This document shows positions 1-64,000 of a stretch of DNA of 64,000 nt, piece by piece. The notes beneath the pieces were generated by a model. The model was not told where the DNA came from. It worked only from the letters and a program-made list of their open reading frames with translations, and made no database searches. Source of the DNA: Lachnospiraceae bacterium (lineage in GTDB: Bacteria; Bacillota; Clostridia; Lachnospirales; Lachnospiraceae); assembly GCA_017556805.1 (NCBI GenBank), contig JAFYMC010000020.1, forward strand, positions 1 to 64,000, given 5' to 3'. A program made the translations under genes and the position numbers. Position 1 is the first letter of the stretch. Each line of letters opens with the position of its first letter.

Positions 1-207
1 AGAGCGCAGATTACAACGGGTGCGACAACTACAATTAACCAGATTACTGGAAGAATGCTTGATGTTGTTAAGCTTCCTGTACCAGATTTAGATACAATAA
101 ATGAGTTTACTTCATTTGTTCATCAAGTCGACAAATTGAAATTTTTACTTATCATAAGCCAGAGGATATATAAAGAAGGAGGGAACAGATTTGGAAACAA
201 ATTTTGA
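1..207 (+). CDS. hsdS: Type I restriction-modification specificity subunit, C-terminal end (partial)
   Basis: The window opens inside this gene; frame 1 reads through to TGA at 205-207. The visible 68 residues contain TTINQITGRMLDVVKLPVPD, followed by a helix ending in HQVDKLKF. This is the usual end of an HsdS target-recognition domain plus its conserved helical spacer. HsdS chooses the DNA sequence that the HsdM methylase and HsdR nuclease act on. The stop overlaps the hsdR start by 17 nt, which indicates translational coupling and supports the assignment. The N-terminal domain, and any hsdM, lie outside the window. The fragment is short, so the family call leans on context as well as motif. 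Confidence 0.8.
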   Translation, partial: RAQITTGATTTINQITGRMLDVVKLPVPDLDTINEFTSFVHQVDKLKFLLIISQRIYKEGGNRFGNKF

Positions 208-3200
208 TTACCTGTTAGCGAAAAAAGAATATAAGGGATTTGCTGCTCAGGCGGTTGAAGCAGAGAAAAGTCTTGCGATTTCTCCGGCAACTTGTGCAAT
301 TTTGTCCAGAAGAGCATTAGAGTTGGCGGTAAGATTTGTTTTTTCGTATGATGCAGATTTGCAACTTCCTTATCAGGACAATATATCGAGTTTGATTCAT
401 GAAAAATCTTTCCGCGACATTGTTGAGCCGCGTCTGTTTCCTATGCTTAAGTATACGATTCATCTTGGAAATGTTGCTGTACATACGAATAGCAATATCA
501 AGCGTGATGAGGCAATTATTTCGTTACGTGATTTGTTTGAGTTCTGTGATTGGATTGATTTTTGTTATTCTGAGGAATATGAGGAGAGAACCTTTGACGA
601 GACACTTCTTGTATCCGGTGATGAGAAACGCGTAAAAGCAGAAGAGCTTAAAAGGCTGTATGATAGTTTAAGCAGTAAAGATGTGAAACTGGAACAGATT
701 CTTCGGGAGAATGAAGAACTGCGTAAGCAGATGGCAGAAGAACGCAAGGTACATACGCAGACCCGAGAATTCCATGTAGATATGATGAGCGAGGCAGAAA
801 CCCGAGCGAGATATATTGATGTTGAGTTGCAGGAAGCCGGTTGGGTCATAGGAAGAAATTGTTCCATTGAGGAGCCGGTTACCGGTATGCCGAATCCTAC
901 CGGTACAGGATATGTGGATTATGTTTTATGGGGAAAAGATAATTTGCCTTTGGCTGTGGTAGAAGCGAAAAAGGCGTCTGTAGATGCAATTGTAGGTAGT
1001 CAGCAGGCGAAGTTGTATGCAGATTGTTTGCAAAACAAGTATGGGCGTAGACCGCTTATTTTTACCACCAATGGTTTTGAGTTTTATTATACGAATGATG
1101 CTTGCGGCTATCCGAGAAGACAAGTGTCTGGCTTCTTTACGCAGGAAGAGTTACAGTTAGAAGTAGACCGAAGAGAACGGCGGATTTCTTTGGAACGTAT
1201 TGAAATCAGTGATAAAATCACAAACAGGCCGTATCAGAAAGAGGCAATAACGGCGGTATGTGATGCAATCGCAAAGAAGCATAGAAAAATGTTGATTGTA
1301 CAAGCAACCGGTTCAGGTAAAACCAGAGTTAGTATCAGCATTGTGGATGTATTAAGACGGCATAACTACGTGAAGAATATTCTGTTTTTGGCGGATAGAA
1401 CTGCACTTGTAAAACAGGCGAAAAATAGCTATACAAGCTTGTTGGAAGATTTAACCTGTTGTAATTTATGCGATAGTAAGGACGACCCGGAAAGTTCGAG
1501 AATGATTTTTTCAACCTATCCGACGATGATGAATGCAATCGATGAAAAGAAGAATAAGTTTGGTGAGAGACTGTTTTCACCGGGGCATTTCGACCTTATC
1601 ATTTGTGACGAGGTACATCGTTCGGTTTATCGAAAGTATCAGGAGATTTTTGAGTATTTTGATGCTATGCTGTTAGGAATGACAGCAACTCCGAAGAATG
1701 AGATCGACAAGAATACATACGGTGTATTTGACCTGGAGCGAGGTGTTCCTACCTTTGCTTATGAGCTGGAAAAGGCAGTAGAAGAAGGATATCTTGTAAA
1801 TTATTCCACACTGGAATACAAGACAAAGATTATGGAAGACGGTATCCATTATGATGAATTGTCCGAGGAGGAGAAGGAGGATTTTGAAGAGACCTTTGCT
1901 TATGATGATATGGTGGATGAGGATATTTCCAGTTCCGCAATCAATACATGGTTATTCAATGAGGACACAATCGATACGGTTCTGAAAGAGTTGATGGAAA
2001 AAGGTTTGAAGATAGAAGGCGGAGACAAGCTTGGCAAAACGATTATCTTTGCGAAGAACAGTTTGCATGCCCAAGTAATTGTGAAACGCTTTAATGCACT
2101 CTTCCCGGAATGCGGTGGAGACTTTATTAAGCAAATTGATTACAGCATAAAGTATTGTGACACCTTGATTGATGACTTTAGTACGAAAGAGAAAATGCCG
2201 CAGATTGCTGTGTCAGTAGATATGTTGGATACCGGTATTGATATTCCGGAAATCTTGAATTTGGTGTTATTTAAGAAGGTGCGCAGTTATGCGAAGTTCT
2301 GGCAGATGATCGGACGAGGAACCAGACTTTGTCCTGATTTATTGGGAGCCGGGCTTGATAAGGAGCGTTTCCTGATATTTGATTTCTGCAACAACTTTGA
2401 GTATTTCAGAGTGAATACAAACGGAAGTGAAACCGGAATTCAGGAGACTCTTTGTGAGAAGATTTATAACACGAAGACGTTGATTTGCAGAGAGTTACAG
2501 GCACCGGTATATGCGAAAGATAAGCCGTATATTACCTATAGAATGGAATTGGTGTCCGGTCAACATAAAGCAGTGGTTGAACTGGATAATAACAGTTTTA
2601 TGGTAAAACGGCACTTAAGATACGTGGAAAAGTTCCGTGAATTGTCCAACTGGAACGGTCTTGAAACGGTTGAAGTTTCGGAAATTAGGGAACATGTATC
2701 ACCGTTAATAAAGCCGAAAAAGGAAGATGAACTGGCAAGAAGATTTGACTATCTTATGTACAGCATCAAACTAGGACTATTGCAAAGCAAGAACGTACAG
2801 ACGCCGATTAATATTGTTATTTTCACTGCAGAGCGATTATCCGCAAAGTATTCGATTCCACAGGTTGAGAAACAGAGAGAAATTATAGAGCGCGTACAGT
2901 TGCCGGAATTCTGGGAAGATGTAACGATTATGGAACTGGATACGGTAAGAATTGCATTGCGTGATTTGCTGCAGTATTTGGATAAGTTAGTACGTCCGAT
3001 TTATTATAAAAACTTTACAGATACCATTATCGATATGAAAGAGGGGGAGCCGATTTATGATTCCAGCGACCTTAAGGATTATCGGAAGAAGGTTGAGTTT
3101 TATTTGAAGGAACATGGTAGCAGTCTGTGTGTGTATAAACTTCGGAATAATAAGAAACTGACCGCGGCGGATTTGAAGGCTCTTGAAAAGATCTTGTGGC

Positions 3201-3541
3201 AAGACCTGGGTACAAAATCCGATTATGAAAAGGAATACGGAGATACTCCAATCGGTCACTTGGTTCGTAGAATTGTTGGTGTAGACCGGGCTGCGGTGAA
3301 CGAAGCATTCAGTGAGTTCCTTACAGAACAGAGACTAAATGTAAATCAGATTCGCTTTGTAAATCTGATTGTTGACTACATTGTTGCAAACGGAAACATC
3401 GATGATAGCAAGGTGTTGATGGAAGAACCGTTCCGTTCTGTGGGTAGTATTACTACGCTGTTTAAGGATGATATGGGAACAGCAAAACGTATCATGGATG
3501 TTGTAGCAGAGATAAAGCGTAACTCGGAGGAGATTGCGTAG
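191..3541 (+). CDS. hsdR: Type I restriction enzyme, R (restriction/translocation) subunit
   Basis: This 1116-residue protein starts at TTG 191, placed 8 nt after GGAGG (178-182). It is the motor and nuclease subunit of a type I restriction system. The N-terminal ~130 residues look like a DUF4145-type domain, followed by a coiled-coil stretch. A PD-(D/E)XK nuclease core follows with D243 and E258-A-K260. The SF2 helicase motor has Walker A ATGSGKT (372-378), DEVH (473-476) and MTATP (497-501); the second motor lobe carries QMIGRGTR. The C-terminal ~250 residues resemble the EcoEI-type R C-terminal region. All key residues are present, so the protein is probably active. It overlaps hsdS and is the last recognisable restriction gene; the next gene starts 123 nt downstream. 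Confidence 0.95.
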   Translation: METNFDYLLAKKEYKGFAAQAVEAEKSLAISPATCAILSRRALELAVRFVFSYDADLQLPYQDNISSLIHEKSFRDIVEPRLFPMLKYTIHLGNVAVHTNSNIKRDEAIISLRDLFEFCDWIDFCYSEEYEERTFDETLLVSGDEKRVKAEELKRLYDSLSSKDVKLEQILRENEELRKQMAEERKVHTQTREFHVDMMSEAETRARYIDVELQEAGWVIGRNCSIEEPVTGMPNPTGTGYVDYVLWGKDNLPLAVVEAKKASVDAIVGSQQAKLYADCLQNKYGRRPLIFTTNGFEFYYTNDACGYPRRQVSGFFTQEELQLEVDRRERRISLERIEISDKITNRPYQKEAITAVCDAIAKKHRKMLIVQATGSGKTRVSISIVDVLRRHNYVKNILFLADRTALVKQAKNSYTSLLEDLTCCNLCDSKDDPESSRMIFSTYPTMMNAIDEKKNKFGERLFSPGHFDLIICDEVHRSVYRKYQEIFEYFDAMLLGMTATPKNEIDKNTYGVFDLERGVPTFAYELEKAVEEGYLVNYSTLEYKTKIMEDGIHYDELSEEEKEDFEETFAYDDMVDEDISSSAINTWLFNEDTIDTVLKELMEKGLKIEGGDKLGKTIIFAKNSLHAQVIVKRFNALFPECGGDFIKQIDYSIKYCDTLIDDFSTKEKMPQIAVSVDMLDTGIDIPEILNLVLFKKVRSYAKFWQMIGRGTRLCPDLLGAGLDKERFLIFDFCNNFEYFRVNTNGSETGIQETLCEKIYNTKTLICRELQAPVYAKDKPYITYRMELVSGQHKAVVELDNNSFMVKRHLRYVEKFRELSNWNGLETVEVSEIREHVSPLIKPKKEDELARRFDYLMYSIKLGLLQSKNVQTPINIVIFTAERLSAKYSIPQVEKQREIIERVQLPEFWEDVTIMELDTVRIALRDLLQYLDKLVRPIYYKNFTDTIIDMKEGEPIYDSSDLKDYRKKVEFYLKEHGSSLCVYKLRNNKKLTAADLKALEKILWQDLGTKSDYEKEYGDTPIGHLVRRIVGVDRAAVNEAFSEFLTEQRLNVNQIRFVNLIVDYIVANGNIDDSKVLMEEPFRSVGSITTLFKDDMGTAKRIMDVVAEIKRNSEEIA

Positions 3542-3664
3542 AGGAAGGAGGATGAAAAAGTGATATTTTATCAGTGAACTGTAACATGGATGCAAAAACG
3601 TGTAGAAAATAATGGAATGGTATGTTAAAATATGTTTGTCAGTTAAATTGTAGGAGGTACATAG

Positions 3665-4510
3665 GTGAAAGCGATAAGTTTGATTAATATGAAAGGCGGA
3701 GTGGGAAAAACAACCATGGCTGTAAATATAGCGGATTGTCTTTCGCGCAGATATGGAAAGCGTGTGTTGTTAGTAGACGTAGACCCGCAATATAATGCTA
3801 CGCAGTGTTTAATGAAGGCAGAAGATTATTATGAGTATAAAATATCTAATAAGGACACAATAATAGAGATTTTTGAAAGGGAAAGTCACCTTGAAGTAAG
3901 TGTTGTTGAAGGAAATATAGACAAAGAACCTAATGCAATTGATGAAATTGTGCCGTTCTCTGTTAGTGAGAAGTTTGATCTTATTCCTGGGGCGTTAGAT
4001 TTATATAAGATAGAGATGTCGGCTGGTGAAGGAAAAGAATTTGGAATTAAGCAATATTTGGCTACTGTAGAAGAGAAATATGACTATGTAATTATTGATA
4101 CACCGCCTACACCATCTGTATGGATGACGAGTGCGTTATTAGCATCAGACTTCTATTTAATTCCAACTAAGGCTGATCCAATTAGTTTGACAGGAATTGA
4201 TTTGTTATATACGATTATTGAGACTAAAACTAGGCGGTATGGTTTGTCTGGGTTAAAATGTTGTGGTGTAGTCATAACTGTTGCAGAGCGTAGTACTATA
4301 AATTATCAAAATGCGCAGGCAAATCTGAAGGCAAATGCAAGATGGAAGAATAAATTATATACATATTCGCTGTGCAAACGAGTAGATATGGCTCGAGAAC
4401 AATTGAATCAGAAATTTATTTTAGACATGAGTGATACGCAGATTAAAAGTGACTTAAACAATATTGTGAAAGAGATGTTGAGCAGAATTGGAGATGATGT
4501 TGATGAATAA
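3665..4510 (+). CDS. ParA/MinD-type ATPase (Soj-like) of an accessory cassette
   Basis: This 281-residue protein starts at GTG 3665, after GTAGGAGG a few bases upstream. It is a P-loop ATPase of the ParA/Soj class: deviant Walker A KGGVGKTT (10-17), switch region VDVDPQYNAT, and Walker B-like YVIIDTPPTPS. ParA proteins bind DNA nonspecifically as ATP dimers and position plasmids, chromosomes or protein cargo. No ParB gene or parS-like repeat array is visible nearby, so classical partition is not supported. The gene lies 123 nt downstream of hsdR, and its last 8 nt overlap the next gene, so the three genes 3665-5704 probably form one unit. Base composition is clearly more AT-rich than the core genes, which suggests transfer. 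Confidence 0.85.
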   Translation: MKAISLINMKGGVGKTTMAVNIADCLSRRYGKRVLLVDVDPQYNATQCLMKAEDYYEYKISNKDTIIEIFERESHLEVSVVEGNIDKEPNAIDEIVPFSVSEKFDLIPGALDLYKIEMSAGEGKEFGIKQYLATVEEKYDYVIIDTPPTPSVWMTSALLASDFYLIPTKADPISLTGIDLLYTIIETKTRRYGLSGLKCCGVVITVAERSTINYQNAQANLKANARWKNKLYTYSLCKRVDMAREQLNQKFILDMSDTQIKSDLNNIVKEMLSRIGDDVDE

Positions 4511-4994
4511 AAAGAAGAATGAGCAGTGTGTTGAGAAGTTTTTGAATTTTGCTGAGGAATTATCATGGCTTTTAGATAATTATAAAGGGTTAAAAATCGA
4601 AGAAACAGTGATGCAAATAAGAGAAGGTCTAAATAATGAGGGAACATCGGTATGGGGGAATGATTTGATAGTAAGAAAAAGTACGCGCTCTCTAGTTGGG
4701 ATTTTCCCGGAACTGTTTCAGAATAAGGTGCTATTTCCTTCTAATCAAGCGATTATTGAATTTGCAAATGAAGTTTTGCAGATGAGAATTAATCCTTCTA
4801 AAAATCGTTCGAAAACAGAGATTATTGGAGAAATAGTATGTACCACATATATTCTTACAGAGGCCGAGATAGAAAAAGTAGTAAACGCGTTGAATAAGAT
4901 GGTTGATAATGAGAATGTTGTAAAGAAAGTAAAAGAGATGAAGCGAAACAGTACATTTTCGTGGAATGAAATAATACAGAAGTTGGCGGAATAA
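4503..4994 (+). CDS. Unrecognised 163-residue protein of the ParA cassette
   Basis: I do not recognise this family. The start is taken as ATG 4503, 9 nt after GGAG (4490-4493); in-frame ATGs at 4494 and 4497 and a TTG at 4488 are alternatives. The protein is soluble, Lys/Glu/Asn-rich and predicted mostly helical, with no signal peptide, membrane segment, Cys pair or obvious catalytic motif. A charged tail (VKKVKEMKRN) ends the protein. Its start overlaps the parA-like stop by 8 nt and its stop lies 5 nt before the next gene, so it is almost certainly co-translated with both. By position it could be the partner or cargo adaptor of the ParA-like ATPase; that is inference from gene order only. 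Confidence 0.7.
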   Translation: MNKKKNEQCVEKFLNFAEELSWLLDNYKGLKIEETVMQIREGLNNEGTSVWGNDLIVRKSTRSLVGIFPELFQNKVLFPSNQAIIEFANEVLQMRINPSKNRSKTEIIGEIVCTTYILTEAEIEKVVNALNKMVDNENVVKKVKEMKRNSTFSWNEIIQKLAE

Positions 4995-4999
4995 AATAT

Positions 5000-5704
5000 A
5001 TGAATAAATACATTGAAGATGATGCAGAAAGACTGATTGAATATTTTGAGAGTTATGAACTTAAACATGTATTTTCAAATAAAGAGTTTGTAGACGAATA
5101 TAGGAAAGTACATAAAAAAGTGTTAGGGTATTTGGTTGTTTTTTCTGAGATAGACAAACAAAATATTGATAAACATCGATTTCAAGAACAAGCATTATAC
5201 TACTTGAAGGAAAGTGTATCGGATGTGTTGCAATCTTTTTTTATATGGGTTAATGGTGCATATAAAGGTGCAGATTTATTGTTGAGAAGTTCGATAGAAA
5301 ATTTTAATAAGGCAATAATCGGAAATGTGAATTCAGATGTATACACTGAGAAAAGCGTATATAAGATATTTGATTGCGCAAAACTGATGAAGGAATATCA
5401 AATTTTGATAGGGAAAGAAAAGATGGTAGAAGTATTGCATAGGATATATAGTGAACTATGTAAATCTACACATACAGCGACGACGGATGATATGGATCAT
5501 ATTACAGCCTTAAAACTTTTGCCTATGTACGAGCCTCAAAAGACAAAAGAGTATAGAAAGATGTTTGAAATAATACTAGATACATACTTGGGTTTTTTTT
5601 TGGCAAATCATAGGGATATTGTGAATGATATGTATAGACGTAATGAGGATTTATTTTATGATATTCTATCTAAAAATGTTATAAGAAGTGTTATAACGTG
5701 TTAA
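5000..5704 (+). CDS. Unrecognised 234-residue helical protein of the ParA cassette
   Basis: I cannot assign this protein to a family. It starts at ATG 5000, 5 nt after the preceding stop, with a weak GGCGGA ribosome site. It is Lys/Tyr/Asp-rich and apparently all-helical, without a signal peptide or convincing membrane span. The segment LLLRSSIENFNKAI, paired with a later ELCKSTHTAT, loosely recalls DUF5677/HEPN-like helical bundles in which an Arg-Glu helix faces a conserved His. The classic HEPN RxxxxH ribonuclease motif is not present, so this is only a weak resemblance. The gene is strongly AT-rich and is the last gene of the island: 20 nt downstream, GC-rich fucO remnants begin. Confidence 0.7.
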   Translation: MNKYIEDDAERLIEYFESYELKHVFSNKEFVDEYRKVHKKVLGYLVVFSEIDKQNIDKHRFQEQALYYLKESVSDVLQSFFIWVNGAYKGADLLLRSSIENFNKAIIGNVNSDVYTEKSVYKIFDCAKLMKEYQILIGKEKMVEVLHRIYSELCKSTHTATTDDMDHITALKLLPMYEPQKTKEYRKMFEIILDTYLGFFLANHRDIVNDMYRRNEDLFYDILSKNVIRSVITC

Positions 5705-5721
5705 TGCTAAAGGTGATTCCA

Positions 5722-6250
5722 CCCAAACGAAACTTCCTACCATGGTTTCGGCGCAATTGCCGCAATCGCAGATGAGGCAAAGGCATGTGGAGTTAAGAAG
5801 GCGTTCGTGTGCTCCGCCCCGGACTAGTAGAAGTTCGGTGTGACCAAGAATGTGTATGATGTCCACCATGCCGAAGAGCCTGACGGCGGCGACGAGTATG
5901 GATGCCTTGACCCATGACATCGAGGGTTATATTACCGGCGGGGCTTGGGAGTTGTCCGATATGTTCCACTTAAAGGCAATCGAGATTATTGCCCGTTCCC
6001 TGCGTGCTGCGGTGAAGGATGAGGCTGCCGGTATGGAGGGCATGGCTCTCGGCCAGTACGTGGCAGGTATGGGCTTTTCCAACGTAGGCCTCGGTATCGT
6101 GCATTCCATGGCCCATCCGCTGGGTGCAGTGTATGACACGCCGCATGGTGTGGCCAATGCGGTTATTTAACTGACGATGCGTGCCGTCCGGGCAACCCGA
6201 AGGAGACCAGCGTGGCGGATATTACGAAGCTGTATGAGTCGTTGATTTAA
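5722..6250 (+). pseudogene. fucO: Decayed iron-dependent alcohol dehydrogenase (lactaldehyde reductase, FucO type)
   Basis: Pieces of a FucO-type group III alcohol dehydrogenase remain in order. From about 5727 the frame reads NETSYHGFGAIAAIADEAKA, then two TAG stops in a row (5824-5829), then KFGVTKNVYDV. A frame change and the loss of roughly 150 residues lead to MPKSLTAATSMDALTHDIEG, and on to a stop after TPHGVANAVI near 6168. A final piece, ACRPGNPKETSVADITKLYE, ends at TAA 6248-6250. The four family metal ligands survive (Asp and His of MDALTH, His of MAHPLG, His of TPHG), but the dinucleotide-binding region is deleted. Its GC content is far higher than that of the adjoining cassette. 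The break at about 5722 is the likely edge of the accessory island. Confidence 0.85.
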
Positions 6251-6277
6251 GGGATTGATAGAATCAGAAAATTGAAA

Positions 6278-6324
6278 AAGCTCTTGTCGTCGGATGCGGG
6301 TGATGCGGCCGGGGCAAGAGCTTT
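6278..6324. terminator. Hairpin with AAAGCTCTTG arms, possible terminator
   Basis: AAAGCTCTTG (6278-6287) and CAAGAGCTTT (6315-6324) form a 10-bp inverted repeat around a GC-rich loop, between the fucO remnant and the minus-strand nuclease gene. The U-run is weak on both strands. Part of it falls within what would be the read-through C-terminus of the nuclease gene, so it may be fortuitous. Confidence 0.4.
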
Positions 6325-6396
6325 GGTAGTTTGTTTGGATGCCAAGAGGGCCTTCAGACGGGCGATTTTGGCGTCTTTTTCGGCAATTTGGTTAAG

Positions 6397-7356
6397 TTAC
6401 TGTGCGTTCATTTCTGCCTGTACCTGTTCATACAACGGAAGGATAGCCTCCACAGTTTCTTCCAACTCATCGGCAATTTGTTCTATAGATTTGCCTTTTG
6501 CGACTTTCTTTTGGATTAAGGTGAGCAAACGAAGACGGTCACCTTGTTCAATGCCTTGTGCCAGTAATTGATCTGTTAAAGTCTCGTATACTTGTCCGCC
6601 CATGGTAATTGCCTCCATTCGTTCTCGTGTTTCTGCGTGTCCGCGGAAAAGGTGGTTGTCGATTTTTCTGATGTGGCTGATAAGTTCTGTATAAATCAGT
6701 CCTTTTTCTTCCCCTACGGCCTGTTCCAAACGTGTACGAATGTCAAGAAGTTCTTCCAGTAAAATAAGTGAGGATTCTTCATCACGACACAGAGTCGGAA
6801 GCGCCTTTTCATAACGCATAAAGTAGTAAGGGAGCAGTGCCAGAAGATTTTTTTCAAAAATTTCATCTTTGGTGTATTCTTGTGCTTTGATAATAGGAAT
6901 ACCGTAGGTGTGAACTGTGTCATCCTGAAAAAGAATGTGTACACACGCTTTTTCTTTTGTGTTGCTGTTATGACGAAGGTAGATTACGCAAGAATGTGGG
7001 AATTGCATTTCGTAATCGTGTTCGGAGCCCTCTGAAAACGCCACTTCTTTTGCACTTTGTAGAGCAAGAGCCATATCATGCTCAATAATTCGTAAAGCGA
7101 TAGTGCGATCCGTAGTGCTTTGACATTCTAAGTGGTAATGCTTATCCCGAATGCCTAAAACGCAATCGGTAATGGACACGCCGCTTTTTGTAAAGTGCTC
7201 ATTTTTTAACTGGGTAATCGGTTCGTCGTCCGGGTAATCCGTGGAAAAGACCTCGTTAATAAGCGGAATCATAATCTCCGGTATCCGTTCCAGCATCGTA
7301 CGGAAAACATCATCAAAAACAGCAGTACTTTCGTGTAAATCAGTTATTTTTTTCAT
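6397..7356 (-). CDS. Rpn-family recombination-promoting nuclease / PD-(D/E)XK transposase-like protein
   Basis: The start is set at the ATG complementary to 7354-7356, which follows an AAGGAGAAGTAG ribosome site. An upstream in-frame Met would add 22 residues but lacks a site. The 319-residue product begins MKKITDLHESTAVFDDVFRT and carries the PD-(D/E)XK core SITDCVLGIRDKHYHLECQS, with Asp and E-x-Q as metal and catalytic positions. This matches the Rpn/YhgA 'putative transposase' family, DNA endonucleases implicated in recombination and phage defence. After the TAA the same frame continues without interruption to about 6250 as a charged, coiled-coil-like tail (LNQIAEKDAKIARLKALLA). The present stop may therefore be a recent nonsense mutation. 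No partner gene is evident. Confidence 0.8.
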   Translation of the reverse strand: MKKITDLHESTAVFDDVFRTMLERIPEIMIPLINEVFSTDYPDDEPITQLKNEHFTKSGVSITDCVLGIRDKHYHLECQSTTDRTIALRIIEHDMALALQSAKEVAFSEGSEHDYEMQFPHSCVIYLRHNSNTKEKACVHILFQDDTVHTYGIPIIKAQEYTKDEIFEKNLLALLPYYFMRYEKALPTLCRDEESSLILLEELLDIRTRLEQAVGEEKGLIYTELISHIRKIDNHLFRGHAETRERMEAITMGGQVYETLTDQLLAQGIEQGDRLRLLTLIQKKVAKGKSIEQIADELEETVEAILPLYEQVQAEMNAQ

Positions 7357-7687
7357 TTCTACTTCTCCTTTGATTGTAATATGTTTTTTTGTTTTTTGCA
7401 AGTGCGTATTACAATAAATCACCCCTCCCTGAATGAAAGTAGTATGGTGTGGGAAAAACCGGCAGAACCCCGCCGAAGAAACAGAGTGAAAGTATGCCTC
7501 GACACGCGCGCTGTGTCGGAAAAGCAGTACTCTGTTATGAGATTATTATACCTCAACCATCGCCCGTCAGGCAAGAAAAATCCCTTCGTCGAAAGTACCG
7601 AAAATTCCCGCATTTTTTGTGGAAATTGCCCAATGAGAAAAGGGCAAAATTTTAAAAGAAATATTAAATTAGATTTCAAATTAGTGA

Positions 7688-7716
7688 TTGAATCTGCTTG
7701 CTTTTTGTGGTAAAAT
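7688..7716 (+). promoter_or_regulatory. Sigma-A promoter for the esterase gene
   Basis: TTGAAT (7688-7693), a 17-nt spacer and TAAAAT (7711-7716) lie about 70 nt before the esterase start at 7787. This is the only clear signal in the 430-nt gene-free stretch 7357-7786; the rest shows no ORF with a ribosome site and no strong hairpin. Confidence 0.65.
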
Positions 7717-7786
7717 ATCCCTCGAAGGCATTTGTGGATATACGCATTGCCAAGTAAAGTTTCAGAACGATCAGGAGGTAAGTTTT

Positions 7787-9385
7787 ATGGGTATTATGGA
7801 GCGTCCGTTGGTGACGAAGACGGCCGACGGTGGTAAGTATTGGGAGCACACCTATGAGAAGTTTTATTTGAAGGCGTATTTGCCGGCTACGGAGATTGAC
7901 GGTCAGGTGAATAACTACACCTTCCGTGCGCCGCTTCTTCTCGTATTCGAGGAGAACAAGCAGAGCATGGAGGATGCGATTGCTTTTGCGAAGAAGAGCG
8001 GTCTGGCGGATATTGCGTCTGCGGTGGACAGTAGCGTGCTTTTCGTATATCCGACCTGCGAAGGCGGCTGGGCCAATGCAACGGAGGAGTTGTATGCGTC
8101 TTTGATTGCCGAGGTAAAGATGGATCCGCGTTACGAGGACGGTATCGTAGAGCAGCATGATTTCTTTAAGAGAGAGTTCAAGGGTTTCTTTATCCGCGGT
8201 GCGATTTTCAGAGCGGATATTTACAGCTACGGAGCGTCCGCGGATTACGTGGCGAAGAACCTGCTTAAGACCTTAAACGGTGAGTATTTGTGGGGACCGG
8301 GCGAGATTACCCCGGCCATGTGTTCCATGGAAAAGCTCAGTGTGGTTCCGCAGGTAGAGCGTAAGGATATCGGTATTTTAAGCGTAGGCAATTCCGACGA
8401 GGTGAATGCGGCATTTGCAGGCTGTGAGAACCTGCTTGTAAAGGCGGAGGCTGACTATAAGGCTGATTTTGCGGCATTTGTTCGTAAGTTTAAGATGTGG
8501 TGCGGTAAGATGGAAATCGAACCGGATTTCCCGGCAATGAACATGACTGAGGAGGCTGGCAGTGTTATTGTTAAGACCTCTCCGGACAATATGGGACAGT
8601 TCAAAGGCACCGAGACCCATCCGGTAGGCTATTTTGCATATTATAACAACGATTTATTTGACAAGGGGCCGGCACCGCTTATGATGGGCTTCCACGGCGG
8701 CGGAGACACTTCCATGTACTTGACCTTTGTGGCAGGCTGGTATGAGATTGCTCACAGATACGGCTTCCTGTTCGTGTCTTTAGAGAATCACCAGAATGTG
8801 ACCGCTACCGAGGTAATGGAGGTCATCGAGGACCTGAAGAAGAAGTACAACATCGACGAGAAGCGCATTTACGCAACCGGCTTCTCCATGGGTAGCGGTA
8901 AGACCTGGAATATGTATCAGGAGTACCCGGAGGCCTTTGCGGGACTTGCTCCGGCCAGCGCATTGTTTCCGGTAAAGAACAACCCGATGGCGCAGTCCAA
9001 CAGCGGAAGATTCAACACAGACGTTCCGGTGCCGATTTTCTACTCCGGCGGCGAGAAGTCCCATTTGCCGGAGCTTGCGTTCCAGGCAGAATCCGGACTT
9101 GAACGCATCCAGTACTGTGCGGAGACCAACAAGTTAAAGAAGAAGTTTGATAAGTTGTCTTACGCAGACAAGGATAATTGGGCACAGCCGATCTGGGGTA
9201 TCGAGGGTGACCGTGTTGAGGTGGTGCACGACGATTCCCGTGGCAGCGATTTGACCATCCACTACTTTGACAGTGAGGACGGTGTTTGCCGTACTGCGTT
9301 TGCAAGTGTCAGCGAGCAGGTGCACGAGTGCAGACATCATACCAACGAGAACGCGTGGAAGTTCATTTCCCGGTTCACAAGATAA
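7787..9385 (+). CDS. Alpha/beta-hydrolase esterase (feruloyl/PHB-depolymerase-like)
   Basis: The start is ATG 7787, 7 nt after AGGAGG; a longer frame from 7688 covers the promoter and is rejected. The 532-residue protein has an N-terminal domain of ~250 residues that I do not recognise, then an alpha/beta-hydrolase domain. Visible there are the oxyanion strand MMGFHGGGDTS and the nucleophile elbow GFSMG with Ser367. Aspartate and histidine candidates follow in the last 120 residues (HDDSRGSDLTIHYF and HECRHH). The arrangement fits the polyhydroxybutyrate-depolymerase/feruloyl-esterase branch, which removes acyl groups from polysaccharides or small esters. No signal peptide is seen, so it is probably cytoplasmic. 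It is transcribed alone, between its own promoter and the hairpins at 9430. Confidence 0.75.
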   Translation: MGIMERPLVTKTADGGKYWEHTYEKFYLKAYLPATEIDGQVNNYTFRAPLLLVFEENKQSMEDAIAFAKKSGLADIASAVDSSVLFVYPTCEGGWANATEELYASLIAEVKMDPRYEDGIVEQHDFFKREFKGFFIRGAIFRADIYSYGASADYVAKNLLKTLNGEYLWGPGEITPAMCSMEKLSVVPQVERKDIGILSVGNSDEVNAAFAGCENLLVKAEADYKADFAAFVRKFKMWCGKMEIEPDFPAMNMTEEAGSVIVKTSPDNMGQFKGTETHPVGYFAYYNNDLFDKGPAPLMMGFHGGGDTSMYLTFVAGWYEIAHRYGFLFVSLENHQNVTATEVMEVIEDLKKKYNIDEKRIYATGFSMGSGKTWNMYQEYPEAFAGLAPASALFPVKNNPMAQSNSGRFNTDVPVPIFYSGGEKSHLPELAFQAESGLERIQYCAETNKLKKKFDKLSYADKDNWAQPIWGIEGDRVEVVHDDSRGSDLTIHYFDSEDGVCRTAFASVSEQVHECRHHTNENAWKFISRFTR

Positions 9386-9429
9386 GTATTCAGAGGGGAT
9401 ATTTTTATACAGCCCGGAGGGGCCGAAGG

Positions 9430-9457
9430 ACAGCCGTCACATAATGTGACGGCTGTT
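9430..9457 (+). terminator. Hairpin terminator after the esterase gene
   Basis: ACAGCCGTCACA (9430-9441) pairs with TGTGACGGCTGT (9446-9457) around a 4-nt loop and is followed by TTGTTTG. It is the most likely transcription end for the esterase. Its right arm is shared with the larger palindrome at 9450-9500, so the two structures cannot form together. Confidence 0.65.
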
Positions 9458-9500
9458 TGTTTGCTCTGTCGAAAATTTCGACAGAGCAAACAAACAGCCG
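9450..9500. repeat. 51-nt perfect palindrome
   Basis: Two 25-nt arms (9450-9474 and 9476-9500) are exact reverse complements around a single central base. The left arm begins CGGCTGTTTGTTTG and the centre reads TCGAAAATTTCGA. No ORF crosses it. It overlaps the right arm of the hairpin at 9430-9457, giving two mutually exclusive folds. A perfect repeat this long is unusual for an ordinary terminator. Confidence 0.9.
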
Positions 9501-9511
9501 GGGATCGCACT

Positions 9512-9579
9512 GCGGCGGATTGGAATTTGTCGCTTGAAGCGACCCGCCGCAGGCGGAGAATCTCGCAGACAAGATTCTC
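9512..9579. repeat. Two further hairpins in the 9.4-9.6 kb intergenic region
   Basis: GCGGCGG (9512-9518) pairs with CCGCCGC (9544-9550), enclosing an inner stem GTCGCTT/AAGCGAC. A second hairpin has arms GAGAATCT (9556-9563) and AGATTCTC (9572-9579). Together with 9430-9500 they fill most of the 303-nt gap between the esterase and the next operon, and they end just before its promoter. Confidence 0.75.
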
Positions 9580-9590
9580 ATTTGAAAGGT

Positions 9591-9619
9591 TTGACATCCC
9601 GCTGAAACAAGTGTATGAT
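9591..9619 (+). promoter_or_regulatory. Strong sigma-A promoter for the 9.7-16 kb operon
   Basis: TTGACA (9591-9596), a 17-nt spacer and TATGAT (9614-9619) lie about 70 nt upstream of the first gene. No strong terminator is seen before 16.02 kb, so this promoter could drive the whole five-gene operon. Confidence 0.8.
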
Positions 9620-9688
9620 AGATAGTGTGAGAAATGCGAAAGAGTATGACGCGTCAAGGCGCTTTGTCATAGAGTTTAGGAGGATTTT

Positions 9689-10639
9689 ATGGAAGTTAAG
9701 TTTCATCTGCCGGGGTTACGCAGAAATTACCCGTTAAATGTGATGTTTTTAGGTATGTTAAAGGGACATCCGGAGTATTTCAGAGAGGGTGTGAAGATTG
9801 CATCCTGCTTCGGGGAGTTTCCGACCTCTCTTTGGAACGGCGGCCGCAATTCCAGAGCGGACCAGTGCAGTCCGGATTATATTAAGGGTGTGATTCAGTC
9901 CCTGAACCAGTGGGGGATTCCGGTGCGTTTTACCTATACGAATATGCTGCTTGAGGAGGAGGATTTGAAGGACCCGTATTGTAACTTCTGTCTGAAGGCG
10001 GCGCACAACGGTTTGAACGGCGTGATTTTGGTGTCTCCGTTGTTGGAGGCCTATGTCCGCGAGAATTATCCGGGGATGAAGATTACCAGCTCCACCTGTA
10101 AGCAGATTAAAGGTGCGGAGGGCGTCAATGCCGAACTGGCAAAGGGTTATGATTTGGTGGTTCTGGATTATAACATGAATAATCAATTCGAGGAGCTGGA
10201 AAAGATTACGGATAAGGGCAGATGCGAGATCTTGATTAATGCGGCCTGTGAGCCGAATTGTGCAAGACGCGGTGCCCATTATCGTCACATCTCCGAGAAC
10301 CAGAAGAATATTGTAAAGAACATGAGCCTGCCGCCGGAACAGCAGGTACAGTTAAAGCCGTGGGAGTGTAAGTTCTGTGCCGGTGCCCAGCAAAACGTGC
10401 ACACCATCAAGGAGTTCTGCACCTACGTTTCTCCGGAGGACATCTGGGAGAAGTACGTGCCGATGGGCTTCAATAATTTTAAAATTGAGGGCCGTACCGA
10501 TGACTTTTTCGTGGTATTGGAGGCCTATTGCCACTACATGATTAAACCGGAGTACCAGGGCCAGGTGCGTTTGCTTCTGCTCCGCAATCTGCAGGAGGCA
10601 AGGATTGTCCAGGTGGCTCAGCCGTCACAGATGAGGTAG
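9689..10639 (+). CDS. Cys-rich TIM-barrel-like protein of unknown function, copy A (U32-like?)
   Basis: The function is not known to me. The 316-residue protein starts at ATG 9689 after TAGGAGG. It has no signal peptide or membrane segment. Alternating strand/helix segments (VRFTYTN, GVILVSPLL, DLVVLDYNM, CEILINAAC) suggest a TIM barrel. Cysteines cluster in DPYCNFCL, SSTCK and CEPNCARRGAHY, plus WECKFC in this copy only. The C-x3-C-x-R-R-G pattern at the end of a barrel strand recalls the Fe-S-binding U32/UbiU-UbiV proteins, but the match is loose. A same-length paralog lies at 32769-33719 with about half the residues identical, including nearly all the cysteines. This copy heads an operon with a phosphatase and a MoxR-DUF58-transglutaminase module. 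Confidence 0.75.
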   Translation: MEVKFHLPGLRRNYPLNVMFLGMLKGHPEYFREGVKIASCFGEFPTSLWNGGRNSRADQCSPDYIKGVIQSLNQWGIPVRFTYTNMLLEEEDLKDPYCNFCLKAAHNGLNGVILVSPLLEAYVRENYPGMKITSSTCKQIKGAEGVNAELAKGYDLVVLDYNMNNQFEELEKITDKGRCEILINAACEPNCARRGAHYRHISENQKNIVKNMSLPPEQQVQLKPWECKFCAGAQQNVHTIKEFCTYVSPEDIWEKYVPMGFNNFKIEGRTDDFFVVLEAYCHYMIKPEYQGQVRLLLLRNLQEARIVQVAQPSQMR

Positions 10640-10654
10640 GAGAGCGTGCGTTGT

Positions 10655-11125
10655 ATGAGAGAGAAAATTAAAATTTTATTCGTTTGCCATGGCAATATTT
10701 GCCGTTCCACCATGGCAGAGAGTGTCATGACGTATTTAGTGCGTCAGGCTCACTTGGAGCATTTATTTGAAATTAATTCCGCGGCGACGAGCCGTGAGGA
10801 AATCGGCAATTCACCCCATTACGGTACGGTGAATGAATTGCGGTTCCGGGGGGTACCGGTGGTGCCGCACCGGGCGGTGCAGATGACCAAGGCCGACTAT
10901 GACTATTATGATTATTTAATCGGGATGGATACCGCAAATATCCGCAACATGACCCGGATTGCAGACGGGGACCCGGACGGAAAGATTTATAAGCTTTTGA
11001 CTTTTGCGGGGGAGAGCTTTGATGTGGCGGACCCGTGGTATACGGGGGATTTTGCGTCTACCTACCGGGATGTAACCAAAGGCTGTCAGGCGCTTTTGAA
11101 ACTATTAAACGAAAAGGCAGAATAA
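10655..11125 (+). CDS. Low-molecular-weight protein tyrosine phosphatase
   Basis: ATG 10655 is preferred because it gives a typical LMW-PTP N-terminus, with an AGGAG site 12 nt upstream; GTG 10646 would add three residues but sits only 3 nt after the site. The 156-residue product has the signature P-loop VCHGNICRST, with nucleophile Cys11 and Arg17. The general-acid aspartate is in DPWYTGDF near the C-terminus. These enzymes dephosphorylate tyrosine (or arginine) on proteins, often controlling exopolysaccharide assembly or stress regulators. No tyrosine kinase gene lies in the window. The gene starts 15 nt after the Cys-rich protein gene and is followed 46 nt later by the MoxR gene, so it is within the same operon. 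Confidence 0.92.
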   Translation: MREKIKILFVCHGNICRSTMAESVMTYLVRQAHLEHLFEINSAATSREEIGNSPHYGTVNELRFRGVPVVPHRAVQMTKADYDYYDYLIGMDTANIRNMTRIADGDPDGKIYKLLTFAGESFDVADPWYTGDFASTYRDVTKGCQALLKLLNEKAE

Positions 11126-11171
11126 CGGGAAAATCAGATAAATGCAGTGAATTGGAGAAGGGAGTATCGGC

Positions 11172-12200
11172 ATGGTTTGTAAGAAGTGCGGAAATCACAT
11201 TGCAAAGGGAGAACGCTTTTGCGGAAAGTGCGGAAGCGGTGTCGGAATGGACGATACGGTGTACCGCGTGGTTTGTGAGGTAAAAAAAGCGGTGACCGGT
11301 AAGGATGATTGTATCAAAAAGGCGTTTGCGGCGATTTTGTCCGGCGGGCATATTTTGATTGAGGATGTGCCGGGAGTGGGAAAGACCACGCTTGTGATGG
11401 CCTTTTCCAAGGCTCTTTCGCTGGATACCCGCCGGGTACAGTTTACACCGGATGTGATGCCGGCGGATATTTTAGGTTTTAATATGTACCAGAAAGACAC
11501 CGGAACCTTTGTGTACTATGAAGGTGCCATTATGTGTAATTTGTTTCTGGCGGATGAGATTAACCGTACTTCCCCGAAAACCCAGTCGGCGCTTCTTGAG
11601 GTTATGGAGGAGGGAAAGGTGACGGTGGACGGCGAGAGCCGCAAGGTGCCGGAGCCTTTTGTGGTAATGGCGACCCAGAACCCGAAGGGGAGTGCGGGTA
11701 CCCAGCTTTTGCCGGAGTCCCAGCTGGACCGTTTTATGATTTGCATGAGTATGGGGTATCCGGATGTGGCGGATGAAGTGGAGATTTTAAAGGGAAAGAG
11801 CGGTACCATGGAGCAGGTGGTGCGTCCGGTAATTGACAGGGAGCAGCTTCTCTCCATTATGGAACAGGTAAACAAGGTGCAGGTCAATGATGCGATTTAT
11901 GCGTACGTTGCCCGGTTATCTAAGAGTACGAGAGAGCATGCGTATATTGATTTGGGCTTAAGTCCCCGCGGTTCCATTGCGGCGGTACGTATGGCAAAGG
12001 CCTGGGCCTATCTGGAAGGCAGGGATTATGTCCTGCCGGAGGATGTGGTGAGTATTTTCCTTGATATTGCAAAGCATCGTATTGTGCTGAATACGAAGGC
12101 CCGTGTGGCCCGAGTGACGGAAGGAGCGGTGCTGGAGGAGGTTTTGGCGCAGACCCAGCAACCGGCATCTTATATGAAGAGGGAAGAGTATCGTGGGTAG
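11172..12200 (+). CDS. MoxR-family AAA+ ATPase with N-terminal zinc ribbon
   Basis: The 342-residue protein starts at ATG 11172. It opens with a four-cysteine zinc ribbon (C3, C6, C17, C20; KKCGNHIAKGERFCGKCG) that ordinary MoxR proteins lack. The AAA+ core follows: Walker A EDVPGVGKTT with K71, Walker B FLADEIN (D128, E129), sensor VVMATQNP, and arginine-bearing LPESQLDRF. MoxR ATPases act as chaperones for metal or cofactor insertion or complex assembly, and usually sit beside DUF58 and transglutaminase genes, as here. The 3' end overlaps the DUF58 gene by 8 nt, indicating coupling. The zinc ribbon resembles those in the minus-strand protein at 21395 and the protein at 26204. Confidence 0.92.
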   Translation: MVCKKCGNHIAKGERFCGKCGSGVGMDDTVYRVVCEVKKAVTGKDDCIKKAFAAILSGGHILIEDVPGVGKTTLVMAFSKALSLDTRRVQFTPDVMPADILGFNMYQKDTGTFVYYEGAIMCNLFLADEINRTSPKTQSALLEVMEEGKVTVDGESRKVPEPFVVMATQNPKGSAGTQLLPESQLDRFMICMSMGYPDVADEVEILKGKSGTMEQVVRPVIDREQLLSIMEQVNKVQVNDAIYAYVARLSKSTREHAYIDLGLSPRGSIAAVRMAKAWAYLEGRDYVLPEDVVSIFLDIAKHRIVLNTKARVARVTEGAVLEEVLAQTQQPASYMKREEYRG

Positions 12201-13293
12201 TTTTCTTGTATTGGCAGGCAGTATCCTGTTGACGGGATATTTTGCAATGATGTATGAGAGTGCGGAGTTAATGTTACTTGTGTATTTGCAGGCAGCACTT
12301 TTTGTGCTGTCTTTTTTTACGGTGATTTACCGGAAATGTACCGTGCGCGGCAGCCTTGAGGTGCCGGTGGGGATTGCGGAGCCGGACAAGGAGAATCTGG
12401 TGAAGCTGGTCATTACGAATAAAGGATTTCTTCCCATGACCCGGATGGAGGCCCTTGTGTCGGTAGAGGATGAGTGTACCGGGAAACGGACAAAGGAATG
12501 GATGAAGACAGGCACGGTATTGCGGGGAGAGACGGTCTTTGTACGGTCGGTGGCATTTTCCGGCACCGGTACCTATAAGGTGCGGTTAAAAAAGCTTAAG
12601 GTGTATGATTTTACCGGACTTTTTTCGGGAAAGGTGAGGGCAAAGGCGGAACGGAAGGTACAGGTCATGCCTCGGCTTCATCAGATTCCGGTGCGTCTCG
12701 GTCTGTCGGTGCGGAACTTTTTCGGGGAGTCGGAGGCCTACGATGACATGTTTCCGGGGCACGATAACAGTGAGCTGTTCGATGTGCGGGAATATCAGAA
12801 GGGAGACCGCCTGCAGAATATTCATTGGAAGCTGACGGCAAAGCAGGATGAGCTGATGGTGAAAGAGCATTCCCAGCCGAAGGCCTGTCCGGTAGTATTG
12901 TTTCTGAAGGTACATCCCACAAAGCAAATGAAACGGAAGGAACGGATGATTCCGTATTTGGAGGCGGCTGCCGGGCTGGTATTTTCCCTGGTGGATGCGG
13001 AGTGCCCTCATTACGTGGTCTGGTTTGATAAGGAGTTGCAGGATATTGTGCGGTTGCGGGTAGATGACGAGGAACTGCTGTTTTATTTTTTAAATATTCT
13101 GATGGATATCGAATGGGCACAGCCCAAGGAGGATATTGTACTTCGGTATCGGGAAAAGTACAAGAGGGAGCCTTATGTATGGGGCATATCACTGGATGAA
13201 AAACTGGTGTTGAAAAAGGAAGATGAGGTGCTGGCGCAGTTGTCCGAAACGGAGATTGCACAATCGTTATCACAGGTGGAACTGGTGTTATAG
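12193..13293 (+). CDS. DUF58-domain membrane protein (MoxR partner)
   Basis: The 366-residue product starts at GTG 12193 inside the end of the MoxR gene; the GAAGAG of that gene can serve as ribosome site. Two adjacent hydrophobic segments occupy residues ~3-45 and anchor the protein. The DUF58 signature is clear: SELFDVREYQKGDRLQNIHW followed by KLTAKQDELMVKEH, in the typical position past the middle. DUF58 proteins are membrane partners of MoxR ATPases and often have a von Willebrand A-like fold. The gene lies 15 nt upstream of the transglutaminase gene, giving the widespread MoxR-DUF58-transglutaminase order. The cellular role of this triad in Clostridia is not established. Confidence 0.9.
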   Translation: MGSFLVLAGSILLTGYFAMMYESAELMLLVYLQAALFVLSFFTVIYRKCTVRGSLEVPVGIAEPDKENLVKLVITNKGFLPMTRMEALVSVEDECTGKRTKEWMKTGTVLRGETVFVRSVAFSGTGTYKVRLKKLKVYDFTGLFSGKVRAKAERKVQVMPRLHQIPVRLGLSVRNFFGESEAYDDMFPGHDNSELFDVREYQKGDRLQNIHWKLTAKQDELMVKEHSQPKACPVVLFLKVHPTKQMKRKERMIPYLEAAAGLVFSLVDAECPHYVVWFDKELQDIVRLRVDDEELLFYFLNILMDIEWAQPKEDIVLRYREKYKREPYVWGISLDEKLVLKKEDEVLAQLSETEIAQSLSQVELVL

Positions 13294-13308
13294 TAAAGGG
13301 CGGATTGT

Positions 13309-16017
13309 ATGAAAAGAAAGCGGAAGATACGATGGGGAACCCCTGTCGGAATCAAACAATTTCATAGTGCGTGGTTCGGAACGGAACGCTCTTTTGCGGG
13401 AGAGTTTTCCCTGTTTTTGTTGTGCACGCTTTTATTGTTCGGGGCGGCTTTCGGAATGTTGCAATCCATGTTTGAGTGGCAGCTGTTTACCGGAGGAATG
13501 CTGTTTCGTATCTTTTTTATAACGATGCTTGTGAGCGGACTGACAGAGGCAGCCGGTCTGTTAAAACCGCGCTTTTGTACATTGGCCCGGGGCGGGATTT
13601 TATTGGCCGGCGCGGCGTGGGGCTTGTTTTATTTGTTCCGGACCAAGCAGGGAGAGGAGATTTTATACGGCCTGCAGGCAGTGGCAAACGGGTATGTGAC
13701 TCATTGGAACCGGTACTACGGCACCTCCTTCCGGTTGGCAGCCGGGGATGTGCTTCATTTGGAGGAAGCGTTGGGCTTTGCGGCCGGAGGGCTGTGTTTT
13801 CTTTTGGTCTGGTACGGCAGAGTCCGGAAAAAATCCGGCGTAGCGGTGTTTGCTCCGTTCTTGGCGCTTGTGGCAGGTCTTTTGGTAGGAGTGACACCGA
13901 CGGGACTTAGTTTGCTTGTGGCGGTGGCTGCGGTTTTTTTTGCAAATGCGGCGGCCTTCCGGAGACCGGCATTTTTGGCGGCACCGGATAAGCAAGGACG
14001 CGGGGAAGGAAGATTACTTCCGTTTCTCTGGGTGCCGGTGGCAATCGGTCTGTTTGTGATTTGTATTTTTATTGCCCGCGTGGGTGAGGATTCGGCGTCG
14101 GAGCGGGTGGTAGACGGAAAGCTGAGATTGCAACGGAAAAATAAAGAGATTTTGCAGGAGATTACCGATTGGACCGGTTGGCAGGAGGTAAACGTGGCCA
14201 AGTCGGTGGAGCGTGCCGTGAGGGAATTCCTGAAGCGCCGGGATGTGGAGACAAAGAGTAATCCGGAGGCAAATTTTGCCAGATTGGATAATGAGATGCC
14301 GGAGTATGAGGATGTGGCGGTAGTCAAGGTAGTCTTGGAGAAGAAGCCATCTTCCGGAGCGTACTTGATCGGATTCTATGCCGATGCGTATGAGGACGGT
14401 GTTTGGGATACGGATGTAAGAGCCTTTGAGAAGGTTTGTGAAACGGCGGGATATGACCCGAAATTTGTGGCGGATGAATTGATTACGCTGGCTGCGGACC
14501 GGATTGCACGGCATTACGGAAAGGAGTCACTGGCTGAGTTTACTTATCGGGGAATTAACGGATGGATGTATTATGCGAAGGCCAACCGGATTAAGACCTA
14601 TATGCCGTATTTTGCGGAGGTGACGACGGAGACCGGGGTGACGACAGAAGGAGACAGTCGATATATCAAGGAAAAACATATTACAAAAGTGCCGTTTGCT
14701 GTTTGGAATTATGATGTGGATGAATTAATCGGTGTGGTGTTCCGCGGAACGGAAACCGGACATGCCTGGAAAAAGGCCGCTTGGGAGTTGTGGTACGAGG
14801 ACTATGTGACGGAGGCGTATGTTAAGGTGCCCGGAAATATGCCACAGGTGGAAGCGGTTGCAGCGGAAATCGAAACCTGGGACCGGGATTTCTTTTTGAT
14901 TAAGGACCGGTATTCCGTAAATTTTGACCGTATGAATAAAGCTTATCAGGTGGCAGACTGGATGCGGCGGAATACCACCTATAGCTTGGAACTTCCGGAA
15001 CTTCCGAACGGGGAGGATCCGATTGAGTATTTCCTGGGAACAAGCAGGCAGGGCTATTGTATGCATTATGCCGGAGCCTCCGTAATGATTTTACGGAAGC
15101 TGGGGGTGCCTGCGCGGTATGTGTCCGGTTATGTGGCAGGAAGCTTTTTCTATAGCGAGGAGACCAGGATGTTTGAGGCGGTTGTAAAGGACAGTGCCGC
15201 TCATGCCTGGGTGGAAATTTATCTGGAAGGTATCGGCTGGGTACCGGTGGAGGTAACCAAGGGCTACAGTGTGTTACCTTCCGGTGTGAAAATCTATGAA
15301 GAAACCGAGAGCGGATCCTTTGTGGTGAATCGGGAAAATTGGCCGGAGGATAAGACGCAGGGCGGAGGCAATTTTTTCTGGTATAATACGGTGCCGTTTG
15401 TGACACCGGCACCGACCGCAACGCCGGACCCTTCCGTGACTCCGTCAGGAACACAGGGACCGGTTCCCGGGGGACAGGGGACTCCGGGTAGCAGTGTGTC
15501 TCAGGTGGGTGGTGCGGAGGCACCGGTGCCGACACCGGGGACTACACCGGTGGTTTCGGAGGAAGAAAAAAAGCAGGACGAGACGAAGGTGGATTTGAGT
15601 GTGAATCCGGTTATCCTGTTGTTCGCACTGCCGGTTATCGGTCTGTATTTCGGCGTAGCGTTACCGTTGTCTGATGTATACCGGAGAAAGAAAGGTGAAG
15701 CGGATGAACGGAGAATGCGTAAGAAGACAAGACACTTCGGCAATCGTCAGAAAATCAAGCTGCTGAATCAACGCCTGTACCGGAAGCTTCGCGGAAAGGG
15801 AAAAATCTATCAGAAGTTTCTCTCGGACGAGGAGTATGATGAGGTATTACGGAAGTACAGTGACGTGGTGTCTAGGGAAGAAAGAGAACGGTATATGCAT
15901 CTTGTAAAGGCAGCGGCCTTTTCCTATAATGAGTTTACAGACGAGGAAGTAGAGTTTTGCAGGCAGGTTTACCATAAGATTTTGTATGAAAGAGCAAAGG
16001 AAGACGACAGAGAATAA
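13309..16017 (+). CDS. Multi-pass membrane transglutaminase-like protein (TgpA type)
   Basis: This 902-residue protein starts at ATG 13309. It has about six hydrophobic segments in the first ~270 residues and a large extracytoplasmic region with a transglutaminase-like core. A Thr/Pro-rich linker (residues ~695-755), one more membrane segment (~765-785) and a charged cytoplasmic tail follow. Core residues are Cys584 (GYCMHYA) and His632 (AHAWVEIY). The third position, usually Asp in W-x-x-x-D-P-T, is Glu648 (WVPVEVT). Related TgpA proteins form or break isopeptide-type bonds, or act as proteases, at the cell surface. It ends the operon; a terminator follows at once. Whether Glu648 supports catalysis is unclear. 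Confidence 0.88.
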   Translation: MKRKRKIRWGTPVGIKQFHSAWFGTERSFAGEFSLFLLCTLLLFGAAFGMLQSMFEWQLFTGGMLFRIFFITMLVSGLTEAAGLLKPRFCTLARGGILLAGAAWGLFYLFRTKQGEEILYGLQAVANGYVTHWNRYYGTSFRLAAGDVLHLEEALGFAAGGLCFLLVWYGRVRKKSGVAVFAPFLALVAGLLVGVTPTGLSLLVAVAAVFFANAAAFRRPAFLAAPDKQGRGEGRLLPFLWVPVAIGLFVICIFIARVGEDSASERVVDGKLRLQRKNKEILQEITDWTGWQEVNVAKSVERAVREFLKRRDVETKSNPEANFARLDNEMPEYEDVAVVKVVLEKKPSSGAYLIGFYADAYEDGVWDTDVRAFEKVCETAGYDPKFVADELITLAADRIARHYGKESLAEFTYRGINGWMYYAKANRIKTYMPYFAEVTTETGVTTEGDSRYIKEKHITKVPFAVWNYDVDELIGVVFRGTETGHAWKKAAWELWYEDYVTEAYVKVPGNMPQVEAVAAEIETWDRDFFLIKDRYSVNFDRMNKAYQVADWMRRNTTYSLELPELPNGEDPIEYFLGTSRQGYCMHYAGASVMILRKLGVPARYVSGYVAGSFFYSEETRMFEAVVKDSAAHAWVEIYLEGIGWVPVEVTKGYSVLPSGVKIYEETESGSFVVNRENWPEDKTQGGGNFFWYNTVPFVTPAPTATPDPSVTPSGTQGPVPGGQGTPGSSVSQVGGAEAPVPTPGTTPVVSEEEKKQDETKVDLSVNPVILLFALPVIGLYFGVALPLSDVYRRKKGEADERRMRKKTRHFGNRQKIKLLNQRLYRKLRGKGKIYQKFLSDEEYDEVLRKYSDVVSREERERYMHLVKAAAFSYNEFTDEEVEFCRQVYHKILYERAKEDDRE

Positions 16018-16022
16018 GGAAG

Positions 16023-16051
16023 AAGGCGTAGGAAAATCCTGCGCCTTTTTC
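16023..16051 (+). terminator. Rho-independent terminator
   Basis: AAGGCGTAGGA pairs with TCCTGCGCCTT around a short loop and is followed by TTTTT. It lies 6 nt after the transglutaminase stop codon and closes the operon. Confidence 0.85.
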
Positions 16052-16165
16052 CATGCATCTCCTATGTACTTTGCCCGGGAGTTATGGTAGGATAGCGATG
16101 TGGCGGGGAACCCGTACCATATGGGGAAATGTGTAACAGGATGGAGAGTCAGAAAGGAGAAACCT

Positions 16166-16846
16166 ATGAGAAAGATAGGCGTATGTGCAATTGCGGCAGC
16201 GCTGTTAATTGCAATGGGAGGCGTATCGGAAGCCCAGGCAGCAATGCTTCCGGTAAATAACATCAGATTAAGCTGCGGTACCGTAGAGGAATGGAAGGAG
16301 AAATTACAGCAGATAAACGGTTGTGAAAACATTTTGGAAGTATTGTCCCAATGGAATTGCGGAAATTTGCCGGAGGTGGAAAAGCCGGAGATAAATGTGC
16401 CGAATCTTCCGAATGTACCGGAATTGCCGGAGGAAGCACCTGAGGTAACACCGGAGATACAGGATCAGGCTTATGCATACGGTCTTCGAATTACGGAGCT
16501 GGTAAACGAGCATCGTGCGGCGGCAGGTCTTGCGCCGGTGACATACTCTGCAAAGATCAGCAAGGCGGCACAGGTACGTGCCGTAGAGATTGAGCAGTCC
16601 TTTTCCCATACCCGTCCCGACGGACGATATTTTTCTACCGTATTTGCGGAACACGGGATTACCTACCGCTACTCGGGAGAGAATATCGCCTGGGGCCAGA
16701 AGTCGCCGGAGGAGGTAGTGAGTGCCTGGATGAATTCCGCAGGACACAGAGCAAATATTCTGAATGCTAAGTTCACCGAACTCGGTGTCGGATATCGTCA
16801 GAATGCCCGCGGCGTGAACTATTTTACCCAGTTGTTTATTTACTAA
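16166..16846 (+). CDS. Secreted CAP/SCP-domain protein (YkwD-like)
   Basis: ATG 16166 follows AAAGGAG by 6 nt and opens a good signal peptide (MRKIGVCAIAAALL, with likely cleavage after SEAQA). An upstream in-frame start would destroy it. The 226-residue product has a Pro/Glu-rich spacer (~residues 70-100) and a C-terminal CAP domain of ~125 residues. Conserved CAP features are visible: VNEHRAAAGLAPV, FSHTRPDGRYF, YSGENIAWG, VSAWMNSAGHRANIL and FTQLFIY, including both histidines and the glutamate of the usual cavity. Bacterial CAP proteins are exported and of mostly unknown biochemical activity. The gene is a single unit; the hairpin at 16873 may be its terminator or a leader for the next gene. 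Confidence 0.9.
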   Translation: MRKIGVCAIAAALLIAMGGVSEAQAAMLPVNNIRLSCGTVEEWKEKLQQINGCENILEVLSQWNCGNLPEVEKPEINVPNLPNVPELPEEAPEVTPEIQDQAYAYGLRITELVNEHRAAAGLAPVTYSAKISKAAQVRAVEIEQSFSHTRPDGRYFSTVFAEHGITYRYSGENIAWGQKSPEEVVSAWMNSAGHRANILNAKFTELGVGYRQNARGVNYFTQLFIY

Positions 16847-16872
16847 AAGAAAAAAGAAACGAACGAAGCACG

Positions 16873-16930
16873 GGGACCGTCTTTTTCGAATACACTGTAA
16901 GGTAAGTGTAGGAAAGGGCGGTCCCTTTTT
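16873..16930 (+). promoter_or_regulatory. Terminator-like hairpin that buries the ribosome site of the CDF gene
   Basis: GGGACCGTCTTTTT (16873-16886) pairs with GAAAGGGCGGTCCC (16912-16925), partly by G-U pairs. A small inner hairpin TACACT/AGTGTA lies in the loop. TTTTT (16926-16930) follows directly and abuts the ATG at 16931. The only Shine-Dalgarno-like sequence (AGGAAAGGG, 16910-16918) lies in the right arm. The same element could therefore stop transcription or block initiation. Confidence 0.6.
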
Positions 16931-17806
16931 ATGAGAAAAAAGAAACGGAAAGCGGAAAACTCCGGGAACTGTTCGGAAACCCGGATTTTAATTGCATTCC
17001 TTTTGAATTTGATATTTACCTTTGTGGAGGTTGCCGGGAGTATGTTGACCGGCAGTGTGACGATTTTGTCGGATGCCATACATGATTTCGGAGATTGTAT
17101 TGCTCTGGGAATGGCATGGCGGATGGAAAAGTTGTCGAGGCGTCCGGCCAATGAGCGGTATCAGTTCGGATACCGGCGGTTTTCCGTAGTGGCGGGACTG
17201 ATCAATAACATGATTCTGCTGATGGGGGGAGTCATACTGATTGTGACTTCGGTGCAACGTTTTTTTGATCCGCGCCCGATTAACGGAAAAGGGATGCTGG
17301 TATTTGCGGTGTTCGGTATCTTAATCAACGGGGTTGCCATGATGCTGACCGCCCGGGGAAAAAGCATCAATGAGAAAACCATCAGTATGCATATGCTGGA
17401 GGATGTGCTGACCTGGGTGGCGGTATTGGCGGTCGGTGCGGTGATGTGCTTTTATGAGTTACCGGTGCTGGATTCGGTGTTGTCCATCGGGATGACATTT
17501 GTTATCTTTGTGGGAGTATTGCGGAATTTAAAGAAAATCTTCGGGATTATTACGTTTCGTTCCCCGTTAGAATTGCAGGAGTACCGTAAATTACAAGCGG
17601 CTTTGGCCGAGTTGATTGATGCGGGAGCAGTAGAGGAACTGCGGATTTATTCGATGGACGGAGAGGATAAAAATGCAGAGGTTTGTGTGGTGCTCTATGA
17701 GGAAATGGGGAGGGAGGATTTGATACAGCTGGATATGCAGACAAGAATGTGTTGTAAGTCCTACGGAATATCGAAGACAGTGGTACAATTGCGTTATTTT
17801 GCTTGA
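16931..17806 (+). CDS. Cation diffusion facilitator (CDF) metal exporter
   Basis: The 291-residue membrane protein starts at ATG 16931. It has six predicted transmembrane segments between residues ~18 and ~200 and a cytoplasmic C-terminal domain of ~85 residues. The two CDF metal-site motifs are present: LSDAIHDFGD in TM2 and HMLEDVL in TM5, an H-x3-D pair. His in TM5 with Asp residues in TM2 is typical of Zn-type rather than Mn-type CDF proteins. The protein would export Zn2+, or another divalent metal, in exchange for protons. A basic lysine/arginine-rich N-terminus precedes TM1. The hairpin directly before the start codon suggests regulation at the RNA level. Confidence 0.9.
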   Translation: MRKKKRKAENSGNCSETRILIAFLLNLIFTFVEVAGSMLTGSVTILSDAIHDFGDCIALGMAWRMEKLSRRPANERYQFGYRRFSVVAGLINNMILLMGGVILIVTSVQRFFDPRPINGKGMLVFAVFGILINGVAMMLTARGKSINEKTISMHMLEDVLTWVAVLAVGAVMCFYELPVLDSVLSIGMTFVIFVGVLRNLKKIFGIITFRSPLELQEYRKLQAALAELIDAGAVEELRIYSMDGEDKNAEVCVVLYEEMGREDLIQLDMQTRMCCKSYGISKTVVQLRYFA

Positions 17807-17835
17807 AATTCAATTCTTTTTGAATTGAATTTTTT
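17806..17835 (+). terminator. AT-rich hairpin terminator overlapping the CDF stop
   Basis: AAATTCAATTC (17806-17816) pairs with GAATTGAATTT (17822-17832) around TTTTT and runs into a T-tract. It starts on the last base of the CDF gene. The -35 box of the next promoter overlaps its right arm. Confidence 0.75.
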
Positions 17836-17853
17836 CCCGGAATCGTGTATAGT
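17825..17853 (+). promoter_or_regulatory. Sigma-A promoter of the SGNH hydrolase pair
   Basis: TTGAAT (17825-17830), 17 nt, TATAGT (17848-17853). The 5' leader to the start at 17943 would be about 80 nt. Confidence 0.7.
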
Positions 17854-17942
17854 AAATGCTATGAGAATATTATGAAAGTGTTTACACAATGCGTGGAATG
17901 TGACGGCGCAGAACGACCGGAGCATTCGGGAAGGAGACAGGT

Positions 17943-19652
17943 ATGAGTAACGGAGGACCGAAGGCACCGAAGGACCCGACAAAGAAACGTCCGAGTATTT
18001 TTGTGCTGTATGATAAGACCATTGAGGCCTACAAGATGCCGGAGGGCGGCAGTGCGAGTCCGTTGTTTTTGGATAACAAGAGACTGGCAAATTATGCAAG
18101 GACCATCGGACGGGTAGAGGATGAGGAGTTGTTGGAGCTTTTGAATACCGCGGAGGGATTTAAAAAACTGGTGCATTCCGTAGGGGTATCCATTGCCTGT
18201 GAGAATACGACCCAGGAGGCTGAGTTTGTATTGCATATGTACGGCAAAACGGATATGTTCGAGAGCGGTACAAGGAAGGTAACGAAGGTTGTAACCAACG
18301 GTTCGGAGGTGGAGATTCCGCTGTCCGATATCGACTGGTACGGGGATGATGTTTGTGTGGGACAGTTTTTATTCCGGTTCCCGGGGGCTGGGGAAGTGGC
18401 TACCATCAATGTCCGTCTGTATTTGAATGATGGTTATACGGCACCGGAGTTTATTCCGGATGCACCGGTAGATTTTGACAGTGCGGCATACAAAGAAATG
18501 ATTGCGAAGTCCTTTGTTTCCCTGGGAAATAATGTCCGTTTAAAGCGTGCTATCGAGAAAGCGAAGGCAGGAGAGGATGTGACGGTGGCGTTTATCGGCG
18601 GTTCCATTACCGAGGGTGCCGGCGCGACTCCGAGTCAGAAGACCTGTTATACCAAGGTGGCTTATGACCGATTCTGTGCCCGATTCGGAAACGGCGATAA
18701 CGTGCATTATACCAAGGCGGGAGTGGGCGGCACCTCTTCGGAACTCGGCATGATTCGCTATGAGCGCGATATTCTCGGCAGAGGCGATAAACCGGATGTG
18801 GTGGTTGTGGAGTTTGCGGTAAACGACGAAGGTGATGAGACCAAGGGCGATTGCTACGAGACATTGGTGCGTAAGATTTTATTTTCGGACAATGCGCCGG
18901 CGGTGATTTTACTGTTTTCCGTATTTGAGAGCGATTGGAACCTGCAGGAGCGTTTGTCACCGGTCGGTGTCCGTTACGATTTGCCGATGGTAAGCGTAAG
19001 GGATGCGGTGGTAGAGCAGTTCTATCTCCCGGCAGACGGGGGCCGTGTGATTTCCAAGAACCGGTTCTTTTATGATATTTATCATCCGACCAGTGACGGC
19101 CACCGGATTATGGCGGACAGTCTGGATTATCTGTTTGCACAGGCGGATGCTGCTCCGACAGGAACGGAGCCGGACTATGCGGCATTGGAAACGGTGTTTT
19201 GTCCGGAGTTTGTGAATGTGCGTTTGTTAGACCGTAAGGACGGTTTTGAGGGCGCGGAGATTTCCTGCGGAGGCTTTACGGAGACCGATAAGGACCTGCA
19301 TTATGTGGAGATGAATCTGGATAATTTCCGTACACCGGTGCTTCCGCATAACTGGATGGCCACGGAGGAGACCGGGGACGAGCCGTTTGTGATTAAGATT
19401 AAGAGCCCATATTTGCTGGTGATTACGAAGGACAGCGGAAGCCCGGAATTCGGCAAGGCGGACATTTATGTGGACGGCGAATATGCGCTGACGGCAGATC
19501 CGTTGGCGGTAGGCTGGACCCACAGTACGGCGCAGATTGCGTACCGAGGGAAGGAAAATACCGTACATACGGTAGAGATTCGTAAGAATCCGGAAACAAA
19601 AGATAAGAAGTTTACGATTCTGGGATTTGGGTATGAAGCGCCGGAGGCGTAA
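17943..19652 (+). CDS. SGNH/GDSL-type hydrolase (cytoplasmic, large form)
   Basis: The 569-residue protein starts at ATG 17943 after GAAGGAGACAG and has no signal peptide. An N-terminal domain of ~175 residues is unrecognised. The SGNH hydrolase domain follows, with block I FIGGSITEGAG (nucleophile Ser), block III VVEFAVNDEGDE (the N-D of the oxyanion site) and block V FYDIYHPTSDGHRIM (catalytic Asp and His). A beta-rich C-terminal region repeats features of the next gene's product (KADIYVDGEYALTADP). Such enzymes deacylate carbohydrates or lipids; the substrate is not known. It lies 37 nt before a lipoprotein homolog and probably shares its transcript. Confidence 0.88.
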   Translation: MSNGGPKAPKDPTKKRPSIFVLYDKTIEAYKMPEGGSASPLFLDNKRLANYARTIGRVEDEELLELLNTAEGFKKLVHSVGVSIACENTTQEAEFVLHMYGKTDMFESGTRKVTKVVTNGSEVEIPLSDIDWYGDDVCVGQFLFRFPGAGEVATINVRLYLNDGYTAPEFIPDAPVDFDSAAYKEMIAKSFVSLGNNVRLKRAIEKAKAGEDVTVAFIGGSITEGAGATPSQKTCYTKVAYDRFCARFGNGDNVHYTKAGVGGTSSELGMIRYERDILGRGDKPDVVVVEFAVNDEGDETKGDCYETLVRKILFSDNAPAVILLFSVFESDWNLQERLSPVGVRYDLPMVSVRDAVVEQFYLPADGGRVISKNRFFYDIYHPTSDGHRIMADSLDYLFAQADAAPTGTEPDYAALETVFCPEFVNVRLLDRKDGFEGAEISCGGFTETDKDLHYVEMNLDNFRTPVLPHNWMATEETGDEPFVIKIKSPYLLVITKDSGSPEFGKADIYVDGEYALTADPLAVGWTHSTAQIAYRGKENTVHTVEIRKNPETKDKKFTILGFGYEAPEA

Positions 19653-19689
19653 TTACTTATAAAATGAGAGCGAGAGAGGATTTTTGACC

Positions 19690-21018
19690 ATGAAAAAGAA
19701 GATTATGCTGTATTTGGCCTGCGTGGCGGTATTCGCCTTTGCGGCATGTAACAAGGAAACAACCGTAGAACCGGAGACAACGACAACACCGGCAACGGAA
19801 GCGACAGCGACTCCGGAGCCGACTCCGGAACCGACTGCAACGCCGGAGCCGACGGCGACTCCGAAACCGACCGCAACCCCGACTCCGGATGTGGATTGGT
19901 ATCAGGAGATGTTGGAAAAATCCGTTAAGTCGACCGGTAACAATGCCCGTTTAAAGAAGGTGCTTGAAAAGGCAAGAAGCGGTGAGACTGTAAACATTGC
20001 TACCCTCGGAGGCTCTATTACCGAGGGCGGGAATGCCAGCCCGATGAGTAAGGGCTATGCATATTTGTTTGCACAGGCCTTCGGTGAGACTTACGGTGTC
20101 AACGGCGGTGAGAACATCAACTTTGTGAATGCGGGACTGAGCGGAACCCCGTCTTCTCTTGGCGTCATCCGTTACGAACGTGATATTGTGGAGGCTTTGG
20201 GGGCAGAGCCGGATTTACTCCTGATTGAGTTTGAGGTAAACGATTATGGGGAAGTAACCCGGGGACGTGCCTACGAGAGTATCGTATACGACGTGCTTTC
20301 CCAGGACAATGATGCTGCGGTAATTATGGTGTTTGCGGTAACCAATGATGAGTGGAATGTGCAAAACGAGCATTTGCCGATTGCAAACCATTATGATATT
20401 CCGATCGTCGGCATGAAGGAAGCCGTATTCGGCGCGGTAAGAGCAAAGTACATGACGACAAATAAATATTTTACCGACAGATATCATCCGAATAATTACG
20501 GCCATACCGTAATGAAGGATTGTATCATGCAACTTCTGGCAACGGTAGATGCAGAGGAGCCGGAAGAGATGAATGCAATTCCGGAAACCGGTGTAAAGGG
20601 CAGAGAGTTCTCCGGTATGGAGATGATTACCGCAAAGTCCGAGGCTGTTACTATAGAGCTCGGTGCGTTTAGCCAGACGGATGCAGGCGGACAGGGATTC
20701 CAGGTAAAGGGAGGCCATTCCTTCCCAGATAACTGGAAGCACGATGCTTCCGCAGGAAACGATCCGTTTCAGATGACGTTGACTTGTAAGAACCTTCTGT
20801 TAAACTATAAGACCGGTGGAAACGAATGCGGCAGTGCTGATATTTATGTAGACGGTAAAAAGGCAATGACCGTAAACGGCGCCGGCGGTTGGGGAAGCTC
20901 TAATGTAGTCCTCCTTGTCGATGAAAAGGAAGCAGCGGAGCATACCGTAGAAATATGCATGGCAGAAGGCCAGGAAAGTAAGACATTCACGATTTACGCA
21001 TTTGGATATACAAAGTAG
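19690..21018 (+). CDS. SGNH/GDSL-type hydrolase lipoprotein
   Basis: ATG 19690 gives a lipoprotein signal (MKKKIMLYLACVAVFAFAAC, lipid Cys20); the TTG two codons upstream is less likely. A Thr/Pro/Glu linker of ~45 residues (repeated ATPEPT units) spaces the enzyme from the membrane. The SGNH domain has TLGGSITEGGN, LLIEFEVNDYGE and YHPNNYGHTVM, so the Ser, Asn and Asp-x-x-His positions are all present. The C-terminal beta region (CGSADIYVDGKKAMTVNGAG) matches that of the preceding gene. The 442-residue product is therefore a surface-anchored paralog of the cytoplasmic enzyme upstream, consistent with sequential deacetylation of plant polysaccharide outside and inside the cell (inference). 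Confidence 0.9.
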   Translation: MKKKIMLYLACVAVFAFAACNKETTVEPETTTTPATEATATPEPTPEPTATPEPTATPKPTATPTPDVDWYQEMLEKSVKSTGNNARLKKVLEKARSGETVNIATLGGSITEGGNASPMSKGYAYLFAQAFGETYGVNGGENINFVNAGLSGTPSSLGVIRYERDIVEALGAEPDLLLIEFEVNDYGEVTRGRAYESIVYDVLSQDNDAAVIMVFAVTNDEWNVQNEHLPIANHYDIPIVGMKEAVFGAVRAKYMTTNKYFTDRYHPNNYGHTVMKDCIMQLLATVDAEEPEEMNAIPETGVKGREFSGMEMITAKSEAVTIELGAFSQTDAGGQGFQVKGGHSFPDNWKHDASAGNDPFQMTLTCKNLLLNYKTGGNECGSADIYVDGKKAMTVNGAGGWGSSNVVLLVDEKEAAEHTVEICMAEGQESKTFTIYAFGYTK

Positions 21019-21035
21019 TCCTTGCATAAGCGAAA

Positions 21036-21336
21036 AAGTCGGTCTCTTATATTTTATGTTCATCTGAAATATAGCCGGTGCCTTTCGCAGTATTCACTTT
21101 GAACTTTACGTAGGATAGTAGACTTTCTTATTACTTCGATGGTCTGTCAGCAACGGCCGGACAGGAGGTCCGGGCGAGCCCGCCATAAGGCATGGATGCC
21201 GCATCAGGGCGGTTGTGTCACATAATCGTATATGTGGCGAAGTAATTAGAAAGACTCTATCCGGAGTACGAGAAAAGGGGATACTGCGAAAGACACCGGC
21301 TAATTCATATATGATAAAAATATAAGAGACCGATTT
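21036..21336 (+). ncRNA. Large nested-hairpin RNA, unassigned
   Basis: Three long stems are nested around one axis. The outer stem is 21036-21057 with 21314-21336 (~20 bp, one bulge). The middle stem is 21074-21093 with 21281-21300 (19 of 20 positions pair). The inner stem is 21113-21138 with 21238-21262 (~22 pairs). The 99-nt apex holds smaller hairpins: CCGGA/TCCGG at 21157-21173 and CACATA/TATGTG at 21219-21236, with a GC-rich section between. No plausible ORF crosses it. A true terminator follows at 21362-21396. Strand is inferred from that terminator. It does not show the SRP, RNase P or tmRNA signatures I know. It might belong to a known Firmicutes RNA family (for example 6S, raiA or skipping-rope), which I cannot test. 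Confidence 0.7.
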
Positions 21337-21361
21337 ATTTTATATGCGGATAAGCAAGAGT

Positions 21362-21396
21362 GGGGCGCGCATCTTAAATGCGACAGCCCCCTTTTT
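21362..21396 (+). terminator. Rho-independent terminator after the structured RNA
   Basis: GGGGC...GCGCAT pairs with ATGCG...GCCCC and is followed by CTTTTT. The U-run is on the plus strand only, so it ends plus-strand transcription through the structured RNA. The facing minus-strand gene ends at its edge (21395). Confidence 0.8.
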
Positions 21397-22030
21397 ATGC
21401 TTCTTTGATGTCGTGTAATTCCCAAACATGAATATTAATCGGAATAACCTCCGAACCGCAGTAGTCACAGAATTTGCGGCCCAGGTCCGTAATGGCCGCA
21501 CCACAGTGCGGGCAATCGGTGGCAAAACCGTTGGCGTGCCCGTATTCGTTTGCATCCTGTACATACATCATATGGGTGTTGTAGCGGGCTTGTACCTTTT
21601 TGGTACCGGTCAGGTATTGGACTCCGGACTGGAACACAACCACACAGGTACCGGATTGTTTGGTGTAATCCTTGATTTCGGTCCGGTGAATCCGGATGCT
21701 TGCATAATTTTTCTTTTCGGAGAGGAACTTTTTTAAGTGGCCCTCCGCAATTCCCTTTAATTCTGCCAGATTCAGCTCCGGGAAGTCTTCCTGGATAATA
21801 GGGGCGTATACCGCGGTCATGCCGGCTACCGACTTTGGCGTGTCGGCGATTTCTTCGTTCCGAGTTTCGATTAATTCGGTCAAATTATCTGTGCCGAACA
21901 GATTGTTCATGGTACTTTTTGCTTGGTTGATGGTGTTCCGTGCCTTTCTGTAAAAATACAAGATGGTACAAATCAGTATAATCAGGGCAATACCGCCGAT
22001 TGCCATTCCGAGCCCCAGTATAATTCCCAT
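21395..22030 (-). CDS. Membrane-anchored protein with C-terminal zinc ribbon
   Basis: The 211-residue protein is read on the minus strand from 22030. A single N-terminal membrane segment (residues ~4-27, IILGLGMAIGGIALIILICT) is followed by a charged helical region and a middle domain of ~100 residues that I do not recognise. A zinc ribbon follows (CPHCGAAITDLGRKFCDYCG, four Cys) and then a short tail. There is no signal-peptidase site, so the bulk of the protein probably faces the cytoplasm. It is monocistronic, divergent from mntP with 165 nt between them. The zinc ribbon is of the same style as in the MoxR gene at 11172 and the protein at 26204. Confidence 0.75.
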   Translation of the reverse strand: MGIILGLGMAIGGIALIILICTILYFYRKARNTINQAKSTMNNLFGTDNLTELIETRNEEIADTPKSVAGMTAVYAPIIQEDFPELNLAELKGIAEGHLKKFLSEKKNYASIRIHRTEIKDYTKQSGTCVVVFQSGVQYLTGTKKVQARYNTHMMYVQDANEYGHANGFATDCPHCGAAITDLGRKFCDYCGSEVIPINIHVWELHDIKEA

Positions 22031-22140
22031 AGTGTCCTCCCTGCAGGTATCCTTGTGTCGAAAAAAATCTCTAGGGAGAGTATAACAGAAAATGATACGG
22101 ATTGCACGTTTTTTTTACAGAAAAATTACGGTGAGGAATA

Positions 22141-22169
22141 TTGACACTGTTTTAAAAATCGTGTAGACT
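22141..22169 (+). promoter_or_regulatory. Sigma-A promoter of mntP
   Basis: TTGACA (22141-22146), 17 nt, TAGACT (22164-22169). The leader to the start at 22196 is only ~20 nt, too short for the yybP-ykoY manganese riboswitch that often precedes mntP. Confidence 0.75.
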
Positions 22170-22195
22170 AGATTTTATGTGATGGAGGTTTTGCA

Positions 22196-22753
22196 ATGGG
22201 ACTTTTCGACTTGTTTGTAATTGCCGTGGGACTGTCCATGGACGCTTTTGCGGTAGCGATTTGTAAAGGACTTTCCGTAAAAAAGGTAACTTTAAAGCAC
22301 GGTTTGATTGTAGGTTTGTATTTCGGAGGGTTCCAGGCCGGAATGCCGCTTCTGGGGTATTTGCTCGGCAGTAGCTTTGCAAAGTACATAGAAGCATTTG
22401 ACCATTGGGTAGCCTTTGTTTTGTTAGGGATTATCGGCATCAATATGATTCGTGAATCAAGAGAGAAGGAAGAGGAGATAGATGCTTCTTTCGGACTGAA
22501 AGCAATGCTTCCGATGGCCGTGGCTACCAGTATCGATGCACTGGCGGTTGGAATATCCTTTGCGTTCATGCGGGTGCAAATCGGCTGGGCGGTTTTGTTT
22601 ATCGGAGTGATTACTTTTTCTTTGTCCGCTATCGGTGTAAAGCTTGGCAATCTGTTCGGTGCAAAGTATAAATCGGCGGCAGAGTTGTCCGGCGGTATTA
22701 TTTTGATTTTATTGGGGACGAAGATTTTACTGGAGCATTTGGGTGTGTTGTAA
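22196..22753 (+). CDS. mntP: Manganese efflux pump MntP
   Basis: The 185-residue, six-helix membrane protein starts at ATG 22196 after GATGGAGG. It is a full-length MntP (DUF204) protein with two pseudo-symmetrical halves. Each has the family Asp in a helix: [13 protein letters not shown] in TM1 and [12 protein letters not shown] in TM4. Both aspartates are needed for Mn2+ export in characterised members. The gene has its own promoter and a very short leader, so any Mn control would have to be transcriptional; I see no obvious operator. The DUF1846 gene follows 57 nt downstream and may be co-transcribed. Confidence 0.95.
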
Positions 22754-22810
22754 GACGAGTGTTTGATTCGGTTGAAACGGAATGAGTAGTGAAAAGAGAG
22801 GGCAAACGAG

Positions 22811-24280
22811 ATGAAAATCGGATTTGACAATGACAAATATTTGAAGATGCAGTCGGAGTATATTATGAAGCGCATCGAGAAGTTCGGTGACAAGCTTTAC
22901 CTGGAGTTCGGCGGAAAACTGTTGGATGATTATCACGCATCCAGAGTATTGCCGGGCTTTGAACCGGACAGTAAATTAAAGATGCTTTTAAAGCTTGCGG
23001 ACCAGGCGGAAGTGATTATTGTCATCGGCGCGGATTCGATTGAGCAGAATAAAAAGCGCGAAGATTTAGGTATCACCTACGATGAGGATGTAGTGCGTCT
23101 TGTAGAAGGATATCGTGAGTGCGGTTTGTATGTAGGCAGTGTAGTTGTAACCAAGTATGCGGGACAGGCTGCTGCAGACATGTTTAAGGAGAAGTTGGAA
23201 AAGAAAGGAATTAAGGTATATCGCCATTATGTAATCGAGGGATATCCGACAAATGTTTCCCAGATTGTCAGTGACGACGGTTTCGGAAAGAATGACTACA
23301 TCGAGACGGACCGCCCGCTGGTGGTAGTAACGGCACCGGGGCCGGGCAGCGGAAAAATGGCAACCTGCCTTTCTCAGTTATATCACGAGAATAAGCGGGG
23401 AATTAAGGCAGGATACGCAAAGTTTGAGACGTTCCCGATTTGGAACCTGCCGCTGAAACATCCGGTAAATCTGGCGTATGAGGCTGCTACGGCGGATTTG
23501 AATGATGTGAATATGATTGACCCGTTCCATTTGGAAGCATACGGGGAGACGGCAGTAAATTATAACCGTGATATAGAGATTTTCCCGGTATTAAATGCGG
23601 TATTTGATGAGATTTACGGTGAGAATTTATATAAGTCCCCGACGGACATGGGTGTTAATATGGTTGGCAACTGTATTATCGATGATGAGGTGTGCTGTCA
23701 GGCTTCCAAAATGGAAGTGATTCGTCGGTATTACCGTGCCATGAATAAGCTGGCTAAGGGCGAGGATACGGAAAACGAAGTATATAAGATTGAGCTTTTG
23801 ATGAAGCAGGCAAAAGTTACCACCGATGACCGTGCGGTGACGGTGGCAGCGAAAAAACGAGCGGAGCTTCTCGGTGTCGGAACGGCAGCAATCGAGCTTT
23901 CGGACGGTACGATTATTACCTCCAAGACGTCGGATTTGCTGGGGGCTTCCGCAGCATTACTGTTAAATGCACTGAAGTATCTTGCGGGTGTGGATCATGA
24001 TACTCATTTGATTTCTCCGCAGGCCATCGAACCGATTCAGGATTTAAAGGTAGGATATCTGGGAAGTAAAAACCCACGTCTTCATACGGACGAAGTATTG
24101 ATTGCACTTGCGATTTCTGCGATGGATGATGAGAATGCACGACTTGCCATGAGCAAGCTTCCGGAGCTTTCCGGATGTCAGGTGCACACCTCTGTCATGC
24201 TGTCCGAAGTGGACCTTCGTATCTTTAAGAAGCTGGGTGTGGATTTGACCTGTGAACCGATTTTGAAAAAAGGAAGATAA
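22811..24280 (+). CDS. DUF1846 family protein
   Basis: The 489-residue cytoplasmic protein starts at ATG 22811 after a GAGAGGG site. It is full length for DUF1846, a well-conserved family of unknown function in Firmicutes. The opening MKIGFDNDKYLKMQSEYI, an Arg/Glu-rich N-terminal domain, and a Gly-rich loop VVTAPGPGSGKMATCLSQ near residue 180 are typical. That loop resembles a nucleotide-binding P-loop, and the family has been linked structurally to P-loop/transferase folds, but no reaction is established. The C-terminal half (KAKVTTDDRAVTVAAKKRAE onwards) forms a second domain. No membrane segment is present. A terminator follows immediately. Confidence 0.9.
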   Translation: MKIGFDNDKYLKMQSEYIMKRIEKFGDKLYLEFGGKLLDDYHASRVLPGFEPDSKLKMLLKLADQAEVIIVIGADSIEQNKKREDLGITYDEDVVRLVEGYRECGLYVGSVVVTKYAGQAAADMFKEKLEKKGIKVYRHYVIEGYPTNVSQIVSDDGFGKNDYIETDRPLVVVTAPGPGSGKMATCLSQLYHENKRGIKAGYAKFETFPIWNLPLKHPVNLAYEAATADLNDVNMIDPFHLEAYGETAVNYNRDIEIFPVLNAVFDEIYGENLYKSPTDMGVNMVGNCIIDDEVCCQASKMEVIRRYYRAMNKLAKGEDTENEVYKIELLMKQAKVTTDDRAVTVAAKKRAELLGVGTAAIELSDGTIITSKTSDLLGASAALLLNALKYLAGVDHDTHLISPQAIEPIQDLKVGYLGSKNPRLHTDEVLIALAISAMDDENARLAMSKLPELSGCQVHTSVMLSEVDLRIFKKLGVDLTCEPILKKGR

Positions 24281-24285
24281 AAGGC

Positions 24286-24319
24286 AGAGTTCCGCAATTT
24301 AATTGTGGGACTCTTTCTG
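24286..24319 (+). terminator. Rho-independent terminator after the DUF1846 gene
   Basis: An imperfect stem of about 13 bp (AGAGTTCCGCAATT with AATTGTGGGACTCT) is followed by TTCTG. The U-run is weak but the stem is long. Confidence 0.65.
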
Positions 24320-24326
24320 ATTAGCT

Positions 24327-24355
24327 TTACATTTGTCGGAAAATGAGGTATACTT
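24327..24355 (+). promoter_or_regulatory. Sigma-A promoter of the lipoprotein gene
   Basis: TTTACA (24327-24332), 17 nt, TATACT (24350-24355), about 40 nt before the start at 24395. Confidence 0.7.
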
Positions 24356-24394
24356 AGTATAAGTATGTAGGCTGAAGAATAACGGAGGTGTGCC

Positions 24395-25165
24395 ATGAAG
24401 TTGAAAAAGTTCATCGGAGTGTTATTTGGGGCATGTACATTGGCTTTGTTGGCCGGATGCTATGAGCCTTTGGATATTACAGATAGTGAAATGGATATGG
24501 TTGCGGAATATGCCGCCGGTGTATTGGTCAAGCATGGCACAAATGCAACGGATTCTCTTTTAGATCGTGAGGAGCAGGAGGAGGCTTTTGCAAAGCTGGC
24601 TACTCCGACTCCGCGTCCGACCTTTAAGCCGGTGAAGGAAGATAAGGATCCGGTGCAGGGGGAAGATACCACAGAAAAGGTGACACCTACCGCAAAGCCT
24701 ACGGCAACGCCGGTGCCGGATAATTCCGAGATAACGATGCAGGATTTGACTGCACTTATGGGAAAGAAGGACTTTTTCTTCCGTTATACCGGATTTGAGA
24801 CGACGCTTTTGTATCAGGGAACCGGAGATTTGTTTGCGGCAGCGGGAGAAGGCAAGCAGTTGGTAGTGTTGGAGTTTGAAGTGACCAACCGGTCCGATTC
24901 CGGAGCTACGTTGGTGTTGAATAAGGGGGCGTCCAAGGAGTTTGTCTATACGCTTCGCGGGGATGGAAAGGTGATTCGTCCGAGTCTTACCTTGTTGGAG
25001 GAGGATTTTTACACCTCGTACGAAAAATCTTATAAACCGGGAGAGACAAAGAATTGTGTTCTCGTGTTTGAATGTGAGGAAGCTTTTACGGAACATGCAT
25101 TAACGCTTTCGGTTTTAAAAGATGTGGAAGGCAATGAGGACGCGGTCCTGATAAAAATAAAATAA
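24395..25165 (+). CDS. Lipoprotein with DUF4352-like beta domain
   Basis: The 256-residue product starts at ATG 24395 after CGGAGG. A lipoprotein signal ends in LLAGC (lipid Cys22). A region of ~50 residues and a Thr/Pro linker (residues ~68-108, TPTPRPTFKP and TAKPTATPVP) lead to a beta-rich domain of ~140 residues. Its pattern VVLEFEVTNRSDSGATLVLN, with a late YKPGETKNCVLVFEC, resembles the immunoglobulin-like DUF4352 domain of secreted Firmicutes proteins. The exact role is unknown; such domains usually mediate protein or wall contacts. It has its own promoter, and the cheV promoter lies downstream. Confidence 0.75.
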   Translation: MKLKKFIGVLFGACTLALLAGCYEPLDITDSEMDMVAEYAAGVLVKHGTNATDSLLDREEQEEAFAKLATPTPRPTFKPVKEDKDPVQGEDTTEKVTPTAKPTATPVPDNSEITMQDLTALMGKKDFFFRYTGFETTLLYQGTGDLFAAAGEGKQLVVLEFEVTNRSDSGATLVLNKGASKEFVYTLRGDGKVIRPSLTLLEEDFYTSYEKSYKPGETKNCVLVFECEEAFTEHALTLSVLKDVEGNEDAVLIKIK

Positions 25166-25199
25166 GTGCAAGAATATTTTTAAAAATCTTGGAAAGTGT

Positions 25200-25228
25200 T
25201 TGATTTTTTTGCTGATTTGAAGTATAAT
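25200..25228 (+). promoter_or_regulatory. Sigma-A promoter of cheV
   Basis: TTGATT (25200-25205), 17 nt, consensus TATAAT (25223-25228), about 50 nt before the cheV start. Confidence 0.75.
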
Positions 25229-25279
25229 ATAACCATAATATACGCTATAAAGTAGCAGTCAGGAACGGAGGTAGCATAT

Positions 25280-26179
25280 ATGGAAACGGGTATTTTATTA
25301 GAGAGCGGAACAAATGAGTTGGAGATTTTGGAATTCCGTATCGGTGCAAATCATTACGGTATCAATGTGGCAAAGGTACGTGAGATTCTTCCTTTTAAGG
25401 AACCGACACCGATTCCGAATGCGCATCCTTGCATTGAAGGTATTTTTATGCCGCGTGACGAGATTATTACGATTGTTGATCTGGCAAAGCATTTGAATAT
25501 GCCGGCGTCCGGCGGCACTATGGATATGTATATCGTTACAAATTTTAATAAGTTGAATATCGGATTTCATGTACATAACGTAGTCGGTATTTCCCGCGTA
25601 TCCTGGTCGGATATTTCAAAGCCGGATGCTACCTTGAGCGGAAACGGTACGGGAGTTGCCACCGGTATTATTAAGCTGGACGGAAAATTGATTATCATTC
25701 TTGATTTTGAGAAGATTATTTCTGACATCAGTCCGGAGACGGGACTTAAGGTTTCCGAGATTGATCAGTTGGGACCGAGAGAGAGAAATACGGCTCCGAT
25801 TTTGATTGCGGAGGATTCCGCCTTATTAGGAAAGTTAATCAGCGAGAGTCTGAGCAAGGCAGGATACACCAACCTGACCATGACAACCAACGGTCAGGAG
25901 GCGTGGGATCGACTGAACCAGTATAAAAATGAGGGCGTTCTGGACCAAAGGGTTCGCCTGATTATTACCGATATTGAGATGCCGCAGATGGATGGTCATC
26001 GTTTGACGAAGCTGGTAAAAGATTCTACGGCATTTGCGCATATTCCGGTTATGATTTTCTCTTCGTTGGTAAACGACGAGATGAGAAAGAAAGGGGAAGC
26101 ACTCGGCGCGGATGCACAGCTTTCCAAGCCGGAAATCGGTCATCTGGTAGAAGCAATTGATCGTATTTTATGGAAATAA
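25280..26179 (+). CDS. cheV: Chemotaxis coupling/receiver protein CheV
   Basis: The 299-residue protein starts at ATG 25280 after ACGGAGG. It has a CheW-like coupling domain (residues ~8-155) joined to a response-regulator receiver domain (~172-298), the CheV architecture. In the receiver the acidic pocket LIAEDS, the phospho-acceptor Asp231 in TDIEMPQMDG, and Ser/Lys of the switch (FSS; LSKPE) are present. CheV couples receptors to CheA and adapts through phosphorylation. No other complete che gene is adjacent, but a receptor fragment lies at 31.4 kb. The next gene begins 24 nt downstream and is probably co-transcribed. Confidence 0.92.
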   Translation: METGILLESGTNELEILEFRIGANHYGINVAKVREILPFKEPTPIPNAHPCIEGIFMPRDEIITIVDLAKHLNMPASGGTMDMYIVTNFNKLNIGFHVHNVVGISRVSWSDISKPDATLSGNGTGVATGIIKLDGKLIIILDFEKIISDISPETGLKVSEIDQLGPRERNTAPILIAEDSALLGKLISESLSKAGYTNLTMTTNGQEAWDRLNQYKNEGVLDQRVRLIITDIEMPQMDGHRLTKLVKDSTAFAHIPVMIFSSLVNDEMRKKGEALGADAQLSKPEIGHLVEAIDRILWK

Positions 26180-26203
26180 AACGTATCTTGAAAGGTGCAG
26201 TAT

Positions 26204-28024
26204 ATGGCGAAATGCAGAAATTGTGGTACAGAGGTTCCGGATGGTTCGGAATACTGTGCGGAATGTGTAAGCAAATTGAATACTGCGAAAGATTCGGAAT
26301 CATATCTGGATAGTTTATTGAATGCAGTTATGACAGAGGAACCGAAACAAAGGGAGATTGTTTTTCCGAAAAAGGAAGCAAGCTCTCTTGTTTCCATGCC
26401 TACAGATAGGAAAACGGAAGAACCGGTAGTGTCGGAGGAACTCCCGCAGGAGTTTATCAATGTGCCGGAAGAGGACGCATCCTCCATAGAGGCCTTTGAT
26501 ACTTTTTTCGAAGGAGAAGAAGAACTTCCGGATTTAAAGAATTACAGCATTTTCGGGGATGTGGATGAAGGTACGGTAGACCGTATGCTGGCAGAGGATT
26601 TGGGCGAGACCGGACTCTGGGGGCAGGAGGATGTACAGGAGCTGCAGGAGGAGAATCTTTTTGAGGAAGAGTCGGAAGAGGAACACGAGGATTCCGATTT
26701 TAACGATCTTTCTGCGTTTTATTTAGAGGAAGAGCCGGAGTCAGAAGAACAGGAAGAAGTTCCATTGTCCGAGGTGAGTGATATTGAGGACTTATTCGGA
26801 ATGTTAGAGGATGAGCGCGGAGCGGATGCACCGCCGGAAATAGAGATGGCAATCCCGGAGGTGATATCCACAGCGGAGTTGGATGCGGCGGCGGATACCT
26901 TCAGCGGTATTGTGGAAGCACAGGAGGAAGAAGCGGAAGAAGAGGTTCTTACGGAGTTCGGCGATTTTGCGGACTTGTTCGGCAGTACGCAGGAGGACAC
27001 GGGAGCGGGCGAACCGGAACCGGTGTCGCAGCCGGCGGATGATTTTGCGGATTTGTTTGCCGGATTGGGTGACGAAGACGGGATGTTTGAATTCGGAGCG
27101 CAGCCGATTGAACTGGAGGATTCGACAGAGGACGAGGATTTGCTTGCCTCTGTGGCAGCAGCCGTTTCTGTTGCGGAAACCTCTCAAACTGAGGCGGACG
27201 CGGTACCTGCCGAAAAGAAGGAAAAGACGCAGGGTCCTTTTTCCAGACTCTATCATAAGCTCTTTGATAACGTAAAGGTGGATCCGTCCAAGATAAAACA
27301 GCCTCCGACCAAGGAAGAACTGGAAGCCAAGAAACGGGAAAAAGAAGAAGCAAAGACCCGTGAAAAGGAAGAGAAGGAAGCCTTACTTGCGGAGAAAAAG
27401 GAACAGGAAAAGCAGGTAAAGCTGGAAAAGCAGCGGGCTAAGAAGGAAGCAAAGGCGGAGAAAAAGGCCAAGAAAATGGAAGAGGCCAAGCTTTTGCTGG
27501 AGGAAATGGAAAAGACCAGAATCAATCGTGCGGGAGCTTCCATTGTATTTATTTTCTTTGCCATGATAGCGGTTGTGATTATTGTGGGAACCAGTATTTT
27601 TTCGTATTCCCTCAGTATTAAAAATGCGGAGCATGAGTTTAATCGGGATGAGTATACAGCGGCGTATAACGAGATTTACGGATTGGAGATTAAGGACGAA
27701 GATATTATGTTATATGACCGTATTATGACGGTTATGTATGTACAGAAACAGTTAAATTCTTATGATAACTATTACAGAATGAATGACAAGCCGAAGGCGT
27801 TGGATTCCCTGTTAAAGGGGTTGCAACGTTATGAGAAATACATTGAGCTGGCGGTGGAATTGGATGTAGATACGGATTTGGATTCCGTTCGGAACAAGAT
27901 ATTGGAAAATATATCGTCCAGTTTTATGTTGACCGAGCAGGAAGCAATGGAAATCATCCAGTCGGACAATCAGGCGGAATACAGTAAGAAGGTGTATGAT
28001 GCCGTGGAACGCTTGGAAGAGTAG
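26204..28024 (+). CDS. Zinc-ribbon, acidic, single-pass membrane protein of unknown function
   Basis: ATG 26204 is chosen because it places AAAGG 8 nt upstream; GTG 26195 would overlap that site. The 606-residue protein has an N-terminal zinc ribbon (CRNCGTEVPDGSEYCAEC, four Cys) and a long, very acidic, apparently disordered region (~residues 30-345). A short Pro-containing patch, a Lys/Glu coiled coil (~365-440) and a single membrane helix (~442-468, IVFIFFAMIAVVIIVGTSIF) follow. The C-terminal domain of ~135 helical, TPR-like residues lies outside. No enzyme motif is visible. It is directly downstream of cheV and followed by a strong terminator, so it may belong to the same function, but that is positional inference. 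Confidence 0.75.
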   Translation: MAKCRNCGTEVPDGSEYCAECVSKLNTAKDSESYLDSLLNAVMTEEPKQREIVFPKKEASSLVSMPTDRKTEEPVVSEELPQEFINVPEEDASSIEAFDTFFEGEEELPDLKNYSIFGDVDEGTVDRMLAEDLGETGLWGQEDVQELQEENLFEEESEEEHEDSDFNDLSAFYLEEEPESEEQEEVPLSEVSDIEDLFGMLEDERGADAPPEIEMAIPEVISTAELDAAADTFSGIVEAQEEEAEEEVLTEFGDFADLFGSTQEDTGAGEPEPVSQPADDFADLFAGLGDEDGMFEFGAQPIELEDSTEDEDLLASVAAAVSVAETSQTEADAVPAEKKEKTQGPFSRLYHKLFDNVKVDPSKIKQPPTKEELEAKKREKEEAKTREKEEKEALLAEKKEQEKQVKLEKQRAKKEAKAEKKAKKMEEAKLLLEEMEKTRINRAGASIVFIFFAMIAVVIIVGTSIFSYSLSIKNAEHEFNRDEYTAAYNEIYGLEIKDEDIMLYDRIMTVMYVQKQLNSYDNYYRMNDKPKALDSLLKGLQRYEKYIELAVELDVDTDLDSVRNKILENISSSFMLTEQEAMEIIQSDNQAEYSKKVYDAVERLEE

Positions 28025-28050
28025 GTTTGTACAGAATCGGGATGTAATGT

Positions 28051-28086
28051 ACTGTTGTCGGGGATTTTTCCCCGACAGCAGTTTTT
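28051..28086 (+). terminator. Strong rho-independent terminator
   Basis: ACTGTTGTCGGGGA pairs with TCCCCGACAGCAGT and is followed by TTTTT. It ends the cheV transcription unit 27 nt after the last stop. Confidence 0.92.
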
Positions 28087-28120
28087 ATCTTAAAAGGAAA
28101 GATATTTCGCAGGAGGAACT

Positions 28121-28726
28121 ATGATAGCAATTATTGATTATGATGCCGGTAATTTAAAGAGTGTGGAAAAGGCATTGATTAAGGTGGGAGCGGAGCCGGT
28201 AGTAACCAGAGACGCTGATTTGATTTTGCAGGCGGATAAGGTGATCTTACCGGGGGTAGGAGCCTTCGGCGAGGCAATGGAGAAGTTACACAGCTTCGGT
28301 TTGGTGGATACGATTTACAAGGTAGTGGAACAAGGAACCCCGCTTCTCGGTATTTGTCTCGGTTTGCAGCTTTTGTTTGAGTACAGCGAGGAAAAGGAAG
28401 GCTGTAAGGGCCTTTCGATTTTAAAGGGCGGTGTAAAGCGTATTCCGGATGCGCCGGGACTTAAGGTGCCGCATATGGGCTGGAATTCCCTGACGGTAAA
28501 GGAGAATGCGAAGCTGTTTCAAAATCTTCCGGCTGACCCGTACGTATATTTTGTCCATTCCTATTATTTGCAGGCAGAGGATCCGGAGGTGGTGGCTGCC
28601 ACTGCGGAATACGGCGTGACGGTGCATGCATCCGTGGAGAAGGAGAATGTGTTTGCTTGTCAGTTCCATCCGGAAAAGAGCGGTGAAATCGGATTGACTA
28701 TTTTGAAAAATTTTGTAGAGCTGTAA
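28121..28726 (+). CDS. hisH: Imidazole glycerol phosphate synthase, glutaminase subunit
   Basis: The 201-residue class I glutamine amidotransferase starts at ATG 28121 after GCAGGAGG. Nucleophile Cys79 lies in [10 protein letters not shown], and the His183/Glu185 pair in [11 protein letters not shown], completing the triad. The N-terminal [12 protein letters not shown] and the [10 protein letters not shown] motif are typical of HisH. It supplies ammonia to HisF for closure of the imidazole ring in histidine synthesis. Only hisH and hisF occur here, 10 nt apart and bracketed by terminators; the other his genes are not in the window. Confidence 0.97.
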
Positions 28727-28736
28727 GGAGAAAAGT

Positions 28737-29498
28737 ATGTTTACAAAGCGTATTATTCCGTGTCTGGATGTACATAACGGCAGAGTGGTAAAGGGAATTA
28801 ATTTTGTGAATTTAAGAGATGCAGGAGATCCGGTAGAGGTAGGTGCGGCTTACGATGCGGCAGGTGCCGATGAACTGGTGTTTTTGGATATTACCGCATC
28901 CTCCGATGCCCGGGCCATCAAGCTTGACATGGTACGTCGCGTGGCGGAGCGTGTGTTTATTCCGTTTACTGTGGGCGGCGGTATTCGTACCGTGGATGAT
29001 TTTAAGGAGATTTTGCGTGAGGGTGCCGATAAAATTGCGGTGAATACCGCAGCGATTTTGAATCCGCGCCTCATTGCGGATGCGGCGGATAAGTTCGGTA
29101 GCCAGTGTGTGGTGGTGGCCATCGATGCCAAGCGCCGTGAGGACGGTTCCGGCTGGAACATTTATAAAAACGGTGGACGTGTGGACATGGGAATCGATGC
29201 TATCGAGTGGGCTATGGAAGCCCATAAGCTGGGCGCAGGAGAGTTTCTTGTGACCAGTATGGATAAGGATGGCACGAAAGACGGTTATGATTTGGAACTG
29301 ACCAGACAGATTGCCGAAGTGGTATCCGTTCCGGTAATTGCCTCCGGCGGTGCGGGGACTAAGGCGCATTTTTACGATGCATTGACGGAAGGAAAGGCAG
29401 ATGCGGCCTTGGCAGCATCTTTGTTCCATTATAAGGAACTGGAAATCAATGATGTAAAGGGATACCTTCGCGAAAGAGGCGTCAGTGTGCGTTTGTAG
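28737..29498 (+). CDS. hisF: Imidazole glycerol phosphate synthase, cyclase subunit
   Basis: The 253-residue TIM barrel starts at ATG 28737 after GTAAGGAG. It is a canonical HisF: catalytic Asp11 in RIIPCLDV and the second Asp in VVVAIDAKR. Phosphate-binding loops are in TVGGGIRT and VIASGGAGT. It converts PRFAR plus HisH-derived ammonia to imidazole glycerol phosphate and AICAR. There is no sign of the divergence seen in HisF homologs recruited to surface-sugar pathways, so histidine biosynthesis is the best call. It ends in a bidirectional terminator shared with the convergent DUF4250 gene. Confidence 0.97.
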
Positions 29499-29543
29499 GC
29501 TTCAAAACGCGATGTATTCGAAGACGGTGTAAAGTGAAAAAAG

Positions 29544-29573
29544 AAACGCCTGTCCGCCGGGACAGGTGTTTTT
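29544..29573. terminator. Bidirectional terminator between hisF and the DUF4250 gene
   Basis: AAACGCCTGTCC pairs with GGACAGGTGTTT. It is followed by TTTTT on the plus strand and by a T-rich run on the minus strand, so it can end both convergent genes. Confidence 0.88.
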
Positions 29574-29576
29574 GAC

Positions 29577-29753
29577 TTAGCAAAACTGGTTAGTTTCGCT
29601 GTTATAATGATAATCAATGATTTCTAAAGTGCGGATAATCTCTTCCGGAGTACAGTCGTTAGCGGAACAGAACTCGGAGAGGCTTGCATAGTTATCCCGC
29701 AACTGGGTATTGATATAACTTAGCAGGATAACCGGGTCTTTCGGTAAATTCAT
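29577..29753 (-). CDS. Small DUF4250-domain protein
   Basis: The true start is the ATG complementary to 29751-29753, preceded by AAAGGAG; a longer upstream frame lacks a ribosome site. The 58-residue product begins MNLPKDPVILLSYINTQLRD and ends IDYHYNSETNQFC. This closely fits DUF4250, a ~60-residue family of unknown function found mostly in gut Clostridia and Bacteroidetes. It is acidic, soluble and helical, with a fold that could be a small helix-turn-helix, but no activity is known. It is divergent from the AEC transporter gene. Confidence 0.85.
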   Translation of the reverse strand: MNLPKDPVILLSYINTQLRDNYASLSEFCSANDCTPEEIIRTLEIIDYHYNSETNQFC

Positions 29754-29876
29754 AAAAGCTCCTTTCTGTAAACGGCAAACGGCGGGACCGGTGCCGGTGG
29801 ATTGTGATGCGGCTAAATTGTAGCATAGGTTGAAGAAAATGTAAAGAAGAAGCGTGAAAGAAAGGAAGGACAAGAA

Positions 29877-30833
29877 ATGGAACTGGCCGGAATTCTTACC
29901 AATCAGGTCGTTGTTATGTTTTTGCTGTTGGCGACCGGTATGCTTTTATATAAAATAGGGATGATTACCGACGAGGGCAACCGCCAGATGGCGGGAGTGG
30001 TGTTATATGTGGTGGCGCCGCTTTTGATTCTGGATACCTACAGCATGGAGTACGATGCAACGATTACCAAAAACATGCTTTGGGGCTTTGTGCTTTCCGC
30101 TATCAGTATTATAATCGGTATTCTTGTTTCCTATGTGTTAAAAATCGGAAGCAAGAAGGAAAGCTTTCCCACGGAACGTTTTACCGTGATTTTTACCAAT
30201 TGCGGCTTTATGGGCATTCCGTTGGCAGACGCAGTGTTCGGAGATATCGGTGTGATTTATTGCACCACTTATATCACCATGTTTAATTTGTTTGTATGGA
30301 CCTACGGACTGGCGCTGATGCGGGGAAAGAGTACGGAAAAGCGCAGTGTGAAGGAAAAATTGAAACCGTTTTTGACGCCGACCATGTTTTGCATTGTCAT
30401 CGGACTTTTGGTGTACTTTTTGCAGATACCGATGCCGAAGCAGTTAAAATCTGCGGTGGGGTATATTTCTTCTATGAATACTCCGCTTGCCATGATTGTG
30501 TCCGGTATTTATATCGCTCAGGGAGATTTGCTCGGTGCACTGCGGAAAGGAAGAGTATATGCGGTCAGTGCCATGAAGTGCCTTGCGGTACCGTTCTTTA
30601 TGATTTTTGTATTGATGCTTTTGCCTTTTGACGAAAAGTTAAAAACGACGATTTTGATTTTGTCTGCTTGCCCGAGCGGTGCCAATGGGATGCTGTTCGC
30701 CAACCGCTTCGGTGGAGATGCAAAGACTGCGTCCAATGTATTTACCGTAACCACCATTGCCAGCATCGGTTGCATCCCTTTTATGGTCATGGCGGCGGAA
30801 TGGATTACGAATGCGGTGACCGGTTTGTTTTGA
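29877..30833 (+). CDS. AEC-family transporter (auxin efflux carrier superfamily)
   Basis: The 318-residue membrane protein starts at ATG 29877 after GGAAGGAC. It has about ten predicted membrane segments in two halves, the AEC layout. Family features include FTNCGFMGIPLADAVFG in the fourth segment and SACPSGANGMLFANRFGGDA near the end, both unwound-helix regions that carry substrate. Bacterial AEC proteins move small organic acids such as malate or malonate; the substrate here is unknown. It is monocistronic, and its stop lies about 48 nt before the tRNA promoter. Confidence 0.9.
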   Translation: MELAGILTNQVVVMFLLLATGMLLYKIGMITDEGNRQMAGVVLYVVAPLLILDTYSMEYDATITKNMLWGFVLSAISIIIGILVSYVLKIGSKKESFPTERFTVIFTNCGFMGIPLADAVFGDIGVIYCTTYITMFNLFVWTYGLALMRGKSTEKRSVKEKLKPFLTPTMFCIVIGLLVYFLQIPMPKQLKSAVGYISSMNTPLAMIVSGIYIAQGDLLGALRKGRVYAVSAMKCLAVPFFMIFVLMLLPFDEKLKTTILILSACPSGANGMLFANRFGGDAKTASNVFTVTTIASIGCIPFMVMAAEWITNAVTGLF

Positions 30834-30880
30834 CAGAAAAATCGAGAATTGTTCGAAATATTTAAACTTTTAATTTTTTG

Positions 30881-30909
30881 TTGACAAATCTCTTCAATGG
30901 GTGTATAGT
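30881..30909 (+). promoter_or_regulatory. Sigma-A promoter of the tRNA-Gly gene
   Basis: Consensus TTGACA (30881-30886), 17 nt, TATAGT (30904-30909), 41 nt before the tRNA. Confidence 0.85.
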
Positions 30910-30950
30910 ATGAGAGTACCGAGCAGCAAGCAAGGTACCTCATAGAAAAT

Positions 30951-31022
30951 GCGCAAGTGGCTCAGTGGTGGAGTATCGCCTTGCCAAGGCGAGGGTCGCG
31001 GGTTCGAATCCCGTCTTGCGCT
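30951..31022 (+). tRNA. tRNA-Gly (GCC)
   Basis: The 72-nt gene folds as a full cloverleaf. Acceptor arms are GCGCAAG/CTTGCGC with discriminator T, the D-loop is GCTCAGTGGTGGAGT, the anticodon loop TTGCCAA gives anticodon GCC, and the T-loop is GGGTTCGAATCCC. CCA is not encoded. A consensus promoter precedes it and a hairpin with a long T-run follows. Partial copies of its 3' end recur downstream at 31156 and 31313. Confidence 0.97.
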
Positions 31023-31027
31023 CTCTG

Positions 31028-31070
31028 AAAAAGAAAGAATCGTATCGTTGATACGGTTCTTTCTTTTTTT
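31028..31070 (+). terminator. tRNA-Gly terminator
   Basis: AAAGAAAGAATCGTATC pairs with GATACGGTTCTTTCTTT and ends in a long T-run. A near-copy lies at 31172-31211. Confidence 0.9.
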
Positions 31071-31324
31071 CGGAGCACATCCGTGCTCCGAAGGGTTCGA
31101 AGTCTCGTCTACCGGCTCGGTCGGCGCTAAACGGTCTCCACTGGAGACCAGCGCCCCGTCTTGCGCTCTATAAAAAGAAAGACAGTATCGTTGATACTGT
31201 CTTTTCTTTTTGTGAGCGCAAGCGCTCACGGAACCCATGCAAACATGCATGGGTTCGGTCTCCGCTTCGCTCCGGTCGGTGCAGAACCGACGTCCCCCGG
31301 ACGTCGTGGGATGTCTTGCGCTTA
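31071..31324. repeat. tRNA-derived, palindrome-rich repeat array
   Basis: Two rearranged units follow the tRNA. Each starts with GGGTTCG (31094 and 31251), runs through a palindromic insert, and ends in GTCTTGCGCT, the tRNA 3' end (31158-31167 and 31313-31322). The first unit is followed by a second copy of the tRNA terminator (31172-31211). Hairpins include CGGAGCACATCCGTGCTCCG (31071-31090), GGCGCT...AGCGCC (31123-31154), GTGAGCGC/GCGCTCAC (31212-31229), GAACCCATGC/GCATGGGTTC (31231-31256) and CGACGTCCCCCGGACGTCG (31288-31306). No ORF is convincing. Duplicated tRNA 3' ends are also what integrating elements leave behind. Confidence 0.8.
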
Positions 31325-31379
31325 CAGCCTTCCGAGAAGGTAGGGACAGTGGGAGTCTTCCGTAGGGACTGCGGAAAGC

Positions 31380-31940
31380 ATGAATAATATTGCCGAAGTA
31401 ATTGAAGAGGCGGCAAGTAATATTGAAGCACAGTCCGGTATGACACAGAGTATTCGTAATGCAATCCGGGAGACCAAGCAACGTTCCGGACAGATGGTTA
31501 CGGTGGCAGAGCAATCCGGTCGGAATATACAGGAAAATCAGGAAGTGATGAATCGTCTGAAGCAACAAGCGACAAAGATAGTCGCCGCGAATGAAAGTGT
31601 AACGACGGCAATGGAACGCTTGCAAACGCAGACTTCCGAGGTTGTAAAGATTACAGAAATTATTGTGGGGATTTCCGATCAGACCAATTTGCTGGCTTTG
31701 AATGCTTCCATCGAAAGTGCCCGGGCAGGAGAAGCCGGTCGCGGGTTTGCTGTAGTTGCGGATCAGATTCGACAACTGGCAGAGGAAACGAAGAATTCAA
31801 CGGAAAAAATTACAAGGATTATCAATGAACTGGACAGCAATGCAAAAGCAGTAATGAAGTCGGTTAAGTTATCGGTGGATGCTGCAGAGAGTCAAAACGA
31901 AGCGATTGTTACGGCAGCTGATTCGGTAGAAGCAAGATAA
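31380..31940 (+). pseudogene. Chemoreceptor (methyl-accepting chemotaxis protein) fragment
   Basis: This 186-codon frame is the cytoplasmic signalling region of a chemoreceptor. It contains the conserved hairpin tip ([20 protein letters not shown], then [20 protein letters not shown]) and flanking coiled coils. Sensor, membrane segments and HAMP domain are absent. Receptor-like residues extend a few codons upstream of the ATG (AES) until the frame meets unrelated sequence with a stop at 31341-31343. The 3' end stops after ADSVEAR, shorter than usual, and a terminator follows. There is no ribosome site before ATG 31380. It is best read as a remnant cut at its 5' side by the tRNA repeat array, though expression as a soluble signalling fragment is possible. 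Confidence 0.75.
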
Positions 31941-31942
31941 AG

Positions 31943-31969
31943 CAAGGTCTCTTCGGAGACCTTGTTTTT
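31943..31969 (+). terminator. Rho-independent terminator
   Basis: CAAGGTCTC pairs with GAGACCTTG around TTCG and is followed by TTTTT, three nucleotides after the receptor-fragment stop codon. Confidence 0.9.
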
Positions 31970-32013
31970 ATGAGGATGTGATAAGTGTTATCCGCAGTCA
32001 CGCAGAAAAATGA

Positions 32014-32042
32014 TTTACCTGTAATGAAATAAGTGGTATACT
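32014..32042 (+). promoter_or_regulatory. Sigma-A promoter of the acetyltransferase gene
   Basis: TTTACC (32014-32019), 17 nt, TATACT (32037-32042), about 40 nt before the start. Confidence 0.65.
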
Positions 32043-32081
32043 GAAAACTGTGGAAAAACGGGTAAGAAGGAGAGACGTACG

Positions 32082-32651
32082 ATGGAAAAAAGAGTAATTC
32101 GGAGTGCAACCTTAGAGGATGCGGAAGCGATTCTCGGTATTTATGAGACATATATTACAAATACTGTGGTTACATTTGAAATCGAGGTGCCGTCACCGGA
32201 ATCGTTCCGGGAACGAATGGAAAAGATTATGGCACAGTTCCCGTGGCTTGTCTGTGAGATTGACGGAGAAATTGCCGGATATGCCTATGCATCAAAGCAT
32301 GGTGAGCGGGCAGCGTACCGATGGTCGGCGGATTTGTCGGTGTACATTCATGAGAAATTTCATCGGAAGCATATCGCATCGGAATTGTATGAAGAGGTAA
32401 TCCGGTTGTTGCAAAAGCAGGGATATTATACCGTATATGCCGGCGTTTCCACCCCGAACCCAAGAAGTGAGGCATTTCATGACGCCTACGGCTTCCGAAA
32501 TCTCGGCGAATTTAAGAATGTGGGATATAAACTGGGACAATGGCTCGGAGTGACCTGGTATGAATTGCCGATTGCGGCATATAGTGAGAACCCCGCAGAA
32601 CCGCTGGCAATCGGAAAAATAACAGAAGATGAGGGGACAAAGAAGTTGTAG
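32082..32651 (+). CDS. GNAT N-acetyltransferase, phosphinothricin-acetyltransferase-like
   Basis: The 189-residue protein starts at ATG 32082 after AAGGAGAG. It follows the PAT/YncA branch of GNAT enzymes: IRSATLEDAEAILGIYETYI at the N-terminus, the YAYASKHGERAAYRWSADLS strand pair, and the acetyl-CoA loop HRKHIASELYEEVIRLL. FHDAYGFRNLGEFKNVGYKL is near the end. Members acetylate amino groups of small molecules such as phosphinothricin, methionine sulfone or amino acids; the natural substrate here is unknown. It is transcribed alone from its own promoter. Confidence 0.9.
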   Translation: MEKRVIRSATLEDAEAILGIYETYITNTVVTFEIEVPSPESFRERMEKIMAQFPWLVCEIDGEIAGYAYASKHGERAAYRWSADLSVYIHEKFHRKHIASELYEEVIRLLQKQGYYTVYAGVSTPNPRSEAFHDAYGFRNLGEFKNVGYKLGQWLGVTWYELPIAAYSENPAEPLAIGKITEDEGTKKL

Positions 32652-32656
32652 TTTTC

Positions 32657-32685
32657 TTGCACTTTCTGCGAGAGTGTGGTATGAT
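32657..32685 (+). promoter_or_regulatory. Sigma-A promoter of the Cys-rich protein/TPR/hflX operon
   Basis: TTGCAC (32657-32662), 17 nt, TATGAT (32680-32685). The same -10 hexamer heads the operon of the paralog at 9.7 kb. Confidence 0.75.
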
Positions 32686-32768
32686 AGTTCATGGGTATTG
32701 AAAGAGAAAGAACTTTGGGACTGTAGTACCCGAGGTTTTAAAATCATAAGATAAAAGGAGACGAAGGT

Positions 32769-33719
32769 ATGAGTGTAAAGTTTCATCTTCCGGGACTTCG
32801 TGCGAATTTCCCGCTTAATATGTTGTTGGTAAAAATGATGCAGACCTATCCGGAGTATTTCCGTGAGGGGCTGGAGATTGCTTCCTTTTTCGGTGAGTTC
32901 CCGACTTCTAAGTGGAACGGCGGACGGTATTGCGGCGGAGACCAGTGTAATGTGGATTATATCCGTCAGGTAATTAAGGCGGTGAACGCAGAGGGGATTC
33001 CGATTCGGTTTACATATACCAATCCGCTCATTACCGAGGAAGATTTGGCGGATCCGTATTGTAATTTCTGTTTGCTCGAGGCAAACAACGGAATGAACGA
33101 GGTTATCGTGGTTTCTCCGCTCTTGGAGGAGTATATTCGCGAATGCTATCCGAATTACAAGATTACCAGTTCTACCTGTAAAGAAATAAAGGACATCGAT
33201 GCAATCAATGCGGAATTGGAAAAAGATTATCATATTGTGGTACTGGATTACAATATGAATAATAAGTTTGATCTTTTGGAAAAGATTAATAAGAAGGAGA
33301 AGTGCGAGCTTCTGGCAAATTGCTGTTGTGTGCCGAATTGTCCGCGCAGAGGAGATCATTACAAGTTTATGGCACAGCAGGAAGCAATTGCGTTAAAAAA
33401 TCGTGAGCTTCCGGCTAATAAGCAGCTTACGATTCCGAGTTGGTATTGTGAGTATGGTGAAAATACTTCTGTGTATGTATTTAAGAACTATGAGACTCAT
33501 ATTTCTCCGGACGATATTTGGAACAAGTATGTGCCGATGGGCTTCAACCAATTTAAGTTAGAAGGAAGAACCGCAAATCTGTTCCTTTTAATCGATACCT
33601 ACGCATATTATTTTGCAAAGCCGGAGTACAGGGATGAGATGCGTTTTGTATTGACCACGAATTTACAGTCGAATAAGATTATTACCGTGAATAAGCCGAG
33701 AAAAGAGACTTGGCCGTAA
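32769..33719 (+). CDS. Cys-rich TIM-barrel-like protein of unknown function, copy B (U32-like?)
   Basis: This is the paralog of the gene at 9689, also exactly 316 residues, starting at ATG 32769 after AAAGGAGACGAAGG. The sequences align without gaps at about half identity. Shared blocks include KFHLPGLR, PEYFREG, FGEFPTS-x-WNGGR, RFTYTN, DPYCNFCL, KITSSTCK, VVLDYNMNN and YVPMGFN. The C-x-PNC-x-RRG-x-HY cysteine block is kept and gains an extra Cys (CCCVPNC), while the WECKFC pair of copy A is replaced by WYCEYG. As for copy A, the fold looks like a TIM barrel that could hold a metal or Fe-S cluster; no activity is known to me. It heads an operon with a TPR lipoprotein and hflX. Confidence 0.75.
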   Translation: MSVKFHLPGLRANFPLNMLLVKMMQTYPEYFREGLEIASFFGEFPTSKWNGGRYCGGDQCNVDYIRQVIKAVNAEGIPIRFTYTNPLITEEDLADPYCNFCLLEANNGMNEVIVVSPLLEEYIRECYPNYKITSSTCKEIKDIDAINAELEKDYHIVVLDYNMNNKFDLLEKINKKEKCELLANCCCVPNCPRRGDHYKFMAQQEAIALKNRELPANKQLTIPSWYCEYGENTSVYVFKNYETHISPDDIWNKYVPMGFNQFKLEGRTANLFLLIDTYAYYFAKPEYRDEMRFVLTTNLQSNKIITVNKPRKETWP

Positions 33720-33736
33720 ACAGGAGGACGTGACGG

Positions 33737-34912
33737 ATGCGGAAACGTTTTTTTGCAGCTGTGGCACTGGGGATTATGCTATTGTCTCTTTGCGGCTGCG
33801 GGAAAGCGGAGGAATATTACGAGAGCGGTCTTGTAGCTGCCAAAGAGGCGGATTATGAGACTGCCCTTCTGTATTTTTCCAAAGCTTTGGATGAAAATCC
33901 GAATAAAGCAGAGTATTATCTTGAACAGGGCTATGCGTATGCGGCACTGGGCCGGTACGAGGAAGCCAGAACGGCATTCGAGGCTGCTGTTGTGGAGCAG
34001 AACCTTGAACTGACCAGAAAGAATAATAAGCGGGCATGGCGAGCCATCGGAATTGCATATTACGAGGAAGGAAAATATGCGGAGGCAAAGACATATTTTG
34101 AGAAGGCATTGGAGGAGGAGTTGCTTCCGGAGCTGAGTGCCGATGTCCGTATGTATTTGGCGGATGCGCTGGAATGTGAAGGCGATTTTGACGCAGCTAT
34201 TGCTATGTATGACACATTGCTTGCGGAGAAGACCGACTATGCGGCGGGGTATCGCGCCAGAGCGTATATGAGTTATGTGCAGGGTAATTACGAGAAGAGC
34301 CTTGCGGATTATGATGCGGCTATAGCACTTACACCGGAAGATTTTGACCTGTATTTCGGAAAGTATAATGTACTGGAAAAGCTTGGTAAGCCATCGGAGC
34401 AGGCGGCGCTTCTGCGTGTCATTACTACGATTGAGAATCCGACGGAAGAGGATTCTTATTATATTGCCAAAGCTCAATTTTTCAGCGGAGAGTATGAATC
34501 GGCTCTCGTCAGTCTTGCAGAGGCAGCAAAGAACGGTTATGACGATTCTCATTATTATATCGGAGAGATTTATCATGCCCGTTCCGCGTACGGAGAAGCG
34601 GTCTATCATTATAAGCAGTACATTGCAGGCAGCGGTGCAAAGGATGCGGCAGCCTATAATCAGATGGGGATTTGTCTGATGAAGCAGGCACAGTATGCGG
34701 ACGCTTTGGAGGCGGTACGTGCGGGACAGAAGTTCTCGGATCCGCTTCACGAAAAGCAGCTTTTTTTTAACGAAGTAGTAATTCTGGAAAAAATGGGAGA
34801 GTATAATACGGCGTACGAAAAAGCGTTAGAGTATAGAAGTCTGTATCCGGAGGACACCAGAATCCGCAGAGAATTGGATTTTTTGGCTACCAGGGTACGG
34901 GAAGAGACATGA
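33737..34912 (+). CDS. TPR-repeat lipoprotein
   Basis: The 391-residue product starts at ATG 33737 after CAGGAGG. The signal MRKRFFAAVALGIMLLSLCG is followed by the lipid Cys21. The rest is a run of tetratricopeptide repeats, about nine, with characteristic pairs such as ALLYFSKALDENPNKAEYYL, QGYAYAALGRYEEARTAFEA and AIGIAYYEEGKYAEAKTYFE. TPR lipoproteins are surface scaffolds for protein contacts; no partner can be named from sequence. The gene lies 17 nt after the Cys-rich protein gene and 7 nt before hflX, so the three are surely one transcript. Confidence 0.88.
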   Translation: MRKRFFAAVALGIMLLSLCGCGKAEEYYESGLVAAKEADYETALLYFSKALDENPNKAEYYLEQGYAYAALGRYEEARTAFEAAVVEQNLELTRKNNKRAWRAIGIAYYEEGKYAEAKTYFEKALEEELLPELSADVRMYLADALECEGDFDAAIAMYDTLLAEKTDYAAGYRARAYMSYVQGNYEKSLADYDAAIALTPEDFDLYFGKYNVLEKLGKPSEQAALLRVITTIENPTEEDSYYIAKAQFFSGEYESALVSLAEAAKNGYDDSHYYIGEIYHARSAYGEAVYHYKQYIAGSGAKDAAAYNQMGICLMKQAQYADALEAVRAGQKFSDPLHEKQLFFNEVVILEKMGEYNTAYEKALEYRSLYPEDTRIRRELDFLATRVREET

Positions 34913-34919
34913 GGTAGTT

Positions 34920-36188
34920 ATGATAGAGAATAAAGAAGAAAAGGAACGGGTGATTTTAGTCGGTGTCTGTGTATCCGACGGAGACGATACGGAGGTTTCG
35001 TTAAAGGAGCTGGCAGAGCTTGTAAAAACAGCCGGAGCCGAGACTGTGGAAGTGATGATACAAAACCGTGAGGCGGTGCACCCGGGAACCTACGTGGGAA
35101 AGGGAAAGATAGAAGAGATTGCCATGATGCTGGCGTTGCATGATGCGGACGGCATTGTATGTGACGATGAATTGTCACCGGCCCAGATGAAGAATCTGGA
35201 GGATGCCCTTCAGTGTAAGGTCATGGACCGTACCATGGTCATTTTGGATATTTTTGCTCAGCATGCACGGACCGGTGAGGGTAAGCTTCAGGTAGAGCTG
35301 GCGCAGTTAAAGTATCGTGCCACCAGGTTGATCGGCAGCTACAGTGCCATGTCCCGTATCGGTGGCGGTGCGGCAGGTGCCTCCGGCGGTATCGGTACCA
35401 GAGGTCCGGGTGAGAAGAAGCTGGAAGTGGACCGCCGTTTGATTAAAGCCCGGATTGCCCAGTTAAACAGGGAACTGGAGCAGGTAAAGAAGAACCGTGA
35501 AGTGGCCCGTGCCATGCGGGAGAGAAACCGTACGCCGGTAATTGCGATTGTGGGGTACACCAATGCGGGAAAGTCCACCCTGTTAAATACGTTGACGGAT
35601 GCGGGCGTATTGGAGGAGAATAAGCTGTTTGCAACTCTCGATACCACTACCCGTGTATTAAAGCTGGAAAGTAAGGAACAGGTGCTACTGACCGATACGG
35701 TAGGGTTTATACGGAAGCTGCCCCATCATTTGGTGGATGCCTTCCGCTCTACCCTGGAGGAGGCGAAGTATGCGGACATGATACTACATGTTGTGGATGC
35801 CTCCAATCCGGATATGGACGGTCAGATGCATATTGTATATGAAACGCTACGGAATCTCGGAGTAAAGGACAAGCCTGTGATTACTGCGTTTAATAAGCAG
35901 GACCTGGTGAAAGAGCCGGAGACCTGCAGGGATTTAAAGGCGGACCGTGTGGTAAAAATCAGTGCGAAGCACGGACAGGGACTGCCGGAGCTTCTGGAGA
36001 TTATAGCGGATTTGCTTCGGGCAAGCAAGGTATATGTAGAAAAGGTGATTTCCTATGCGGAAGGAAACAAGCTGGCACTGATTCGTAAGTACGGTGAGCT
36101 TTTAGCGGAGGAATATGTGGCGGAAGGTACCGCGATTAAGGCCTATATGCCGAAGGATTTGTACGGACAGTTATTCGGAAATGATTAG
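34920..36188 (+). CDS. hflX: GTPase HflX (ribosome-splitting/recycling factor)
   Basis: The 422-residue protein starts at ATG 34920. It shows the N-terminal HflX nucleotide-binding domain (NREAVHPGTYVGKGKIEEIA; VCDDELSPAQMKNLE) and the Gly-rich linker MSRIGGGAAGASGGIGTRGPG. A coiled coil and the GTPase domain follow: G1 GYTNAGKST, G2 threonines in ATLDTTTR, G3 DTVGF, G4 NKQD and G5 SAKHG. HflX binds the 50S subunit and splits stalled or hibernating 70S ribosomes after heat or antibiotic stress. It is the last gene of its operon, and a long hairpin terminator follows at 36276. Confidence 0.96.
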   Translation: MIENKEEKERVILVGVCVSDGDDTEVSLKELAELVKTAGAETVEVMIQNREAVHPGTYVGKGKIEEIAMMLALHDADGIVCDDELSPAQMKNLEDALQCKVMDRTMVILDIFAQHARTGEGKLQVELAQLKYRATRLIGSYSAMSRIGGGAAGASGGIGTRGPGEKKLEVDRRLIKARIAQLNRELEQVKKNREVARAMRERNRTPVIAIVGYTNAGKSTLLNTLTDAGVLEENKLFATLDTTTRVLKLESKEQVLLTDTVGFIRKLPHHLVDAFRSTLEEAKYADMILHVVDASNPDMDGQMHIVYETLRNLGVKDKPVITAFNKQDLVKEPETCRDLKADRVVKISAKHGQGLPELLEIIADLLRASKVYVEKVISYAEGNKLALIRKYGELLAEEYVAEGTAIKAYMPKDLYGQLFGND

Positions 36189-36275
36189 ATGACGGTAAGG
36201 CATCCGGACACGGTGAAACCGGCGTCATTTCAATTGAAAAAGTAAATAGGACTTTAGTCCTATCTTTTGAGAATG

Positions 36276-36328
36276 AACCACTATATCTAGAAAAAGATTT
36301 TAAATTTTTTTCTAGATATGGTGGTTTT
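36276..36328 (+). terminator. Long hairpin between hflX and nrdD
   Basis: AACCACTATATCTAGAAAAA (36276-36295) pairs with 36307-36326 over 20 bp with one G-U wobble, followed by TT and a CC-rich step. It probably ends hflX transcription. The arms contain TATATCTAGA elements loosely like NrdR-box half-sites, so a regulatory use upstream of nrdD is conceivable but unproven. Confidence 0.7.
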
Positions 36329-36332
36329 CCTC

Positions 36333-36361
36333 TTGACTCCCACAAGAGATAATGGTAATAT
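36333..36361 (+). promoter_or_regulatory. Sigma-A promoter of nrdD
   Basis: TTGACT (36333-36338), 17 nt, TAATAT (36356-36361). It begins directly after the hairpin and leaves a leader of about 65 nt. Confidence 0.7.
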
Positions 36362-36432
36362 TATGAATGTACGGAGATAATATTTTGTAGAAGTACAAAA
36401 GATAACATAATGTTACGAAGGGAGATATAAGC

Positions 36433-38832
36433 ATGATTAATGTAGTAAAACGAGACGGAGAGATCGCTGAATTTAATCTTTCCAAAATTAGTGATGCGAT
36501 TACCAAGGCGTTCCATGCAACCAACAAGTCTTATACCGATGAGATTATCAATTTGCTTGCCTTGCGTGTTACCTCCGATTTCCAGGAGAAGGTGAAGGAT
36601 AATACGGTATCTGTGGAGGACATTCAGGATAGCGTAGAGCATGTATTGGAGCATACCGGATATACGGACGTAGCAAAGGCCTATATCTTGTATCGTAAGA
36701 ACCGTGAGAAGATTCGTAACATGAAGTCCACGATTTTGGACTACAAGGATATTGTAAACAGTTATGTAAAGGAAGAAGACTGGCGTGTAAAGGAGAATTC
36801 TACCGTTACTTATTCCGTAGGTGGTTTGATTCTTCACAACTCCGGTGCTATTACCGCGAACTACTGGTTGTCTGAGATTTACGATGAGGAAGTAGCAAAC
36901 GCACATCGTAATGCGGATATTCATATTCATGATCTTTCCATGCTGACCGGTTATTGTGCGGGATGGTCCTTAAAGCAGTTGATTCAGGAAGGCCTCGGCG
37001 GTATTCCGGGTAAGATTACCTCTTCCCCGGCAAAGCATCTTTCCACGCTTTGTAATCAGATGGTGAACTTCCTCGGTATCATGCAGAATGAATGGGCCGG
37101 TGCACAGGCATTTTCTTCCTTCGATACCTATTTGGCACCGTTTGTAAAGATTGATGATCTTTCCTATAAAGAAGTAAAGCAGTGTATTTCCTCCTTTATC
37201 TATGGTGTAAATACACCGAGTCGTTGGGGTACTCAGGCACCGTTCTCTAATATTACCTTAGACTGGACGGTTCCGGCCGATCTTGCAAATCTTCCGTGTA
37301 TCGTAGGCGGTGAGGAGCAGGATTTCACCTATGGTGATTGTAAGAAGGAAATGGATATGGTCAATAAGGCTTTCATCGAAATTATGGTTGAGGGTGATGC
37401 TAACGGCCGTGGGTTCCAGTATCCGATTCCGACCTATTCCATTACCAGCGACTTTGACTGGTCCGATACGGAAAACAACCGCTTATTGTTTGAGATGACA
37501 TCGAAGTACGGTACACCGTATTTCTCCAACTATATTAACAGTGATATGGAGCCGAGCGATGTTCGTTCCATGTGCTGCCGTCTCCGTCTTGACCTTCGTG
37601 AGCTTCGTAAGAAGACCGGCGGTTTCTTCGGTTCCGGCGAGAGCACCGGTTCCATCGGCGTTGTTACCATTAATATGCCGCGTATTGCATATATGTCTAA
37701 CAGTGAGGAAGAGTTCTATACCCGTCTTGACCGTATGATGGATATTTCCGCTCGTTCCTTAAAGGTAAAGAGAAGCGTGATTACGAAGCTGTTGAATGAG
37801 GGCTTGTATCCGTATACCAAGCGTTACCTCGGTACCTTCGATAACCACTTCTCCACCATCGGTCTTCTCGGTATGAATGAGGCAGGCCTTAACGCAAAGT
37901 GGATCGGTAAGGATATGACCAGTGAGGAATGCCAGGAGTTTACGAAACGTGTACTTAATCATATGCGTGACCGTCTCAGCGACTATCAAGTAGAGTACGG
38001 TGATTTGTATAACTTAGAGGCTACGCCTGCAGAGTCCACCAGCTATCGTTTGGCAAAGCATGATAAGAAGAGATTCCCGGAGATTATTACCGCAGGACAT
38101 GAGGGTGATACTCCGTACTATACCAACAGTTCTCACCTGCCGGTAGACTATACCGCAGATTTATTCGATGCTTTGGATATTCAGGATGAGTTACAGACGC
38201 TGTATACCTCCGGTACCGTATTCCACGCATTCTTAGGTGAGAAACTTCCGGATTGGGAGGCTGCGGCAAAGCTGGTTCGTACTATTGCAAAGAACTATAA
38301 GCTGCCGTACTATTCCTTGTCTCCGACTTACTCTATCTGTAAGACCCACGGTTATCTGACCGGAGAGCAGTGGACCTGTCCGCACTGTGGTGCAAAGGCA
38401 GAGGTATATTCCAGAATTACCGGTTACTATCGTCCGGTACAGAACTGGAACGAAGGTAAGACTCAGGAGTATAAGAACCGTAAGCTGTATGATTTGGCAC
38501 AGTCCAGAACTATGGCGGATCCGTTAAATAAGGCGACGAACCGCATTACATTGGACAGCGAAATGCATACCCAGATGGAAGAGATTTCCGCACCGGAAAA
38601 GAAGGGGGACGGTATTTATCTCTTCACTACTAAGACTTGTCCGAACTGTAAGCTTGCAAAGGAGTTCTTAAAGGATGTTTCCTACGAGACAGTGGATGCG
38701 GAGGAGAATCTGGCAATGGTAGATACCTACGGTATTATGCAGGCTCCGACCCTTGTGGTTGTAAACAACGGTGAAGTAAAGAAGTATGTAAATGCTTCCG
38801 ATATTAAGGGCTATGCGCAGAGTTTACGCTAA
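36433..38832 (+). CDS. nrdD: Anaerobic (class III) ribonucleoside-triphosphate reductase with fused glutaredoxin-like domain
   Basis: The 799-residue protein starts at ATG 36433 after GAAGGGAG. Domains are an ATP-cone (residues ~1-95, VVKRDGEIAEFNLSKISDAI), the glycyl-radical reductase barrel, and a zinc site with Cys636, Cys649 and Cys652 (TCPHCG). The radical loop RITGYYRP places the radical Gly at 664. Beyond the normal end comes a glutaredoxin/NrdH-like domain (~725-799) with redox motif CPNC (736-739) and the cis-Pro segment MQAPTLVVVNNG. It reduces NTPs to dNTPs without oxygen. The fusion suggests thiol rather than formate as reductant. The activase NrdG, often adjacent, is not encoded nearby. 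Confidence 0.95.
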   Translation: MINVVKRDGEIAEFNLSKISDAITKAFHATNKSYTDEIINLLALRVTSDFQEKVKDNTVSVEDIQDSVEHVLEHTGYTDVAKAYILYRKNREKIRNMKSTILDYKDIVNSYVKEEDWRVKENSTVTYSVGGLILHNSGAITANYWLSEIYDEEVANAHRNADIHIHDLSMLTGYCAGWSLKQLIQEGLGGIPGKITSSPAKHLSTLCNQMVNFLGIMQNEWAGAQAFSSFDTYLAPFVKIDDLSYKEVKQCISSFIYGVNTPSRWGTQAPFSNITLDWTVPADLANLPCIVGGEEQDFTYGDCKKEMDMVNKAFIEIMVEGDANGRGFQYPIPTYSITSDFDWSDTENNRLLFEMTSKYGTPYFSNYINSDMEPSDVRSMCCRLRLDLRELRKKTGGFFGSGESTGSIGVVTINMPRIAYMSNSEEEFYTRLDRMMDISARSLKVKRSVITKLLNEGLYPYTKRYLGTFDNHFSTIGLLGMNEAGLNAKWIGKDMTSEECQEFTKRVLNHMRDRLSDYQVEYGDLYNLEATPAESTSYRLAKHDKKRFPEIITAGHEGDTPYYTNSSHLPVDYTADLFDALDIQDELQTLYTSGTVFHAFLGEKLPDWEAAAKLVRTIAKNYKLPYYSLSPTYSICKTHGYLTGEQWTCPHCGAKAEVYSRITGYYRPVQNWNEGKTQEYKNRKLYDLAQSRTMADPLNKATNRITLDSEMHTQMEEISAPEKKGDGIYLFTTKTCPNCKLAKEFLKDVSYETVDAEENLAMVDTYGIMQAPTLVVVNNGEVKKYVNASDIKGYAQSLR

Positions 38833-38855
38833 TTCTTTGAAGTGTAGCGGAAGGC

Positions 38856-38884
38856 TTGCAAAAAAGCAGGAAAACGTGTAAAAT
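38856..38884 (+). promoter_or_regulatory. Promoter immediately upstream of a terminator
   Basis: TTGCAA (38856-38861), 17 nt, TAAAAT (38879-38884). Transcription would start at about 38891, just as the hairpin at 38890-38930 begins, so it would yield a ~40-nt RNA unless the terminator is read through into tcdA. Confidence 0.6.
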
Positions 38885-38889
38885 ATAAG

Positions 38890-38930
38890 AAGGGGCTGGC
38901 GCAGGATACGCAGGCGCAACAGCCCCTTTT
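38890..38930 (+). terminator. Terminator between nrdD and tcdA
   Basis: AAGGGGCTG..CGC pairs with GCG..CAGCCCCTT and ends in TTTT. It serves nrdD but also lies directly behind a promoter-like sequence. Confidence 0.85.
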
Positions 38931-38955
38931 ATCAGTTAGAAACGGGAGAATCGAT

Positions 38956-39657
38956 ATGAAGGAATCCATGGAGCGGACCTCCTATTTAATCGGGGAGGAC
39001 GGAGTGGCACTGCTTGAAAACAAGCATGTTGCATTGTTCGGCGTCGGTGGCGTCGGCGGTTATGTGGCAGAGGCGTTGGGCAGGGCCGGTATCGGAGCGC
39101 TTACGCTGGTAGATAGGGATACGGTCAGCGTCAGTAATATCAACCGTCAGATTATTGCTACTTATGATACGGTAGGACGTTCAAAAACCAAAGTGATGGA
39201 AGAACGCTTGCATTCCATTAATCCGGAGTTAAAGGTAGAGTGCAGGGACTGCTTTTTCCTTCCGGATACGGCAGATTCTTTCGATTTTACGGACTATGAT
39301 TATGTGGTGGATGCCGTGGACACCGTAACGGCAAAATTAGAATTGGTGAAGCAGGCGCAGGAAGCAGGAGTGCCGATCATTTCTTGCATGGGTACCGGAA
39401 ATAAGCTGGATCCGTCACGATTTGAGATTTCGGATATCGGGAAAACATCGGTTTGCCCATTGGCAAAGGTAATGCGTCGGGAGTTAAAAAAACGAGGGAT
39501 TACGAAGCTTAAGGTATTGTATTCGAAAGAAGAGCCTATAAAGCATGAGGCGGGGGCGGTACCGGGAAGTATCTCTTTTGTACCGTCGGTAGCTGGGCTT
39601 ATGATAGCGGGAGAAGTAATAAAAGATTTGTTACGAGAGGAGAAAACGGATGATTAG
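38956..39657 (+). CDS. tcdA: tRNA threonylcarbamoyladenosine dehydratase (ThiF/MoeB/HesA family)
   Basis: The 233-residue protein starts at ATG 38956 with a CGGGAG site. It is an E1-like adenylating enzyme: the nucleotide-binding loop FGVGGVGGYVAEALGRAGIG, VDRDTVSVSNINRQI, the Arg finger in that helix, and DAVDTVTAKLELV are all present. Length and ending match TcdA/CsdL, which cyclises t6A at position 37 of ANN-decoding tRNAs. The gene overlaps the SseB-like gene by 8 nt, so the two are co-expressed. A ThiF-type sulfur-transfer role is less likely because no ThiS or MoaD gene lies nearby. Confidence 0.9.
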   Translation: MKESMERTSYLIGEDGVALLENKHVALFGVGGVGGYVAEALGRAGIGALTLVDRDTVSVSNINRQIIATYDTVGRSKTKVMEERLHSINPELKVECRDCFFLPDTADSFDFTDYDYVVDAVDTVTAKLELVKQAQEAGVPIISCMGTGNKLDPSRFEISDIGKTSVCPLAKVMRRELKKRGITKLKVLYSKEEPIKHEAGAVPGSISFVPSVAGLMIAGEVIKDLLREEKTDD

Positions 39658-40558
39658 TGTAAAGGAGTTATTACGCAAAAGTAAAGAAACGGAGCAGGCA
39701 AAGAAAAATGAAGCAAAGTCTGCCGGAAAAAAAACGGGAGAAAAGAAGGAAGGAAGAGAAAAACGCTGCTCTCTTTTGGTAGAGGAGGTATTCGAGTCTG
39801 CCCGTATACAGGGAGTTATGGTAATCGGTAACTTGCACGGAAGAGTCAGAGAGGAGGATACCATGTATTTGTATCAGCCGGGAAAGCCGGTAAAGGAGGT
39901 ACAGGTAATCGGTATCGAATTGGGACCGCGTGAAGTTGTGGAAACCGCAAAGGACTGTCAGGTTGGCTTGGGACTGGATATCGAGGATATCAATGAGGTA
40001 TCCAAGTATGCTGTACTCAGCAGCGTAAAGCCTGCAGAGGGAGAGATGGCACAACGAGTTATCGAGAATCCGCGTATGTTCGGTTTGATGATGGAGTACG
40101 GCCGTTTATATCAGAATGAATCCTATATGGATGCACTTTTATATGAGCTTTGTTATGCAAAGTTTGTGATACCGCTTTATATGGAACGCCCGCCGGTGCC
40201 GCAGGAGGACGGTAGTATGGCATTCGGAGAAGAAACTTTTGTGGGATTCCGTGCGCTAAAGAAACCGGGGGATGATTCTCAGGCGGTATTCCCTGTCTTC
40301 ACGGATGAAGTGGCAACCATGGGTTGGAAGGATGCGTTTAAGGAGGGGCAGCCGAAGCGTTTTGCTACCATGCAGCTTCCGCATTTGTTGGTAGAGGTAA
40401 ACAGAGGTCATGCCGGACTTGTGGTAAATCCGTTCGGGCCGGTGCCGGTATTTTTCCCGAAGGAGCTGTTGTGGCAGGTGGAGCGTTCGGAAGTGTTTAA
40501 AGAGCGCTATGTAAGACCGGTAGAGGTGAAACAGAGAGAAGAGGCACCGGAGGCGTAA
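39650..40558 (+). CDS. SseB-domain protein
   Basis: The 302-residue product starts at ATG 39650 inside the end of tcdA. A Lys/Glu-rich N-terminal arm (residues ~1-45) precedes a domain of ~65 residues. The SseB N-terminal-like domain follows (residues ~165-290: ALLYELCYAKFVIPLYMERP, FRALKKPGDDSQAVFPVFTD, LVVNPFGP). SseB homologs outside enterobacteria are cytoplasmic proteins of unknown role; the name comes from a sulfurtransferase-associated E. coli protein. Coupling to tcdA is clear from the overlap, and the serS promoter follows 57 nt downstream. Confidence 0.85.
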   Translation: MISVKELLRKSKETEQAKKNEAKSAGKKTGEKKEGREKRCSLLVEEVFESARIQGVMVIGNLHGRVREEDTMYLYQPGKPVKEVQVIGIELGPREVVETAKDCQVGLGLDIEDINEVSKYAVLSSVKPAEGEMAQRVIENPRMFGLMMEYGRLYQNESYMDALLYELCYAKFVIPLYMERPPVPQEDGSMAFGEETFVGFRALKKPGDDSQAVFPVFTDEVATMGWKDAFKEGQPKRFATMQLPHLLVEVNRGHAGLVVNPFGPVPVFFPKELLWQVERSEVFKERYVRPVEVKQREEAPEA

Positions 40559-40615
40559 TTCTGTATTTTCCGTGAGGCAGAAAGTAAAAAAAAGGAAATT
40601 ATTTAAGCAAAGCGG

Positions 40616-40644
40616 TTGCATTTTACTCAGCTTTGCGCTATAAT
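40616..40644 (+). promoter_or_regulatory. Sigma-A promoter of T-box-serS
   Basis: TTGCAT (40616-40621), 17 nt, consensus TATAAT (40639-40644). The transcript would start at about 40651, at the first bases of the T-box. Confidence 0.88.
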
Positions 40645-40651
40645 AAACGCA

Positions 40652-40869
40652 ATGACGTTGATGAAGACTAAGAATCAGGTTGCTTTTCAGAGAGTCCGCG
40701 GGCGGTGCGAGCGGATAGGCAAAGGGTTCCATCCACCTTCGGAGTCTGGGTGAAAGCCCGGGGAACGCCCCGTACAGCGTACACGAGAGGCCGGGAGACC
40801 GGCAACGTGGGTGGCAACGCGGATTATACTCCGTCCCATGGCGTATGCTATGGGACGGTTTTTATTTTT
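40652..40869 (+). promoter_or_regulatory. T-box leader (serine) with terminator
   Basis: The leader opens GACGTTGATGAAGAC, has the AGAGAG bulge motif (40692-40697) and an apical GGGCGGTGCGAGC, and carries GAA-AGC at 40752-40757. AGC is a serine codon in the usual specifier position. The antiterminator core TGGGTGGCAACGCGG (40808-40822) matches the T-box consensus. The terminator CCGTCCCATGGC...ATGGGACGG plus a T-run is at 40831-40869. Uncharged tRNA-Ser would bind the codon and its NCCA end the T-box, favouring antitermination into serS. Confidence 0.93.
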
Positions 40870-40871
40870 CG

Positions 40872-41034
40872 AGTTGGCCAAGTGAGCATGAAGCCGGTGA
40901 TGCAAGCGTGAGATTGCACAAGGCGGCTGAAATGCGAACGCGCCCGCGACTGAGCGACGAAGTCGCGATGTGCGGGAGAGCACGAAGTGCGAGCCGACTC
41001 GAGGAAGGAAAAAGTTGGCCAAGTGAGCATGAAG
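40872..41034 (+). repeat. 22-nt direct repeat bracketing an extra segment in the serS leader
   Basis: AGTTGGCCAAGTGAGCATGAAG occurs at 40872-40893 and again, perfectly, at 41013-41034. The 119 nt between contain small hairpins with GAAG loops (GCGAC-GAAG-TCGC near 40950 and GCAC-GAAG-TGC near 40980) and a GATGCAAGCGTGAGATTGCAC element. The block lies between the T-box terminator and the serS ribosome site, where T-box genes normally have only a short spacer. Short frames across it lack ribosome sites. Confidence 0.9.
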
Positions 41035-41056
41035 TATAATTAAAGGAGGACATACC

Positions 41057-42340
41057 ATGTTAGATCTTAAGTTTGTGAGAGAGAACCCGGAAATTGTGAA
41101 GCAGAATATCCGTAATAAGTTTCAGGAGAATAAGCTTCCGCTTGTAGATGAGGTAATCGAGCTGGATAAAGAGGCTCGTGCAACCCAGCAGGAGGCGGAC
41201 AACCTTCGTGCGGACAGAAAGCGTATTTCCAAGGAAATCGGCGGTCTTATGGCAAAGGGCTTAAAGGAAGAGGCTGAGGCAAAGAAGAAGCAGGTAGAGG
41301 AGTCTGCGGTACGTCTTGCGGAGCTTGAAGCAAAGGAAGCAGAGCTTTCCGAGAAGGTATTAAAGATTATGATGACCATTCCGAACATCATTGACCCGAG
41401 CGTACCGATCGGTAAGGATGACAGTGAGAATGTGGAAGTACAGCGTTACGGAGAGCCGGTTGTTCCGGAGTTTGAGATTCCGTACCATACCGATATTATG
41501 GAGAAGTTAAACGGTATTGATTTGGATGCGGCAAGAAAGGTGGCAGGTAACGGTTTTTATTATCTGATGGGTGATATTGCACGTCTTCATTCCGCCATTA
41601 TTTCCTATGCAAGAGACTTTATGATTGACAGAGGATTTACCTACTGCATTCCTCCGTTTATGATTCGTAGCAACGTGGTAACCGGTGTTATGAGTTTTGC
41701 GGAAATGGATGCTATGATGTACAAGATTGAGGGAGAGGATTTATATCTCATCGGTACCAGTGAGCATTCCATGATCGGTAAATATATCGATACCATTTTG
41801 CAGGAGGAGAGCCTTCCGCATACCCTGACCAGTTATTCTCCGTGTTTCCGTAAGGAGAAGGGTGCTCACGGTATTGAGGAGCGCGGTGTATACCGTATCC
41901 ATCAGTTTGAAAAGCAGGAGATGATTGTGGTTTGTAAGTCGGAGGATTCCCCGATGTGGTTTGATAAGCTGTGGCAGAACACCGTAGATTTGTTCCGTAC
42001 CATGGATATTCCGGTAAGAACCTTAGAGTGTTGTTCCGGTGACCTTGCGGATTTGAAGGTGAAGTCCATTGACGTTGAGGCATGGTCTCCGCGTCAGAAG
42101 AAGTACTTTGAGGTAGGTAGCTGTTCCAATCTCGGCGATGCACAGGCTCGTCGCTTAAAGATTCGTGTCAACGGTGCGGATGGTAAGTATTTTGCACACA
42201 CCTTAAACAACACGGTAGTAGCTCCGCCGCGTATGTTAATTGCATTCCTCGAGAATAATTTAAATGAGGACGGCAGTATTAATATTCCGAAGGCATTGCA
42301 GCCGTATATGGGTGGTAAGGAAAAGATTGAGGTAAAGTAA
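41057..42340 (+). CDS. serS: Seryl-tRNA synthetase
   Basis: The 427-residue class II synthetase starts at ATG 41057 after AAAGGAGGAC. The N-terminal long antiparallel coiled coil (residues ~28-105) that grips the tRNA-Ser variable arm is intact. Motif 2 (CFRKEKGAHGIEERGVYRIH) and motif 3 (NNTVVAPPRMLIAFLENN) are complete, and the TSEHSM loop binds serine. The enzyme charges tRNA-Ser with serine. It is under control of the T-box at 40652, and a terminator follows the stop. The sequence resembles the group of SerRS proteins common in Clostridia, and I see no unusual features. Confidence 0.98.
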   Translation: MLDLKFVRENPEIVKQNIRNKFQENKLPLVDEVIELDKEARATQQEADNLRADRKRISKEIGGLMAKGLKEEAEAKKKQVEESAVRLAELEAKEAELSEKVLKIMMTIPNIIDPSVPIGKDDSENVEVQRYGEPVVPEFEIPYHTDIMEKLNGIDLDAARKVAGNGFYYLMGDIARLHSAIISYARDFMIDRGFTYCIPPFMIRSNVVTGVMSFAEMDAMMYKIEGEDLYLIGTSEHSMIGKYIDTILQEESLPHTLTSYSPCFRKEKGAHGIEERGVYRIHQFEKQEMIVVCKSEDSPMWFDKLWQNTVDLFRTMDIPVRTLECCSGDLADLKVKSIDVEAWSPRQKKYFEVGSCSNLGDAQARRLKIRVNGADGKYFAHTLNNTVVAPPRMLIAFLENNLNEDGSINIPKALQPYMGGKEKIEVK

Positions 42341-42351
42341 GCGTTAATCGG

Positions 42352-42380
42352 ACAGGCCGCCTTTTGGGTGGCCTGTTTTT
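42352..42380 (+). terminator. Rho-independent terminator after serS
   Basis: ACAGGCCGCC pairs with GGGTGGCCTGT around a short loop, followed by TTTTT. Confidence 0.92.
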
Positions 42381-42401
42381 ATGTTGAAAGCAGGAGAAGG
42401 A

Positions 42402-43538
42402 ATGGAAGTTTGGGAGATTTACGTGTGTCTGGCAATCGGTGCGGTAATCGGTGCACTGTTTTGTCTGGACTACTTAAAACGGGCATATAAGACCTTTTTG
42501 GGAAGGTCTCCCCGGAAGCTGCATAGGATTTTTATCTATGTACTTTCTATCGGTGTGGGAACGTTATGTCTGGATATATACGGAAGCGGAACTGTGTTGT
42601 TATTGTACTGGTTTATTCCGCAAGTTGTATTGATGATTATCAATTTTGTTGTGAAAAAAGGAATGGGGGAAGCCTATGACGAGAAAGGTCGTATATGGAA
42701 AAAGGTATACGGAAGCGGAATTGTTCCGGTTGTAATTATGGCGGCATTGGTATCCTACGGCTGGTACAACATGCATCATGTTGTGGCAACGGAGTATACG
42801 ATTCCTACGGAGAAAAATATCCGGGATGAAGGGTATCGGGTTGTTTTAATGGCAGATATTCATTATGGGACCTTTCAATCGGAAAAAGAGCTAAGGGAAA
42901 AATGCGAAGAAATAAATCAGATAGAGCCGGATATGGTCTTTTTATGTGGTGATATCGTGGATGAGAAAACTACAAAAGAGAAAATGGAGGAAGTGTTTGA
43001 GATTCTCTCGGGCATACAGTGTGAGTACGGGTTTTTTTATGTATACGGAAACCATGACCGCCAGGAATATACCTCATATCCGATGTTTACAAACAATGAA
43101 TTGAGGAACGTGATGGAGCAAAACGGGATTACTGTTTTGCAGGATGAGCTCGTTGTGTTGAATGATGAGTTCGTGATAGTGGGAAGAGAAGATTCCACCG
43201 TGGGCGGTAGGGCATCTATAAAGAGTCTACTGGAAAATGTGGATAAAACAGACTTTATTGTGACGCTGGACCATCAGCCGAAACAGTATGGGGAATGTGC
43301 GGAAGCGGGAGCGGACTTGCATTTGGCAGGTCATACGCATGGCGGGCAGATTTGGCCGATTAATTATATTACAAAGCTGACGTACGAAGGGTTTTACGGA
43401 TACAAAAAGACCGAAGAGGGGATGCAGACGGTGGTAACCTCCGGCTTTGCCGGGTGGGCAATGGGAATTAAGACATCTGCTCCGGCGGAATATGTGGTGT
43501 TAAACATTGAAGGAAACGGAAGCCGCGTATCGGAATAA
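42402..43538 (+). CDS. Membrane-anchored metallophosphoesterase (YkuE/YaeI-like)
   Basis: ATG 42402 is chosen because AGGAG lies 5 nt upstream; ATG 42381 sits at the end of the serS terminator and lacks a site. The 378-residue protein has three or four membrane segments in the first ~125 residues. A calcineurin-type phosphoesterase domain follows, with the complete metal motif series MADIHYG, CGDIVD, YGNHDR, LDHQPKQ and GHTHGGQ. Relatives hydrolyse UDP-diacylglucosamine-like or other phosphoesters at the membrane; the substrate here is not identified. It is a single gene with a bidirectional terminator downstream. Confidence 0.9.
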   Translation: MEVWEIYVCLAIGAVIGALFCLDYLKRAYKTFLGRSPRKLHRIFIYVLSIGVGTLCLDIYGSGTVLLLYWFIPQVVLMIINFVVKKGMGEAYDEKGRIWKKVYGSGIVPVVIMAALVSYGWYNMHHVVATEYTIPTEKNIRDEGYRVVLMADIHYGTFQSEKELREKCEEINQIEPDMVFLCGDIVDEKTTKEKMEEVFEILSGIQCEYGFFYVYGNHDRQEYTSYPMFTNNELRNVMEQNGITVLQDELVVLNDEFVIVGREDSTVGGRASIKSLLENVDKTDFIVTLDHQPKQYGECAEAGADLHLAGHTHGGQIWPINYITKLTYEGFYGYKKTEEGMQTVVTSGFAGWAMGIKTSAPAEYVVLNIEGNGSRVSE

Positions 43539-43552
43539 AAGGATTACATAAG

Positions 43553-43588
43553 AAAAGCGTTTGCAGGAAGTTGTCTGCAAACGCTTTT
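43553..43588. terminator. Bidirectional terminator
   Basis: AAAAGCGTTTGCAG pairs with CTGCAAACGCTTTT. It separates the phosphoesterase gene (plus) from the flavin reductase gene (minus), with A/T runs on both flanks. Confidence 0.9.
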
Positions 43589-43615
43589 GTTGTTGTGAGA
43601 ATCCGGTACAGGAAC

Positions 43616-44119
43616 CTATCTGGCTAAAATCTGTGTAATTTCGCCCACATACATGGTGTGCATGTCGCCGTCCTTGTAGAACGCGTCCGAAAGCTTCGGG
43701 TCGAGGAACTGGTCAGCGGTCATGCGGGTGGCAGAGAGCTTTTTACAAATGAATACCAGGTTTCCTTCGTCAATAAACGGAGTGTCATCACTGTAGTTTA
43801 CGTTAAAACGGGCTCCGGCGATTTTGTCCTCATCTCTGCCGGAAACGGTACCGAGGTACTTTAACGCAGACATCTGACCTTCGAAAAAGGTAAGGGAAAA
43901 GGTGTCGTTGGCATCAATGAATTCCTTGGTATAGCGGCTGTCCCGGACAAAGATATAGGCAACGTTTTTTCCCCACAGAACACCTAAGCCTCCCCAGGAA
44001 GCGGTCATGGTATTGGCTTTGTCTTTGGTGCCGGCAGTGATTAACATCCACTCCTTGCCGATTTTGGTAAACGGATTTACTTCCAGCATGTCTGCCGGAT
44101 ACGGTTGAAATGTATGCAT
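43616..44119 (-). CDS. Flavin reductase-like, FMN-binding protein
   Basis: The start is the ATG complementary to 44117-44119, after GAAGG; the longer frame from 44170 overlaps the promoter. The 167-residue product belongs to the flavin-reductase/FMN-binding split-barrel family: WMLITAGTKDKANTMTASWG, GVLWGKNVAYIFVRDSRYTK and DTFSLTFFEG are typical, with the S-W-G loop at the flavin phosphate. Such proteins in anaerobes often work as rubredoxin- or NAD(P)H-linked flavin oxidoreductases. The partner is unknown. It has its own minus-strand promoter with a duplicated -35 region. Confidence 0.88.
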   Translation of the reverse strand: MHTFQPYPADMLEVNPFTKIGKEWMLITAGTKDKANTMTASWGGLGVLWGKNVAYIFVRDSRYTKEFIDANDTFSLTFFEGQMSALKYLGTVSGRDEDKIAGARFNVNYSDDTPFIDEGNLVFICKKLSATRMTADQFLDPKLSDAFYKDGDMHTMYVGEITQILAR

Positions 44120-44149
44120 GGAAAAACCTTCTTTCTTATTCTTTTCTAT

Positions 44150-44178
44150 AGTGTACCACAGATTTCCCAAAATGTGAA
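44150..44178 (-). promoter_or_regulatory. Promoter of the flavin reductase gene, with duplicated -35 segment
   Basis: On the minus strand TTCACA (44178-44173), 17 nt, TACACT (44155-44150). The 14-bp sequence TGTGAATGGATAAA occurs twice in tandem at 44173-44186 and 44187-44200, so the -35 element is duplicated. Confidence 0.6.
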
Positions 44179-44223
44179 TGGATAAATGTGAATGGATAAA
44201 ATGAGAATCTCATGTAAGGGCAA

Positions 44224-44257
44224 AAAAGAACTGCGTGTCACTTCACGCAGTTCTTTT
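44224..44257 (-). terminator. Terminator of the NhaC-type antiporter gene
   Basis: AAAAGAACTGCGTG pairs with CACGCAGTTCTTTT, and a T-run continues on the minus strand, 27 nt after the antiporter stop. Confidence 0.9.
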
Positions 44258-44283
44258 GTATAGTGTATTGTTTCTGTAAATAA

Positions 44284-45903
44284 CTATTCATTTTTTCCCG
44301 CACCGAGCGGCTTCTTTATCAGGCTGAGTACGGCAAAGAATCCGGCAATCAGGACGATACCGATGGCGAGACAAATAACAACATTTTTTACAAAACCGGC
44401 AATGAGGAAACATACAAAGCTGATGGCAGCTACCGTAATTGCATACGGAAGCTGTGTGGACACATGATTTACATGTACGCATTGCGCGCCTGCCGAGGAC
44501 ATAATGGTTGTATCGCTGATCGGAGAGCAGTGGTCACCGCAAACAGCACCTGCGAGACATGCGGACATGCCAATGTAGAAAATCGGATCACTCGGGTCAA
44601 ACATGTTGCAGACAATCGGAATCAGAATACCGAAGGTGCCCCAGGAAGTACCGGTAGCAAATGCCAGCAGACATGCTACAAGGAAAATAATTGCCGGAAG
44701 CAGATTGGTGAAATCCTTGAGGCCACTGTTCATTACGACCTTAATATATTCATCGGACTGCAACAGGGAAGAAGTAATATTCTTTAATGCGGTTGCAAAA
44801 GTAAGAATTGTAATGGCCGGTACCATAGCGGTAAATCCCTTCGGAACACAATCCATAGCATCCTTAAAAGTAATCAGCTTACGACACATTAAATATCCGA
44901 CAAGAAGAATCAGTGTAAGGATGGCACCCCACGGAAGACCTACGGTAGCATCCGTGTTGGAGAATGCATTAATAAACTTACCCGCATATTCCGGATCATC
45001 GCCGAAGAATCCACCGTTATAAATTAATGCATAAACAGAAATTCCGATTAAAACGATAATCGGTAATAATAAATCAAATACACGTCCTTTCGGATGAGTT
45101 TCTACATCCATACCGCTAACACGTTCTTCGGTAGAGAATAAGTCTCCCTTTTCTAATGCATTCTTTTCGTGCTTTGCCATTGGGCCGTAGTCACGCTTGG
45201 AAAATACAAGTGCAAGAATGAAAACGAAGGTTAAAAGGGAATAGAAATTATACGGGATAGCCTTTACAAAAAGCTCGAAACCTCCCATGCCGGTGCCTTC
45301 CGTATAACTGGCAACGGCAGCAGCCCAGGAGCTGATCGGTGCAATCATACAAATAGGAGCTGCAGTGGCATCAATCAAATAGCTGAGCTTTGCACGGGAA
45401 ATCTTGTGACTATCGGTCACCGGAAGCATAACAGAGCCTACGGTCAGGCAGTTAAAGTAGTCATCAATAAAAATGAATACACCCAGAACAAAGGTGGCAA
45501 GCTGTGCACCGATACGGGTCTTAATGTGGGCCTGTGCCCAACGACCGAAGGCAGCGCTTCCGCCGGCTTTGTTAATGAGGGCAACGATTACACCCAAAAT
45601 AACGAGGAACAGGAAAATGCCTGCGGTATCGGAAATTGCGGTAATCAGTCCGTCACTGACTACGTGGTCTACCGCTTGTGTGGCGGAACCGTTGCAGGAC
45701 AAAATACTTCCTACAACAATACCTAAGAATAAAGAAGAGTATACTTCTTTTGTAATAAGTGCCAATGCAATTGCAATGATTGGCGGAACCAGAGCCCAGA
45801 AGGTGGCAGTGGTTGTTGTTCCGGTTGCGGTTACGATAATTGCCATAACAACGGAGGCAACCATAACAAGCAATGCAATCGCGGATGTAACTCCTTTTTT
45901 CAT
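44284..45903 (-). CDS. nhaC: Na+/H+ antiporter, NhaC family
   Basis: The 539-residue membrane protein reads on the minus strand from 45903, with AAAGGAG before its ATG. It has about a dozen membrane segments and the NhaC-family landmarks FIFIDDYFNCLTVGSVMLPV, with tandem Asp in the core, SSWAAAV, TGTSWGTFGILIPI and CGDHCSPISDTTIMSSAGA. These proteins exchange Na+ for H+; some relatives exchange malate/lactate or carry organic solutes. The family call is firm, the substrate less so. Promoter and an inverted repeat that could bind a repressor lie just upstream, divergent from the gntR-type operon. Confidence 0.9.
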   Translation of the reverse strand: MKKGVTSAIALLVMVASVVMAIIVTATGTTTTATFWALVPPIIAIALALITKEVYSSLFLGIVVGSILSCNGSATQAVDHVVSDGLITAISDTAGIFLFLVILGVIVALINKAGGSAAFGRWAQAHIKTRIGAQLATFVLGVFIFIDDYFNCLTVGSVMLPVTDSHKISRAKLSYLIDATAAPICMIAPISSWAAAVASYTEGTGMGGFELFVKAIPYNFYSLLTFVFILALVFSKRDYGPMAKHEKNALEKGDLFSTEERVSGMDVETHPKGRVFDLLLPIIVLIGISVYALIYNGGFFGDDPEYAGKFINAFSNTDATVGLPWGAILTLILLVGYLMCRKLITFKDAMDCVPKGFTAMVPAITILTFATALKNITSSLLQSDEYIKVVMNSGLKDFTNLLPAIIFLVACLLAFATGTSWGTFGILIPIVCNMFDPSDPIFYIGMSACLAGAVCGDHCSPISDTTIMSSAGAQCVHVNHVSTQLPYAITVAAISFVCFLIAGFVKNVVICLAIGIVLIAGFFAVLSLIKKPLGAGKNE

Positions 45904-45935
45904 ATAAGGAAACTCCTTTCTTTTGTAAAAGCCTA

Positions 45936-45954
45936 TTTGTAAAATACTTACAAA
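45936..45954. promoter_or_regulatory. Inverted repeat in the nhaC leader, possible operator
   Basis: TTTGTAA-AATAC-TTACAAA forms 7-bp arms directly downstream of the minus-strand -10 box, a position suited to repressor binding. Confidence 0.5.
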
Positions 45955-45957
45955 AAT

Positions 45958-45986
45958 ATTATACGAAACGACGATTTGATTGTCAA
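45958..45986 (-). promoter_or_regulatory. Consensus sigma-A promoter of the nhaC-type gene
   Basis: On the minus strand TTGACA (45986-45981), 17 nt, TATAAT (45963-45958): both hexamers are perfect. Confidence 0.88.
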
Positions 45987-46012
45987 TAAGTTCTAATAAA
46001 TTATAAAAGTAG

Positions 46013-46060
46013 TTGACAAAAAAAGAAACCTGTAGTATGCTTGTATTAAGCGCTTAATAC
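46013..46060 (+). promoter_or_regulatory. Promoter and palindromic operator of the YtrA-type operon
   Basis: TTGACA (46013-46018), 17 nt, TATGCT (46036-46041), then a perfect 18-bp palindrome GTATTAAGCGCTTAATAC (46043-46060). It covers the start-site region, as expected for autoregulation by the GntR/YtrA protein encoded 30 nt downstream. Confidence 0.85.
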
Positions 46061-46090
46061 AACAACACAGTAAAGAAAGGAGATGGGCGG

Positions 46091-46465
46091 ATGCCATGGG
46101 ATATTTCATCTGAAAAGAGCGTGTATTTGCAGTTGATTGATGTTATTAAGCAGAAGATTATGTCCGGAGAGTATCAGCCGGGGCAGCGTTTGCCGAGTGT
46201 CAGAGAACTGGCAGCCGATGCAGCGGTAAATCCGAACACCATGCAGAGAGCGTTGACAGAGTTGGAACGGGAGGGGCTTTTGTATACTCAGCGGACCAGC
46301 GGAAGATTTGTATCGGAGGATGCAGGAATGATTGAAGGTCTTAAGAGGTCGGGAGCGGAGCAGAAGGCAAGGGAGTTCTATCTGGAAATGGTTCAGAACG
46401 GACTGTCGGCGGATGAGATTCGTCGTTTGTTGGAAAAAGCAATTGCCGAAGAAACAAAACAGTAA
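46091..46465 (+). CDS. GntR-family regulator, YtrA subfamily
   Basis: The 124-residue protein starts at ATG 46091 after AAAGGAGATG. The winged-helix GntR domain (residues ~10-75) carries the signature YQPGQRLPSVRELAADAAVN and NTMQRALTELEREGLLYTQR. Only a short ~40-residue helical tail follows, as in YtrA-type regulators, which lack a ligand-binding FadR/HutC domain. Such proteins repress their own operon with an ABC exporter and respond to cell-envelope stress. The palindrome at 46043 is the obvious operator, and the two ABC genes follow directly, matching the family's usual gene order. Confidence 0.93.
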   Translation: MPWDISSEKSVYLQLIDVIKQKIMSGEYQPGQRLPSVRELAADAAVNPNTMQRALTELEREGLLYTQRTSGRFVSEDAGMIEGLKRSGAEQKAREFYLEMVQNGLSADEIRRLLEKAIAEETKQ

Positions 46466-46498
46466 GGGAGCCGGCACGGACCGGAGAGTGGAGGAATT

Positions 46499-47206
46499 AT
46501 GTTAAAAGACGGATATGTAGTGGAGTGCCGGGGACTTTCAAAGATGTATAAAGGCTTCCCGGCATTGAATAAAGTGGATGTACAGTTGGAAAGAGGTAAA
46601 ATCATCGGCCTTGTGGGACCCAACGGCAGTGGTAAAACCACGTTGATTAAGCTGTTGAACGGACTTCTGGTGCCGACGGAGGGAGAGATTTTGATTAACG
46701 GAATCGCTCCGGGACCGGAGACAAAGGCAAGGGTGTCTTATCTGCCGGATAATAACTATTTAAGTAATTGGATGAGAGTGGAACAGATGATTGAGTTCTA
46801 TGGAGATTTTTATCCGGATTTTGATGCGAAGAAGGCGTATGCCATGCTGGAAAGTCTGGGACTGAACCCGAAGCAGAAGTTTAAGACCATGTCCAAGGGT
46901 ATGAAGGAAAAGGTACAGCTTGTGCTGGTAATGAGCCGTGAGGCGGATTTATATTGTCTTGACGAGCCGATTGCGGGAGTGGATCCGGCCGCCAGAGATT
47001 ACATACTTCGGACGATTATATCCAACTATGCGGAAGGGGCTACGGTACTCATTTCTACCCACTTAATTGCGGATGTGGAAAAGGTATTGGATGAGGTAGT
47101 ATTTATCCGGAACGGGGAAATTATTCGTCACACGTCGGTAGAGGAACTCAGAGAGAAGTATGACCGGTCGGTGGATGCTTTATTTAGGGAGGAATTCAAA
47201 TGTTAG
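46499..47206 (+). CDS. ABC transporter ATP-binding protein (YtrB-like)
   Basis: The 235-residue ATPase starts at ATG 46499 after GTGGAGGA. It has Walker A VGPNGSGKTT, a Q-loop-equivalent YLPDNNYL, a degenerate signature MSKGMKEKVQ, Walker B LYCLDEPIAGVDP and switch His in ISTHL. The DNNYL region with short length is common in ATPases of YtrA-controlled or bacitracin-type exporters. It overlaps the permease gene by 7 nt. Together with the regulator it forms a three-gene operon likely to respond to wall-active compounds; the exported substrate cannot be told from sequence. Confidence 0.93.
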   Translation: MLKDGYVVECRGLSKMYKGFPALNKVDVQLERGKIIGLVGPNGSGKTTLIKLLNGLLVPTEGEILINGIAPGPETKARVSYLPDNNYLSNWMRVEQMIEFYGDFYPDFDAKKAYAMLESLGLNPKQKFKTMSKGMKEKVQLVLVMSREADLYCLDEPIAGVDPAARDYILRTIISNYAEGATVLISTHLIADVEKVLDEVVFIRNGEIIRHTSVEELREKYDRSVDALFREEFKC

Positions 47207-47976
47207 GAAAATTATTAAAACACGAATGGAAGGCTACGGCAAGACGATACGGTTTGTTTTATCTGATTTTGGCGTCGATTACGTTATTTACGGCCATTAT
47301 ACATGCGATTCCGGTCGATAACATTTTTTATACTATGGGTGAGACATCGCTGATAGTCATTTACCTTATTTCATTATTCGGAGTGATATTCTGCAGTACC
47401 GGTATGGCGATTGTACGTTTCTATAAGAATATGGTGTCCGACGAAGGATATCTGACCTTTACCTTGCCTGTGAAGGTAGAGCAGCTGGTATTTGTCAAGT
47501 TTCTGGTGGCGTACATATGGCAGCTGGTGACGGTTATTTTATGTGTGTTGTCTCTGTTTAGTGTATTTGTGGTAGGACATATGAAGCTTGGTGAGTTTTT
47601 CGACGGCTTGTCCTATTTGACGGATATGGCAGGTAAAATGGTTCCGGTATTTATTGTTATGATGCTGATCAGTATGATGTATCAGCTGATGATTTATTAC
47701 TTATCCATTGCCATCGGTCAGAGATTCGGAAACTATAAGATTCTGGCTTCCATTATCGCATACTGCGCATTGAGTTTTGCAATCGAATTGGTTCTTATGC
47801 TTATTATTCTTGGCATTTTCGGTGCGGTAGGTTTTATGGAAATGGCAGAGTCTATGTACACCGTGGACGGAATGGCCGGTTTCTATTTGATGACAATGGG
47901 ATTATCGTTAGTGGTAGGTATTGTGGCATATTTTGTAACTTGTCAACAACTTAAGAAAAAGTTAAATCTTGTTTAA
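47200..47976 (+). CDS. ABC transporter permease
   Basis: The 258-residue protein starts at ATG 47200, overlapping the ATPase gene. It has six hydrophobic segments, arranged as a small ABC-2-like permease with both ends in the cytoplasm. The segment YKNMVSDEGYLTFTLPVKVE after TM2 is typical of permeases paired with YtrA-type systems in Clostridia. It forms the membrane half of the transporter with the preceding ATPase, probably as a homodimer. No large extracellular domain is present, unlike BceB. The next promoter is 40 nt downstream of its stop. Confidence 0.88.
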   Translation: MLGKLLKHEWKATARRYGLFYLILASITLFTAIIHAIPVDNIFYTMGETSLIVIYLISLFGVIFCSTGMAIVRFYKNMVSDEGYLTFTLPVKVEQLVFVKFLVAYIWQLVTVILCVLSLFSVFVVGHMKLGEFFDGLSYLTDMAGKMVPVFIVMMLISMMYQLMIYYLSIAIGQRFGNYKILASIIAYCALSFAIELVLMLIILGIFGAVGFMEMAESMYTVDGMAGFYLMTMGLSLVVGIVAYFVTCQQLKKKLNLV

Positions 47977-48015
47977 ATTAATAGAAGCAGATAGAGTGGT
48001 AATTTTTTCTCGTAC

Positions 48016-48044
48016 TTGTAGTGTTTGCTATTTTATGTTAAAAT
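48016..48044 (+). promoter_or_regulatory. Sigma-A promoter of the amidase gene, followed by a leader hairpin
   Basis: TTGTAG (48016-48021), 17 nt, TAAAAT (48039-48044). A leader hairpin with arms CAGAGGCAGG/CCTGCCTCTG (48059-48083) follows without a U-run, which may stabilise the mRNA. Confidence 0.65.
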
Positions 48045-48130
48045 AACAATGTAGGGACGCAGAGGCAGGGTTTCCTGCCTCTGTGTTGTGTTTGTGGGTT
48101 TAGTGTGATAGGTACGGAAAGGATGAGAGC

Positions 48131-49843
48131 ATGAGAAGGTACGAGATTATCCATGGGAACTTAGGGAGAAGAGTAGGTGTGTTGCTGTTAGCGGGAGCAT
48201 TGGGGTTTGCTGCACCGTTAGCGGAGGTGGCGGGGATTTCGTTTGGTACGGAAACGGTTACGGTAGCGTATGCGGCAGAAGATATGCTGGGCTATGAGAA
48301 TCCCGAGAAAATTGTGATTGCGATGCCGAACAGTAAGAATTATTCCACCACAGCATCGAAAATCAGCATATTGGGAGCCTGTGATTATCGATATCCGTTG
48401 ACGATGAACGGAAAATCGGTCAAAATGACGGAGCACGGCTTTTTTACACAGTATGTGACACTTACGGTAGGAAAAAACGAATTTGTATTTAAAAACGGGG
48501 ACCATGAATATACATTAACGGTGACCAGAAAGAAGTCCTCCGGTGGTTCTTCGGGAAGCGGGAGCACTGCAAAGTATAAGGAGGTCAGCAACAAATACGG
48601 GGAATTAATCAATCCGTATACAATGCCGATGTCGGCACCGGGAACGGCGAAAATCGATTATTTACCCCTGACACAGAATACAACCTTTCGGATTCTGGGG
48701 GAATGGGGAAACTACTATAAGATAGCGGACGGTACCTATGTGTCGAAATCTTCGGTAAAGGTATATAACGGGAAGATGCCGGCCAATAAGATTAATAGTG
48801 AGAAGGTAAAGTATGATACGGCAACTCATACGGTGGTATCTACCTTTTCCATGAAGATGGATGCTTTATATGATGTGCAGGTGAACGGAGATACGGTAAA
48901 ATTTGTACTATACGATACCAAGGCTTCCGGAAAGGTGTTTGTGCCGGATAATCCGTTGGTGAAGTCCATGTCCGCAACCACCGACAGCAAGGGAAGAGCT
49001 ATTTATACATATAAGCTGACGGATGGGGATAAGCTGTGTGGTTTTGATGTATTTACGGAAAACGGAACCATGACCTTTGTGTTAAAGTATGTACCGGTGT
49101 TAAAGTCGCAGGGGTCCTTAAAAGGCGCAGTAATTCTTCTGGATGCGGGGCACGGAGATGATGATCCCGGTACGGTAGGTGCCATGGGTGGTTTCGGACC
49201 GACGGAGAAGGATGTAAATCTGGATTTAACTTTGCGGACCAAGAAGGCGTTGGAGTCCTTGGGAGCGAAGGTGGTTCTGGTACGCAGTGATGATACCTTT
49301 TATACCTTAAGCGAGCGAGTAGCGTTGATTCGGGAAACAAAGCCGGATTTGTCCGTATCCATTCACGGAAACGCTATGGGGATTACCTCAGATTTTTCCA
49401 AATCCTCCGGCTTTTTGACCTTTTATTCTTATAATGAACTACAGGATGCGGCAAGTATTATCAATAATTCCGTAAACAAGACGATGGGGTATCCGGCTCG
49501 TACGATACGTAGGTCAAACTTGTCTCTTACAAGATTAACCGCATGTCCGGCGGTGCTTTTGGAAACGGCCTTTTTGACCTATCCGGAGGATTATGAGTAT
49601 TTGTTAATGTCTTCCAATCGTGAAAAGCTGGCAAAGGCTATCGCGGGTGCGACACAGGATTATATTGAGAGTGTGGCAGTGTATGAGCAGTCCGGTACGA
49701 AACATACCGTAAAGAGGGGAGATACCCTGTCCATAATTGCGCGAAAGTACGGAGTTACGGTGGATGCCATTGTAAAAGCCAATAAAATCAAAAACAAGAA
49801 TGTTATTCATACGGGGGATGTGTTGGTTATCCCGTCAAAATAA
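48131..49843 (+). CDS. Secreted N-acetylmuramoyl-L-alanine amidase with LysM domain
   Basis: The 570-residue protein starts at ATG 48131 after GGAAAGG. The N-terminus is a signal peptide (~residues 1-50, cleavage near VAYAAED). A beta-rich region (cadherin-like, then SH3-like around ~150-200), an unassigned domain, and an Amidase_3 domain (~325-520) follow. Zinc and catalytic residues are in VILLDAGHGDDDPG, the Glu of TEKDVNLD, the His of SVSIHGNAMG and the Glu of LLETAFLT. A C-terminal LysM domain (~525-570, HTVKRGDTLSIIARKYGV) binds peptidoglycan. It cleaves the amide bond between MurNAc and the stem peptide, in cell separation, lysis or germination. Confidence 0.93.
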   Translation: MRRYEIIHGNLGRRVGVLLLAGALGFAAPLAEVAGISFGTETVTVAYAAEDMLGYENPEKIVIAMPNSKNYSTTASKISILGACDYRYPLTMNGKSVKMTEHGFFTQYVTLTVGKNEFVFKNGDHEYTLTVTRKKSSGGSSGSGSTAKYKEVSNKYGELINPYTMPMSAPGTAKIDYLPLTQNTTFRILGEWGNYYKIADGTYVSKSSVKVYNGKMPANKINSEKVKYDTATHTVVSTFSMKMDALYDVQVNGDTVKFVLYDTKASGKVFVPDNPLVKSMSATTDSKGRAIYTYKLTDGDKLCGFDVFTENGTMTFVLKYVPVLKSQGSLKGAVILLDAGHGDDDPGTVGAMGGFGPTEKDVNLDLTLRTKKALESLGAKVVLVRSDDTFYTLSERVALIRETKPDLSVSIHGNAMGITSDFSKSSGFLTFYSYNELQDAASIINNSVNKTMGYPARTIRRSNLSLTRLTACPAVLLETAFLTYPEDYEYLLMSSNREKLAKAIAGATQDYIESVAVYEQSGTKHTVKRGDTLSIIARKYGVTVDAIVKANKIKNKNVIHTGDVLVIPSK

Positions 49844-49875
49844 GAAGGATTTTGTCAGTTAAACGAATGATGATA

Positions 49876-49919
49876 AGAAAGCAACCGAAACTTTGTGAAA
49901 AGAAACGGTTGCTTTCTTT
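49876..49919 (+). terminator. Terminator after the amidase gene
   Basis: AGAAAGCAACCG pairs with CGGTTGCTTTCT, followed by TTG. Its right arm overlaps the -35 box of the next promoter. Confidence 0.75.
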
Positions 49920-49937
49920 GTGCAAAGAAAGTATAAT
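49909..49937 (+). promoter_or_regulatory. Sigma-A promoter of the MraY-like gene
   Basis: TTGCTT (49909-49914), 17 nt, consensus TATAAT (49932-49937). Confidence 0.7.
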
Positions 49938-50008
49938 GTACGCGGGGAAGTGTGGGCGATCTTGGTTGCCCGCAGGGTGAGGAAGTTTTTCGGAAGGATG
50001 GAAAAAAG

Positions 50009-50971
50009 ATGCTGGATTTATTATTTCAGGAAGCGAATCAGGGGATTTTCGCGTTTATAGGAATTATGGTTACCTATGCATTAACCTGTGTGTTATTGCA
50101 TTTTTGCGGAGGCTTGTTGCCGAGAGACGGCGGAAGAGATTTTGCCGTAGACGGAAAACTTTCTCAGGGAAAACCGAGGGGGGCAGGATTTGTTTTTATT
50201 TTGATTTTTGCGGCAACGGTATTTTTGTTTCTTCCGCTTGACAGAGAACGTTCCATTTATGTGATTCTTACGGTGGCGGCGATGCTGACCGGTTTTTTGG
50301 ATGACTGCTCCAAGGCACCGTGGGGAGAGTATAAAAAGGGTATCCTGGATTTGATTATTTCCGTTATGCTGGCGGTTACCTATATCAATTTTAACGGAAC
50401 CACCCTTTCGATTGCTTGTTTCGATTTACAGGTAAAATTGCCGACGGTTTTATTCGGTGTGCTTGTGACACTGCTTGCCTGGGTGTCCATCAATGTAACC
50501 AATTGTGCGGACGGTGTGGACGGTTTGTCGGCGACGTTAACCAGTATTACGCTCATGAGCTTCTATTTTACCGCTGATTCCACGGGAATGGCAGAGGATT
50601 ATCGTTATATGACACTTTTGATGGTGGCATGTCTTCTCGGTTATCTTTGGTATAACGCAACCCCGAGCCGTATGATGATGGGAGATGCGGGGTCCCGTGC
50701 CATGGGCTTGTTTATTGCTGTGACGGCGTTAAAAAGCGGTTATGTGTTGTTGTACATACCGTTTGCGATTTTGTTGATTTTAGACGGCGGACTGGGTCTT
50801 GTAAAGGTGGCACTGCTCCGGTTCTTAAAGATTCGTATTTTGAAGAATACGAGAACCCCGCTTCACGATCATGTGCGGAAGAATTTGGGCTGGTCCAATA
50901 CCCAGACGGTGTTTAAGTTTGCGATTCTGCAGATTGTCATTGCTTTTGCGACGACATGGCTGATACGATAG
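50009..50971 (+). CDS. MraY-like phospho-sugar polyprenyl-phosphate transferase
   Basis: ATG 50009 is chosen over an upstream start because AAGGATGG lies in front of it and TM1 follows shortly after. The 320-residue protein has about ten membrane segments. MraY/WecA-family motifs are present: the aspartate pair GFLDDCSK, the NCADGVDGLSATLTS loop and MMMGDAGSRAMG. The segment PLHDHVRKNLGWSNTQ replaces the HHH of MraY with H-D-H. It transfers a phospho-sugar from a UDP-sugar to undecaprenyl phosphate, starting wall-polymer or peptidoglycan lipid intermediates. It lies outside a dcw cluster, so it may be a paralog dedicated to another polymer. Calling it the essential MraY would need a genome check. 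Confidence 0.88.
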   Translation: MLDLLFQEANQGIFAFIGIMVTYALTCVLLHFCGGLLPRDGGRDFAVDGKLSQGKPRGAGFVFILIFAATVFLFLPLDRERSIYVILTVAAMLTGFLDDCSKAPWGEYKKGILDLIISVMLAVTYINFNGTTLSIACFDLQVKLPTVLFGVLVTLLAWVSINVTNCADGVDGLSATLTSITLMSFYFTADSTGMAEDYRYMTLLMVACLLGYLWYNATPSRMMMGDAGSRAMGLFIAVTALKSGYVLLYIPFAILLILDGGLGLVKVALLRFLKIRILKNTRTPLHDHVRKNLGWSNTQTVFKFAILQIVIAFATTWLIR

Positions 50972-51027
50972 AAGAACACTGTGCCTCTTAAGGTGCAGGT
51001 AGAGTCAAAGAAGGGTCGAAGATACAT

Positions 51028-51780
51028 ATGAAATCCATAAAACGAAAAGAAAACAGAACGTGGTTTTTGAAGGGAATGCGACACGGAGTTCCCATCGGAT
51101 TGGGCTATTTTGCGGTGGCGTTTACTCTGGGTATTCAGGCAAAAAGTATCGGAATGACGCCGCTTCAATCGGCACTTATGTCCTTTACTATGCATGCGTC
51201 TGCGGGAGAGTTTGCGGCGATGACCGTGATTGCGGCAGGCTCCGGCTATGTGGAGATGGCAATTACCCAGCTGGTGATTAATTTGCGATATTTGCTCATG
51301 TCCTGCGCATTGTCCCAGAAGGTGTCGGAGAAAATGCCGTTTATTCATCGGTTTTTTATTTCCTATTATATTACGGATGAGATTTTCGGAATTTCTTCTA
51401 CGGTAGACGGAAAATTAAATCCACGGTATACCTACGGTGCGGCGTTGGTGGCGTCTCCGGGCTGGGTGCTTGGGACTTACCTCGGTGCAGTGGTAGGAAA
51501 TATTCTTCCGGACAATGTATCCAGTGCCATGAGTGTGGCTCTGTACGGTATGTTCCTGGCAATTATTATTCCGCCGGCACGTAAGCACAAGGTGATTGCG
51601 GTTATTGTAGTGGTATCCATGCTGGCCAGCTACGGGTTTACCGTGCTGGCACAGGCGGTTTCGGAGTATATTACCATATCCTCCGGAATGCGGATTTTAA
51701 TTCTGACGGTGCTGATTGCCGGAATTGCGGCAGTTGTCCGCCCGATTGAGGAAAGCGAGGGCTCTGCAAATGAAGGATAA
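51028..51780 (+). CDS. azlC: Branched-chain amino-acid exporter, large subunit AzlC
   Basis: The 250-residue membrane protein starts at ATG 51028. AzlC features include GYFAVAFTLGIQAKSIGMTP, MHASAGEFAAMTVIAAGSGY and QLVINLRYLLMSCALSQK, with about eight membrane segments. AzlC and AzlD form an exporter for branched-chain amino acids or analogues (4-azaleucine resistance in Bacillus). The stop codon overlaps the azlD start by 11 nt, which secures the pairing. No regulator such as azlB lies adjacent. Confidence 0.93.
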   Translation: MKSIKRKENRTWFLKGMRHGVPIGLGYFAVAFTLGIQAKSIGMTPLQSALMSFTMHASAGEFAAMTVIAAGSGYVEMAITQLVINLRYLLMSCALSQKVSEKMPFIHRFFISYYITDEIFGISSTVDGKLNPRYTYGAALVASPGWVLGTYLGAVVGNILPDNVSSAMSVALYGMFLAIIIPPARKHKVIAVIVVVSMLASYGFTVLAQAVSEYITISSGMRILILTVLIAGIAAVVRPIEESEGSANEG

Positions 51781-52075
51781 TATTTACCTTTATTTATTGG
51801 TGGCAGCCGGTGTGACTTATCTCATTCGTGCGTTGCCTATGACATTAATCAGAAAAAATATTAAAAACAAATATATTCGTTCCTTTTTGTATTATGTGCC
51901 GTATGTAACCTTAGCAGTAATGACGTTTCCGGCCATTCTTTCCGCGACCGCCAATGTGATATCCGCGGCGGTAGGGTTTGGAGTGGCACTGCTTATTGCA
52001 TACTTTGACGGAAATTTGTTCAAGGTGGCCATGGGAGGTTGTGTGGCGGTATTTCTTGTGGAGTTGTTTCTGTAG
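51770..52075 (+). CDS. azlD: Branched-chain amino-acid exporter, small subunit AzlD
   Basis: ATG 51770 starts the 101-residue product; an upstream frame continuation is inside azlC and is rejected. It has about three or four membrane segments and the AzlD pattern YLIRALPMTLIRKNIKNKYI, then YVPYVTLAVMTFPAIL. AzlD is the small partner of AzlC, and the 11-nt overlap shows translational coupling. A strong terminator lies 37 nt downstream. Confidence 0.9.
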   Translation: MKDNIYLYLLVAAGVTYLIRALPMTLIRKNIKNKYIRSFLYYVPYVTLAVMTFPAILSATANVISAAVGFGVALLIAYFDGNLFKVAMGGCVAVFLVELFL

Positions 52076-52111
52076 ATTGTGATTTTGAAAATTAAATGTC
52101 AGATAAGAGAG

Positions 52112-52140
52112 AGGCCGTTGCGGTAGTTGCAACGGCCTTT
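52112..52140. terminator. Terminator between azlD and aroA (convergent)
   Basis: AGGCCGTTGC pairs with GCAACGGCCT and ends in TTTG on the plus strand. The convergent aroA gene ends 29 nt away. Confidence 0.85.
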
Positions 52141-52168
52141 GTGTTTGAAAGATTTGTATAGAAAAACC

Positions 52169-53485
52169 TTACGAGAAACAATTCGAAAACAAATCAAAGT
52201 AATTTTCAAAGGTTTTTTTGCAGCAGGACGGATTGTCGATTATCACACCGTCTACCTTAAGACCAACCAGAGAAAAGGCCATGGCCATACGATGGTCATC
52301 GTAGGTTTCGATGCGCGCACCGTGAAGCGGAGCAGGAGTGATAAGTATACCTGTGCCGTCTTCGTCCACTTTGGCATCTCCGCCGAGACGTTTGATTTCG
52401 GTAATGGTGGCAGTCATACGGTCGCATTCCTGGGCACGGATGTGGCTTACCCCGCGGATGTGGGTTGGGGTATCCGCAAACAGCGCAAGGACCGCCATGG
52501 TCATGGTTTGGTCGGAAAAATCGCTCATGGTAATATCAAGCCCCGGATAATGACCGTCTGCCGGACCGGTAACACAAATGCCTTCCGGAGTATCGGTAAC
52601 GGTACAGCCTAACTGCTCCAACGCTAAGATAAAACGTAAATCTCCCTGCATGGAATTTTTGTGAACCCCGGTAACCGTAACCGAAGTGCCGAGTAATGCA
52701 GCAGCTGCGTAAAAATAGCAAGCACCGGAAAGGTCCGGTTCGATATCGTAGGACTGACTTCGATAAGAAATACCGCCCGGAATCCGGTAAGCGGTGCCGG
52801 TGTTAGTCTTCGAAGAGAGGACCGGTGTAACACCGAATTCGGTCATCATACGTTCCGTGATATGTACATAGGACATGGCGGTACGGGAGCCGGTGGCGGT
52901 TACGGTAAGACCCTCGGTCAGTAGTACGCCGGTCATCATAAGAGCACTTAAAAACTGACTGCTTTTGTCAATGGAAACAGAAAGTTCCGGAGCTGAGGTC
53001 AGTCGTTGCTGTCCTCCTTCGATGCGAAGCGGTAAATGCCCCTCCTGCTCTAATGCGGTAACGGAAATACCGATAGAACGTAAAGCATCGATTAGCGGAG
53101 CCATGGGACGCTTTTTCATTTGTTCCGAAGCATCCAGAATATAGGTTCCGTCACAAAATGCAAGCAGTGCGGTCAAAAAGCGGGCAGCAGTACCTGCACT
53201 TGCGGCATAGACGGTGGCTTCTTTTTTCGGAAGCGTGCCGCCGCAACCGGTAATCGTAATCTCTTTTGTTTCTTCATCGGCAGAACACGAAATGCCTAAA
53301 TCCTGCAGTGCGGCAATCAATGCTCTGGAGTCTGAGGAAAACAGTGCATTTTGAAGCGTACAGGTACCGTCGGACAAGGCTGCTAACAACAGAGCGCGGT
53401 TAGTAATACTTTTGGACCCCGGAACCGTTACGGTAAAGGAAGCCGGAGCGGAGACCGGTGTTACGACATAGCTATCGGATAACAT
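52169..53485 (-). CDS. aroA: 3-phosphoshikimate 1-carboxyvinyltransferase (EPSP synthase)
   Basis: The 438-residue minus-strand product starts at 53485 after GGAGGATT. Family motifs are VPGSKSITNRALLLAALSDG (PEP/shikimate lysine), GTAARFLTALL, MKKRPMAPLID and DHRMAMAFSLVGL. The second-domain DMSDQTMTMAV-like segment reads TMSDFSDQTMTMAVLALF. It makes EPSP from shikimate-3-phosphate and PEP in the shikimate pathway. The second position after GTA is the A-R form, and overall it looks closer to class II enzymes of Gram-positives than to E. coli AroA, though that is impression only. No other aro genes are adjacent; it follows the xylanase gene on the same strand, separated by a hairpin. Confidence 0.95.
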   Translation of the reverse strand: MLSDSYVVTPVSAPASFTVTVPGSKSITNRALLLAALSDGTCTLQNALFSSDSRALIAALQDLGISCSADEETKEITITGCGGTLPKKEATVYAASAGTAARFLTALLAFCDGTYILDASEQMKKRPMAPLIDALRSIGISVTALEQEGHLPLRIEGGQQRLTSAPELSVSIDKSSQFLSALMMTGVLLTEGLTVTATGSRTAMSYVHITERMMTEFGVTPVLSSKTNTGTAYRIPGGISYRSQSYDIEPDLSGACYFYAAAALLGTSVTVTGVHKNSMQGDLRFILALEQLGCTVTDTPEGICVTGPADGHYPGLDITMSDFSDQTMTMAVLALFADTPTHIRGVSHIRAQECDRMTATITEIKRLGGDAKVDEDGTGILITPAPLHGARIETYDDHRMAMAFSLVGLKVDGVIIDNPSCCKKTFENYFDLFSNCFS

Positions 53486-53509
53486 AAGTAATCCTCCTTC
53501 ACAGAATAA

Positions 53510-53539
53510 GGGAGGGTTGTCAACAGGACAACCCTTCCC
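53510..53539 (-). terminator. Hairpin between the xylanase gene and aroA
   Basis: GGGAGGGTTGTC pairs with GACAACCCTTCCC. The minus-strand U-run is poor (TTATT), so it may attenuate rather than stop readthrough from the xylanase gene into aroA. Confidence 0.6.
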
Positions 53540-53559
53540 AAATACTTCGATTTACTTGA

Positions 53560-54831
53560 TTATTCCTGAATGGCATATCCGGCATCTACATAAGCCTGTA
53601 ATACCTTATAGTAAGCCGGTTTTGCAATGCCAGGCATGGAGAACAGAAGCGGAGTCTGGTCGCCTCTCCAGGAACGGTCATCACCCATGCCCCAGTAGGT
53701 AATGCCGGAAATGTTGGCACCGTCCTTCTTTAACTCCAAAAGACCTTTCATCAGCTCGTAGTAGTAATTGGCCTGGGTGGTATCGTTGGTACAGGTAACA
53801 TCCAGTTCTGTCAGTTGTACTTCGTATCCTGCATCCAAGAATTTCTTTGCGGTGGATTTAAACAACTGGGTGGACGGGTAACCGGTGTCCAGGTGGGCCT
53901 GCATACCGAAACCGTCACAAATCTTGCCGTCGGAGTTAATGAAATTCATAATGGCAAGTAAATGCTGGCTGTTCATATAGGTGTTGAAATCGTTGAAAAT
54001 TAAGGAAACCTTGTCGCGGATGCCGTACTGCTTTAACATGTCATCCGCAATTACATAAGCAAGCTTTACGAAGGACGGCTCGTAGTTCTGTTTGCCGTAA
54101 ATGGTAAGCCAGTTATGGTCGGTGGCGTTCCAGTATTCGTTTACTACGTCCCAGGCATAAACACAGGAACTGTACTCGCTGTCATAGACATGCTTCATGA
54201 CGGTGCGAACATAGAATTCAAGACGGGCATCCATTACTTCCCGGGAAACAAAGCCGTTATCTCCGACATAATCTAAGCGGAAGAACCAGTTCGGAGTCTG
54301 ACTGTGCCATACTAAGGTGTGGAATCGAAGGCCCAGGTCATTTTCGGCGCAAAGCTTCATGGCCAAATCGGTGGCTGCAAAGTTCAACTTCGGAACCATA
54401 GTGTCCGTGTAGTTATCCGGAATTACATAGCCCAGACTCTTTGCTTCATCAATGCTGATGAGAGTCGGGAAATTACCCATGATGGCATCCGGCTTCATTT
54501 CGTTTTCTAAGGAAATGCTGTTATAGTGTTTCTTGATCAATTTAACGGTATATACATTTTCTAAATCGGAGGCACGGGTAACACATACACCGGAACGATC
54601 AAAAACGGTACCGTAGGTATTCATAAGAGTGACGGACTTGTCAAACGGAAGCGGAGTGGCTGTCGGAGCCTTGGTCGGTTCCGGGGTGGCCGTCGGTTCC
54701 GGAGTGGCCGTCGGAGCTGCCGTTGCGGTCGGTTCCGGGGTCGGAGTCACCTTTGCATCGCCGGAATTACATGCAGCGAATAAAGATACGAGTAGGGTTA
54801 ATAAAGCGAAACATGTGATAGTCTTTTTCAT
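53560..54831 (-). CDS. GH10 endo-1,4-beta-xylanase lipoprotein
   Basis: The 423-residue minus-strand product has a lipoprotein signal with lipid Cys21 (SLFAAC). A Thr/Pro/Glu linker (~residues 27-62, TATPEP repeats) leads to one GH10 domain. Catalytic residues are Glu232 (acid/base, WDVVNEYW) and Glu342 (nucleophile, VQLTELDV). Substrate-site motifs HTLVWHSQTP, NDFNTY and FGMQAHLDTGYP are present. The enzyme cuts the beta-1,4-xylan backbone at the cell surface. It is monocistronic, with its own promoter and a short inverted repeat in the leader. The same linker style occurs in four other surface proteins of this window, suggesting a shared anchoring design. Confidence 0.96.
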   Translation of the reverse strand: MKKTITCFALLTLLVSLFAACNSGDAKVTPTPEPTATAAPTATPEPTATPEPTKAPTATPLPFDKSVTLMNTYGTVFDRSGVCVTRASDLENVYTVKLIKKHYNSISLENEMKPDAIMGNFPTLISIDEAKSLGYVIPDNYTDTMVPKLNFAATDLAMKLCAENDLGLRFHTLVWHSQTPNWFFRLDYVGDNGFVSREVMDARLEFYVRTVMKHVYDSEYSSCVYAWDVVNEYWNATDHNWLTIYGKQNYEPSFVKLAYVIADDMLKQYGIRDKVSLIFNDFNTYMNSQHLLAIMNFINSDGKICDGFGMQAHLDTGYPSTQLFKSTAKKFLDAGYEVQLTELDVTCTNDTTQANYYYELMKGLLELKKDGANISGITYWGMGDDRSWRGDQTPLLFSMPGIAKPAYYKVLQAYVDAGYAIQE

Positions 54832-54854
54832 TCGTGTGTATCCTTTCTTGTGAA

Positions 54855-54926
54855 ATTAGATTTCTAATCAATGCTTGATTTATAAGGTACTCCATTGCAT
54901 TATAGCACAGAAAAAAGTGTTTGAAA
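54855..54926 (-). promoter_or_regulatory. Promoter and inverted repeat of the xylanase gene
   Basis: On the minus strand TTTTCA (54926-54921), 17 nt, consensus TATAAT (54903-54898). A 6-bp-arm repeat ATTAGA-TT-TCTAAT (54855-54868) lies in the leader and may be an operator or part of a repression site. Confidence 0.6.
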
Positions 54927-54941
54927 AGCCTATATATTTTT

Positions 54942-54970
54942 TTGACATAATGTTAAAAAAGTTGTATAAT
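54942..54970 (+). promoter_or_regulatory. Consensus sigma-A promoter of the acyltransferase gene
   Basis: TTGACA (54942-54947), 17 nt, TATAAT (54965-54970). Both hexamers are perfect. Confidence 0.9.
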
Positions 54971-55046
54971 ACAAAACGTATGAAGTCAGGAAGAAGCGTT
55001 TTGTAGGGAACGGAAATAAGGACGAAATCGAAAGAGAGAGATTAGC

Positions 55047-55718
55047 ATGAAGTTACAAGGAATATCAAAGCATTTTCCTATGTTTATGCGTCGCGGAACC
55101 CAGCATGTGGTGGTTTGGATCTGGCGCAGATACATCGGATTTGTGGCATGGACCTCCAAAGTAGAGTTTCAGGGGATCGAAAATATTGATAAAAACCGGA
55201 TGCTGGGCTTTTGGCATGAGGATAGCTATTGTATGCAGCTTTTGTTGAGACAATTGCAGAAGTTAGAGAAAAAGGTGCATGTAATCGTGACTGCGGAACG
55301 TCGCGGAGATTATATTGCGGAGATGGTATCCCGTTACGGGGCGGAACCGATGCGCTTGCCGGACGGGCTTAAGATGCGTTCTTTTTTAAAGGACTTAAAG
55401 GAGGACAGCAAGCAGTCGGGGCTTACTCTGGCAGCCGCTATGGACGGTCCCAACGGTCCGTATCGTAAACCGAAGCGTTTGTTGTTTATGCTGGCTCATG
55501 AAGCGGAGAAGTCAGTGGTTTATGTACGTTTCCTGAAGAAAGGAATGATTACATTCCCGTGGCGCTGGGATAAGTACCGTGTGCCGCTTCCGTTTACAAA
55601 ATTGGTGTGTAAGATAGATTATTTCGGTGAAATCGCAAAAGATGAGTTAAAGAACTTTACCGAATATGCAACCCGTATCTTCGGGGAGGATATTCGGTGG
55701 GAAGAGCAAGGAGAGTAA
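55047..55718 (+). CDS. DUF374 lysophospholipid-acyltransferase-like protein
   Basis: The 223-residue protein starts at ATG 55047 after GAAAGAGAG. It matches DUF374: LGFWHEDSYCMQLLL in place of the acyltransferase HxxxxD, VTAERRGDYIAEMVSRYGAE, and AAMDGPNGPYRKPKRLL, a strongly conserved Gly/Pro block. DUF374 proteins sit at the membrane and are thought to acylate lipid A precursors in Gram-negatives or other lipids; the role in a Gram-positive cell is unknown. One hydrophobic segment near residue 25 may act as an anchor. It is followed 1 nt later by the phosphatase gene start. Confidence 0.88.
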   Translation: MKLQGISKHFPMFMRRGTQHVVVWIWRRYIGFVAWTSKVEFQGIENIDKNRMLGFWHEDSYCMQLLLRQLQKLEKKVHVIVTAERRGDYIAEMVSRYGAEPMRLPDGLKMRSFLKDLKEDSKQSGLTLAAAMDGPNGPYRKPKRLLFMLAHEAEKSVVYVRFLKKGMITFPWRWDKYRVPLPFTKLVCKIDYFGEIAKDELKNFTEYATRIFGEDIRWEEQGE

Positions 55719-55719
55719 C

Positions 55720-56352
55720 ATGCGTTTGATATTAATTCGTCACGGCAGGCAGAGCAGTCCTCTTTGTAACGTGAATGTGGATTTGTCGGAGGTGGGAAGA
55801 TGTCAGGCGATGCTTTTGGCAGAGCGACTTAAGGGACTTGTGCCTGACCGGATTTATACCAGCGCCCTGACACGGGCAAAACAGACGGCAGAGATATTAT
55901 TCGGTACGGATGCTGTGTTTTTGGAACGGGAAGCGTTAAATGAGATTTCCTTCGGAGATATGACCGGAGAAGCGGATTCCCGGAATGCGGTACTGTTTCC
56001 GGAGTACTTTGAAGCGAAAAAGAGAAAGGCGGAAAATTTAAGAATGCCGGGAGGTGAGTGCCCGACGGAGGTGTTTGACCGGGCCGTGAAAGTGGTAAGA
56101 GAGGCTGTTACGTCCGGTGCGGAGACGGTTGTGTTTGTGACTCACGGTGGTGTGATTCGTGCGCTGACGGCGGGACTTTTAGGTCTTGGGGCAGGTCAAA
56201 TGCTTCGCATTGCGGATAGTCTGGAGCATACGTCCGTAACAGAACTTAAGTACTCCGAGGAGGCGGATTGCTTTTCGCTGGAACGGTTAAATGATGCCTC
56301 ACATCTTGAGGGCAGACCGGAACTTAGTCGGAACGCGTGGGCAAAAGGCTGA
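55720..56352 (+). CDS. Histidine phosphatase superfamily protein
   Basis: ATG 55720 follows CAAGGAG; the earlier in-frame start lies inside the acyltransferase gene. The 210-residue product has the phosphohistidine motif LILIRHGRQS at the very N-terminus, the substrate-binding YTSALTRAKQTAEI, and the second catalytic His in FVTHGGVIRALTAG. This is the phosphoglycerate-mutase-like fold. Candidate roles are adenosylcobalamin/ribazole phosphatase (CobC) or a general sugar phosphatase; there is no cobalamin gene nearby, so the specific call is left open. It is coupled to the acyltransferase gene. Confidence 0.9.
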   Translation: MRLILIRHGRQSSPLCNVNVDLSEVGRCQAMLLAERLKGLVPDRIYTSALTRAKQTAEILFGTDAVFLEREALNEISFGDMTGEADSRNAVLFPEYFEAKKRKAENLRMPGGECPTEVFDRAVKVVREAVTSGAETVVFVTHGGVIRALTAGLLGLGAGQMLRIADSLEHTSVTELKYSEEADCFSLERLNDASHLEGRPELSRNAWAKG

Positions 56353-56395
56353 TATGCTGCATAAACTGTAGGAAGAACCTACAGGAAGTGTTTGC

Positions 56396-57691
56396 ATGAT
56401 TATATATGTAGTAAAGCCCGGGGATACCATACAGGGTATTGCAACTGCTACAGGAAGCAGTGTGGAACGTATTTTACAGGATAATGCCCTGACAGAGGAC
56501 AGTGTACTGGTGCCGGGGCAGGCCATTGTGGTATTACAACCCAATGTGACCTATACGGTGCAGGAGGGAGACAACTTTCTTGGAATTGCGGAGCGGTACG
56601 GTGTAACGCCGAAGCAGCTCCTTGCCAACAATCCGGCTTTAAACGGCCGGGATACGTTATATCCGGGCGAAACGATTGTGATTGACTATGCCACCAATAT
56701 GGAACGTCGGCCTTTGGCCGTAAACGGGTATGCGTATCCGTATATCGATCGGGAGATTTTAAGGAAGACTTTGCCGTATCTGACCTATCTTACGTTATTT
56801 ACTTATGGATTTACGGAAAACGGAGATTTGGTGGGAATCGATGATGAAGAGGTAATTCAGATTGCCAAAGAGTATCGGGTGGCGCCGCTCATGCTACTTT
56901 CTACACTTACCGCAGACGGAACCTTCAGTAACGAATTGGCCAGCCGGATTTTCTCGGATGAGGCCGCCAGAAATCGCCTCTTTGACCAAATACTTGAGAA
57001 TTTGCGAGTGAAGGGGTATTACGGTCTGGATGTGGATTTTGAATTTATTTTGCCGGAAGACAGAGATAATTATGTGCAGTTTTTGACGGAACTTAAGGCA
57101 CGGCTTGCGCCGGAGGGCTATCCTCTGGTGGTGGCATTGGCACCGAAGACCTCCGGCATGCAGCGGGGACTTTTGTATGAGTCCCATGACTATCCGGCCA
57201 TCGGTGCGGTAGCGGATTCGGTGCTCATTATGACCTACGAGTGGGGCTATACCTATGGACCGCCTCTCGCAGTTGCACCCCTCAATAAGGTTAAGGAAGT
57301 ACTGGATTACGGCGTGTCTGTGATTCCGAGAGAAAAGATATTGCAGGGGATGCCGAACTACGGCTATGACTGGACACTTCCTTATGTAAGAGGTGAATCT
57401 ATGGCCAGGTCCATCGGGAATGTGGAGGCAGTGGAAATTGCGGAACGGTATCGTGCCACCATTCAATTTGACGAGCAGGCGCAGACGCCGTTCTTTTATT
57501 ATACGTCAGAGGACGGAAAGGCACATGTGGTCTGGTTTGAGGATGCCAGAAGTATCCGGGCAAAGCTTTTGTTAAATGAAAGCTATCCGCTTCAGGGAAT
57601 CAGTTACTGGAATGTGATGCGGTACTTTCCGCAGAACTGGCTGGTGGTAAATCAGATGTTTACCATACGGAATGCATATGACGAAAGCTGA
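56396..57691 (+). CDS. LysM-LysM-GH18 spore cortex-fragment-lytic-type protein (YaaH/SleL-like)
   Basis: The 431-residue protein starts at ATG 56396. It has two LysM domains in tandem (residues ~2-48 VVKPGDTIQGIATATGSS, and ~51-98 TVQEGDNFLGIAERYGVT). A GH18 TIM barrel follows (~105-425) with the D-x-D-x-E active-site strand YYGLDVDFEF (Asp212, Asp214, Glu216). This is the architecture of Bacillus YaaH/SleL N-acetylglucosaminidases, which trim cortex fragments in germination and are spore-associated without a classical signal peptide, as here. The next gene, on the opposite strand, encodes a SleC-like cortex enzyme, so the two suggest a germination locus. Vegetative wall turnover is the alternative. 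Confidence 0.88.
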   Translation: MIIYVVKPGDTIQGIATATGSSVERILQDNALTEDSVLVPGQAIVVLQPNVTYTVQEGDNFLGIAERYGVTPKQLLANNPALNGRDTLYPGETIVIDYATNMERRPLAVNGYAYPYIDREILRKTLPYLTYLTLFTYGFTENGDLVGIDDEEVIQIAKEYRVAPLMLLSTLTADGTFSNELASRIFSDEAARNRLFDQILENLRVKGYYGLDVDFEFILPEDRDNYVQFLTELKARLAPEGYPLVVALAPKTSGMQRGLLYESHDYPAIGAVADSVLIMTYEWGYTYGPPLAVAPLNKVKEVLDYGVSVIPREKILQGMPNYGYDWTLPYVRGESMARSIGNVEAVEIAERYRATIQFDEQAQTPFFYYTSEDGKAHVVWFEDARSIRAKLLLNESYPLQGISYWNVMRYFPQNWLVVNQMFTIRNAYDES

Positions 57692-57729
57692 TGCTGACAA
57701 TTATCGGCATGGCAATTAATTTGAACGGA

Positions 57730-57770
57730 AAAGGAAGTCGTTGTGTGAAATTACACAAGGACTTCCTTTT
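57730..57770. terminator. Bidirectional terminator between the cortex-lytic genes
   Basis: AAAGGAAGTC..TTGTGT pairs with ACACAA..GACTTCCTTT, with a T-run on the plus strand and A-rich sequence on the other side. It serves the convergent GH18 and SleC-like genes. Confidence 0.85.
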
Positions 57771-57813
57771 ATTTATTGCATGGTGCTGTTTATCGGAAAA
57801 ATTGTCGGGGAGC

Positions 57814-59310
57814 TTATCTTGTATATTCCGCAATTCTTGTCACAGCTACATAAATCTCGGAAATTTTATACCAGGTGGTAAAATTAACAATGCCGTTCGG
57901 GGTTAAGTCAAATTGTTCCTGAAAGGCACGGACAGCCTCGGCGGTACGAGGACCGAAAACACCATCGGCGGCAACACTGGGAACCACATAGTACACGTCG
58001 GCGATGGCATTTAACTGTTCCTGCATTTGTCGGACGACTTCCCCTCTGGAGCCTTCCTGCAGAGCTTCGCCCGGGAAGGAGTTTGGAACACCGGAGATTT
58101 CCTCGGTGGAGTTAATATAGATGGTATCACCGTAGTAGTTACGGAGAATTTCGATGGCATCGTAGCCCTGGTCGCCTAAGTATTTGCTCCCCCATTGGGA
58201 CATGAGCCCCGGACAGGTGACTCGTCTGCCGTCACAGTACTGGGTTAAAATCGGCTGGCGTACATTCGGACGGGAAAGGAAGTTGTTAAAAATATTGTCC
58301 ACAGCGGTATTGATGGTATCGAATATGTTGCGCTCCGGAATCCATTTATGGTCATAGGCAGTGGAAGAAGTGATGGTAAAGTTGTATCCCCTGTTACGGT
58401 ACCATTCGGTATACACGCGGTTCAGGGTAAAGGACTGGATGGCGAGAATATTGGCATAAATGGTTGCTTCCGGCCAGGTGGCGTAGATTTCGCTGGAGGC
58501 GACGTTTTTGATGTAATCCCGGTATCTGACGTAATAGTTTTGGGCAGAGGTATCATTCGGAGAGCCGTTGTGAACCACGATAAATTCCGGAATGACTACC
58601 TGAGACAGTACGATTTCTCCGCTGCCGGTGATTTCCTTTACCTCTTCCTCTGCGATTTTCGGAGGATAGATCCCGTATAAGGTGTGGTCCGGGATTACGA
58701 AGGTTTCGGCACTCCTTGTGTCGGACGGCACCCGCGGCAACAACTGCACCTGTTGCAGCGCAACCACATCCGGCAGCACTTCCGTTCCGAAGATTTGCAC
58801 CGGTTCGAAGCCTTCTGCCCGGACGGTGAGGTTGTATTCGGCATAGGGCCTGGGACTGCCGGCTTCTTCACTGTATTCCGGCGGCGGAGCAGGCAGTTCA
58901 ATGACAGAGGTCTGTCCGGCGGCGGAAGTATTGAATTCGTCGATGAGAGTTGTGGTATTTCCTACGGTCTCGGAAATTTGTACCGTGGCATTTTCAATCG
59001 GGAAGTTATCCGCAATGTTTCCGACCGACACTCTCAGTCCGCCGAAGGAGGCCGTGGACATGTCTGCAGGGAAGCGGGAAGGTTGGGCTGGAGACGGTGT
59101 CGGCTGTATCTGTGTTTGCTCCGGCAATAGTGCCGGATTTTGTGTGGTTTGCGGTGTCTCTGTCGGCGTATCTTGTTCCATCGGTACTATGTTTTGTACC
59201 GGAATTGCCGGTTGGTTTCGGAAGGTACTTACTTCTTGTTCGGTGCTTACTTTTCTTTGTGATTCCGGTTTTGCCGGCTCGTTAACCTGAAAAGAACGAT
59301 AGAAAGGCAT
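57814..59310 (-). CDS. sleC: SleC-like spore cortex-lytic protein (SpoIID-like plus peptidoglycan-binding domain)
   Basis: The 498-residue minus-strand product starts at 59310 after AAAGGA. Residues ~1-90 are Gln/Pro/Thr-rich and disordered. A domain of ~100 residues has a beta-sandwich look (GGLRVSVGN...FNTSAAGQTSVIELP). A SpoIID/lytic-transglycosylase-like core follows (NVASSEIYATWPEATIYANI, and later TQYCDGRRVTCPGLMSQWGS, then YDAIEILRNYYGDTIYI). The C-terminal PG_binding_1 domain (~415-490) reads DGVFGPRTAEAVRAFQEQFD. The order and ending match clostridial SleC, the germination cortex hydrolase. Clostridial SleC needs Csp proteases for activation; none is in the window, so the functional link is by similarity only. 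Confidence 0.85.
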   Translation of the reverse strand: MPFYRSFQVNEPAKPESQRKVSTEQEVSTFRNQPAIPVQNIVPMEQDTPTETPQTTQNPALLPEQTQIQPTPSPAQPSRFPADMSTASFGGLRVSVGNIADNFPIENATVQISETVGNTTTLIDEFNTSAAGQTSVIELPAPPPEYSEEAGSPRPYAEYNLTVRAEGFEPVQIFGTEVLPDVVALQQVQLLPRVPSDTRSAETFVIPDHTLYGIYPPKIAEEEVKEITGSGEIVLSQVVIPEFIVVHNGSPNDTSAQNYYVRYRDYIKNVASSEIYATWPEATIYANILAIQSFTLNRVYTEWYRNRGYNFTITSSTAYDHKWIPERNIFDTINTAVDNIFNNFLSRPNVRQPILTQYCDGRRVTCPGLMSQWGSKYLGDQGYDAIEILRNYYGDTIYINSTEEISGVPNSFPGEALQEGSRGEVVRQMQEQLNAIADVYYVVPSVAADGVFGPRTAEAVRAFQEQFDLTPNGIVNFTTWYKISEIYVAVTRIAEYTR

Positions 59311-59439
59311 AGAGATATCCTTTACTTGAAATTTACTATATGATATGATGGAAAAAAAGGAAAAATGCGGAACCGGAGAGGAAAACGGTTCGTCTAATAA
59401 ACAGAAGGTATTTTACTAACTTATGAAAGGGGCGGTTTT

Positions 59440-61926
59440 ATGAGATTATTATCAAACAAAGTAAGACGGTGCGTTGCGGCTGCCGTGACAGCAGTAATGT
59501 TTACCGGCTTGTTCGTAGGTTGCAGTGGAGGAAGTGACCGTGTTTTGCTTCCGACACCGACGCCGCGGACGGAAAAGAACAAAGAGAATCCGGAGGCTAC
59601 GAAGGCTCCGGCAATGGTAACACAGGTGCCGGTAGTTGCGGGAAGCGATGCGTCCGTAATGCTGAAGCCGGCCGGCTCATATGAGGCGGTATACGAGGTG
59701 CTGCAGCGGGTACAGGAATCCGGAAACTACCGGGGCGGTTTAGGGTTTACCAATGGGATGCTTTGGGTAGAGGAAGAAGCCGTAGATATGGCTGTACCGG
59801 ATGCGATGGCACCAACGGAGGGAACGAACGACGCAAGTAAGGGGGATGTTACCACCGGTGGCGTTGAGTTTTCCGAAACCAATGTACAGGTGGAAGGAAT
59901 TGACGAGGCGGATATTATTAAAACCGACGGGCAGTATTTCTATGTGTTTGATATGAACCGGAATGCCATTTACATTGTCAGTGCCAAGAGTGGTGAGATG
60001 AAGCTTACGGCAGCGGTGCCTGTATCCGAAGAATTTGACGGGAACGAAACCGGCAGAGAGATGTATTTGCTGGGGAACCGTCTTATACTTTTGGTCAGCG
60101 GGTTCCGTACCGAAGAAAAGTCGGAGTATTCTAAGAATGCGGGAAACTATATTCCGTATATCAGAGAGTGTGCGGTAACGAAGGTATTTACCTATGATAT
60201 TACCGATAAGTCTGCGCCGAAGTTGCTTTCTTCCTTGGAGCAGGACGGACGTATGATTACCTCCCGCCTCTCGGACGGTAAGGTATACGTGATTTCCTCC
60301 TACGGAAATTATTACGGTTGGTTTAAGCCGTTAGACGGAGCCAGAGATTTGAATGAATCGGCCGGGGAGGTATATAAAGACTACATTCCGACGGTAGAAG
60401 GAGAACCGATTGCACCGGATTGTATCTATATCAGTGAGGAACCGGTGTCCGAGGAGTTTCTGGTTGTGACTTCCATGTCTCCGGAGAACCCGGAGCAGTA
60501 CCTTGATGTGAAGTCCTTATTGGCGGACGGAGACGAGTGCTATGTCAGCAACAACTACATTTATGTGGCAGGCAGCCGTTGGCAGAACAGTGAAATCCCG
60601 TACGACCGGACCGTGGTGTATCGTTTCGCATATCAGGACGGTGAGATTACCCCGGCAGGCCAGGTGACCGTAAAGGGTACCCTGGATGATCAGTTTTCCA
60701 TGGACGAGTATGAGGGACATCTGCGTGTGGTAACTACCGTAAACGAGTACGTTTATGAGACGAAGGATACGGGATTAAAGGAAACGGTAGACATAAACGG
60801 AGACGGTATTATCGATGAAACGGATATGATTGAGCCGTATAGCTATCGGTATATTATAGACAGCAAGGAATATAATTCCTTATATATCTACAATGAGAGC
60901 TTAGAGTTAACCGGCTGTATCGAGAATCTGGCACCGGATGAGCATATTAAGTCTGCGAGACTTATGGGTAAGGTGGGCTATTTTGTTACTTTCCGTCAGA
61001 CAGACCCGTTGTTCTCCGTGGATTTAAGCGACCCGGCGAACCCGAAGGTACTGGGCGAGTTAAAGATTCCGGGCTTCTCCACCTATTTACATCCGTACGG
61101 AGAGGGGCTGCTTCTCGGTATCGGCTATGATGCGGATGAGACCACAGGCTGGACCCAAGGAGTAAAGCTTTCTATGTTTGATGTGTCGGATCCGGGCAAT
61201 GTAAAGGAAGTGCATAAGCACATTCTTGCGGATTTTACCTATACCGGTGTGGAAGCTGACCATAAGGCAGCACTTGTGGATGCAGAGAAGGGTATCATCG
61301 GATTCCCGGTCAGAGGCTATCAGGACATGGGAGAATATAACGTATATGTAGTGTATGGCTATGATGAAACGGACGGATTTTATCCGAAGTTCTCCGAAGG
61401 CTACGCCATGGGTTACGAGGCTGATTTATACGAGTTTAAGTATGAATTGTTCATGTTAGATTGCAGAGGTGCATATATCGGAGATACCTTCTATATGATT
61501 AACCCGGCCTATGAGATTAAGTCCTACGATATGGAGACATGGGAGCAGACCGGCAGAGTCGGTATGGTAAAGGAAGTGGAGGAACGTCAGGCAATGTTGG
61601 AGCAGATTAAAGAGAAAAATCCGGAACCGATTGTAATCGAAGTGGAAGCGAATCCGAGTACCGGATATACCTGGTCTACCACAATGGAGGGCGGAGCGGT
61701 ATCTCTTTTCAGTGTGGAGGATATTACTGCAGATGGCGACCGACAGCTTCCGGGCGCGCCGATTATCCAGCGCTATACCTATGAAGTACGGGATATCGGT
61801 ACCACGAAGGTGACCTTTGAATATGCACGTATGTGGGAGAGTAAAGCTCCTCTTCGACGGATTGTGTATGTGATTACCGTAGATGAAAACTTTGAAGCGA
61901 AAATCGAGTCGGTGACGGAGGAATAG
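59440..61926 (+). CDS. Beta-propeller lipoprotein with C-terminal chagasin-like inhibitor domain
   Basis: The 828-residue product starts at ATG 59440 after GAAAGGGG. A lipoprotein signal ends in LFVGC (lipid Cys28), and a short Thr/Pro/Lys linker follows. The body (~90-700) is the secreted 'beta_propel' family fold: NVQVEGIDEADIIKTDGQYF is its hallmark, and several repeated propeller blades end DLSDPANPKVLGELKIPGFS. The last ~100 residues form a chagasin (I42) cysteine-peptidase-inhibitor-like domain: EANPSTGYTW and the RMWE loop. The calcium-binding-like DINGDGIIDETD lies between blades. A propeller joined to an inhibitor suggests a surface binder that blocks cysteine peptidases, but that is inference. 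The glycerophosphodiesterase gene follows after 2 nt. Confidence 0.85.
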   Translation: MRLLSNKVRRCVAAAVTAVMFTGLFVGCSGGSDRVLLPTPTPRTEKNKENPEATKAPAMVTQVPVVAGSDASVMLKPAGSYEAVYEVLQRVQESGNYRGGLGFTNGMLWVEEEAVDMAVPDAMAPTEGTNDASKGDVTTGGVEFSETNVQVEGIDEADIIKTDGQYFYVFDMNRNAIYIVSAKSGEMKLTAAVPVSEEFDGNETGREMYLLGNRLILLVSGFRTEEKSEYSKNAGNYIPYIRECAVTKVFTYDITDKSAPKLLSSLEQDGRMITSRLSDGKVYVISSYGNYYGWFKPLDGARDLNESAGEVYKDYIPTVEGEPIAPDCIYISEEPVSEEFLVVTSMSPENPEQYLDVKSLLADGDECYVSNNYIYVAGSRWQNSEIPYDRTVVYRFAYQDGEITPAGQVTVKGTLDDQFSMDEYEGHLRVVTTVNEYVYETKDTGLKETVDINGDGIIDETDMIEPYSYRYIIDSKEYNSLYIYNESLELTGCIENLAPDEHIKSARLMGKVGYFVTFRQTDPLFSVDLSDPANPKVLGELKIPGFSTYLHPYGEGLLLGIGYDADETTGWTQGVKLSMFDVSDPGNVKEVHKHILADFTYTGVEADHKAALVDAEKGIIGFPVRGYQDMGEYNVYVVYGYDETDGFYPKFSEGYAMGYEADLYEFKYELFMLDCRGAYIGDTFYMINPAYEIKSYDMETWEQTGRVGMVKEVEERQAMLEQIKEKNPEPIVIEVEANPSTGYTWSTTMEGGAVSLFSVEDITADGDRQLPGAPIIQRYTYEVRDIGTTKVTFEYARMWESKAPLRRIVYVITVDENFEAKIESVTEE

Positions 61927-61928
61927 AA

Positions 61929-62759
61929 GTGCCTGTAGTGATTACTGTTTTGGCGACTTGTCTGATTTTGATATTATATGTTCTGTGTTTGCGTACCAAT
62001 AACACCCGTAAGGAGGCCCTAACACCTTTTACGGAGGTTTACATAGCACATAGAGGTTTGTTTGATAGGGAAAGTGTTCCGGAAAATTCCCGATCAGCCT
62101 TTTTGGAAGCCGTAAGAAAGGGATATGCGGTGGAACTGGATGTGCGGTTAACAAAGGATGAGGTACCGGTAGTGTTTCATGATGCCACGCTGCTTCGTAT
62201 GTGCGGTGCGGAGAAAAAGGTATCGGACTGTACTTGGGAAGAGCTTCGTGCCTATTCCTTAGGAAGTACCCAAAAGCATATTCCTGCCTTTGAGACGGTG
62301 TTAAAGGATATTGCCGGTAAGACGCCGGTGTTGGTGGAAATCAAGGCAGAGAAGGCCTACAAAAGAACGGCAGAGAAAACAGCAGAGGTGCTGGATGGGT
62401 ACAACGGTGTTTATGCGGTACAATCCTTTCATCCGCTGGTGCCGGTATGGTTCCGGAAATACAGACCACAGGTCCTGAGGGGGCAATTGTCTACCGACTA
62501 TCGGAGAGATACGGTGACATGTTCTCTTTTACAGAGAATTGTTCGGACGAATCTGCTGTGTAATCTACTTTCCTATCCAGATTTTATATCCTTCCGGTAT
62601 ACGATGACAGGTCTATGGTCTTATCGGGTCTGCAAACGATTGTATCGAACAATGAGCTTCGGATGGACCATACGAAGTGAAGAAGAATTGCATCGGGCGG
62701 AAAAAGAGTTTGACGGTATTATTTTCGACAGTTTTTTGCCCGGAAAGAAAATGAAATAG
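61929..62759 (+). CDS. Glycerophosphodiester phosphodiesterase
   Basis: The start is GTG 61929, just after the previous stop. The 276-residue protein has an N-terminal membrane segment (residues ~1-20) and a GDPD TIM barrel: YIAHRGLFDRESVPENSRSA, VELDVRLTKDEVPVVFHDAT, and VLVEIKAE complete the His/Glu/Asp metal-site pattern. It hydrolyses glycerophosphodiesters to glycerol 3-phosphate plus alcohol, in phospholipid or teichoic-acid turnover. The membrane segment places it at the cell surface. It is coupled to the propeller lipoprotein gene by a 2-nt gap; a terminator follows. Confidence 0.93.
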   Translation: MPVVITVLATCLILILYVLCLRTNNTRKEALTPFTEVYIAHRGLFDRESVPENSRSAFLEAVRKGYAVELDVRLTKDEVPVVFHDATLLRMCGAEKKVSDCTWEELRAYSLGSTQKHIPAFETVLKDIAGKTPVLVEIKAEKAYKRTAEKTAEVLDGYNGVYAVQSFHPLVPVWFRKYRPQVLRGQLSTDYRRDTVTCSLLQRIVRTNLLCNLLSYPDFISFRYTMTGLWSYRVCKRLYRTMSFGWTIRSEEELHRAEKEFDGIIFDSFLPGKKMK

Positions 62760-62764
62760 TGAAA

Positions 62765-62798
62765 TGCCCGGGGCTGTAAATGGCACCCGGGCAATTTT
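62765..62798 (+). terminator. Terminator after the glycerophosphodiesterase gene
   Basis: TGCCCGGG pairs with CCCGGGCA around a 13-nt loop, followed by ATTTTGG. Confidence 0.75.
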
Positions 62799-62827
62799 GG
62801 TTCTTACGAATATTAAGAGGATAATAA

Positions 62828-63505
62828 TTACTTCTTTTTCTCAAAGGATACCGGACTTACCTCAGCTTTCGGAAAACGGCTGTCCGCCGGTGACGGCTCG
62901 GACATACTGAAGTACATGGTTGCTGCCTTTGTAGTGCCGAAATCACGGTTGGAACCGGTGTTTTGTACTTTGTTGAATGCCTCGCGGAACATGGCGTTGT
63001 GAGCTTCTTCGCGGTTTAAGAGGAAGTCGATGGTGTCACGGACCTTCTTGTCATGAATCTGGCGGTAAAGGTATTCGTATACCACCTTGGCGCGCTGCTC
63101 GGAGGCAATGTTGGATAATAAGTCGGCGCAAAGGTCACCGGTTACGGTAACATAGTCTGCGGTCCAGGAATAGCCGGAGGCATTGATAAGGCCCGGATTT
63201 AATCCTAAGAGAACGTGAGTCTGGATTTCACCCGCCGGGACACTGGCAGCGTCCAGCTCGTGTCCGTTTAACAGGTTGATGGTCTGTGCTACCATTTCCA
63301 TATGGCTAAGTTCTTCTGCGGCAATGTCCATAAACAAGTCCTTGATTTCAGGGTCCTTGATGCGGAAACTCTGGGACATATACTGCATGGCCGCCTTTAA
63401 TTCGCCGTTGCCGCCGCCAAGCTGCTCCTGCAAAAGAGCGGCGTACTGTGGATTCGGTTTCTCGATTTCTACCGGGTGGAAGAGTTGCTTTTCGTGTTTG
63501 AACAT
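62828..63505 (-). CDS. Manganese catalase family protein (CotJC-like)
   Basis: The 225-residue minus-strand product starts at 63505, 5 nt after ACGGAGGT. It is a ferritin-like four-helix protein with the dimanganese ligands of manganese catalase: Glu in LQEQLGGGNGELKAAMQYM, E-x2-H in AAEELSHMEM, Glu in IASEQRAK, and E-x2-H in NREEAHNAMF. Length and the C-terminal FGTTKAATMYFSMSE fit the CotJC-type spore-coat branch as well as short manganese catalases. It would dismute hydrogen peroxide. It follows argH on the same strand, and a possible hairpin around its ribosome site is noted separately. Confidence 0.92.
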   Translation of the reverse strand: MFKHEKQLFHPVEIEKPNPQYAALLQEQLGGGNGELKAAMQYMSQSFRIKDPEIKDLFMDIAAEELSHMEMVAQTINLLNGHELDAASVPAGEIQTHVLLGLNPGLINASGYSWTADYVTVTGDLCADLLSNIASEQRAKVVYEYLYRQIHDKKVRDTIDFLLNREEAHNAMFREAFNKVQNTGSNRDFGTTKAATMYFSMSEPSPADSRFPKAEVSPVSFEKKK

Positions 63506-63510
63506 AAAAT

Positions 63511-63548
63511 ACCTCCGTTGGATTTTTTTGATAGTATCCCACGGAGGT
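63511..63548 (-). promoter_or_regulatory. Hairpin covering the Mn-catalase ribosome site
   Basis: ACCTCCGT (63511-63518) and ACGGAGGT (63541-63548) are exact complements around a 22-nt A/T-rich loop. On the minus strand the gene-proximal arm is the Shine-Dalgarno sequence, so pairing would hide it. It could also be a weak argH terminator. Confidence 0.5.
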
Positions 63549-63568
63549 AGTTTTCTATTCGGTAAGTA

Positions 63569-64000
63569 TTATTTGTTCTTTAAGTATTCCTCGTTTCTCT
63601 GAATCACTTCCTCCATCACAGCCGGTCCCGGTGCGCCGAGGGTGTTTCTCTTGGTGACGCAGGTTTCCATTTTGATGGCGTCAAAGATATCTGCTTCGAA
63701 TACCGGGCTGATGGCCTTGTACTCTTCTAAGGTCATATCGTCAAGGGCAATTCCCTTTTGCTCGCAGAACAGTACCAGCTGGCCTACGATACCGTGAGCG
63801 TCACGGAACGGTACGCCGTGGTTTACTAAGTAGTCTGCTGCGTCGGTAGCGTTGGTGAAGCCGTTCTTTGCGCTTTCTTCCATGTTGTCGTTATTGACGG
63901 TCATGGTGGCAATCATACCGGTGAACAGTGCAAGACACCCCTTTACGGTATCGATGGCGTCAAAGGTAAGTTCCTTGTCTTCCTGCATGTCCTTGTTGTA
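63569..64000 (-). CDS. argH: Argininosuccinate lyase, C-terminal part (runs off the window)
   Basis: The visible 143 codons are the 3' end of argH, and the frame stays open through the right edge (YNKDMQEDKE). Typical ArgH blocks are LTFDAIDTVKGCLALFTGMI, TNATDAADYLVNHGVPFRDA and a terminal helix ending EEYLKNK. ArgH splits argininosuccinate to arginine and fumarate, the last step of arginine synthesis. The catalytic Ser loop (GSSxMPQKKN) lies outside the window. It is upstream of the Mn-catalase gene on the minus strand. Confidence 0.95.
   Translation of the reverse strand, partial: YNKDMQEDKELTFDAIDTVKGCLALFTGMIATMTVNNDNMEESAKNGFTNATDAADYLVNHGVPFRDAHGIVGQLVLFCEQKGIALDDMTLEEYKAISPVFEADIFDAIKMETCVTKRNTLGAPGPAVMEEVIQRNEEYLKNK

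Follow-up and report, generated by a model that had tools for sequence, protein, structure and literature searches.

The large nested hairpin at about positions 21019-21362 of the window (the whole 64,000-nucleotide stretch of Lachnospiraceae DNA that was analysed) carries at its apex the RNA that Rfam lists as TwoAYGGAY (RF01731), and is most likely a mobile palindrome. On this reading, which we consider somewhat better than evenly probable, it is a non-autonomous, MITE-like insertion with a TwoAYGGAY apex, which lies near gene 3' ends and may serve as a decoy for CsrA. The family, RF01731, is known; the anatomy beyond the Rfam model is new. For this reading, we infer that transposition spreads the element and that template switching makes its arms match, as we do the binding of CsrA and any effect on the host.

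The extent of the hairpin was taken from an inverted-repeat search and from folding. The search placed an outer stem with arms at 21033-21055 and 21317-21339 (23 nt, 91% complementary), a middle stem at 21045-21100 and 21274-21329 (56 nt, 73%) and an inner stem at 21120-21138 and 21238-21256 (19 nt, 89%, with 99 nt between the arms), and the three are segments of a single long interrupted helix. The 361-nt stretch examined by folding has a minimum free energy of -163.8 kcal/mol, compared with a mean of -96.2 (sd 5.5) for 100 shuffled sequences (z = -12.3), none of which was as stable. An earlier note on this DNA had described three nested stems around a 99-nt apex in a strongly structured hairpin, and both are present where it placed them. 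Its further claim, that the RNA matches nothing known, fails on the Infernal search against Rfam that it proposed itself: the apex gave a significant cmscan match to RF01731 with 89.4 bits against a gathering score of 43 (E = 4.2e-14), covering the whole model (1-168). By this score the window element is a member of the family, which is listed in PMC2864571 (excerpt). It resembles the Rfam description in fitting the whole model and in having two GGA hairpins. Rfam models 168 positions, while the window hairpin extends through private arms, and the element described here differs further in being multi-copy, at sites that are lineage-specific and can be flipped. The loop region of the second apical hairpin conforms to AYGGAY, and that of the first retains GGA and departs from the motif (Table 1); the region of the second hairpin pairs differently in the minimum free energy fold of the 361-nt stretch. 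The left arm starts immediately 3' of the stop codon of the hydrolase gene.

Table 1. Features of the TwoAYGGAY element and of its site in the window.
Feature	Position	Strand	Basis
GDSL-like hydrolase gene, 444 aa	19684..21018	+	ORF, Pfam PF13472
Left arm	21019..21105, outer edge approximate	+	Inverted repeats, fold, similar arms at unrelated loci of relatives
Core, TwoAYGGAY (RF01731)	21106..21269	+, strand as in Rfam	cmscan; 15 more copies in the same genome
Apical hairpin 1, loop AGGAG	21157..21173	+	Sequence and fold
Apical hairpin 2, loop region AUGGAU	21189..21200	+	Sequence and fold
Right arm, complementary to left arm	21270..21362, outer edge approximate	+	Inverted repeats, fold
Terminator-like hairpin and T run	about 21360..21395	+	Fold; assigned to the site, not the element
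Convergent gene, small zinc-ribbon protein, 211 aa	21395..22030	-	ORF, Pfam PF13240

The genome assembly, still in draft form, has 37 contigs and is 86% complete, which might leave room for an assembly artefact or a chance inverted repeat. This explanation is hardly credible and was rejected, given the stability of the fold, the Rfam match, the covariation of the core (a score reached by 0 of 500 shuffles) and orthologous copies in other assemblies.

The site of the window copy can be compared with that of nine congeners. The zinc-ribbon gene is present in all nine, with the C-terminus of the hydrolase as its convergent neighbour in each, and an nhmmer search of the fetched stretches found no TwoAYGGAY core between the two genes in any of them. 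Because the same genes adjoin without the element in 9/9 congeners, the window copy seems to be an insertion specific to its lineage; loss from all nine is possible and less simple. The intergenic gap is 52-130 nt in seven congeners, 302 and 328 nt in the other two, and 376 nt in the window. Both long congener gaps contain a different palindrome, considered below. The earlier note had also given the RNA its own terminator. A terminator-like hairpin followed by CTTTTT does exist there, adjoining the stop codon of the convergent gene (the hairpin is absent from the list of a simple consensus terminator scan), but it probably belongs to the site and not to the element, because eight of the nine element-less congeners fold a clear terminator-like hairpin between the same genes (L129 is unclear). 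The hydrolase gene beside the element is the second of two GDSL-like hydrolase genes in tandem (17943-19652 and 19684-21018, both +).

Sixteen TwoAYGGAY copies score above the cut-off in the genome of origin. Matches were found in 19 of 98 genomes in a sample of relatives, the genome of origin counted, with at least 25 in four of them, and in 34 of 392 genomes in an order-wide sample where the best seven places per genome were scored. Zero counts, such as that of G002, hold among the best 25 or 7 candidates scored per genome. Among named records, five Lachnospiraceae MAGs are close relatives, of which three come from the gut of deer or sheep; the loci of the five repeat L127, L128, L129, L131 and L132 and were not counted as independent. 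No match to the element was found in plasmid and phage records. For the counts of arms and neighbours, 120 oriented copies were used, 16 from the genome of origin and 104 from relatives, leaving out the weak loci L030-L034 and, among the listed copies, most of G005 and several of G046, G051, G006 and G007. Several copies form close divergent pairs about 130-300 nt apart (L097 on contig 32 of G004, and in G017, G358 and G433), while no convergent pairs that close were seen by eye among the listed copies.

Most copies carry private arms that match each other. The 120 nt on either side of each core were scored for complementarity against 2000 non-cognate draws, giving a median of 78 for cognate pairs and 18 for non-cognate pairs, and 95 of the 120 copies exceeded the 99th percentile of the non-cognate scores (25 fell below). 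Between copies of the genome of origin, the median identity of left arms is 53%, close to the 52% of shuffled sequence, compared with 72% for cores. Arms resembling those of the window recur at unrelated loci of relatives, and for this reason arms and core appear, on sequence grounds, to spread together. At L015, a copy of the same genome beside a gene resembling that of ribosomal protein L7/L12, the apex is shortened and the left arm mismatches the right. Congener copies at the same site (L066, L085) keep better-matching arms, and L015 is perhaps a decaying element.

Twelve of the 16 copies share their site with a fetched congener copy, so that most are old and vertically inherited. Median core identity is 0.80 for orthologous and 0.74 for non-orthologous copies, and the arms have medians of 0.72 and 0.70 compared with 0.60 and 0.58. 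Two orthologous sites carry the element in opposite orientations in different species. At one (L004 vs L090) the core is identical and the 60-nt arms are 0.97 and 1.0 identical, with flanks that are visibly more different; the other involves L062, L078 and L108 against L081. In genome G051, copies at unrelated places have a common 14-bp terminal inverted repeat, GGTGTCAAAACATG, which with up to one mismatch has 61 matches in that genome and 1 for the control. Thirteen of these places were read. Six, spanning 293-297 bp, match the core; the GGA hairpins are missing from two that span 173-177 bp and from four that span 79-86 bp, and the last is a palindrome of 24 bp. At one of the short palindromes without an apex (L138), a partial core match lies beyond the ends. 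We read the shorter palindromes as probable apex deletions; stepwise growth is a possible alternative. The end repeat of the window copy had 34 matches in five genomes against 20 for the control.

The 16 dispersed copies, together with a window site that lacks the element in 9/9 congeners, place the element beside MITEs (PMC2229807, excerpt) and other small palindromic repeats such as REPINs (PMC3116915, excerpt). It is similar to these in being a short, intergenic, multi-copy inverted repeat, with an end repeat common to one genus and short deletion-like derivatives. However, a classical MITE conserves its ends, whereas TwoAYGGAY conserves its apex and not its arms, and its ends vary by lineage. 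The end-repeat searches of G051 and the five genomes found no mobilising enzyme or autonomous partner: the terminal repeat of the window tagged no autonomous element in the five genomes, and no GGTGTCAAAACATG pairs framing a longer element were seen by eye in G051, a single fragmented genome. No target-site duplication was established by eye at element boundaries that are approximate.

The earlier note had set a structured RNA against a mobile repeat. The element is structured and covarying, and the either-or split does not survive, as the evidence points to both. The nature of the covariation bears on this. In an alignment of 38 sequences, 28 of 36 core pairs have changed on both sides, so covariation is present, but it is not of the usual kind for an RNA read from one strand. 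If the + strand works as RNA, G.U pairs are expected to be tolerated and A.C pairs are not. Across the 120 cores, G.U makes up 2.0% and A.C 1.7% of cells, compared with 18.9% and 0.4% in SRP RNA (the best 30 of 59 matches, drawn from the sample of relatives and including other genomes). The 16 cores of the genome of origin have seven cells of each, and a second core alignment totals 74 G.U and 72 A.C. In 16 ortholog pairs chosen from the closer ones, 31 changes are two-sided and Watson-Crick, 19 are one-sided to G.U and 20 one-sided to A.C, and a further 25 are one-sided mismatches of other kinds. That G.U and A.C are about equally rare, with many two-sided changes, points to arm copying in DNA as a likelier source than selection on one RNA strand. 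Summed within genus, the second alignment has more G.U than A.C (51 > 28), and the G051 cores give 18 G.U vs 1 A.C when aligned alone (13 vs 28 on the cross-genus alignment), an excess that leaves room for selection on + strand RNA.

Template switching is reported to yield multibase compensatory changes (PMC8794818, excerpt), and to homogenise the arms of inverted repeats and invert their spacers (PMC8604942, excerpt). The element resembles such hairpins in all three respects, namely homogenised arms, multibase compensatory change and spacer inversion. In the excerpts of these two sources, the process is reported for RNA genes and yeast coding genes, unlike the multi-copy bacterial element with long arms described here, for which it is a proposal.

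The conserved apex suggests a link to CsrA. Two GGA hairpins occur in 119 of the 120 copies, some with weak stems, and the GGA loop columns are conserved in 116, 120 and 119 copies for one loop and in 118, 120 and 120 for the other, against a mean conservation of 0.73. All six full-length G051 copies that were found by their ends, and not by their core, have two CANGGANG loops on stems of at least four pairs. By sequence, the apical loops resemble the CsrA/RsmA consensus, given for RsmA as CANGGAYG (PMC7705225, excerpt), and CsrA binding by the family was previously proposed from motif matching (PMC4333381, excerpt). Binding of CsrA by the TwoAYGGAY apex is therefore plausible from its loop sequences. 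The genome of origin encodes CsrA, as do all 34 motif-bearing genomes of the 392 and all 19 of the 98 (48/48 distinct genomes), while overall the gene is found in 225/392 and 66/98 genomes. The naive p values for this co-occurrence are 2e-9 and 2e-4 in the two samples; for the 60 genomes of the family sample, which were tallied by hand, p is 2e-5, and by genus 5e-5. FliW, an antagonist in Bacillus subtilis (PMC7652899, excerpt), is encoded by 18 of the 19 motif-bearing genomes vs 65 of 98 overall, and is nearly as linked, so that a link to CsrA is not distinguished from one to motility at large. The window also encodes a CheW domain fused to a response-regulator receiver domain (25280-26179, +), fitting a motile cell that has CsrA and FliW. 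A search for a literature link between CsrA and MITEs gave none; in the excerpt of PMC4383904, the terms co-occur in unrelated passages.

These observations on the apex and on CsrA would also suit dispersed genes for CsrA-sequestering sRNAs, in which the + strand is transcribed and the GGA hairpins titrate CsrA, as if a CsrB were split over the genome, with copies arising by duplication and persisting for that function. The G.U excess within genus and in G051 agrees with this as well. We consider the explanation possible but rather unlikely, as sigma-70-type promoters show no excess 5' of the core (found in 38 of the 120 copies, with 32.4 expected), SRP RNA has far more G.U, the link to FliW is nearly as close as that to CsrA and the first loop of the window copy departs from AYGGAY. 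The strand of the core relative to its neighbours is a further objection. With codon-scored ORF calls as neighbours, and with only those copies counted that have one, the core runs antisense to the 3'-side gene in 90 of 112 copies (binomial p 6e-11) and to the 5'-side gene in 75 of 105 (p 1e-5), although the copies are not independent. The element is similar to CsrB/RsmY-type RNAs in its paired GGA hairpin loops near CANGGAYG and in a genome that has CsrA, but it differs in offering two sites per copy over many loci, without a promoter excess, mostly antisense to its neighbours and in a FliW-encoding bacterium. The decoy part of the mobile palindrome reading is weakened by the same two facts, the antisense GGA strand in most copies and the lack of a promoter excess.

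Where the 3'-side gene is antisense, 70 of the 90 copies have its stop at a distance of 55-145 nt from the core (median 112), and the distance to the core on the 5' side spreads widely (median 223). This position would suit an element that acts from the opposite strand, in which read-through from the upstream gene forms a hairpin that serves as a terminator, a 3'-end stabiliser or an RNase III site, and in which the strand in Rfam would be the wrong one. Wobble pairs in the arms are also in line with it: between two minus-strand genes A.C exceeds G.U (367 > 223), between two plus-strand genes the order is reversed (36 < 61), and by copies the bias is 45 to 15 and 4 to 9, respectively (Fisher p 0.007). 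These are from a narrower count of the arms, used in place of a wider one (A.C 1191, G.U 856) that holds end alignment noise. As the bias reverses with gene strand, wobble follows flanking transcription. However, the bias is small and could be produced by transcription-linked mutation, a role tied to one strand would not survive the flips between species, it is on the other strand that the conserved loops resemble CsrA sites, and the 3'-side gene usually seems to own a terminator (in copies read by eye, uncounted). We regard this explanation as very unlikely. T runs outside the arms showed no asymmetry, with means of 5.2 to 5.9 of 8 in four readings. In four species the element lies just upstream of the same gene (L007, L049, L079, L102), which we take to be that of prolyl-tRNA synthetase, and a member of a second palindrome family is found a few hundred bases from the element in at least three of the four.

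The palindrome in the long flanking-gene gaps of G006 and G005 belongs to this second multi-copy family (L128, L129). Its core, of about 125 nt, has 22 matches in the genome of origin and is matched in 9/10 congeners, that genome included, with at least 40 matches in G002; it was not found within the window. Twenty copies from the genome of origin (in L185-L204) have a common core and private arms, with cognate arm scores above the 99th percentile of non-cognate scores in 19. Five loci gave no Rfam match of the family at E 1 or better (L129 has one chance-level match, under its gathering score), and no sequence common to its core and that of TwoAYGGAY was detected. In 18 of the 20 copies the palindrome lies 3' of a gene and in one orientation, which would again suit a role at gene 3' ends on the opposite strand. 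A bolder idea, quite unlikely in our estimation, is that the two cores form one class of palindromes in which the conserved apex is the engine and the arms are rewritten by template switching, and that the TwoAYGGAY branch seeds distributed, invertible CsrA-binding sites in gut bacteria of the FliW type.

For TwoAYGGAY itself, the mobile palindrome reading would be as follows. A short, non-autonomous palindrome would disperse in Lachnospiraceae genomes, mostly settling near gene 3' ends, and the RNA in Rfam would be its conserved apex, which spreads jointly with the arms. After insertion, the arms would diverge in sequence and yet remain complementary, most likely because replication template switching in the DNA hairpin rewrites one arm from the other, and the same process could flip the core. 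Where the + strand is transcribed, the apex with its two GGA loops may act as a small CsrA-binding decoy. The literature on RF01731 that our search covered, with subscription papers mostly outside it, does not describe mobility, private arms or inversion of TwoAYGGAY.

Since 2010 TwoAYGGAY has stood in the literature with no agreed function. If the mobile palindrome reading is true, TwoAYGGAY is no free-standing RNA gene but the conserved apex of such a palindrome, and arm copying at the DNA level would account for much of the covariation that has been credited to RNA selection. Comparing G.U with A.C pairs is a simple test that could serve for further families of orphan RNAs. Should the apex bind CsrA as well, CsrA sites would be supplied by mobile DNA in bacteria where FliW is the known kind of antagonist.
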